Source of the DNA: a virus
DNA: 27,888 nucleotides
Reading direction: 5' to 3' (one strand)
Virus record (IMG/VR): IMGVR_UViG_3300037189_001779
Coordinates: 1-27,888 of that record
The notes under the pieces were generated by a model that saw only the letters and a list, made by a program, of their open reading frames with translations, did no database searches and was not told the DNA's origin. Numbering within the stretch: the stretch's first letter is position 1; each line of letters opens with the position of its first letter. The position numbers were made by a program, and so were the translations under genes. This document shows positions 1 to 27,888 of the stretch, piece by piece.

Positions 1-624
1 GAAGCATTGTTTGTTAGTATTGGCAATCTAATTGGCAAACTATCAGCAAGCGAATTACAAGATAGGGGAGTATTAGCAAAGTGTCATGTTAACATTATTC
101 AACTTCAAGACCTAGTAGAATTTAGCAACTATCAAAGTGAACTTAAACATTTACTTGAGGATGCAACTAGACTTGATACTATCGCAGAACTGATAATGAA
201 TATTAAAGGTTCAGGGAACACACTCATACTGGTCGATAGAGTTAACGCAGGTAAGGAACTGATAGATAGATTACCGGGCGCAGTGTTCGTAAGCGGTGGT
301 ACTAAATTAACAGAAAGAAAAGAAGAATATGATGAATTTGCGACAAGTGATGACAAGGTGGCTGTTGCAACTTACGGTGTGGCTGCTGTGGGTATTAATA
401 TACCCCGTATCTTTAACCTTGTTCTTATTGAGCCTGGAAAAAGTTTCGTTCGAGTTATACAATCGATTGGTCGAGGTATCAGAAAAGCTGAGGACAAAGA
501 TTTCGTCCAAATCTGGGACATGACAAGTAGTTGTAAGTTTGCTAAGCGACATCTAACAAAGCGCAAAGAATTCTATAAGGATGCTTCCTATCCTTTTAGT
601 ATTGAAAAATTAAAATACAAGTGA
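1..624 (+). CDS. uvsW: UvsW-like SF2 DNA helicase, C-terminal part (5' end outside the window)
   Basis: The reading frame is open from base 1, so this is the 3' part of a longer gene; the TTG at base 7 is only the first possible start codon in view. What remains is the second RecA-like domain of a superfamily 2 helicase. Motif V is visible as VAVATYGVAAVGINIP and motif VI as QSIGRGIRK, which carries the arginine finger. The order TYGVAAVGI, then QSIGRGIRK, then IWD closely follows T4 UvsW. UvsW unwinds branched DNA and R-loops and drives the switch from origin-dependent to recombination-dependent replication. The Walker A and B motifs must lie upstream. The downstream gene has its own promoter overlapping the 3' end of this gene. 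Another phage SF2 helicase is possible but less likely. Confidence 0.82.
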   Translation, partial: EALFVSIGNLIGKLSASELQDRGVLAKCHVNIIQLQDLVEFSNYQSELKHLLEDATRLDTIAELIMNIKGSGNTLILVDRVNAGKELIDRLPGAVFVSGGTKLTERKEEYDEFATSDDKVAVATYGVAAVGINIPRIFNLVLIEPGKSFVRVIQSIGRGIRKAEDKDFVQIWDMTSSCKFAKRHLTKRKEFYKDASYPFSIEKLKYK

Positions 625-630
625 TATAAT
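602..630 (+). promoter_or_regulatory. sigma70-type promoter, predicted leaderless
   Basis: TTGAAA (602-607), a 17-bp spacer and a perfect TATAAT (625-630) form a strong sigma70-type promoter. Only 6 nt (AACAAC) separate the -10 box from the ATG at 637, so transcription would start at or next to that A. No Shine-Dalgarno sequence fits in this gap. The same TATAAT-N6-ATG arrangement recurs at 5398 and 11648. The promoter lies inside the end of the uvsW coding sequence. Confidence 0.65.
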
Positions 631-636
631 AACAAC

Positions 637-1137
637 ATGAAAATACTAACCTTAGATAACACAGTTTATAATTTAGAAACTCTACCGGAGGAAATAGATG
701 ATCTTAGATTTGCCATTCTTGACAACAGTAATCCTGCTAATGTTGACTACCACTATATACCTCTAATATTCTTAGAGAGTTTTAATAGTCCTGCATTAGT
801 ATTACGTGTTGCTGATAGAGTTATTAAGATGCCAGTAGATTGGCAAATACTTATCGGTGAACCTGAATTAGGTGATTTAGAAACGTTACCACTGACTAGT
901 ATCAATGATAGGGGATTCAAAGCATTTGAATTCAATCCATTAAGTAGTTTCAAGCCCACATTCTGCGATATAGAAATATTAGATATATACCATGATGTTA
1001 GTTGGTATGCTCCTAGATTAAAAAACGGGCAGTTCTTATGTATTCCGATTGATGACACACCTAAACCAAGATGTGTTTATTTTGTAAAAGAAATTAGTAG
1101 AAACTGTGAGATTGTAGACTATAGACAGGCATTCTAA
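637..1137 (+). CDS. hypothetical protein, 166 aa, in replication cluster
   Basis: I do not recognise this protein. It is soluble and slightly acidic, with no signal peptide, membrane segment or clear catalytic motif. The C-terminal third has a conserved-looking, aromatic-rich stretch (DVSWYAPRLKNGQF) and ends near VYFVKEI. The ATG at 637 is set by the promoter 6 nt upstream. The stop overlaps the next start as TAATG, so translation is probably coupled to the gp62-like gene. Its place between uvsW and a clamp-loader subunit suggests a DNA-replication or regulatory role, but this is inferred from position only. Confidence 0.75.
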   Translation: MKILTLDNTVYNLETLPEEIDDLRFAILDNSNPANVDYHYIPLIFLESFNSPALVLRVADRVIKMPVDWQILIGEPELGDLETLPLTSINDRGFKAFEFNPLSSFKPTFCDIEILDIYHDVSWYAPRLKNGQFLCIPIDDTPKPRCVYFVKEISRNCEIVDYRQAF

Positions 1138-1727
1138 TGGCAAAAAAAGAAAAACTTAGTGCTGATGAAAAGTTCACTGACGTGGACTTTCCATTGTTTC
1201 CTGCACTAGAAGCATTAGATAGAAAAGATTATGGTTGGTATGACAGACTAACAGTAGAACAACAGAAAGGATTTACTCCTTTCATGCTAATGACTTGGAT
1301 GAGTACAATTCAGGGTAATGCAGATTTACAACGATACTATATACAAAGCACAACTTATGCTGCAAATAAGCACATGTTTAATGATACAATTATGGATCAT
1401 AAAAAATTACAGTGGTTAATGTTATGTGCAATCAGTCCTGGCCTGGGAAAGCAATATCACAAGTATCTACCACAGATTAAACGTAAAGTTTCATTATTGC
1501 AAGAGCCAGCAAAGTTAAGTGATATTAAAGATTATTTTAAAAAAGTATATCCTAAAACTGATGATGAAACAATTGCAGCAGTAGGCGAAGAATATACTAG
1601 AGTACAGAAACGGAAGTTTTATTTAGCTCAGCAGTTCCCTGAATTGAAACACGAAGATATTGAACTATTAAATGAATTAGTTACTGACGAAGATATTAAG
1701 AAGTATGAAGAAGATAGAGGCAACTAA
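1137..1727 (+). CDS. 62: probable sliding-clamp loader small subunit (gp62-like)
   Basis: At 196 aa this matches T4 gp62 (187 aa). Gp62 binds the gp44 AAA+ tetramer and helps load the gp45 clamp onto primer-template DNA. The resemblance is in pattern, not in a short motif. A segment beginning GFTPFMLMTWMS is followed by an N-x2-M element and a helix ending QWLMLCAISPGLGKQYHKYL. This parallels the PECMPAVYAMN to FNYLMAAVPRGKRYGKW order in T4 gp62. A lysine- and glutamate-rich C-terminus follows. The gene is coupled by TAATG to the upstream gene and overlaps the zinc-finger gene by 23 nt. The gp44 and gp45 genes are not in the window. The call rests on remembered family sequences. Confidence 0.62.
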   Translation: MAKKEKLSADEKFTDVDFPLFPALEALDRKDYGWYDRLTVEQQKGFTPFMLMTWMSTIQGNADLQRYYIQSTTYAANKHMFNDTIMDHKKLQWLMLCAISPGLGKQYHKYLPQIKRKVSLLQEPAKLSDIKDYFKKVYPKTDDETIAAVGEEYTRVQKRKFYLAQQFPELKHEDIELLNELVTDEDIKKYEEDRGN

Positions 1728-2397
1728 GTTTGGATGTGAATTTTGTAAACGTGAGTTTGTACGTGAAAGTACCATGCTCAAGCATATCTGTGAGTATAAG
1801 CATCGTTGGTTAGATCGTGACCGCAGAGGTAATCAGATTGGCTTTCAGAGTTTTGTACAGTTCTATCAAAAGCACAGTGCAAGTAAGAAATTAAAAACCT
1901 ATGAAGAATTTATTAAAAGTGCATATTATATTGCATTTATTAAGTTTGGGTCATATTGTTTAGAAGTTAATTGTGTCAATGTTCCTAGACTAGTAGATTT
2001 TTATCTTAAAGAAAACATCAAACTAGATAATTGGACAAGTGACACTAACTATACAAAGTTTTTAATTGAATACATGAAATCTGAGAATCCAATAGATGCT
2101 GTAGAAAGGTCTATGCAATTCTGTGCTGATAAAGCAATCGAAGAAAAGATTCAACCAAATGACTATCTACGATATGGTAATCGTAATAAAATTTGCTATG
2201 CTATAACTAGTGGAAGAATTAGTCCATGGGTATTGTATCAAAGTGAAAGTGGTGTTAAACTATTGGATGAATTATCAGAAGATTTGATTAAAATGATCTA
2301 TGATTATATAAATCCAGTACAATGGGCAGTAAAGTTTAGTAAAGATACTGAAAACGTTGAATTAGTTAAACAAGTTCTAACATTGGCAAGATGGTAG
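1705..2397 (+). CDS. C2H2-type zinc-finger protein, 230 aa, function unknown
   Basis: The N-terminus carries a clear zinc-finger pattern: C11-x2-C14-x12-H27-x5-H33, with C29 as an alternative ligand and the finger-like spacing REFVRESTMLKH in between. The remaining 190 residues are mostly helical and unfamiliar, with an aromatic-rich segment (KSAYYIAFIKFGSYCLEV) and conserved-looking PNDYLRYGNRNK and ISPWVLY stretches. There is no signal peptide or membrane helix. The gene starts inside the end of the gp62-like gene and its stop overlaps the next start, so the cluster is translationally coupled. A nucleic-acid-binding role in replication or late transcription is plausible from the finger and the neighbours, but is not shown. 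Confidence 0.75.
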   Translation: MKKIEATKFGCEFCKREFVRESTMLKHICEYKHRWLDRDRRGNQIGFQSFVQFYQKHSASKKLKTYEEFIKSAYYIAFIKFGSYCLEVNCVNVPRLVDFYLKENIKLDNWTSDTNYTKFLIEYMKSENPIDAVERSMQFCADKAIEEKIQPNDYLRYGNRNKICYAITSGRISPWVLYQSESGVKLLDELSEDLIKMIYDYINPVQWAVKFSKDTENVELVKQVLTLARW

Positions 2398-2624
2398 AGA
2401 ATAGACAAAGATTTATAGTAGGTCCTAAACTAGCTAAACACTCAGAAATGGGTCTATGGGTACTGTTAGCAGATTACATGTACTGGGGACAAGAAACAAC
2501 ATTAGATGAATTGCATGATTGGTGTGAAAAGTATCTTAGTAAAGGCAAAGATGCAATACAAGGATCAATCATACAATTTGCAACTGAACAAGAATTATCA
2601 TTTTTTATATTACGATGGAGTTAA
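2391..2624 (+). CDS. small hypothetical protein, 77 aa
   Basis: The ATG at 2391 lies within the last codons of the zinc-finger gene, a typical coupled overlap. The protein has an aromatic-rich core (GLWVLLADYMYWGQE) followed by an amphipathic helical part (ELHDWCEKYLSKGKDA) and ends in FFILRWS. It has no recognised motif, no signal peptide and no convincing membrane segment. It is probably a small soluble accessory protein of the replication cluster. Confidence 0.6.
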   Translation: MVENRQRFIVGPKLAKHSEMGLWVLLADYMYWGQETTLDELHDWCEKYLSKGKDAIQGSIIQFATEQELSFFILRWS

Positions 2625-2625
2625 T

Positions 2626-2805
2626 ATGGAATTAATGACTTGGATATTATTAGTTTATCAACTAACAGAAAATCCATATGGCATGAAACTTGAATATAAG
2701 CAAGAGTTTGCTAATCATGCTACATGTATTGCAGAGATACCTAAATACGTGCATAAAGATAAAATGGTATTCTGTGCATTAAAAAGAGAGGATGTAAAGG
2801 AATAA
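2626..2805 (+). CDS. small protein with hydrophobic N-terminus, 59 aa (paralogue of the next gene)
   Basis: The ATG at 2626 is preferred over more upstream in-frame starts because GGAG (2617-2620) lies 5 nt before it and the previous gene stops at 2624. The protein begins MELMTWILLVYQLT, a short hydrophobic stretch that could be a signal anchor, followed by a polar, charged tail with two cysteines (ATCIAEI and VFCALK). The next gene has the same layout, so the two look like a tandem duplication. The function is unknown. A membrane-associated host-takeover peptide is one possibility. Confidence 0.62.
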   Translation: MELMTWILLVYQLTENPYGMKLEYKQEFANHATCIAEIPKYVHKDKMVFCALKREDVKE

Positions 2806-2807
2806 TT

Positions 2808-3023
2808 ATGGAAGCAATTACATGGACACTAGTGGTATATCTGTTGACACCAACATTGATGCAAACAGTTAGTACAGAAAGTTACCCGACAATGGAAACT
2901 TGTATGGCAGCAGGTGACAAAATAATTCGTAGTAATAAAGAAAAAGCAAACTCATACATGACCACATGTACAGCAGTTTATCCTAAAGAAAAATCACTAG
3001 ACGAAATAGAAAATGGCAAATGA
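2808..3023 (+). CDS. small protein with hydrophobic N-terminus, 71 aa (paralogue of the previous gene)
   Basis: The start follows the previous stop by 2 nt and has AAGGA (2797-2801) as a ribosome-binding site. The protein begins MEAITWTLVVYLLT, matching the preceding protein in the pattern ME-x2-TW-x-L-x-VY-x-LT. It also has two widely spaced cysteines (METCMAAG and MTTCTAV) and a lysine-rich tail. It may be a membrane-inserted or exported peptide. It overlaps the exonuclease gene by 11 nt. The function is unknown. Confidence 0.62.
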   Translation: MEAITWTLVVYLLTPTLMQTVSTESYPTMETCMAAGDKIIRSNKEKANSYMTTCTAVYPKEKSLDEIENGK

Positions 3024-3558
3024 TATTATGCTGGATATTGAAAGTTTAGACACAAGTCCTTATTGTGTTATACTTACTATTGGTGCAGTCAGATTCGATC
3101 CTAAAGGTACAGGTGTAGTTGAGAAACTAGAACTACGTCCTACTATTGATGAACAAACAGAAATTTATAATAGAGTTATAAATGATGATACAATTCGTTG
3201 GTGGAGTACACAAAATCCTGCAGCATTAGAAGAAGCTATGGGTGATCAGGGTCGCATATCATTTAAAGATGCAATGGAACAACTATATAAGTTTTGTTGG
3301 AACCGTCGTGCAGTATGGAGTAATGGTGCAGCATTTGATTGTGTTGCAATGGAAACAGCGTGGCAGCAATTAGATATGCGTATACCATGGCCCTTCTATA
3401 CAGTTAGAGATACAAGAACATTGTATGAAATTGCAGGTGTTAAACTTAAAGACGGCGGGCATGTTACTAGTCATAAAGCGGTAGAAGATGCAGAGCGTCA
3501 GGCTATTGTTGTGCAAGAAGCATATAAGAAATTAATGAAAGCAGGATTTATGCGATGA
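3013..3558 (+). CDS. dexA: DEDDh 3'-5' exonuclease, DexA / Rv2179c-like
   Basis: This 181-residue protein has the complete DEDDh exonuclease signature: D8 and E10 in MLDIESL, D109 in GAAFDC, D133 in VRDTRT, and H154 with D159 in SHKAVEDA. The stretch TIRWWSTQNPAA resembles TIEWWKNQSPEA in T4 DexA, which removes nucleotides from 3' ends of DNA. The family also includes Rv2179c-like exoribonucleases and the fold of the epsilon proofreading subunit, so RNA is a possible substrate. It is shorter than T4 DexA (227 aa), but all catalytic residues are present. Its stop and the start of the next gene overlap as ATGA, coupling it to the polymerase-III-alpha-like protein. Confidence 0.85.
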   Translation: MANDIMLDIESLDTSPYCVILTIGAVRFDPKGTGVVEKLELRPTIDEQTEIYNRVINDDTIRWWSTQNPAALEEAMGDQGRISFKDAMEQLYKFCWNRRAVWSNGAAFDCVAMETAWQQLDMRIPWPFYTVRDTRTLYEIAGVKLKDGGHVTSHKAVEDAERQAIVVQEAYKKLMKAGFMR

Positions 3559-4136
3559 ATTTTGATATTGATATTGACTTTGGTGATCGTAGTAAAGTAC
3601 TTGAAGTAATCAAGTGCATACCTGCAGCCATGCGCAATGTCAAGCCTATGCGTAAACATAACACTGGTGTTTATGTAACAGAAGTTCCATATGATCCTAT
3701 CAATGACATGGCTAGTATTGATTATACTGAGGCAGAACAACGTGGGTATATGAAATTAGACTTGTTGAACGTTCATGTGTATGACAAGATTAATTCAGAA
3801 ATGGAATTGATTGAAAATATGCGTGAACCTAATTGGGCAAAGTTAAAAGAAAAAGATTTTGTAGAATCATTGATTCACTTAGGTAATCAATTTGCTACAA
3901 TTCAAAAGATGCCTGAACCTATAGATAGTATACCTAGACTAGCAATGTTTTTAGCAATTATTCGTCCTGGTAAAAAGCATTTAATTGGATCAACTTGGGC
4001 AGAGATAGCTAAAACTGTGTGGGAAAAGAATGAAGATGGATATAGCTTTAAGAAAGCACATGCAATAAGTTATGCATGGTTAGTTGCTGTACATATGAAT
4101 CTGTTAGAATCTAAGGCATCCGACGCACAAGAGTAA
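3555..4136 (+). CDS. compact protein resembling the palm/fingers core of bacterial DNA polymerase III alpha (DnaE/PolC type)
   Basis: This 193-residue protein lines up in order with landmarks of C-family polymerases. DIDIDFGDR (4-12) corresponds to the DFDVDF motif of E. coli alpha, which holds catalytic D401 and D403. HNTGVYV (35-41) corresponds to the HAGGVVI segment. YMKLDLL (65-71), with D69, corresponds to VKFDFLG with catalytic D555. FLAIIRPGKK (132-141) corresponds to LVALFRPGP. YSFKKAHAISYAW (163-175) corresponds to YGFNKSHSAAYAL. All three catalytic aspartates therefore seem to be kept, while the PHP domain, most of the fingers, the beta-binding region and the C-terminal domains are absent. 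DnaE alpha subunits are usually about 1000 aa or more. It is translationally coupled to the DEDDh exonuclease. Whether it polymerises, binds primer ends or acts as a decoy is unknown. Confidence 0.65.
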   Translation: MNFDIDIDFGDRSKVLEVIKCIPAAMRNVKPMRKHNTGVYVTEVPYDPINDMASIDYTEAEQRGYMKLDLLNVHVYDKINSEMELIENMREPNWAKLKEKDFVESLIHLGNQFATIQKMPEPIDSIPRLAMFLAIIRPGKKHLIGSTWAEIAKTVWEKNEDGYSFKKAHAISYAWLVAVHMNLLESKASDAQE

Positions 4137-4491
4137 TACTACGTCTTTTGGTTTTCTTTTTACTTAATTCGCTGATGCTACATATTGGTCCATGAATTAT
4201 ATCTAAGCTCTTATTATTAAAAGTCCTTAAATAGGGCTTGAAAGTAATCCATTCTTCTTTTAAGAACATATTGATTGGAATTAGTCTGTTTGATTCCCAC
4301 CACCAAACTTCACCTAATTCTAGGAACTTCTCTTTTAATTGGGGCTGAATAATAGAACCATAGTCGTATATTGTAGTTACGATGTCATCACGGTTTTGGA
4401 TGATTCCCACATAGTCCTGTCCCGAATAGGAGCAGACTGTTATGAATGGGTGATTCTCTGATAGTCGTTTGAAAAACTCGTTATGTATCAT
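4111..4491 (-). CDS. hypothetical protein, 126 aa, convergent minus-strand gene
   Basis: This is a single minus-strand gene whose 3' end overlaps the 3' end of the polymerase-like gene by 26 bp. The protein is rich in aromatic residues (GEVWWWESNRLIPINMF) and has a small beta-rich N-terminal half (ITVCSYSGQDYVGIIQNRDD), which could be an Sm/SH3-like barrel, and a basic C-terminus (SKKKTKRRS). There is no signal peptide. No good Shine-Dalgarno sequence precedes the ATG; a TATAAA lies 5 nt upstream on the minus strand, so it too may be leaderless. The function is unknown. Confidence 0.7.
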   Translation of the reverse strand: MIHNEFFKRLSENHPFITVCSYSGQDYVGIIQNRDDIVTTIYDYGSIIQPQLKEKFLELGEVWWWESNRLIPINMFLKEEWITFKPYLRTFNNKSLDIIHGPICSISELSKKKTKRRSITLVRRMP

Positions 4492-4498
4492 TGTTTTT

Positions 4499-4514
4499 TA
4501 TATCTTCGGATATA
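4499..4514 (+). terminator. hairpin with C(UUCG)G tetraloop, likely plus-strand terminator or processing hairpin
   Basis: TATATC-TTCG-GATATA is a perfect 6-bp stem closed by the unusually stable C(UUCG)G loop, followed by an AT-rich stretch (TTTATT). UUCG hairpins are a known hallmark of T4 intercistronic and terminator sites. It would block plus-strand readthrough between the replication cluster and the structural gene at 4603. It also sits in the promoter region of the minus-strand gene starting at 4491. Confidence 0.55.
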
Positions 4515-4577
4515 TTTATTGAATAAACCTATCCAAAATATTTTATTTTTATAGGTCATAGCTTATTTAGTAGGGAA

Positions 4578-4594
4578 TAAATAAAATAAAGGAG
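4578..4594 (+). promoter_or_regulatory. late-type promoter element and ribosome-binding site for the 4603 gene
   Basis: TAAATA at 4578-4583, within AATAAATAAAAT, matches the core of the T4-type late promoter element. A strong AAAGGAG (4588-4594) follows, 8 nt before the GTG at 4603, and decides that start. The spacing from element to start (19 nt) is close to that at other late genes here. The surrounding DNA is very AT-rich, so the element alone is weak evidence. Confidence 0.45.
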
Positions 4595-4602
4595 CCAATT
4601 CT

Positions 4603-5349
4603 GTGTATTCAACACCATTATATTTTTTCAAACCCAGACAGATTGTAGTACTTTATTCGGGCACCTCATCTAGGAGATATCAAATCGTGTACGCCAAAAA
4701 TCTTACTTTAAACCGTGGAGTTGATAATCAACTACAATTTCAATTTCTGGACCAAGAACAGAAGAAAATAGACATCACTGGTAAAACATTGAGTTTCAGA
4801 CTATTGAATTATGACGGCACTCAGATATTACTTAGAAAAGCCCTAGATGCATTTCTCCCGTTAACTGGATTAGCTAATCTAACTTTAAGTAGCTCTGAAC
4901 TCATCAATATCAACCCACAACTTTGTAGTTATAGTTTAGAGATAGATGACGGTTCATTAAATCTTCCGGTGTTCACTAATAGTGAAGCAAGCGCACGAGG
5001 AACAATTAGTGTAGTTGATAGTGTACTTCCAAAACACATACCATCTATGCCTGTTGAAATACCAACACATCAAACTGTAGCTAATACAGGTACTACATAT
5101 TATAGTAGCGTGATTGGAATGAACGGAACCAGTTTAATGACATTCCAACCATATTTGGATGAATACTCAGGTAACATTGTAATCCAAGGTTCAACTAGTA
5201 TAGACAATGGTTGGTATGATGTTGATACTATTGGGACTTTTGCTAATGATTCTTCAACCACTTCCTTTAGTGTTGAAGGATTTCATCCTTATGTAAGACT
5301 ACAATTCAATAGCACTGCGGGAAATGTCGCTAACATTTTAGTCAGATAA
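4603..5349 (+). CDS. virion structural protein with BppU-N-like domain
   Basis: The GTG start is fixed by AAAGGAG 8 nt upstream. Residues about 33-140 show the pattern of phage baseplate-upper-protein N-terminal domains: a strand with LTLNRGVDNQLQFQFLD, then ITGKTLSFRLLNYDGT, an acyl/proline-poor middle, and a strand ending in a SARGTISVVD-type segment. The C-terminal 70 residues (IDNGWYDVDTIG to GFHPYVRLQFNS) look like a small beta-sandwich of the type found at the ends of marine T4-like virion proteins. It is likely part of the baseplate or tail fibre network. A late-type element lies upstream. The exact structural position cannot be told from sequence. Confidence 0.6.
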   Translation: MYSTPLYFFKPRQIVVLYSGTSSRRYQIVYAKNLTLNRGVDNQLQFQFLDQEQKKIDITGKTLSFRLLNYDGTQILLRKALDAFLPLTGLANLTLSSSELININPQLCSYSLEIDDGSLNLPVFTNSEASARGTISVVDSVLPKHIPSMPVEIPTHQTVANTGTTYYSSVIGMNGTSLMTFQPYLDEYSGNIVIQGSTSIDNGWYDVDTIGTFANDSSTTSFSVEGFHPYVRLQFNSTAGNVANILVR

Positions 5350-5361
5350 ACTACCAAACTG

Positions 5362-5399
5362 TTACTATTTTGACATTGTATATGTTATAATTATAACAT
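5362..5399 (+). promoter_or_regulatory. primase promoter with 18-bp perfect palindrome, predicted leaderless
   Basis: TATAAT (5386-5391) ends exactly 6 nt before the primase ATG at 5398. A weak -35-like TTACTA (5362-5367) lies 18 bp upstream, while a perfect TTGACA (5370-5375) is only 10 bp away and badly spaced. ATGTTATAATTATAACAT (5382-5399) is an exact 18-bp palindrome covering the -10 box and the start codon. It could be an operator or a hairpin at the transcript 5' end. The region shares the words TTTGACA and ATGTTATAAT with the 11648 promoter. Confidence 0.55.
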
Positions 5400-6372
5400 G
5401 TTTGATATTCTGTCGGTCGTTCCTAATAAGAAAAAACTAACGTCAAGTGGATGGTATAGCTTTAATGCTATCTGCTGTCACCATAATGGACACAACCCTG
5501 ATAAACGTCAACGCGGTGGTATTCGTATAGAAGGAAACAAATGGACATATCACTGCTTCAATTGCAATTATAGTTGTGGCTTTGAATTAGGACATAATAT
5601 AAGCGACCGCACAAGAGAACTATTGAGATGGTGCGGAATAGATGACCAACAAATCTTACGCTGGAATTTAGAAAGTTTACAGAATAAAGATTTATTAGAT
5701 TTCACTAAGAAGTTTAAGAAAGAAAGACCAGTTGAATTTGCAGCTAAAAAACTTCCTGAATACGCAGAGATATTAGATGACACTAATCCTAAACATAAAG
5801 TTTATGTAGATTATTTGATTAAACGATGTGTTGATTATAAATCATTTGATTTTTACGTAACTCCAGATGATACAGGAAGAAATGCTAATAGAGTAATTAT
5901 ACCATACACATATCACAAAGAGATTGTGGGTAACACTAGCAGATTCTTAGATACTAGAATACCTAAGTATATTAATGACCAACAGCCTGGTTATGTGTTT
6001 GGATATGACCAACAGAAAGCTGATTGGCAAATATGTATCCTAACAGAAGGTATCTTTGACGCCCTATCAATTCAGGGCTGTGCAATTATGCATAGTGATA
6101 TAAGTCCTGAACAAGCAAAGATGCTAAGACAATTGAACAGACATATTATATTTGTACCAGATCAAGATAAAGCAGGACTAGCATTATGTGACAAAGCATT
6201 AGAATTAGGATATAGTGTAAGCATTCCTGTTTGGCACGATGACATTAAAGATTTAAATGATGCAGTAATTAAATATGGAAAATTGCCTACATTGTTAAGT
6301 ATATTGCAGGCAGCTACTACGAGCAAAATAAAAATAGAAATGCAAAGGAAAAAGATTGTTAAAGGAATATAA
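5398..6372 (+). CDS. 61: DNA primase, gp61-like (zinc-binding plus TOPRIM)
   Basis: At 324 residues it is close to T4 gp61 (342 aa). The N-terminal zinc-binding region has cysteine/histidine ligands at C26, C27, H28/H29 and then H52, C53, C56 and C60 (YHCFNCNYSC). The TOPRIM catalytic fold has its glutamate in ILTEGIFDAL (E217, D221), the DxD-type motif in FVPDQDKAG (D255, D257), and acidic residues in DDIKDLNDA (281-289). It makes RNA primers for lagging-strand synthesis and works with the helicase encoded immediately downstream, whose start lies inside the end of this gene. The ATG at 5398 is chosen because the TATAAT promoter sits 6 nt before it. Confidence 0.88.
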   Translation: MFDILSVVPNKKKLTSSGWYSFNAICCHHNGHNPDKRQRGGIRIEGNKWTYHCFNCNYSCGFELGHNISDRTRELLRWCGIDDQQILRWNLESLQNKDLLDFTKKFKKERPVEFAAKKLPEYAEILDDTNPKHKVYVDYLIKRCVDYKSFDFYVTPDDTGRNANRVIIPYTYHKEIVGNTSRFLDTRIPKYINDQQPGYVFGYDQQKADWQICILTEGIFDALSIQGCAIMHSDISPEQAKMLRQLNRHIIFVPDQDKAGLALCDKALELGYSVSIPVWHDDIKDLNDAVIKYGKLPTLLSILQAATTSKIKIEMQRKKIVKGI

Positions 6373-7771
6373 CCGAGACGTTCAGCAACTCTTTTTACAA
6401 ATGATGCTAACAAATGCAGAATTGTACACTAGAGTTATGAACATTATGAATCCTCAAAACTTTGAGAAGTCACTACGACCAGTGGCTGAGTTTATGACGG
6501 AGTATAGTGAGAAGTATAGTTTGTTACCTGATGCTGCACAGATCAAAGCAACAACAGGAGTTGACATTGAACTTATAGATGATTTCAGTGATAAACATAC
6601 TGAATGGTTCTTAGCAGAATTTGAATCATTCACTAAACGTCAGGAACTTGAGAGTGCGATTCTTAAAGCAGCCGACTTACTAGAGAAGGGTGACTTTGGC
6701 CCTGTTGAGAAACTAATTAAAGATGCAGTACAGATTAGTTTACAACGTGACATGGGTACAGATTACTTTGCTGACCCTAAACTTAGATTGAACAAATACT
6801 TTAATGCAGGTGGACAACAAAGCACAGGCTGGCCACAGATGGATAGATTACTCTATGGTGGATTCAGTCGTGGCGAATTGAATATCTTTGCAGGTGGCTC
6901 AGGTTCAGGTAAGTCATTGGTTATGATGAACATTGCATTGAATTGGTTACAGATGGGCTTAAGCGGTGTTTATATCTCATTAGAACTTTCAGAAGAACTA
7001 ACCTCACTGAGAACTGATGCGATGTTAACTAGTATGAGTACAAAGGATATCCGTAAAGATATGGATACAACTGAACTCAAAGTTAAGATGGTAGGTAAGA
7101 AAGCAGGACAATATCGTGTTAAAGGATTACCTGCACAAAGTAACGTCAATGACATTCGTAGCTATCTAAAAGAAGTACAAATTCAGACTGGCATGAGAGT
7201 TGACTTTGTTATGATTGACTACTTGGATCTAGTTATGCCGGTATCAGTTAAAGTCAATCCAAATGACCAGTTTATCAAAGACAAATATGTATCAGAAGAA
7301 TTGCGTAATCTGTCAAAGGAACTTGGTATATTGATGGTAACAGCTAGTCAGTTGAATCGTAGCGCAGTTGAAGAAATTGAATTTGATCATAGTCATATCG
7401 CAGGTGGTATATCTAAGATTAACACAGCAGATAATGTGTTCGGTATCTTTACAAGCCGTAGTATGCGTGAGCGTGGCAAGTATCAGATTCAATGTATGAA
7501 ATCTCGTAGTAGTACAGGGGTAGGACAAAAGATAGATTTAGAGTATAATATCGAAACCATGAGAATTACAGACAGCGGGGAAGAGAGTGATAGTACAAAA
7601 TACAACAATCCTCAACCCAGCGTCAATGCACTTATGAACAGTCTGAAACCTAGCAGCACAGTAACCTCTGCGACTTATTCTAGCGAAGAAGAGGATTATG
7701 AGGGTCCAAAAGTAGTAGCAAATGTACAGGGTGCAAAACTCAAAGCAATGTTGAATAATCTTAAAAAGTGA
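6356..7771 (+). CDS. 41: replicative DNA helicase, gp41 / DnaB-like
   Basis: Length 471 aa, against 475 for T4 gp41. The N-terminal helical domain (about 1-130) is followed by a RecA-like ATPase. Walker A is GGSGSGKS (180-187), the catalytic glutamate is in YISLELS (E210), Walker B is FVMIDYLDLV with D288, motif H3 is VTASQLNRS (Q332), and an arginine-finger-type segment is MKSRSSTG (R384). The TTG start at 6356 is supported by AAGGA (6345-6349) 6 nt upstream and gives a 17-nt overlap with the primase gene, implying coupled synthesis of the primosome pair. The acidic, serine-rich C-terminal tail (about 410-471) may contact the primase or a loader. This hexameric helicase moves 5' to 3' on the lagging strand. 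Confidence 0.92.
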   Translation: MLKEYNRDVQQLFLQMMLTNAELYTRVMNIMNPQNFEKSLRPVAEFMTEYSEKYSLLPDAAQIKATTGVDIELIDDFSDKHTEWFLAEFESFTKRQELESAILKAADLLEKGDFGPVEKLIKDAVQISLQRDMGTDYFADPKLRLNKYFNAGGQQSTGWPQMDRLLYGGFSRGELNIFAGGSGSGKSLVMMNIALNWLQMGLSGVYISLELSEELTSLRTDAMLTSMSTKDIRKDMDTTELKVKMVGKKAGQYRVKGLPAQSNVNDIRSYLKEVQIQTGMRVDFVMIDYLDLVMPVSVKVNPNDQFIKDKYVSEELRNLSKELGILMVTASQLNRSAVEEIEFDHSHIAGGISKINTADNVFGIFTSRSMRERGKYQIQCMKSRSSTGVGQKIDLEYNIETMRITDSGEESDSTKYNNPQPSVNALMNSLKPSSTVTSATYSSEEEDYEGPKVVANVQGAKLKAMLNNLKK

Positions 7772-7782
7772 CTAAATACTAT
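7772..7782 (+). promoter_or_regulatory. late promoter element
   Basis: CTAAATACTAT (7772-7782), followed by TGGG, matches the T4 late consensus TATAAATA plus CTATT over its 3' part. It begins right after the helicase stop codon and lies 19 nt before the ATG at 7798. The same 10-mer TAAATACTAT occurs at 10215 and 21874. Confidence 0.6.
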
Positions 7783-7797
7783 TGGGACTCAAATATT

Positions 7798-8052
7798 ATG
7801 GAACGAAAAACTCGCAGTTTATTAGAAGAATTAGAAGCTCTGGGAAATAACAGAGATACTAAGCACGTTATTGAAAGTCGTGCCCATAATATCATTACCA
7901 GCGCAATTAATCTCATAGAAATGATTAATAAGCACTATGACCCTGAAAAAGCTTTGATCTTAGAGAAGAAATTGTTAGCTTCCATCAAGTACAAGGATCA
8001 GGCTCGATTCTCAAAAAGTATTAAAAAATCAGATGAAACTCCAGGAAGTTGA
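7798..8052 (+). CDS. small conserved-type hypothetical protein, 84 aa
   Basis: The ATG at 7798 is preferred to a GTG at 7768, because the late promoter element lies between the two and transcripts from it would not include the GTG. The protein (MERKTRSLLEELEAL at its start) is almost entirely charged alpha helix, with a short central hydrophobic helix (IITSAINLIEMI). Its form is like small helical proteins found beside replication or structural genes in marine T4-like phages. It overlaps the next gene by 20 nt. The function is unknown; a virion assembly role is suggested only by the late promoter. Confidence 0.65.
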   Translation: MERKTRSLLEELEALGNNRDTKHVIESRAHNIITSAINLIEMINKHYDPEKALILEKKLLASIKYKDQARFSKSIKKSDETPGS

Positions 8053-8752
8053 TACAGAAGTAACTGAAGGTATAATGGACCTTGTTAAGGGTGTATCCAA
8101 CACAATGGGTGCGGCTATGGGCAGTCGTGCTAACAGAAAAGAATTAGAAAATCAACAGGCCAAAAAAAACTTCACAAGTATGTTTGTTAAAAAGATGCTT
8201 GGAGTAATCTCAGGGCAATGGCTAGAAGTGCAGCAACGTCAAAATGAATTACAACAACAAGCAGAATTAGTCCAACAACAATATAATGCTAAGGGTAAGA
8301 ATTTACAGATTGCTGCAAATCCTGCAGCAGCAGAAGCAGAACGTAACGCAGCAGCTCCTGTTCCAGCGGTATCAGAATCATATAGTTTTTTCAATGATTT
8401 GGTTGAGGCTGCAGCGAAACAACCTCCACCGCAGGTCAAGAAAATAACAATGGCAGACTATCTAGTCAAAGTGATTATGCAGTATATGCAGGGTGTGAAT
8501 ATTCAACCGCAAATGGCTTCAATTACACAAATGTGTAAAATGGTTGAATTGACGTATGCACAAAATCATGGACTTCCTGCACTAAGAAAACTAGGGGATA
8601 TGCTATACGATTTAGCAGCAGACCAAAAAGCAAAGTCTGCCCCTGCTGTTCCCGAACCAGAAAGCCCAACAGAGAAAACTATTATTTCTTTATTCAAACA
8701 ACTCGATCCAAACGAGCAGAAAGCTGTTTTAGCCAAGCTAAAACCATCCTAA
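8033..8752 (+). CDS. putative internal virion protein, 239 aa
   Basis: The protein starts MKLQEVDTEVTEGIMDL. The first dozen residues look like a T4-type capsid-targeting propeptide, and VTE-G (10-13) resembles the cleavage site of the gp21 prohead protease, which cuts after (I/L)-x-E before A or G. A glutamine-rich coiled-coil segment (about 62-90) is followed by an alanine/proline linker, a helical domain (about 135-200) and a proline-rich linker before a final helix. There are no enzyme motifs. It starts 20 nt inside the preceding gene, under the same late promoter. A scaffold or core protein packaged in the head is the best guess. Confidence 0.5.
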   Translation: MKLQEVDTEVTEGIMDLVKGVSNTMGAAMGSRANRKELENQQAKKNFTSMFVKKMLGVISGQWLEVQQRQNELQQQAELVQQQYNAKGKNLQIAANPAAAEAERNAAAPVPAVSESYSFFNDLVEAAAKQPPPQVKKITMADYLVKVIMQYMQGVNIQPQMASITQMCKMVELTYAQNHGLPALRKLGDMLYDLAADQKAKSAPAVPEPESPTEKTIISLFKQLDPNEQKAVLAKLKPS

Positions 8753-8787
8753 AACATTACCCTAAATCACATTTTTTTGTAAAAGGA

Positions 8788-8839
8788 CTAAATAAAAGTA
8801 GAGCCTTTGAAAGCTCACATTTTATAAAGGAAAAATATC
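8788..8839 (+). promoter_or_regulatory. late promoter, leader and ribosome-binding site for the 8840 gene
   Basis: CTAAATA (8788-8794) is a late element. The 45-nt leader that follows contains GAGC-N8-GCTC (8802-8817), which can form a short hairpin, and a strong AAAGGA (8826-8831) ribosome-binding site. Together with the terminator at 9263 this makes a single-gene transcription unit, as expected for an abundant virion protein. Confidence 0.6.
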
Positions 8840-9244
8840 ATGGCATCATTCGCAAGAACACACGGTGATTTACAACCAGTAATGAACTATGACACCGGCG
8901 CATACACAGTCGGTTCAGCAAACGCATTAGTAAGCGGAGCATCAGTACAACCAGCAGGTCCAAAGCTAGACTTCTTCACAATCGAAGGCGCTTATATCGA
9001 CAATGCAAGTACTGAAAGCGGCAACGTTTATTTACTAATCAACGCAATTCAGCAATTAGCAACAATTCACATGTATCAATGGACAGACGCAGGTTCAAAT
9101 GGTACATTAGCAATTGGTGTATATCCAACTCAAGCTTTCTCAACCGATGGTTCAGTTGGCGCAAACTTGACTTCAGTATGTCAAGCAGCAGTTAGCTCAG
9201 TAGTTTGCAGCAACTCAGCTACATTCACTTCTTCACAAACTTAA
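8840..9244 (+). CDS. small, probably abundant virion structural protein, 134 aa
   Basis: The protein begins MASFARTHGDLQPVMNYDTG and is rich in alanine, serine, threonine and asparagine, with alternating beta-strand patterns (KLDFFTIEGAYID; LATIHMYQWTD) and no charged clusters. This is the composition of small beta-rich capsid, decoration or tail proteins in marine T4-like phages. It has its own late promoter, a good ribosome-binding site and its own terminator, and its codon use is richer in C-ending codons than that of its neighbours. These features suggest high expression. Which part of the virion it builds is not evident. Its length would also fit a head decoration protein. Confidence 0.6.
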   Translation: MASFARTHGDLQPVMNYDTGAYTVGSANALVSGASVQPAGPKLDFFTIEGAYIDNASTESGNVYLLINAIQQLATIHMYQWTDAGSNGTLAIGVYPTQAFSTDGSVGANLTSVCQAAVSSVVCSNSATFTSSQT

Positions 9245-9262
9245 TTTAAAGTTTTTGAATAT

Positions 9263-9293
9263 AAAAGGCCCAAGAATTTCTTGGGCTTTTTTT
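9263..9293 (+). terminator. Rho-independent terminator
   Basis: GCCCAAG (9268-9274), a 5-nt loop and CTTGGGC (9280-9286) form a perfect 7-bp stem followed by seven Ts (9287-9293), with As on the 5' side that extend pairing. It ends the 8840 single-gene unit. Confidence 0.88.
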
Positions 9294-9300
9294 ACCTCAT

Positions 9301-9306
9301 TAAATA
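9301..9306 (+). promoter_or_regulatory. late promoter element directly abutting a start codon
   Basis: TAAATAGTGT directly precedes the ATG at 9311, leaving 4 nt between the TAAATA core and the start codon. It lies just after the 9263 terminator, so a new promoter is needed here. If used, it would give a leaderless or nearly leaderless mRNA. Confidence 0.45.
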
Positions 9307-9310
9307 GTGT

Positions 9311-9736
9311 ATGGCAATTAATATTAGATGTTACACACTGTTTGACATTACTAAAACCAATGTCACTAACCGAAGACCTCCCCCAGAGTCTAGTCCTGAG
9401 GAGATTAAAGTTTGGCAAGAAAAACGTAATACACAGTGTAATTTAGATACTATAACTCAGGTGATATCCATTAGGGCACAACCCGAAAATCTCACTGATC
9501 CTGTACGAAAAGAAATAGAAAAATCTGTTTTTGGAACAGAATTAACACCAACTCATTATTGGACATTTGATTTTACTATCAATTATGCCCAAGTATTCAC
9601 TGATGATTCAGGTGAATTGGGTGCGTTATTTTCTGATTGTACTAATGTTCCTATGATTAACACAACCCAAGCAGTCATGCTCTCTTACTTAGATACCACT
9701 GTAGAAAAAAGAAACATTTATTTTGAGGTTTTGTGA
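9311..9736 (+). CDS. hypothetical late protein, 141 aa (MAINIRCYTLFDIT family)
   Basis: The N-terminus MAINIRCYTLFDITKT is of a type I associate with small proteins in marine T4-like phages, so the ATG at 9311 is trusted despite the lack of a ribosome-binding site. A polar middle (EIKVWQEKRNTQCNLDTITQ) is followed by a beta-rich part (HYWTFDFTINYAQVF) and a C-terminal segment ending in RNIYFEVL. There is no signal peptide and no catalytic motif. It sits between virion-type genes under a late element and is probably structural or an assembly factor. Confidence 0.62.
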   Translation: MAINIRCYTLFDITKTNVTNRRPPPESSPEEIKVWQEKRNTQCNLDTITQVISIRAQPENLTDPVRKEIEKSVFGTELTPTHYWTFDFTINYAQVFTDDSGELGALFSDCTNVPMINTTQAVMLSYLDTTVEKRNIYFEVL

Positions 9737-9737
9737 T

Positions 9738-10202
9738 ATGAATGATAAACAATTATTTCAAGCCCTAGAAAAAATAATCAATGAAAACACAGTCAATAAG
9801 ATAAAGAATACGGCTGTGATAAAAGAAGGTGATCAATATAGATTATTTGAAAAATATATCGTCAAGAAAACTAAAGTGGGTTTTCAGGTCACTAGAATAT
9901 CTGACGATAATTCTAAATTATTCACTAGTATTAAATATGCAGTAACCTGGGCAACATTGGACAAGAGGAATTTAATTGTAGAAGCTAATCGTGTATTACA
10001 ATTGGATGATATTTTAGCAGGGTTAGAAGTGTCTACAAAGCTACTTGAAAAGTACAATAAAAAGACTCAGAATTTTATATATCTAAACAAATTAAACGAA
10101 AACAGACTAAAAAGGGTCAGTCTTATTAAGGAATTAGACAGCTATACCGTCAAGGCCAAGCAATGGCAAATGACTCAATTTGCTCAAAGTTCCTATAAAT
10201 AA
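9738..10202 (+). CDS. hypothetical late protein, 154 aa
   Basis: The ATG at 9738 is chosen over a TTG at 9723 because it follows the previous stop directly and has GAGG (9725-9728) 9 nt upstream. The protein is basic, with an N-terminal helix (MNDKQLFQALEKIIN), a beta-hairpin-like region (YRLFEKYIVKKTKVGFQVTR), and a long lysine-rich C-terminal helical part. I see no family signature. It is co-transcribed with the 9311 gene and probably belongs to virion assembly. Confidence 0.6.
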   Translation: MNDKQLFQALEKIINENTVNKIKNTAVIKEGDQYRLFEKYIVKKTKVGFQVTRISDDNSKLFTSIKYAVTWATLDKRNLIVEANRVLQLDDILAGLEVSTKLLEKYNKKTQNFIYLNKLNENRLKRVSLIKELDSYTVKAKQWQMTQFAQSSYK

Positions 10203-10211
10203 GATATAGAA

Positions 10212-10229
10212 TGATAAATACTATTATCA
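10212..10229 (+). promoter_or_regulatory. late promoter element inside an inverted repeat
   Basis: TAAATACTAT (10215-10224) matches the T4 late consensus over its core and downstream extension. It is framed by TGATAA (10212-10217) and TTATCA (10224-10229), a perfect 6-bp inverted repeat. It lies 25 nt before the ATG at 10246. Confidence 0.62.
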
Positions 10230-10245
10230 GCTTTTGGGAAAAACT

Positions 10246-10953
10246 ATGAAACTTACCGAATTTAACAAAAAGCCACATTTGATGGCAAAGAAAGCTCTAA
10301 AAGAGAACTTTAACACCGACATTAACTTAGAAAAGATGAATCTTAGCGAAACTAGAAATATGCTAGGAAAAGTCAAATCATTAATTAGTGAAGTTAGAGA
10401 TACTAACAATGTTTACTCCAGTGAAACCAATCCAACTTATTTAAAGTTAGTGTTCATGGAGCAAGCACTAAGCAACTACTATAATGAGTTGAAATATCAA
10501 CCTGAACACAATGGCAGAATCGTCATTGAAAACGAAAACGTTGAGCAAGCTCAAGTTGTTTTAGCAGCTAAAGATATGATTGACAGTGTACAGAAAATGA
10601 TTGAAGATGTTTCTGACATGTTAGTTAAAGAACTGCCTGCAGTTGTTGACAGCGTATCTGCTGAAATTGGCACTAATGAAGCTGAACAGTTTAATGGTCA
10701 AGCTACTGATGCGTTATCAGGTTTACAAGCAGCATTAACACAAGCTAAGACAGGTCTACAAGGCGCATTAGGTATTGTAACTGGTCAAGGCGGTGGATTT
10801 GGTGCTGGCATGGGTGCAGGATTAGATGGTGGTTTAGATGAACCTAAACTAGATGCTATGGATGATCAAGCAGAAGAATTGCCAATGCCACCAGAAGCAG
10901 ATGAAGAACCAGAAGAACTACCTACTCCGGGTGTTGGACGCGGTAAAAGATAA
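10246..10953 (+). CDS. putative prohead core or virion structural protein, 235 aa
   Basis: The start MKLTEFNKKPHLMAKKAL at 10246 is preferred to a TTG at 10234, with GGGA (10236-10239) as a weak ribosome-binding site. The amino end resembles a capsid-targeting sequence (M-K-L-x-E-F). The body is helical (about 30-165), then comes a glycine-rich hinge (GQGGGFGAGMGAGLDGG), then a very acidic tail rich in E, D and P, ending in GRGKR. Highly charged helical proteins with such tails are typical of T4-like prohead cores and internal head proteins. The late promoter upstream fits. It heads a three-gene unit with the 10956 and 11285 genes. Confidence 0.52.
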   Translation: MKLTEFNKKPHLMAKKALKENFNTDINLEKMNLSETRNMLGKVKSLISEVRDTNNVYSSETNPTYLKLVFMEQALSNYYNELKYQPEHNGRIVIENENVEQAQVVLAAKDMIDSVQKMIEDVSDMLVKELPAVVDSVSAEIGTNEAEQFNGQATDALSGLQAALTQAKTGLQGALGIVTGQGGGFGAGMGAGLDGGLDEPKLDAMDDQAEELPMPPEADEEPEELPTPGVGRGKR

Positions 10954-10955
10954 TA

Positions 10956-11282
10956 ATGCGTTTATTTGAGTTTGCTAGTGATGATCCTCTACGTATTAAG
11001 TTGGTTGCAATAACTGATCAACTTAAGGATAGATACCAGCATTCTAGCAAACCAATGTCTACAGATGCATTCTTAGAATTCTTGAGTGATAACGATATCA
11101 CAGTTGGTATAGAAGACCTAAGAGACATGATTCAAAAACCACCCTTAGTTAATATCATTGATGACATCAAAGGTGATAATGTTATATTTAAAGGTCAACA
11201 ACAAGAACCAAGACTCCCGACAAGCCCTGATCAAGCAGAAAAAACAGTTGCTAACATGGCCAAACATGCTATAAAAAAATAA
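10956..11282 (+). CDS. hypothetical late protein, 108 aa (MRLFEFA family)
   Basis: The protein begins MRLFEFASDDPLRIKL, a start I associate with a small family encoded near head genes in marine T4-like phages. The start again has the M-R/K-L-x-E-F pattern seen in the preceding gene. A helical, winged-helix-like middle (FLEFLSDNDITVGIEDLRDM) is followed by DIKGDNVIFKG and a polar tail. It follows the preceding stop by 2 nt. The role is unknown; a head-assembly function is inferred from position. Confidence 0.62.
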   Translation: MRLFEFASDDPLRIKLVAITDQLKDRYQHSSKPMSTDAFLEFLSDNDITVGIEDLRDMIQKPPLVNIIDDIKGDNVIFKGQQQEPRLPTSPDQAEKTVANMAKHAIKK

Positions 11283-11284
11283 CC

Positions 11285-11611
11285 GTGATAACAGTTACAG
11301 AAAAAGCAGCTATCAAAATCAAAAAACATTTAGAAAAAAGAGGTAAGGGTATTGGTATCCTTGTAGGTGTTAATACTACTGGATGCAGTGGATTAGCATA
11401 TAAACTAGAATATGTTGATGACTTACCAAATAAGGGTGAGTACATGACATTCAATAGCAATGATATTATCATAGTAGTCAGTCAAAAAGACCTCCCCTAC
11501 ATTGATGGTATGAAAATGGAATGGAAGCGTGAAGGATTAAATGAGGGATTTGACTTTATTAATCCAAATGAAACAGCACGTTGCGGTTGCGGAGAAAGTT
11601 TCACCGTTTAA
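11285..11611 (+). CDS. A-type iron-sulfur cluster carrier, IscA/HesB-like
   Basis: This 108-residue protein has the full A-type carrier layout and length (about 107-120 aa). The first conserved cysteine is in TTGCSGLAYKLEY (C34) and the C-terminal pair is in ARCGCGESFTV (C100 and C102). These three cysteines bind the cluster in IscA, SufA and ErpA, which pass Fe-S clusters to apoproteins. Which of the three it most resembles cannot be decided here. The GTG start at 11285 follows the previous stop by 2 nt and lacks a clear ribosome-binding site, implying coupling. It closes a late operon of virion-type genes, which is an odd place for a metabolic gene. Confidence 0.9.
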   Translation: MITVTEKAAIKIKKHLEKRGKGIGILVGVNTTGCSGLAYKLEYVDDLPNKGEYMTFNSNDIIIVVSQKDLPYIDGMKMEWKREGLNEGFDFINPNETARCGCGESFTV

Positions 11612-11612
11612 C

Positions 11613-11641
11613 TTGTAGCATGTTTGACAACATGTTATAAT
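11613..11641 (+). promoter_or_regulatory. promoter with CATGTT/AACATG inverted repeat in the spacer, predicted leaderless
   Basis: TTGTAG (11613-11618), 17 bp, and TATAAT (11636-11641) form a promoter ending exactly 6 nt before the ATG at 11648. The spacer contains CATGTT-TGAC-AACATG (11619-11634), an inverted repeat with 6-bp arms that could bind a repressor. The words TTTGACA and ATGTTATAAT also occur in the primase promoter. Confidence 0.55.
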
Positions 11642-11647
11642 AATTGC

Positions 11648-12334
11648 ATGTATAATCCCACTAAATTCAATTATCAACGATTCGATAGAGTAACAATCAA
11701 TGGTTCACGTAAATATGCTACACCAGATGGTGAAAAGCTACCAAGTGTAACAACAATCCTAGAAGCAACTAAAAGTGAAGAAAGTAAACAAGCACTTAAT
11801 GAGTGGCGCAAACGTGTAGGTGTTAAGAAAGCACAAGAGATTACCACAGAAGCAGCAGGACGTGGTACACGTATGCACAAATGGATAGAAGATTACATTA
11901 AGACTGGTGTGATCGGTGATCCAGGAAGTAATCCGTATAGCATACAAAGCCATAAAATGGCTCAGGAGATTATAGGCAAAGGTCTAGTTAACTGCAATGA
12001 AGCTTGGGGTGTAGAGGTTCCATTATATCTCCCTAAAATCTATGCAGGCACCACTGATTTATGTGGTGTACATGATGGACAAGAAGCTATTATGGATCAC
12101 AAGCAAAGCAACAAAGTCAAAAAGCGTGAGTGGATTGAGGATTATTTCGTACAATCTGCTGCATATGCTGAAGCACACAATGAAGTATATGGAACTAAGA
12201 TACGTAAGGGTGTTATTTTCATGTGTACTGCAGATGTTCAGTACCTAGAATTCATAGTCGAAGGCACTGAGTTTGACAAATACAGAGATATTTGGTTCCG
12301 TAAAGTGGAGGAATATTACACCAAGTTTCTATAG
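11648..12334 (+). CDS. RecB/Cas4-like PD-(D/E)XK exonuclease
   Basis: The 228-residue protein carries the RecB-family nuclease motifs in order. GTRMHKWIE (73-81) provides the N-terminal histidine, AGTTDLCG (133-140) the metal-binding aspartate D137, IMDHKQ (148-153) the D-x-K pair D150/K152, and QSAAYAEA (169-176) the Q-x3-Y motif. It probably degrades or trims DNA ends, in recombination, host DNA breakdown or packaging repair. Phage relatives of this fold act alone, without a helicase partner. The ATG at 11648 is chosen over a TTG at 11624 because the promoter -10 box ends 6 nt before it. It stands as a single-gene unit between the late IscA operon and the giant fibre gene. Confidence 0.82.
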   Translation: MYNPTKFNYQRFDRVTINGSRKYATPDGEKLPSVTTILEATKSEESKQALNEWRKRVGVKKAQEITTEAAGRGTRMHKWIEDYIKTGVIGDPGSNPYSIQSHKMAQEIIGKGLVNCNEAWGVEVPLYLPKIYAGTTDLCGVHDGQEAIMDHKQSNKVKKREWIEDYFVQSAAYAEAHNEVYGTKIRKGVIFMCTADVQYLEFIVEGTEFDKYRDIWFRKVEEYYTKFL

Positions 12335-12336
12335 TT

Positions 12337-12369
12337 TCTAATCCAAATTAGATTGATAAATAGTATAAT
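12337..12369 (+). promoter_or_regulatory. small hairpin followed by late promoter of the giant fibre gene
   Basis: TCTAAT-CCAA-ATTAGA (12337-12352) is a perfect 6-bp hairpin just after the nuclease stop. TAAATAGTAT (12357-12366) follows and is a late element like those upstream of the other virion genes. A TATAAT (12364-12369) overlaps its 3' side. The fibre ATG at 12393 is 30 nt beyond the TAAATA core. Confidence 0.55.
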
Positions 12370-12392
12370 CATCTTTTCATAAGAATTATACT

Positions 12393-15300
12393 ATGGCAAT
12401 AATACAACTTTCCAAAATTCAACACCGTACAGGGGCTAACGTAGATTTGCCCCAACTAGCTGAGGGCGAATTAGGTTTCGCCACAGACGAGCGTAGACTT
12501 TACATAGGTAATGACGCAAATCTGTTTCCCCCTTTAGGGACTAGTACTACTACTCAGACTGAGATACTCACAGAGGTTTCTACTCTGAATTGGTCAAGAC
12601 TGGGTGGTTCTGCAAATACAACATTAAACATAGAGGCCCCTGTAGAAGATGGGCAGTTAATTGTTGCTAATTCAAATACATGGACTAATGCAGGTGGTAC
12701 TTCAGCTTTGCCTATCAATTTAGGTAATATTCAAAATCTTAATATCGGTGGTGGTTTAAATGGATATGTACTTACAACTGACGGCTCAGGTAATCTAAGC
12801 TGGCAGGGTAGCGGTGTTGTGACATATGCTGTTGCTAATGTTTCACAAGCTAATCCTGCAGTCGTAACAACTACTGAAGATAATGCAATCTTAACTGGAT
12901 TGCAAGTTACAATCTTTGGTGTTGGTGGTATGACCCAGCTAAAGACAGCCGGTGCAAGTGGCACAAACAAATTCTATGTAGTAAAACAATCTAACAGTAC
13001 ATTCACCCTGTACTCGGACAGTACATTATTATCAGCAGTTAACAGTTCGGCATTTACTGCAGCAGTTCCTAATACAGGTAATGCAGTCACATCATTCTAT
13101 GAAAACGGCACAGGTAATCCAGGTGGTGGAAATAGAAATATTCAATTCAATGATGGTTCTGGATTATTTGGTGGTATTGGTACTTTTACATTTGATAAAA
13201 CTACTTCTAATTTAAGTTTAACCGGTAATGCAAACATAACATATGATATTGCTGCAAATAATTTCATAGGTAAGTTTACAGGACCAATAGGAAACACAAC
13301 AGCCAATACAGGTAACTTTACGACTATCAATGCTGCTTCTACTATTAGCACTTCAGGAAATGTTTCTGCAGGTGGTAATGTAGTAGTCACTGGAAATATA
13401 AGCACAGGTAGTAATTTAACAACAGCAGGCAATTTAAGTGTAACAGGTAATACTAAGTTAACAGGTAAATTGTCAATGGGTGGTAATATAGTAGGCAATT
13501 TAGTACCAGATGCTGACATCACTTATAATTTAGGTAGTCCAACAAGACGTTGGAAAGATTTATACATATCAAGTAACTCACTCGTTATTGGTAATGGTAC
13601 ATTATCTACTAGTCCTACTGGTGACTTTAATTTTTCAAACTCAAACATAACAACATTAAATGCTAATTTAGGTAATCTAGCAACTGCTAATTTCTTAGGC
13701 GGCACACTAATTGCATCATCAAGTTCACAACCTAACATATCAACTGTTGGTAATCTAACAAGTTTGAATGTTGCTGGTATAAGTAATTTAGGTCCAGTAA
13801 ACAATGTGTTTATTGGCAACTCTACTGCAAATTATGTATTAACTGCTACTGATGCAAATGGAACCATGCGTTGGTTACCAACCCAGTATATTGAAACTCC
13901 TGCTAAAGGCTCAAATCAAAGCGTACAGTTTAATGTAGGTAATGTAATTTCTGGCAGTGCTAATTTCTTATTTGATAAAGATTTTAATAAATTAACAGTT
14001 CCTAACCTTGTTGTCGGAACAACAATTAACGGCAATGCCACTATTAGTGTTACTGGTAATATAACTGGTAATGCCATTAACGCAACTACACTTAATGTTA
14101 GTGGTGCTGTAATCGCATCAAACACAGTTAGTGCTGCAGGCAATCTTACATCAAACGGTATACTTACTGTTAATAACAATGCAGCTATCACTGGTAATTT
14201 AAGTTTAACTGGAACCATTACTGCTAATCTTACAAATGCAGGCAATGTAAGTGTATCAGGTAATACAACTACTTCACGTTTATCTGTAGTATCTAATGTA
14301 GTTGCTAACGGTAATATTACTGGTGGTAATATATTAACATTGGGTAGTATATCTGCTGGTGGTAATGTAGATGCAAATAATCTAAATGCAGCAGGCAATG
14401 TCATCATTACTGGACAAGCAAACGCAGTGCGTTTTGTAGCTAGTGCAGAAATTAAAGCTGGTCAATATATTCAAGCTGCTGGTAAAGCATATATCGGTGA
14501 AGATGTATTAGCAAATGGTAATGTTTCTGGTGCTAATATTTTAACTTTAGGTAATGTTTCAGCAGGTGGAAACTTAACTATAGCAGCAAATGCACAAATC
14601 AACGGTAATGCTACTATTACTGGCACTATTGCTGGTGGTAATATTACTACTCTTGGCTTAATCAGTGCAAGAGGTAATATCAATGGTGCTAATATTACTG
14701 CTAATGGATTTATCACCACAACAGGTGATGTAACAGCAAATGGTGCAATATCAGCAAATGGTAATATTACTAGTTTAGGAACAATAACAGCTAACGCATT
14801 GAACGTTGGTAATGTATCAACAACTGGTAATTTAACAGTCAACAATCTTGCTGTAGCAAACTTTGTAAGTTCATCATTACTACCAAATGCAGATATTTCT
14901 CTTGCATTGGGTGGCCCAACTAAACGTTGGTCAACATTATATGTTGGCAACACAATCAATATTGGTGATAAGACTATTGTTTCAGATGCAAATGGTATTG
15001 GATTTGGTGCTGCATTATTCAATCAAGCTAATGCAAATATTGCTAACTTAAGAACAGCATATGCAAATCTACCAGATACCGGTAATATCAAGATACCAGG
15101 TGGTACTTTAGGTGCAATTCTTAAAACAGACGGTAATGGTAATATAAGTTGGGGAGCACCTAGTAGCTTTGTATCTGGTGCAGCCGGGTCAAACACACAA
15201 GTTCAGTTTAACGATGCTAATATAATGGCTGGTAGTGCGAACTTTGTATTCAACAAAACAAGTAACACATTAACAGTAGATAAGATCATTGCAAATGGTA

Positions 15301-18300
15301 GTGGTCTAACAGGAATGAATGGTGCAAATGTAACAGGCACAGTAAGTTCTGCTAGTGTAGCAGGAACAGTATCAGTAAATGCACAACCAAATATTAATAG
15401 TGTTGGTAATCTAACAGGTCTAGTGGTAGGTAATTTAGGTAATGTTGATTTCAGTAATACAACTGCAGTAACTTTAAACAGTAATAGTCTACGAGTTCCA
15501 AATGGTTGGACTCCTGGAATGTCAATCATTGCTGTTAGTCCAACCGCTAATAGTAATGCAGACGCAGGAAAATTAAGTTGGGGTTATTCATCTCTATTAC
15601 AAAATGGCAATAGTAATGTAGTTGTTGATACTGCTGCAAATATTCGTTTTACTGCCAACGGTGTAGTTAACGTAGTTACTATCGCAAACACTGGATTATT
15701 CACTTCAAATCTAACAGTTAATGCAATTGCTAATTTAGGCTCAGTTAGTAATGTAAAAATTACTGGTGGTGGACCAAATCAAATATTAAGAACAGATGGT
15801 AACGGTGTGTTAAGTTGGGTAGCTCCTGCAAGTACTAGTGCATTAGCAAATGCAAATAGTAACATAACAGTTGAAGCCGCAAATATAAATCTATCAGCAA
15901 ATGGCACACCTAACGTATTACAAGTAACTGCAACCGGTGTTAATATATCTAATGAAACAATATCTGGTACTTCTAATATCGGTACATTAAATATAAATGC
16001 TATTGCTAATCTTGGTGCAGTTGCTAATATAAGAATTGGAGGTAGTAATGTAGGATGGTTACTGCAATCAAATGGTGCTGGTGGAGTTGTTTGGACACCG
16101 CCAGCAAGTACAAGTGGCTTAACAAATGGTAACAGTAGCGTTTCTGTTGATCAAAACGGTAATATAAGAATAACTGCAAACACTGCACCTAATGTAGTTG
16201 TCATTGCAAATACAGGGCTTTTCACAAGTAATATTTCAGCGACAGGTACATTAACAACAAATGGTATCGCTGTACTAAACAACGGTAACATAACACTACC
16301 GGGTACTGCTAGTACTGCAGGTAAAATATATTGGCCAGGCACTGCTGCTTGCTCAGCACCACAACTTACTACATATTCAGGTGGTACACGATTAGTATTA
16401 CAAGACTCTATTGCTACTAGTGGTTCTGCAGGATACACAATGGGTATTGAATCTGGTAATATGTGGTTTGGTACTGATGTAGTTGCAGCAGGATTTAAAT
16501 GGTATGGTGGCATAACTCAAATTGCGACATTAAGTAACGCAACTGGATTTAGTACAGTTGGCAATGTTGCCGGTATTAACATTAATACAACAGGTAATGT
16601 AAGCGCAACAGGTAATGCTAATATTGGTAATAATGTAAACACTGTTAATGTTAATGCAACCGGTAGTATAATAGCAGCTAATATCACTGCTAATACAGTC
16701 ATAAGCACAACTGGTAATATTAACTCAGGCAATGAGAATGTAACCGGTAATGTACAAGCAGGTAACTTAAGAACAACAGGTAATGTAAGCGCAACAGGTA
16801 ACATCACAACTGCAAACTTCTTTGTAGGTAATGGTTATTACTTGACAGGTGTATTAAGAGAACCAACAGCATTAATTGCTAATGGTACTTTAAGTAATGT
16901 CAGCATTCCAGCTGCTAATGGCTCCATCTCAGTAGTAGCAAATAACGTAAGTGTTATGACTATTACTAGTGTTGGTGCAAATATCAGTGGTAATGCAAGT
17001 ATTTCAGGTAATGCTAACGTAGGTAACTTAGGAACTGCGGGTAATGTTACAGCAAATTACTTTATTGGTAATGGTGCATTATTAACAGGCATTGCAACAA
17101 GCAATCAATTGTTTAATGGAAATAGTAACGTAACTATTGATTCAAATGCTAACGTAAGAATTACTGCAAATGGATCAGCAAACATCGTAAGTTACATTGG
17201 TAATGGTGTATATCCTGCAAATGCTAACATAGGAGCAATTCAGCCGCAAAATACTTATTATCGTGTTGGTAATGTATATGTATCATCTGGTGGCGATTAC
17301 GGACATTTCTCTACTCATGCATGGTACACTGGCGGTATGTGGATGGGTGATGGTGCAGTTGGCGGATTATTCCAAATAGCAGGACCTACATTTAATTGGT
17401 TCAAAGGTTCTGCATGTACAAGTGTCACATACACTAGTTTGATGTCACTTGATGCTAATGGAAATTTATTCGCAAATGGTACTATATCATCAGTAAGCAA
17501 TATAACCGGTGTTAATATAATTGGTACTAATATAAGTGCCACAGCTAATGTAACTGGTGGTAATATCATAACTGCTGGTGCAGTAAGTGCTACTGGTGTA
17601 ATAAGTACTGCTGGTAATATTGTAAGTAACAGCTATCACTTCTTAAATTCATATGCTGGCGCCACTGAAGGTGGTCAGATTGTTATGTCGTTTGCTGGTG
17701 GTAACGCTTATGCTAATGCAGTAGCTTCAACATGGAACATAGATGTTGGTCCTGCAAATGACTTCCGTATATTCAATTATAACTCGGGTGGTGCGGTATC
17801 AATTCCATTCATAATTCGTCAATCAAATAATCAAGCAGATTTCACTGGAAATATTGCTACTGGTGCTAATGTTAATGCAGGCAATGTTAATACTACCGCT
17901 GCAGTATCAGCAGGTGGTAATATTACTACAACACAGTTCTTAAATGCTGGTAGTATGAGTGTTTCTGGCACTATTAATGGTGGCGCAAATGCTAACATAG
18001 CAGGTAATTTAAATCTAACAGGTAATGCAAATGTAATAGGTAAGATAAATGTATCCAATAGCATTAGTATGGCTAATGGCTCTCTGAACATAATTAATTG
18101 GGGTACTGCTGGTTATGCACCGCCTAGTATTGTAGCAGCTTATGGAAATGGCACAAAAATTGTATTGTTTGACAGTAAAACATCAACTGCTACTGCTCTT
18201 GGCTACACAATGGGTATTGATACAAGTACATTCTACTTTACCAGTGATGTAAACTTTAAATGGTATACTAATGGCTCACTAACACCAGTAGCAACAATGA

Positions 18301-21300
18301 CTCCTACAGGATTCAGTGTCACTGGCACAGTTAATGCATCCAACTTTGTTGGTAACGGATCTGGTCTTACTGGTATTTCAGCATCAAATGCACTTAGTTT
18401 GGTAAACGGTTCAAGTAATGTTGTAGTTGACGTAAATGGTGCAATAAGAATTGGTGCAATAGGTGTGCCTAATGTGTTGACCATCACAAACACAGGCACA
18501 GTAGTGACAGGTACAGAAAGCGTAACTGGTGCTATTACTGCTAATGGTGCAATTACAACGGCAACAACTTTAACTGCAGCTAATTTGAGTATTACTGGAA
18601 ATGTAGCATTTACTGCTGCAAACGTAAGTTTAGGATCTAATACTGCTGTTAGAATTACTGGTGGGGGTCCTAATCAATTCTTAAAAACAGATGGAAACGG
18701 TAATTTAAGTTGGGTTTCTGCAGGTGGTACTGCAAACGTTGCAGGTGCACCAACTCAAGTACAGTTTAACACTGGCGGTGCAATGGATGCTAGTGCTAAC
18801 TTTACATTTGATAAAACAACTAATACATTAGTAGTCACTAATGCTACAAATTCAGGTAACTTAAGCGTAGGCGGTAATGCAACTGTAGCAGCTAACTTAA
18901 GTGTTACTACAGGCAATATCAGTGCTAGTGGTAACGTTAGCTTAATTGGCAATAACGTAACTGGTAAACTAGTGTTTAACAATAATGGTGTTGCAGCTCC
19001 GATATTAAATGGTGTAAGTAATGGTACTAGAACAATTTTCTATAATTCAGCAGGAGCTCAAGCTACTAACTTTGCAATGGGTATAGATAGTAGCACATTA
19101 TGGTACAGTGTTCCGGATACAGCTAGTTTCCACAGATGGTACGGTGGAACAACTCAGCTTGCATATCTAACTGGAATTGGATTCTCTGTAACAGGTAACA
19201 TATTTGCTAGTGCTAATATTAGTACTATTGGCAATATTCTTGCTGCAGGTTTACTCAGTGTTACTGGAACAATTTCAAGTACTGGTGCTATTGCTACCCC
19301 AAGTACAATCAGTGCTACAGGTAATATTAATACTACAGCTACACTAAATGCAGCAGCATTGTCTGTAACTGGAGCAGCAATTTACGGTGGTGTAATTAAC
19401 ACAACAAGCACAATGAGTGCTACTGGTACAGTAACGGCAGGTGGATTTATCACTGCAGGTACAATTAGTGCTAATGGTACTATTACATCAAATACTGCAA
19501 TTAACACTACAGGTACTATAAGTGCTACTGGTAACATTACTACTGCTGGTTACATACAAGCTGCAGGTCTTGCTTCTAGCGGTAACATGGCAATCCCAGC
19601 AGGTAATTCATTATTGATGGGAACAAATGCTGGCACATCAGCTAAGATAATATGGGATGCAGCTGGGACAGGAGCACCAACATATAGTGCATTTAGTCCA
19701 GGTACAAAATTAGTATTGTATCCTGCAACTGCTGCGCCATACACACCAAGTGCAAGTGAGGTTGGATATGCAATGGGTATTGAAGCCTACTCAATATGGT
19801 ATAGTACAAGCAATTCTACAGTTGGTTTCCATAGATGGTATGCAGGTAATACACAAATTGCAAACTTAAACTATCAATCATTTACTGTAGCAGGAAATTT
19901 AAGTGCAGTTGGTAATGTTTATTCAAATAACGAAAACGTAACAAGTAATGTACAAGCAGGTAACTTAAGAACAACAGGTGTAGTATCTGCAGCAAGTACA
20001 ATAACCGGTGGCAATTTAGTAACAGGAGGCACAATAAGTTCATATGGTATTGCAACATTAGGTAATGTTGTTGTACCAACAGGCGGTACTATATCTGCAA
20101 TCGGCAATATCATTGGTGGTAATATAGTAGCAAATGCAACTGTCACTGGTGTAACATTAAGTGCTAGTGGTAACGTAACAGGCTTTAACTTAACAACTGG
20201 CGGTGTAGTGAGTGCTGCTAGTAACGTAACCGGTGGTAATATCTTAACTGGTGGTTTAATAAGTGCTGCAGGTAGTGTTACAGGTATAAGTCTTGTTGGT
20301 AATCTATACACAGTTCGTAACGGTGGTATTTACTGGCCTAGTGATACTAGTGGTGACGTTGCAACTATCACTTATCTAAGATCAGGCGCTGATACTGGTA
20401 CCCTAGAACTTTCTGTACAAAATGATACAGACGATATTATTAGATTAAATGCAAGTGGTGGTACATCAGTTGTTGGTAATTTAACAGTTGGTGCTAACAT
20501 AACAACAACTGCAAATGCTAACGTAGGTAATTTAAATGCAACAAGTAATGTACAAGCAGGTAACTTAAGAACAACTGGATTAATCAGTGCTACTGGTAAT
20601 GTAACAGCTAGTAATTTTATCACAACTGGCACGATAACTTTAGGTGGTGTCATCAGTGCTACTGGTACCCCAGCTGCTATCGCTGCTACTGGTACAATTA
20701 ACACTTTAAGTACAATTAGTGCTACTGGCACAATTACTGGTGGTAATATTGTAACCGCAGGCGCAGTCAGTGCAACAGGTATAATCAGTACTACAGCTAA
20801 TATTACTACTGCAGCTAATATTAGTGCTACTGCAGGAATATTTGCTAGTACAATTAGTGCTGTTGGTAATATCAACAGTACAGGTAACATTATAACTAAT
20901 GGTACAATATGTACTATAGGATTGATAGTAAGTGCAGGTGCAAGTGCTAACTTTGCCTCTCCGATATATGCAACATCATTAATTAGTACTACTGCAACAG
21001 TTACTAGTGCTGTTTTAAGTGCTACAGGAAATGTAAATGCTGCTAATGTAATATCTACTGGTAATGTAAATGCTGGTACTAACATAAGTGCTACTGGTAA
21101 TATTACTTCTGCAGCAAACATAAGTACTAGTGGTAATATTATTGCTGCTGGCACAATGAGTTCTACTGGATTAGCGACACATGGTAGTTTAAGTGTCGTT
21201 GGTAGTTCTACTCATACTGGTGCAATCAATACAACTAATGCTATTAGTGCTGTTGGTACGGTTACTGCAGGTGGATTCAGTACTACAGGAAATACTATTA

Positions 21301-21839
21301 CTGGTAATTTAAGCGTTACTGGTAACGTAATTGGTACATTAACTGTTCCTGGTACTGCAAATATTGGTACTGCAAATGTAACTACTTTAAATGTATCTGG
21401 TGCTGCTAATGTAAGTCCAAGTTCAGTTGTAAGAGATCCTGCTAATGCAGCAATAAATATTCCAGTTGGATATCGTATAAATCCACTAATTCCCGTAACA
21501 ATGGCATCTGGAACTATTGCCAGTGTTTTATACGATAATAACGCTACACAAAAAATATTTTATGTCACTGGTGCAACCGTAGCTACTGGTGTAATTAATT
21601 GGGAAGGCAGCGGATCTTTCGAACGTTTTGCTCTTGGTTCAGTTATAACTATTATCAATGATAGTTCAGGAACAGTACAAGCTTCTGGCTCCTATGCTGG
21701 ATGTAATTTTAGACGAGCGCAAACCGGAGCTACAACAAATACTATTAATGTTGGACCTAATGGTTATGCAGTATTTACTAAGATTGTATCTGTTGGACCA
21801 GGCGGATATCCATTATGGTTCGTGTCAGGTAATTTCTAA
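12393..21839 (+). CDS. giant modular tail-fibre-like protein, 3148 aa
   Basis: The gene takes up a third of the window without a frameshift. Residues 1-42 (MAIIQLSKIQHRTGANVDLP at the start, then GELGFATDERRLYIGND) are the fibre N-terminal module related to the major-tropism-determinant family, which anchors fibres to the virion. The body is rich in N, G, T, S and A, with hundreds of short strands such as VSATGNI, as in beta-helical or beta-solenoid fibres. Larger modules recur: QVQFN...FDK (near residues 247, 506, 931 and 2118), LGxPTxRW (376, 836), TDGNGxxSW (128, 911, 1133, 2099), NGNSNV...ITAN (1070, 1244, 1574), NGxxLTG (968, 1479, 1560, 1986) and a GYxMGI...WY module of about 80 aa. The last 140 residues (from about 3010) are non-repetitive and may be the receptor-binding tip. 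I see no enzymatic or chaperone domain. Confidence 0.85.
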   Translation: MAIIQLSKIQHRTGANVDLPQLAEGELGFATDERRLYIGNDANLFPPLGTSTTTQTEILTEVSTLNWSRLGGSANTTLNIEAPVEDGQLIVANSNTWTNAGGTSALPINLGNIQNLNIGGGLNGYVLTTDGSGNLSWQGSGVVTYAVANVSQANPAVVTTTEDNAILTGLQVTIFGVGGMTQLKTAGASGTNKFYVVKQSNSTFTLYSDSTLLSAVNSSAFTAAVPNTGNAVTSFYENGTGNPGGGNRNIQFNDGSGLFGGIGTFTFDKTTSNLSLTGNANITYDIAANNFIGKFTGPIGNTTANTGNFTTINAASTISTSGNVSAGGNVVVTGNISTGSNLTTAGNLSVTGNTKLTGKLSMGGNIVGNLVPDADITYNLGSPTRRWKDLYISSNSLVIGNGTLSTSPTGDFNFSNSNITTLNANLGNLATANFLGGTLIASSSSQPNISTVGNLTSLNVAGISNLGPVNNVFIGNSTANYVLTATDANGTMRWLPTQYIETPAKGSNQSVQFNVGNVISGSANFLFDKDFNKLTVPNLVVGTTINGNATISVTGNITGNAINATTLNVSGAVIASNTVSAAGNLTSNGILTVNNNAAITGNLSLTGTITANLTNAGNVSVSGNTTTSRLSVVSNVVANGNITGGNILTLGSISAGGNVDANNLNAAGNVIITGQANAVRFVASAEIKAGQYIQAAGKAYIGEDVLANGNVSGANILTLGNVSAGGNLTIAANAQINGNATITGTIAGGNITTLGLISARGNINGANITANGFITTTGDVTANGAISANGNITSLGTITANALNVGNVSTTGNLTVNNLAVANFVSSSLLPNADISLALGGPTKRWSTLYVGNTINIGDKTIVSDANGIGFGAALFNQANANIANLRTAYANLPDTGNIKIPGGTLGAILKTDGNGNISWGAPSSFVSGAAGSNTQVQFNDANIMAGSANFVFNKTSNTLTVDKIIANGSGLTGMNGANVTGTVSSASVAGTVSVNAQPNINSVGNLTGLVVGNLGNVDFSNTTAVTLNSNSLRVPNGWTPGMSIIAVSPTANSNADAGKLSWGYSSLLQNGNSNVVVDTAANIRFTANGVVNVVTIANTGLFTSNLTVNAIANLGSVSNVKITGGGPNQILRTDGNGVLSWVAPASTSALANANSNITVEAANINLSANGTPNVLQVTATGVNISNETISGTSNIGTLNINAIANLGAVANIRIGGSNVGWLLQSNGAGGVVWTPPASTSGLTNGNSSVSVDQNGNIRITANTAPNVVVIANTGLFTSNISATGTLTTNGIAVLNNGNITLPGTASTAGKIYWPGTAACSAPQLTTYSGGTRLVLQDSIATSGSAGYTMGIESGNMWFGTDVVAAGFKWYGGITQIATLSNATGFSTVGNVAGININTTGNVSATGNANIGNNVNTVNVNATGSIIAANITANTVISTTGNINSGNENVTGNVQAGNLRTTGNVSATGNITTANFFVGNGYYLTGVLREPTALIANGTLSNVSIPAANGSISVVANNVSVMTITSVGANISGNASISGNANVGNLGTAGNVTANYFIGNGALLTGIATSNQLFNGNSNVTIDSNANVRITANGSANIVSYIGNGVYPANANIGAIQPQNTYYRVGNVYVSSGGDYGHFSTHAWYTGGMWMGDGAVGGLFQIAGPTFNWFKGSACTSVTYTSLMSLDANGNLFANGTISSVSNITGVNIIGTNISATANVTGGNIITAGAVSATGVISTAGNIVSNSYHFLNSYAGATEGGQIVMSFAGGNAYANAVASTWNIDVGPANDFRIFNYNSGGAVSIPFIIRQSNNQADFTGNIATGANVNAGNVNTTAAVSAGGNITTTQFLNAGSMSVSGTINGGANANIAGNLNLTGNANVIGKINVSNSISMANGSLNIINWGTAGYAPPSIVAAYGNGTKIVLFDSKTSTATALGYTMGIDTSTFYFTSDVNFKWYTNGSLTPVATMTPTGFSVTGTVNASNFVGNGSGLTGISASNALSLVNGSSNVVVDVNGAIRIGAIGVPNVLTITNTGTVVTGTESVTGAITANGAITTATTLTAANLSITGNVAFTAANVSLGSNTAVRITGGGPNQFLKTDGNGNLSWVSAGGTANVAGAPTQVQFNTGGAMDASANFTFDKTTNTLVVTNATNSGNLSVGGNATVAANLSVTTGNISASGNVSLIGNNVTGKLVFNNNGVAAPILNGVSNGTRTIFYNSAGAQATNFAMGIDSSTLWYSVPDTASFHRWYGGTTQLAYLTGIGFSVTGNIFASANISTIGNILAAGLLSVTGTISSTGAIATPSTISATGNINTTATLNAAALSVTGAAIYGGVINTTSTMSATGTVTAGGFITAGTISANGTITSNTAINTTGTISATGNITTAGYIQAAGLASSGNMAIPAGNSLLMGTNAGTSAKIIWDAAGTGAPTYSAFSPGTKLVLYPATAAPYTPSASEVGYAMGIEAYSIWYSTSNSTVGFHRWYAGNTQIANLNYQSFTVAGNLSAVGNVYSNNENVTSNVQAGNLRTTGVVSAASTITGGNLVTGGTISSYGIATLGNVVVPTGGTISAIGNIIGGNIVANATVTGVTLSASGNVTGFNLTTGGVVSAASNVTGGNILTGGLISAAGSVTGISLVGNLYTVRNGGIYWPSDTSGDVATITYLRSGADTGTLELSVQNDTDDIIRLNASGGTSVVGNLTVGANITTTANANVGNLNATSNVQAGNLRTTGLISATGNVTASNFITTGTITLGGVISATGTPAAIAATGTINTLSTISATGTITGGNIVTAGAVSATGIISTTANITTAANISATAGIFASTISAVGNINSTGNIITNGTICTIGLIVSAGASANFASPIYATSLISTTATVTSAVLSATGNVNAANVISTGNVNAGTNISATGNITSAANISTSGNIIAAGTMSSTGLATHGSLSVVGSSTHTGAINTTNAISAVGTVTAGGFSTTGNTITGNLSVTGNVIGTLTVPGTANIGTANVTTLNVSGAANVSPSSVVRDPANAAINIPVGYRINPLIPVTMASGTIASVLYDNNATQKIFYVTGATVATGVINWEGSGSFERFALGSVITIINDSSGTVQASGSYAGCNFRRAQTGATTNTINVGPNGYAVFTKIVSVGPGGYPLWFVSGNF
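16319..19903 (+). repeat. dispersed GYxMGI/WY fibre modules (four clear copies, one divergent)
   Basis: Copies lie at about 16319-16570, 18080-18330, 18963-19203 and 19639-19900, with a divergent relative at 17256-17480. Each encodes about 80 residues with the order G-T-K/R-x-V-L, then G-Y-x-M-G-I-(D/E), then a W-Y/F-F pair, then F-(K/H)-(R)-W-Y, ending in a G-F-S-V-x-G-N/T-type strand. Examples are GYTMGIESGNMWFG and FHRWYGGTTQ. They break up the otherwise monotonous solenoid and may form protruding globular knobs. Boundaries are approximate. Confidence 0.7.
16747..16780 (+). repeat. 34-bp near-identical direct repeat, copy 1
   Basis: Encodes NVQAGNLRTTG within the fibre gene. The DNA is identical to the copy at 19945-19978 and differs at one base near its 3' end from the copy at 20545-20578. 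All three copies are in the same reading frame. Confidence 0.85.
19945..19978 (+). repeat. 34-bp near-identical direct repeat, copy 2
   Basis: Identical to copy 1 over 34 bp. The codons just before it also match in sense (NENVT in both), so the duplicated unit is longer at protein level than at DNA level. Confidence 0.85.
20545..20578 (+). repeat. 34-bp near-identical direct repeat, copy 3
   Basis: Matches copies 1 and 2 except ACAACTGG in place of ACAACAGG. It is followed by a stretch of short SATGTI-type strands with the most uniform DNA of the gene. Confidence 0.82.
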
Positions 21840-21843
21840 AATA

Positions 21844-21869
21844 AAATGGGCTATTAATTTAGCCCATTT
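21844..21869 (+). terminator. hairpin after the fibre gene, likely terminator
   Basis: AAATGGGCTA (21844-21853), a 6-nt loop and TAGCCCATTT (21860-21869) form a perfect 10-bp stem, 4 nt after the fibre stop codon. The T-run is only the three Ts of the stem's 3' arm, so termination may be partial, or the hairpin may protect the mRNA 3' end. Confidence 0.68.
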
Positions 21870-21872
21870 CAG

Positions 21873-21963
21873 CTAAATACTATAGTTCACTCTCTATATG
21901 AGAGAGTTTATGCAGCACCCACTGCGTAGACCCTAGAACGGTCACTATAGGAGATTAAAACAA
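21873..21963 (+). promoter_or_regulatory. late promoter with long structured leader
   Basis: CTAAATACTAT (21873-21883) is a late element. The leader to the ATG at 21964 is about 80 nt and can form several short hairpins: CTCTC-TATAT-GAGAG (21890-21904), GCAG-CACCCA-CTGC (21912-21925) and GACC-N7-GGTC (21929-21943). A strong AGGAG (21949-21953) ribosome-binding site follows. Such a leader may stabilise a highly translated late mRNA. Confidence 0.6.
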
Positions 21964-23100
21964 ATGGGACGTCCTTTAAAAATTATCAAAGAAAACGCAT
22001 CAGCAAGCCCAAGTGGAAAAATTGATGCAGGTTATCCAAATAACGGAACAACCAATAATGGATTCAGTAGAAGCTATCCAGGTATTCTCGGCGGATCAAT
22101 TCCAACATTTAACGATTCAGATCAAGTTGAAGCTAGTGTAGCTATTGAGAAAAAACAATATGGTACAATAGTTGCATCAACTGCACATACTTGTGTAAGC
22201 GGTTTCGGCACTGCATTTAGCAGTGTACTGTCAGTAGGTAGTTCAGTTTATGCTGACGGTATTTCCGCTGCAATTGGAACAGTTAATACATTAAATGCAA
22301 ATGCATCAGACACAGCAACAGCAACAACTGCATCAAATGATCGTATCACTGTAACAGCTAGTGCGCAGTTCGTAGTAGGCGGTTCGGTAACTGTTGCCGC
22401 AAATATTGGTAATCTAGTTGCAGGAACAGTGTATTATGTATATGATTTACCAACTTCAACAACATTACGTGTTAGTTCTACACCTGATCTAGCATCTATA
22501 TTCCAGTTAGCTGATACTACATTACAATCAGTAGCAATAACTCAAACACAAACATTGACTTTAGACGCAGTTTCAACTGCATCAGTTACACGTAGTGTTT
22601 GGACCAGCTCTACTCCTGAAAGTAATAATGGTTATATTGTTCGTCAAAAGGGTAAGAGAAAATTCTTAGTTGTTGCTAAAACAGCAATTCAGGATGAGTT
22701 CATTGCTCAAGGCGGAAGCTACATGATCGTTTCAGTTAGTAATACCAACTGGGAAGCATTAGGAGCAGGAGCAGATGCAACAGCAGGTAAAATATTCACT
22801 GCAATTAAAGATGGAACCGGTCTAACAACTAATGGAACTGTTTACGCAGTTGGTGTGTGTTTATTATCAAACGTTGCTGATGGAAGTTTAACTAGAAATC
22901 AAATGAACTTAAATCTAAACAAGGCAAGTGGTCCAGATGTATTTGCATCTTCAGTATCAGATCATTTTGCAGTTGATTTCACTGATAACGGAACTGATGA
23001 AAATGCAGGAACTAAGTTTATTGCAACACTAAATGGTGCAAGCAATACTCCAGATCCAGCAACAGGTCTCATCTCTGTCGCAGTAGATAACTATTGCTAA
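21964..23100 (+). CDS. virion structural protein, 378 aa (MGRPLKI family)
   Basis: The protein starts MGRPLKIIKENASASPSG, a beginning I associate with a family of structural proteins in marine T4-like phages. This is followed by a glycine/asparagine-rich segment (GYPNNGTTNNGFSRSYPG). The middle (about 60-210) is alanine/threonine/valine-rich beta structure with FGTAFSSVLSVGSSVYADG-type strands. A small basic domain follows (YIVRQKGKRKFLV), and the end is again beta-rich. There is no signal peptide. A late promoter, a structured leader, a good ribosome-binding site and a strong terminator suggest high expression. It may be a neck, whisker or capsid-fibre component; position next to the fibre and neck genes fits all of these. 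Confidence 0.65.
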   Translation: MGRPLKIIKENASASPSGKIDAGYPNNGTTNNGFSRSYPGILGGSIPTFNDSDQVEASVAIEKKQYGTIVASTAHTCVSGFGTAFSSVLSVGSSVYADGISAAIGTVNTLNANASDTATATTASNDRITVTASAQFVVGGSVTVAANIGNLVAGTVYYVYDLPTSTTLRVSSTPDLASIFQLADTTLQSVAITQTQTLTLDAVSTASVTRSVWTSSTPESNNGYIVRQKGKRKFLVVAKTAIQDEFIAQGGSYMIVSVSNTNWEALGAGADATAGKIFTAIKDGTGLTTNGTVYAVGVCLLSNVADGSLTRNQMNLNLNKASGPDVFASSVSDHFAVDFTDNGTDENAGTKFIATLNGASNTPDPATGLISVAVDNYC

Positions 23101-23116
23101 TCAATTTCTAGCAAAT

Positions 23117-23144
23117 AAAAAAGCCGCACTATGCGGCTTTTTTT
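23117..23144. terminator. bidirectional Rho-independent terminator
   Basis: AAAAAAGCCGC (23117-23127), the loop ACTAT and GCGGCTTTTTTT (23133-23144) form a GC-rich stem with As before and Ts after, so it works on both strands. It ends the 21964 gene on the plus strand and the neck/NUDIX operon on the minus strand. The last codons and the stop of the NUDIX gene lie inside it. Confidence 0.9.
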
Positions 23145-23551
23145 ATAAGTGTTTCTAGTTTATCTTTTACTACGTCAAAGTTAATTGTGTTAAACAATCC
23201 AGGATGTAATGGCTTTGGATAGTTATGTACATCAACCCAGCAATAACCTATGTGTTCATCATTTAATACTGGTAAGAATTCATTTTCTACACTACAGAAG
23301 AATGTATGATATGTAAACGTATTGTTTACAAACTTTTGAATTGGTATTAACTTAGCGTCTTTAGGAAAATAGTCTATTTCTTCAATACATTCACGTTCAA
23401 GACCTTGTATTAATGTCTCTCCGTTTTCTATTTTCCCACCAGGTATGCCCCAAAATGTAGTACTCTTGTTGTCATTGCGTAATAAGAACAAGAATCTGTT
23501 TGTAGATGCAGAATGATAAAATATTCCAGCAGATATGTTTTGCGCTTTCAT
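23129..23551 (-). CDS. NUDIX hydrolase, 140 aa
   Basis: The NUDIX box spans residues 39-60: G39-x5-E45-x7-R53-E54-C55-I56-E57-E58, which supplies the metal-binding glutamates. The glycine that normally follows (R-E-U-x-E-E-x-G-U) is D60 here. The preceding FWGIPGGK segment and the overall length match a single-domain NUDIX hydrolase of the MutT/ADP-ribose type. Substrates could be oxidised or damaged nucleotides, NAD-like dinucleotides or capped RNA; sequence does not decide. It is the last gene of the minus-strand gp14-gp15 operon, 18 nt after gp15, with a weak ribosome-binding site. Phage NUDIX enzymes may clear toxic nucleotides or alter RNA ends. Confidence 0.88.
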   Translation of the reverse strand: MKAQNISAGIFYHSASTNRFLFLLRNDNKSTTFWGIPGGKIENGETLIQGLERECIEEIDYFPKDAKLIPIQKFVNNTFTYHTFFCSVENEFLPVLNDEHIGYCWVDVHNYPKPLHPGLFNTINFDVVKDKLETLIKKAA

Positions 23552-23569
23552 ATAGTAATTTATCTCAGA

Positions 23570-24943
23570 TTAAATCACTACGCTAAAATCTCCCGCTTCA
23601 TACCAACCTTCCCATGATTTCATCCATGTACCAGTATAACGATACTGAACACCAGTAGTTAAATTAGTTACGTATTGAGTGCTAGTTAAGTTAGTACTAT
23701 CAAAGCTAACAAACCATGCACCTGACATAGAATCATATTCAATAATATCATTTGCTTTTGCTTTTAATGTTCCCCATGCACTAGTAGGATCATATGAGTA
23801 TGTACTATCAATACTTTCAACTATTAAGTATCGTTGACCATTTGCTGGCAATGGTAAATTGTTACCTGGACTCTTAGCAAGTGGATTAACTACACTATCA
23901 ACTGCTGGTAACGTGTTTTGTGGTAATGTATCCGGGTCAATGTTAAAGATTAATAATCTATCGTCATTGGGATTGAATGCAATCGTACCTACAATCTCTG
24001 TTTCCATATATGGATTTTGTAACCATATTTGACTGATGCCAGGTCTTACTTTTCCATACACGTTTAAAAATGCAGACCAATGCACATTAGTGTCAGGATT
24101 GGTTGGTAATTCTAAACTTTCATTGTTAGGAGTAAACGCAGTTCCGTCTGGTAACACTTGTAATGAGTTACCTAATAATAATAACTTATATCCATAAGGA
24201 GTAATCTTTTGTCTTGTTCCTAATAGCATGTCATCATCTTGCATATCTGTAAGAGCGTTCCCCTGAAATATACTTGCGATAATCTTGTAAATAACACCAA
24301 GCTTTTTGACTTTAGCACTGCTACTAATCCATATAGGCATGTAGAATGTCCATGTCATAACATCAATAGGGTTTCCTGATCCGATTGGTATTGTACGTGA
24401 ACTAAATGTAAGTTTATCTTGATACACAACACTTAATGAAGTCCAGTCAATGAAGTTATCAGTACTTTGAATTTCCATTGCAGGATTGAATAACACACCT
24501 AATTGTTCTAATAACTCTAATTTCTGATTATAGTTTGTTGTCCAAAAATCAACTGTGATACGCAATGTATACGGAACAGGCATGATACGTTCAACTGTGA
24601 ATGCATCGCCTTGTGTGGTTTCAAATTGTTGAGTGTCTACATTAAATGTTCTACGTCTTACTGCTAGATTATCTACAAAATATGGTTCTTGTGTTCTGCT
24701 TTGATCATATTCTAAACCTGAGATATAATACGTAATCATAGGTGCGCTAGGTAAACTACTAGGACTGTTATTGCCTATGACTGTAGATACCATTCTGCTT
24801 TGATCACCATACTGAATAGGTACACGCACTAATATATCATTGCCCGCTGGATCTTTGCCTTTGGTTACATACCAATTGCTGAAAATTCTAGCGAACTGAA
24901 CCAAAAATCTACGTATTTGGTTATCATAAAAAAACTTTGCCAT
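23570..24943 (-). CDS. 15: tail completion / sheath stabiliser protein, gp15-like
   Basis: The N-terminus (MAKFFYDNQIRRFLVQFARI, then FSNWYV) and the following VRVPIQYGDQSRM match the T4 gp15 pattern: FYNSSFRRY, LFSNIQI, IRVPITYASKEH. Later, MPVPYTLRITVDFWTTNYNQ and LEQLGVLFNPAMEIQ correspond to the IYELSIFTRYEDD and VEQILPYFQPHF segments of gp15. Gp15 caps the tail tube and sheath and joins the tail to the head. At 457 aa it is much longer than T4 gp15 (272 aa); the extra C-terminal part (about 250-457) includes a separate beta-rich domain ending in SWEGWYEAGDFSVVI. AAGGA 5 nt before the ATG serves as ribosome-binding site. The gene order after the gp14-like gene agrees with T4. Confidence 0.78.
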   Translation of the reverse strand: MAKFFYDNQIRRFLVQFARIFSNWYVTKGKDPAGNDILVRVPIQYGDQSRMVSTVIGNNSPSSLPSAPMITYYISGLEYDQSRTQEPYFVDNLAVRRRTFNVDTQQFETTQGDAFTVERIMPVPYTLRITVDFWTTNYNQKLELLEQLGVLFNPAMEIQSTDNFIDWTSLSVVYQDKLTFSSRTIPIGSGNPIDVMTWTFYMPIWISSSAKVKKLGVIYKIIASIFQGNALTDMQDDDMLLGTRQKITPYGYKLLLLGNSLQVLPDGTAFTPNNESLELPTNPDTNVHWSAFLNVYGKVRPGISQIWLQNPYMETEIVGTIAFNPNDDRLLIFNIDPDTLPQNTLPAVDSVVNPLAKSPGNNLPLPANGQRYLIVESIDSTYSYDPTSAWGTLKAKANDIIEYDSMSGAWFVSFDSTNLTSTQYVTNLTTGVQYRYTGTWMKSWEGWYEAGDFSVVI

Positions 24944-24951
24944 TTTATTCC

Positions 24952-26589
24952 TTAATCAGGTGTAATTCTTAAAATACTTGATAGTGGTTGTTGTTGCGGT
25001 ATATCACCATTATTTGTTTGTGTAATATTGTTATTATTAATAAAGCCTGACAATTGAGATTGATTAGAACTATCAAAGCCGAAGCCTGTTCTTACGTTCT
25101 CACTTATCTTGACCCATAAGCTACCGTCCCATCTAAACAGTTGTTGCGGTAAATAATCAATGCGCAATACATATTGACCTAATGTTGGATTAGGCGGGAA
25201 TGTAATTGCTGATGTAACTGGCTCACCATTAGGTGCTTGACCAGTACCTACTAAGTATCCATCTAAATAACCGAAACTTTGTGGACTACTTCTTACAATA
25301 AATCTAAATCTAGGATCACAGTCTGCTCTGTAATCCATATCAGGATTAATCAATGTCTTATCAAAGTCAGGTGTACTAGGATCAGCATCACTGAATGCGT
25401 ATGTATTATCTGAGGTACCGAATGGAACTGTAACAGGACCAAATGCTTTTACTGCAAGAACTAATGTTGGTTCAATTGATCCTGAACCTGTGTCTGTTCT
25501 TTCTAACTCCAACTCAGCAACTTCCATGTTCAATTGAATGAAAGCTTTGATATCTTCTAAATTCAAATCTCTACTTTCTAACTCTGCTAGTGCTGCTGCA
25601 GTGATACGTAATATAGGACTAGGATTAAAGCCTGCTGGTTGTATAACTTCTAATGTACCAGTTACTGGGGCTCCGTTATAAACAACTACACTTACAGGGA
25701 GTGCAGGTTTGTCACCTTCAGTAGGTAATACATATAATTGACTTCTATCGTAACCTGTTAGAGGTACAAGGCGTGCAGCTTCAGCTATTGCAGCATCATT
25801 GATTTGTATATTCTTATTGTATCTACTGATAATGTCTTTTAAGCTATCTCCCACTTCTAATGTCCAATACTCAGGGTCAGTACAAGGGATGCCTGCCGGT
25901 ACATCTTTGATAGGTGTATAAATCTTATCACCGTATGTCACTGTATATCCAGGAACATATGATTTTGTTTTGTCCCAATCACCTAAGTAGTTATCCTTAT
26001 TGATTGGTTGCTCTAATATATTACTGAATTCTTGACTATCAACTAATGGCTCACACTTGATTCTCCATAGATGCGGATACCATGTTTGACTGAACCCTTC
26101 ACTAGCATAGTTTGAATCAGTTATTTGATAATATCTACGTAATGAAGTTGGTAATTTGTCGTTTAGTGGATGATAGTCGGTCAAGTGGGGCAACTCTAAT
26201 ACGTCCCCAACCATTAACTTACGACCAATCAAGTCTATCATGTTGTTATAATGAACAGTAATGAATATAATATCGTTGTTTAGGAACAATCCAAATTGAC
26301 TTAAATCAAAATCTAAATTCTGTACGTTATAATGACCGCGGATTCTGTAGATATCAGGAGCGTATTTTCTGTCACGATTTTCTAAGAATAGTAAATCTTG
26401 TATATTTAATGGGCTAAGTTCAGTATATTGTGGTTGTGTCAAATCAGTGCTAGGACCTTGATCCTGAGGCCCCAAATACTTGTGAATATACATGTCGGTT
26501 CCACCCACAGTAAACATCTCATAGATTGTTCTATCCATGAATCTATAATCGTTCGTTTTTTCGGGGCGGTATAGTGAAAGTCTTGGCAT
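24952..26589 (-). CDS. 14: neck protein, gp14-like, with carbohydrate-binding-like insert
   Basis: Residues 1-200 follow the T4 gp14 pattern: a YEMFTVGGTDMYIHKYLGP segment near ECYYVPRE, then DLLFLENRDRKY, an FGLFLNNDIIFITV strand matching FGMQVQDEVTLSI, VGDVLELP matching EGDLIYFP, and LWRIKCEP. Gp14 is a neck ring protein at the head-tail junction. The protein is 545 aa, about twice T4 gp14. Residues about 204-243 (W205, Y211, G214, YTVTYGDKIYTP, W242) look like a small chitin-binding CBM5/12-type module, and the rest of the C-terminal half is unfamiliar. It is the first gene of a minus-strand late operon and ends 8 nt before the gp15 start. Confidence 0.68.
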   Translation of the reverse strand: MPRLSLYRPEKTNDYRFMDRTIYEMFTVGGTDMYIHKYLGPQDQGPSTDLTQPQYTELSPLNIQDLLFLENRDRKYAPDIYRIRGHYNVQNLDFDLSQFGLFLNNDIIFITVHYNNMIDLIGRKLMVGDVLELPHLTDYHPLNDKLPTSLRRYYQITDSNYASEGFSQTWYPHLWRIKCEPLVDSQEFSNILEQPINKDNYLGDWDKTKSYVPGYTVTYGDKIYTPIKDVPAGIPCTDPEYWTLEVGDSLKDIISRYNKNIQINDAAIAEAARLVPLTGYDRSQLYVLPTEGDKPALPVSVVVYNGAPVTGTLEVIQPAGFNPSPILRITAAALAELESRDLNLEDIKAFIQLNMEVAELELERTDTGSGSIEPTLVLAVKAFGPVTVPFGTSDNTYAFSDADPSTPDFDKTLINPDMDYRADCDPRFRFIVRSSPQSFGYLDGYLVGTGQAPNGEPVTSAITFPPNPTLGQYVLRIDYLPQQLFRWDGSLWVKISENVRTGFGFDSSNQSQLSGFINNNNITQTNNGDIPQQQPLSSILRITPD

Positions 26590-26601
26590 TGTCTTTTCCG
26601 T

Positions 26602-26616
26602 TATTTAAGTATTTAG
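26602..26616 (-). promoter_or_regulatory. late promoter of the gp14-gp15-NUDIX operon
   Basis: Read on the minus strand, CTAAATACTTAAATA occupies 26616 to 26602. The first TAAATA core is 20 nt before the gp14-like ATG. CTAAATACT is shared with the plus-strand late elements at 7772 and 21873. A second TAAATA overlaps downstream. A weak GGA ribosome-binding site lies between element and start. Confidence 0.6.
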
Positions 26617-26653
26617 TCGGAAAACTGTTACTACTATGATAACTACCATAAGG

Positions 26654-26682
26654 TTGACAGTAAATACCGTGTCTGTTATACT
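26654..26682 (+). promoter_or_regulatory. strong sigma70-type promoter, divergent from the late operon
   Basis: TTGACA (26654-26659), exactly 17 bp, and TATACT (26677-26682) make a near-consensus host promoter. A leader of about 20 nt carries AAAGGAG (26698-26704), 5 nt before the ATG at 26710. Unlike the three leaderless promoters in the window, this one drives a transcript with a normal ribosome-binding site. Confidence 0.8.
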
Positions 26683-26709
26683 GACATTTCATTAATAAAA
26701 GGAGTAACA

Positions 26710-27888
26710 ATGTCCCGCAAGTCGAAACATAATGACGGAGCAATGATTAAAGCACTAAATCCAAAGGATCCTGACACAAAATATACAGGGGAAGAGCCGT
26801 TTTTTGCAGTACAACCCGATCCTGAGTTCAGGAACAGCGCACTAGCCCGATCATTTAGTTGGTATACACGATATTATGGTCGTAAAGAGGGCAAAGAACT
26901 TTACATTCAATATTTGGAATTGAATGATAGAAAAGCCGATGCTAAGATTATGGCAAAAGCCCCTGATAGTGAAATTCTCACTACATTGTGTTGGTTAGCA
27001 CGTATGACATTGCGTGGTCTACAATTAAATGACCATGAAGAACTTACACTACAAAACGAAATCAGTCGTTTATTATTATGTGTAAGTAAACCAGAAACTA
27101 TTTTTAAATCAGGACTTACTCCACTAGTAATTGAAGAGGTAGAAGAAGAAAAGAAAGAAAGTACTCGCCCTAATGTACAAGAAATTATGCGTGACAAAGC
27201 ACGTGAAGCAGCAGGTGAGATTGAAGGGTTGTTTGATGATTTTATAGTAGCAGGCGTAAAAGGTTATTTACCAGGAAAGCCTGTTGATGTACTCAGCAAA
27301 TACAACATTCTACCGCAGCATATTCCAATCATATTGAGTACTTGGAAAGAACGTTTAGTTGAAATAAGTGATACTATTGAAGGCAAAGACCCTCAACTAG
27401 TTGAAGCTTATAGCAATTTAACTAAAGTTCAATTAAAGAACATGCTCAAATGCATAGACCAAGTTATCAATGATCTTAATAGTTATATTAGTGTTAAAAA
27501 AGCATCAAAAACTCCACGTAAACGTAAGCCAGTTCCGGTTGAAAAAATTGTTGCTAAACTCAAGTATCTTAAAGAGTTTAAAGACGATGCTGCTAAACTT
27601 GATTTAGTAAGTATGCATCCAACCAAAATACATGGCGCAAGTGAAGCCTGGGTGTATGATACTGCTAAGCGCAAACTTCATCACTATATTGCGGATGAGT
27701 ACAGCAAAACATTTACAGTTAAGGGCAACAATCTTATAGGATTTGACAATTCACAAAGTGAGGTCAAAACACTGCGTAAACCCGCAGAGCAGTTGAAAGA
27801 AATTATGGGCAGCAAACCTGCAGCACGTAAATTCTTTAAGGACATTAAAGCAACTAGTGTAACACCAAATGGTCGCTTTAATGAAAAC
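26710..27888 (+). CDS. conserved-type hypothetical phage protein, 3' end outside the window
   Basis: The frame is open for 393 codons from the ATG at 26710 to the window edge. The protein begins MSRKSKHNDGAMIKALNPKD. It continues with an acidic-aromatic domain (ARSFSWYTRYYGRKEGKELY), a helical middle, a conserved-looking KGYLPGKPVDVLSKYNILPQ segment and a basic linker (KKASKTPRKRKPVP), then a C-terminal domain with SMHPTKIHGASEAWVYDT and RKLHHYIADEYSKTFTV. I associate this last type of domain with a widespread uncharacterised protein of marine T4-like phages. There is no signal peptide and no catalytic motif I can name. The strong sigma70 promoter points to early expression and the basic linker to nucleic-acid contact. 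Confidence 0.8.
   Translation, partial: MSRKSKHNDGAMIKALNPKDPDTKYTGEEPFFAVQPDPEFRNSALARSFSWYTRYYGRKEGKELYIQYLELNDRKADAKIMAKAPDSEILTTLCWLARMTLRGLQLNDHEELTLQNEISRLLLCVSKPETIFKSGLTPLVIEEVEEEKKESTRPNVQEIMRDKAREAAGEIEGLFDDFIVAGVKGYLPGKPVDVLSKYNILPQHIPIILSTWKERLVEISDTIEGKDPQLVEAYSNLTKVQLKNMLKCIDQVINDLNSYISVKKASKTPRKRKPVPVEKIVAKLKYLKEFKDDAAKLDLVSMHPTKIHGASEAWVYDTAKRKLHHYIADEYSKTFTVKGNNLIGFDNSQSEVKTLRKPAEQLKEIMGSKPAARKFFKDIKATSVTPNGRFNEN

Follow-up and report, generated by a model that had tools for sequence, protein, structure and literature searches.

A single open frame of 3148 aa, running from ATG to TAA on the plus strand (12393..21839), encodes a giant modular fibre, which belongs to a known sort of phage fibre but is unusually large and varies in length among relatives. 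The window, by which we mean the whole stretch of DNA analysed, is one complete linear IMG/VR record of 27,888 bp. We favor the reading, at a probability of roughly 0.78, that the gene encodes an adhesin fibre, expressed late and attached to the virion, of a jumbo T4-like myovirus that infects freshwater bacteria, where the freshwater origin is presumed from the sample types of relatives. The frame, the anchor, the modules, the syntenic locus, the selection acting on siblings and the leader box with its hairpin can all be read from the DNA. From these we infer a location on the virion, a trimeric state and a role in adsorption.

In this model, an Mtd_N anchor of ~140 aa would attach the fibre to the particle, beta-strand hexads interspersed with globular modules would form a shaft that bridges the distance, and a C-terminal beta-sandwich tip would present or dock a receptor-binding surface, perhaps together with a partner protein. 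Three chains probably wind together, and a chain of 3148 aa might reach roughly 85-250 nm in length, depending on how it packs. The anchor stays constant while lineages alter the length and modules of the shaft. Fibre length and module order help determine the cells within a phage’s reach.

Locus, relatives and placement on the particle

The fibre gene does take up a third of the window, as had been claimed, but the window is itself most likely only a 27,888-bp linear piece of a jumbo phage genome. Pfam and PHROGs identified its neighbors as a DnaB-like helicase, a primase, exonucleases, a gp15-type tail sheath stabiliser (23570..24943, minus strand; PF16724, 67.4 bits; phrog_11196) and a neck-region virion structural protein (24952..26589, minus strand; phrog_11591). 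The sheath stabiliser, together with the helicase and primase, is what we expect of a T4-like (jumbo) myovirus. The neck protein, 42% identical to that of Atu_ph07 over 57% of its length, finds its best matches in the jumbo phages Atu_ph07 (490 kb), Phosso, SCTP-2, PA5oct and GAP32, and for this reason the window was most likely cut from the genome of a jumbo T4-like myovirus. The fibre gene would then be a small share of that genome, going by its inferred size.

Using the 136-aa anchor as a query, we gathered relatives from 39 loci in IMG/VR. Wherever flanks were present, gene order was constant: exonuclease, fibre, partner, nudix, gp15, neck and g26710. Complete versions at this locus include proteins of 193, 286, 326, 371, 746, 1041, 1046, 2613, 4486, 4921 and 4925 aa. 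Because relatives carry the same gene in the same place at about 190 to 4,925 aa, we describe this as a length-variable fibre family. The original prediction had passed over this conserved locus with its broad span of lengths, as well as the partner gene and the late-promoter-like box with its covarying hairpin. The partner gene of the window (21964..23100, plus strand; 378 aa, MGRPLKI type) lies directly 3' of the fibre, and in every relative examined this slot is filled by a gene of 136-405 aa of the MGRPLKI or KKYFGNRN type. Partner proteins share 49-61% identity in four genomes, and neither tblastn against phage records nor a sequence search of the PDB returned a match. Right after the fibre stop codon, at 21844-21869, we also observed a perfect 10-bp inverted repeat, AAATGGGCTA / TAGCCCATTT, with no T-run behind it.

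The exonuclease gene upstream of the fibre (11624..12334, plus strand; phrog_298) served as the basis for a tree. In it, the long-fibre genomes form one clade (support 100/99), and the window branches outside its eight other members; four of these nine genomes are cut off, such that their full fibre length is unseen. Going by this tree, long shafts are confined to a single clade. The iron-sulphur cluster assembly gene (Fe-S_biosyn) found directly 5' of the exonuclease in the window, at 11285-11608, went undetected in many short-fibre relatives.

Three long siblings (G002, G004 and G005) are alignable over 4441-4875 residues, with G002 sharing 67% and 71% identity with G004 and G005. The strong selection that the original prediction had proposed was borne out as purifying selection in these siblings: dN/dS is 0.175-0.188 over 4441-4875 codons and stays under 0.3 in each block of 500 codons, values that come from the siblings and were obtained with synonymous sites near saturation. 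The window fibre is ~40% identical to the long siblings, and best at its N-terminus.

Two placements on the particle were considered for such an adhesin. Attachment to the baseplate as a long tail fibre is a real possibility: Mtd is one of the tail fibre proteins, the fold of the tip is similar to tail spikes and T4 gp9, and the giant fibre of S-CREM2, found in virions, carries a long tail fibre annotation (PMC10665884). This placement is harder to reconcile with the 193-330 aa versions at the same locus, which would give very short tail fibres, and with a relative of 223 kb, G008, which has separate fibre-like genes nearer its baseplate genes.

A whisker on the neck or head, where the fibre would take a position like that of fibritin, project from the neck instead of the baseplate and serve as a ‘hairy’ whisker or collar fibre, is nearly as likely. 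This placement is favored by the gene remaining next to gp15 and the neck gene across relatives, and by G008, in which both the baseplate genes (148-158 kb) and another large fibre cluster (177-223 kb) lie far from the locus. The giant of S-SCSM2R, which has an Mtd_N-like start, is encoded directly before neck, neck and gp15 genes, the position that wac occupies in T4. Long thin capsid-associated whiskers are known from the distant relative Atu_ph07 (PMC6102473). Against a whisker stand the absence of a fibritin domain in Pfam, the convergent orientation of the fibre gene to gp15, which puts it outside one shared operon, and the tail fibre annotation of the S-CREM2 giant; moreover, gene neighborhood cannot fix a location on the particle.

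Two further features of G008 were observed along the way. The region at 177-223 kb (L131-L134), beyond the baseplate genes, is a dense array of G/N/S/T-rich fibre-like ORFs, several of them >1000 aa, and a 5246-aa virion structural gene (132253-147993, L129-L130; phrog_10938) whose composition is not fibre-like adjoins the baseplate genes.

Architecture of the chain

The conserved anchor spans residues 1-139 (12393..12809, plus strand). As predicted, it is of the Mtd type: Mtd_N (PF18454) matches residues 9-40 at 31.8 bits, over the curated cut-off of 26.3. The anchor is common to giant, medium and short versions of the fibre, and its first 136 aa had no tblastn match in the phage records searched. 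The whole fibre likewise had no megablast match in phage records, no PHROGs match and no PDB match by sequence.

Next to the anchor, residues 140-235 (12810..13097, plus strand) were modeled by AF2 with a pLDDT mostly of 77-90. Over 79 residues they superpose on the E1-FCCH fold (Z 12.8, rmsd 1.6), and they also match phage phi92 endosialidase (Z 6.8). The E1-FCCH-like fold occurs in phage spikes and tail proteins. Pfam E1_FCCH scored 15.7 bits on this segment, below its cut-off. Among aligned versions of the fibre, only the long ones have this module.

The shaft (13098..21404, plus strand) is rich in G, N, T, A and S, which over the whole fibre make up 13.5% (G), 13.1% (N), 13.5% (T), 11.7% (A) and 9.7% (S). 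Both the short strand repeats and the several larger module types of the original prediction are present. A hexad strand motif, strictly defined, was counted 148 times, twice its number in shuffles (70.5 +/- 6.6), with spacings dominated by 6, 11, 12 and 17, and the hexads are broken by recurring QFN (n=4), LGSPT (n=2), TDGNG and aromatic knob modules. Three of the four knobs resemble the 3403-aa protein of S-SCSM2R: knob 1 (residues 1300-1385; 16290..16547) is 39% identical over 84 aa, knob 3 (residues 2188-2263; 18954..19181) is 35% identical over 124 aa (E 1e-13) and knob 4 (residues 2399-2496; 19587..19880) is 40% identical over 90 aa. Knob 2 (residues 1896-1973; 18078..18311) completes the set; all four are on the plus strand. 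Self-BLASTP of the fibre gave no off-diagonal pairs below 1e-5, probably a limit of the run settings, since the modules do recur. AF2 placed strands every 6 residues in parts of the shaft (pLDDT about 60-81), within fibre models whose overall confidence was low (mean pLDDT 51.8 and 58.6). Two likenesses were set aside: that of the shaft model to acetyltransferase-type solenoids, which we distrust for an rmsd of 11-12 despite a high Z, and a FapA beta-solenoid match in one sibling, below its cut-off.

The C-terminal tip (residues 3005-3148; 21405..21836, plus strand) was modeled as a beta-sandwich and matches domains of phage spikes, T4 gp9 and CBA120 TSP4 (Z ~8-10, rmsd 2.3-2.9 over 87-97 residues). 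This tip of about 140 residues had been considered unique. That view does not hold, as the tip matches, weakly at 17.9 bits, a profile built from the tips of siblings and of unrelated aquatic phage fibres. With the sibling tip alignment as a query we found 49 loci, and the sibling domain ends many other aquatic phage fibres. These fibres (L079-L119 in IMG/VR) share the tip domain with the window fibre and many have Mtd_N-like starts; unlike the window fibre, they are 170-1197 aa where complete and are encoded at other loci. The window tip alone had no confirmed match among viral contigs, single-sequence hhalign against the sibling tips was weak (2.4% probability), and two PDB sequence hits of the tip were chance hits. 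From the profile match, we regard the tip as a diverged member of a domain common to other aquatic phage fibres.

A related fold in T4 gp9 and CBA120 TSP4, along with a partner gene that always comes next after the fibre, could also mean that the C-terminal domain docks another fibre or the partner protein and does not itself bind the receptor. We think this rather unlikely, as unrelated phages have similar C-terminal domains at the ends of fibres of 170-1200 aa that stand alone.

The uninterrupted frame of 9.4 kb is real. Over the same stretch, 285 and 379 stops interrupt the other two forward frames, and the chance of an equally long open frame at the same base composition is ~10^-102. Its repeats lie at the protein level, with tandem DNA arrays of <=53 bp and a longest exact direct DNA repeat of 36 nt in the ORF, so repeat collapse is unlikely. 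Creation of the frame by collapsed or joined repeats in assembly, the danger that the original prediction had named, is thus highly improbable and we reject it for the family: even with the window’s own sequence present in one record only, and no second copy found, two records contain exactly the same 4921-aa sibling, a third agrees with it perfectly over 3469 aa, and siblings of 4486 and 4925 aa are colinear with a dN/dS of 0.18.

A late-promoter-like box and a leader hairpin

Upstream of the fibre gene is a late-promoter-like box, GATAAATA (12355..12362, plus strand), which was present before the fibre in 38/38 leaders examined. We compared it with the T4 late consensus, TATAAATA, which itself showed no enrichment in the window. 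In G008, the box lies 13-41 nt before many virion-type genes (baseplate, tail and fibre), and for this reason GATAAATA, with its presumed promoter activity, is probably the late promoter of this lineage, its form of T4 TATAAATA.

Directly 5' of the ATG, the leader can fold into a hairpin with an 8-bp stem (12362..12392, plus strand; arms 12362-12369 and 12385-12392). Across 13 distinct leaders, 93.3% of cells are paired, compared with 30-53% in slid controls, and double-sided changes occur at 3 pairs (6 cells). Covariation is 0.218 against 0.080 in shuffled alignments, with 0/500 shuffles as high. The complete box-plus-stem sequence was found in G008 solely before the fibre gene. The hairpin is absent from L029 (10001-11550), a sibling at the fibre locus whose visible end carries a collagen-like GxSG repeat. 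The putative role of the hairpin would be to control translation start or to protect the 5'-end of the long message. The covarying hairpin has no earlier description in the literature searched and may regulate very long late messages. A bolder and distinctly doubtful extension is that this is a dedicated, length-variable whisker locus, in which the neck anchor and partner are fixed, lineages stretch or shrink the shaft over a range of about 25-fold, and a leader hairpin private to this late mRNA controls the translation or stability of long messages.

Comparison with known fibres

Mtd of Bordetella phage BPP-1 has an N-terminal domain family, PF18454, in common with the window fibre, which differs in its giant beta shaft and its tip. 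Neither a reverse transcriptase nor a C-lectin domain, as would mark the target of a diversity-generating retroelement, was found within the window, itself only part of a genome. Like T4 fibritin (wac), whose locus varies far more than structural loci usually do (PMC3797505), the window fibre is encoded next to neck genes: where the flank is present, the fibre gene lies beside gp15 and the neck protein. Unlike fibritin, the window fibre is beta-rich rather than a coiled coil and its gene is convergent with these neighbors, and a full Pfam scan found no fibritin domain in it or in three siblings.

Taking a giant modular fibre to be a single frame of at least 3000 aa with a repetitive shaft and modules, the window fibre, at 3148 aa, and siblings of up to 4925 aa belong to this class. 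Among known giants, gp85 of Synechococcus phage S-CREM2 (OR473000) is likewise a single frame with a long repetitive shaft in a T4-like aquatic phage. It comprises 4971 aa and was detected by mass spectrometry of virions with 286 unique peptides (PMC10665884). The two share no blastp similarity and differ in hexad density (1.8 per 100 aa in gp85 vs 4.7), and gp85 has no Mtd_N-like start that we could see and lies away from neck genes. The S-SCSM2R ‘large exoprotein’ (PQ898602, 3403 aa) is closer to the window fibre, with its Mtd_N-like start, its knob modules 35-40% identical to those of the window fibre, and a gene that directly adjoins neck and gp15 genes. It differs in having the neck genes on the same strand and far fewer GN hexads. 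Both giants have C-termini that read as S74-type chaperones; Pfam found no S74 domain in the window fibre or three siblings, a C-terminal S74 being a feature of S-CREM2 and S-SCSM2R and not of every fibre.

T4-like cyanophages have thus yielded giant single-chain fibres of 3,400-5,000 aa before, including one detected in virions, and the window fibre accordingly belongs to an already known sort. The novelty lies in a length series within a single syntenic locus, in long forms being limited to one clade, in an ever-present partner gene and in a covarying leader hairpin. A constant anchor at one locus provides a natural length series, from <200 to 4,925 residues in related phages, and shaft growth, length selection and the folding of chains of 3,000-5,000 residues can therefore be tested by comparison.

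Follow-up and report, generated by a model that had tools for sequence, protein, structure and literature searches.

The giant fibre of the virus fragment analysed here carries four homologous copies of a module that forms a sequence family of its own and stands apart from the shaft around it. We hold with moderate confidence that these modules are knob-like trimeric β-prisms spaced along the distal shaft, where they would provide multivalent host contact and trimer registration. The knob-like β-prism is the favoured kind of domain because size, number of strands, repetition along a shaft and adjacency to Peptidase_S74 fit what is described for the R2 pyocin, T4 gp34 and T5 pb1.

The virus fragment and its giant fibre

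The window, that is the whole stretch of DNA analysed, is a 27,888-base IMG/VR virus record, whose tail sheath stabiliser and virion structural protein genes identify it as a fragment of a T4-like phage. Near both genes lies a single open frame encoding the fibre.

12393..21839, plus strand: fibre ORF P0001, 3148 aa, with Mtd_N at its N-terminus
12417..12512, plus strand: Mtd_N domain, fibre aa 9-40 (PF18454, E 1.4e-7, 31.8 bits for a cut-off of 26.3)
23570-24943, minus strand: tail sheath stabiliser gene (PF16724, phrog_11196, phrog_227)
24952-26589, minus strand: virion structural protein gene (phrog_11591)

Beyond Mtd_N, the fibre ORF had no match in PHROGs or in a Pfam scan taken to E <= 0.1, Peptidase_S74 included, and its C-terminal 159 residues found no relative in IMG/VR. 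The rest of the ORF is a low-complexity shaft rich in G, N, T, A and S, with a period of about 6 for hydrophobic residues and glycine as measured by autocorrelation in four shaft segments flanking the modules.

Four homologous copies within the shaft

The preliminary description had reported four clear copies and one divergent copy of a recurring module between positions 16319 and 19903, a range that indeed covers the first through the last of the four copies retained here.

16311..16562, plus strand: module copy M1, aa 1307-1390 (family profile 72.9 bits; leave-one-out 65.4 bits)
18069..18326, plus strand: module copy M4, aa 1893-1978 (57.3 bits; leave-one-out 56.6 bits)
18951..19196, plus strand: module copy M5, aa 2187-2268 (87.7 bits; leave-one-out 70.5 bits), the copy modelled with AlphaFold2
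19626..19895, plus strand: module copy M6, aa 2412-2501 (76.5 bits; leave-one-out 67.2 bits)

When each copy was scored by a profile built from the other three, all four (82-90 residues each) reached 56.6-70.5 bits, whereas the top score among 1000 shuffles per copy was 13.2-16.5 bits and that among 1000 segments taken at random from the shaft 5.0-9.2 bits, so that the homology of the four clear copies is established. M4, M5 and M6 are 36-41% identical to M1. The ordered motifs that had been noticed, GT(K/R)xVL, GYxMGI, W(Y/F) and FKWY or FHRWY, are present in all four copies except at isolated points (M5 reads GTRTIF and NFAMGI, M4 reads YF), and the copies do lie hundreds of residues apart, with start-to-start distances of 586, 294 and 225 residues. 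Their contrast with the surrounding shaft is equally real: F, W and Y account for 47 of 342 residues in the copies and for 98 of 2358 in the remainder of aa 301-3000 (Fisher p 1.2e-10), while the modules lose letters typical of the shaft, asparagine falling to 6.4% from 14.5%.

Whether these four copies arose by recent duplication is a question on which the tree evidence points both ways. In a tree of 55 family members, none of 200 bootstrap trees unites them and M1 pairs with M4 (support 97/81), but a test of the four held as a single group gave no rejection (p 0.283). Two rows from the window have long branches.

Other aromatic islands

Within aa 301-3000, aromatic residues are densest in six islands, M1 to M6, so that, judged by sequence, the shaft holds six islands of which four come from one family. 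The two others are the following.

17241..17492, plus strand: M2, the divergent copy of the preliminary description, aa ~1617-1700, the densest island with 15 F/W/Y in 80 residues
17628..17873, plus strand: M3, an island absent from that description, aa ~1746-1827, with 11 F/W/Y in 80 residues

M2 carries WY and NWF motifs, but its proposed status as a fifth copy was not confirmed. It scored 3.0 bits with the four-copy profile, a value equalled by 118 of 1000 shuffles, and against the profile of 55 members it reached 2.3 bits (equalled by 103 of 1000); profile-profile comparison with the family (hhalign) returned a probability of 5.0, leaving homology unsupported. Neither the phage collection nor IMG/VR contained a relative of M2. 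M3 is likewise not homologous to the module by profile, 531 and 836 of 1000 shuffles scoring as well with the two profiles; it had no relative in the phage collection and a single one in IMG/VR (L154, 44% identity). Single-sequence AlphaFold2 prediction for M2/M3 had a pLDDT of 45.4, too poor for any reading of the fold. A further candidate, M7 (aa ~2640-2700), was also discarded, its four-copy score being matched by 25 of 1000 shuffles and its family-profile score by 131 of 1000.

A module family of phages and Chitinophaga

The module family comprises 55 distinct sequences; the window together with 61 loci supplies 74 domains, spread over 64 ORFs. These loci are 56 IMG/VR contigs, retained out of 95 pattern matches with the five-row core alignment as query, two Synechococcus phages and three Chitinophaga genomes, the last retained from 23 pattern matches; some are near-duplicates. 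Using module queries, tblastn matched only S-SCSM2R and B23 among 50,697 phage records, and a search with M6 alone in genome contigs found nothing. Of 195 sampled genomes from the family to which Chitinophaga japonensis belongs, six matched at E <= 0.001, including two strong matches; the Chitinophaga module proteins look secreted. With four copies, the window fibre has the highest number per ORF, two being present in L041-L045, L059 and L066 and one elsewhere.

The family consensus reads ylngatgNrIdfn.nGvaaPtfttrSaGTKivLyp...vdyAlGIes.tlW.svp...FkWYggTTq.a.L. Over 52 aligned rows, one P and two G positions are invariant, and N, W, W, Y and L are conserved in at least 90%. None of the 52 members matched any NCBIfam family; Pfam gave only chance-level matches, for one or two members each (best E 0.0095), and in PHROGs three families each matched a single member, none convincingly (best E 0.00086, 'baseplate wedge subunit'). 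Two sequence searches of the PDB each returned one chance match and no relative, and a literature search by terms other than the motif letters listed no paper that describes the GYxMGI module. The sequence family appears to be uncurated; its proposed kind, the knob-like β-prism, is already known.

Predicted fold of the module

Fold prediction, proposed at the outset as a way to probe the module, was run on M5 as a single chain with the 52-row alignment. The AlphaFold2 model is a β-meander of six short strands (residues 46-50, 60-65, 68-72, 80-84, 87-92 and 97-99), with a mean pLDDT of 79.9 and values of 88-95 in blocks spanning residues 61-110. Since two-residue turns join the strands, we infer antiparallel hairpins. 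The first 40 residues, about a third of the module, are strandless with a pLDDT of 58-74, which would fit a segment that might become ordered in the trimer alone. With six predicted strands in about 82 residues, M5 has the predicted build expected of a knob, in which each chain forms an antiparallel sheet with five or six strands from about 80 residues.

Compared with solved chains, none of the 46 Foldseek matches reached E 0.001. The best matches with VIA were the Mu tail fibre (5yvq, Z 5.6, rmsd 2.5, 89 aligned) and the R2 pyocin spike (4s37, Z 5.5), none reaching the Z of 8 below which, as the tool warns, likeness may reflect a common arrangement. The best of these weak matches are mostly trimeric fibre or spike proteins; the trimeric phage or pyocin proteins among them are these two, HylP hyaluronate lyases, lambda gpJ and K1F endosialidase, and chains of the β/γ/δ-sarcoglycan type from the dystrophin complex score nearly as high (Z 4.8 and 4.5). 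T5 pb1, T4 gp34 and the R2 fibre are absent among the fold matches listed, an absence that excludes nothing. Among predicted viral proteins, three matches pass E 0.001 at 31-37% identity. One is an S74 protein, another an uncharacterised protein from a phage, and the third belongs to Mimivirus AB-566-O17; all three are likely members of the GYxMGI family.

It is very unlikely that the segments are a sequence variant of an ordinary triple β-helical shaft lacking a fold of their own: the weak fold matches do include triple-stranded β-helix proteins (HylP hyaluronate lyases, R2 spike) and there is a gradual transition between β-prism and β-helix (PMC6116203 section 3.5), but the composition differs as given above, with loss of shaft letters such as asparagine, the ~85-residue family moves as a unit, and a meander with loops is predicted with confidence. 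The proposed distinction between module and shaft is supported by a separate sequence family, a confidently modelled core and a position directly ahead of S74 in four relatives.

Placement in relatives and likeness to known knobs

Whole-protein Pfam scans found Peptidase_S74 in 8 of 13 module-bearing relatives and not in the other five. In L028, L049 (first ORF), L065 and L067, only 6-15 residues separate the end of the module from Peptidase_S74, so that after cleavage the module would be near or at the fibre end; it sits further inside in L014, L062, L027 and L066; in the Chitinophaga members it is likewise combined with S74. This placement supports a trimeric fibre domain usable either at the tip or within the shaft.

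Several known systems offer parallels. The P domains of T4 gp34 are β-stranded and interrupt the triple β-helical shaft of a T4-like fibre (PMC5537660), as the modules may do here; unlike in gp34, four homologous copies occur in one protein and there is no sequence match to PDB chains. Knob1 and Knob2 of R1 and R2 pyocins are tandem-duplicated trimeric domains of ~83 residues, each with five or six antiparallel strands in its sheet (PMC6116203 section 3.5). The R2 knobs agree with the window module in size and in predicted number of strands, whereas the window copies lie far apart, are unrelated in sequence to the pyocin knobs and would be trimeric by analogy. In T5 pb1, domain td2 consists of five antiparallel strands in 78 residues (aa 1161-1238) and precedes Ser1264, where the chaperone is cleaved (PMC4690869), a place like that of the module directly before S74 in the same four relatives, but the window fibre has no S74 match and bears its modules within the shaft. 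Finally, the mosaic adhesive trimer (MAT) fibres of Bdellovibrio are bacterial S74 fibres built on trimeric β-prisms (PMC10769870), and the Chitinophaga members resemble them in joining module and S74. The binding domains of MAT fibres are at the tip, unlike the window modules, and the likeness is one of description.

Replacement of the distal fibre part in a sister phage

Among the best 80 of 599 relatives of the tail sheath stabiliser, 13 from IMG/VR loci (L074-L086) are 83-85% identical to the window stabiliser. No GYxMGI module was found in 81 loci (the 80 stabiliser relatives and L154), many of which are too short to include a fibre gene, nor in any of 14 whole records. Nine of the 13 close loci carry instead a different module of ~65 residues, termed the FRQY type, repeated 3 to 11 times, with the consensus ..DyFri.vGGtg.d.GfVsfdtgdnGnEpIyfRQyt...r.lTLL and undetectable homology to the GYxMGI module (hhalign probability 0.1). 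The fibre of L030-L032 combines one module of each type.

The sister fibre of L076, of 4925 residues, was read across two overlapping stretches of contig. The first 141 residues of the window fibre, its anchor, are 57-75% identical in five related records (74% in L076), and the L076 fibre aligns with aa 1-648 (48%) and 711-1297 (35%) of the window fibre. Past aa ~1297, its matches are short, non-collinear and of shaft type. The first window module starts about ten residues beyond this end of collinear homology, and L076 bears its 11 FRQY modules, mostly paired, at aa 2782-4786, i.e., in its distal half. More distant orthologues with N-termini 57-60% identical are 761-1052 residues long and do not match the module profiles.

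The occurrence in L076 of 11 unrelated modules beyond the end of homology suggests interchangeable knob cassettes, and the knob sets may be swappable host-contact parts. More broadly, we advance as a tentative and, on balance, doubtful proposal that giant fibres of this T4-like clade would consist of a conserved N-terminal anchor and a distal shaft bearing one of several unrelated knob families (GYxMGI in the window, FRQY in its sisters), whole sets being exchanged as cassettes and altering the host contact of the fibre side as well as of its tip. This proposal is drawn from one pair of fibres compared in full together with partial loci. Fragment shuffling in phage host-interaction proteins is reported to be an already known theme (PMC10684548).

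Possible function of the modules

As knob-like β-prisms, the modules could work as follows. Each chain would give a five- or six-stranded antiparallel sheet, and three such sheets would close into a triangular prism, with the conserved W, WY and hydrophobic residues packed inward and the variable-length loops turned outward. Each knob would then fix the register of the three chains inside a low-complexity shaft and would offer three sets of loops for touching the host surface; with four knobs, the fibre could establish weak multivalent contact before binding by the tip. We judge weak multivalent surface contact together with trimer registration to be the most likely function, and a purely structural role the second.

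A purely structural role is a realistic possibility, less probable than the combined function. The knobs would then be nodes for trimer registration or stiffening, or hinges, making no contact, and the C-terminal tip alone would recognise the host. Knob-like domains are likely important for trimer folding (PMC6116203 section 3.5), 645 residues remain after the last copy (M6) in the window fibre, and identical residues are kept in 52 rows of very different sources, including the secreted-looking Chitinophaga proteins, a pattern more in keeping with a core than with a specific binding site. However, the sister phage swaps the module-bearing part and keeps the N-terminal half, which varying hosts explain more easily, and the short module-free orthologues indicate that the module is dispensable for a fibre as such.

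Binding of sugars, first suggested for these modules from their sequence, is plausible by analogy, since there is the precedent of K1F and the module-bearing part is replaced in the sister phage. Indeed, K1F endosialidase has a knob-like β-prism to which a fragment of sialic acid binds (PMC6116203 section 3.5), T5 pb1 recognises oligo-mannose (PMC4690869), and GlcNAc is bound between two tyrosines at one Bdellovibrio trimeric fibre tip (PMC10769870). Lectin-like sites in which the conserved W and Y stack on sugars would also account for the aromatic enrichment of the copies. We nevertheless consider such sites unlikely: scans of 52 members against Pfam and NCBIfam matched no lectin or carbohydrate-binding family, no sugar-binding fold was matched, and the invariant aromatics may be core residues. 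That W, WY, P and G hardly vary among unrelated hosts favours a structural core and is unlike a host-specific site.

An unnamed module family is common to phage fibres, Chitinophaga S74 proteins and, judging from a fold and sequence match, a giant virus. If the exchange of knob sets as cassettes is true, long fibres would make a large share of their host contact along the shaft, through parts now annotated as 'hypothetical' or 'large exoprotein', and the family profile makes this proposal testable.

Repeats in the window fibre and in sister phages

The same window fibre also holds three further kinds of recurring stretches, located approximately as follows:

14925-15200, recurring stretch within the fibre ORF
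15500-15900, recurring stretch within the fibre ORF
17100-17300, recurring stretch within the fibre ORF
18390-18550, recurring stretch within the fibre ORF

The QVQFN...SANFxFDK stretch is present at four places and the exact motif LKTDGNGxLSW at three, both being also found beyond these ranges; NGNSNVxVDxNGNIRITANG has several occurrences. Sister phages (L076, L080, L081, L083, L085, L086 and others, as well as L155) contain 3-11 copies of an FRQY-motif module of ~65 aa, unlike the window module, which are mostly paired, with ~25-45 residues within a pair and a pair-to-pair spacing of ~240-285 residues.

Two small ORFs of the window bear, by eye, a likeness to known kinds of protein:

11285-11611, +, 108-aa ORF, A-type iron-sulphur carrier protein-like
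23129-23551, -, 140-aa ORF, Nudix hydrolase-like

The module outside the phage fibres

In three Chitinophaga loci (L065, L066 and L067), the module and the Peptidase_S74 chaperone domain are joined in one gene, and the N-terminal start of the proteins appears, by eye, signal peptide-like. Six matches were counted for G002.

Regarding predicted viral structures, the module model matched a Mimivirus AB-566-O17 protein (BFVD A0A1X9VNV1; E 3.8e-4, 32% identity).

Phage fibre modules may be shared with bacterial secreted trimeric fibres.
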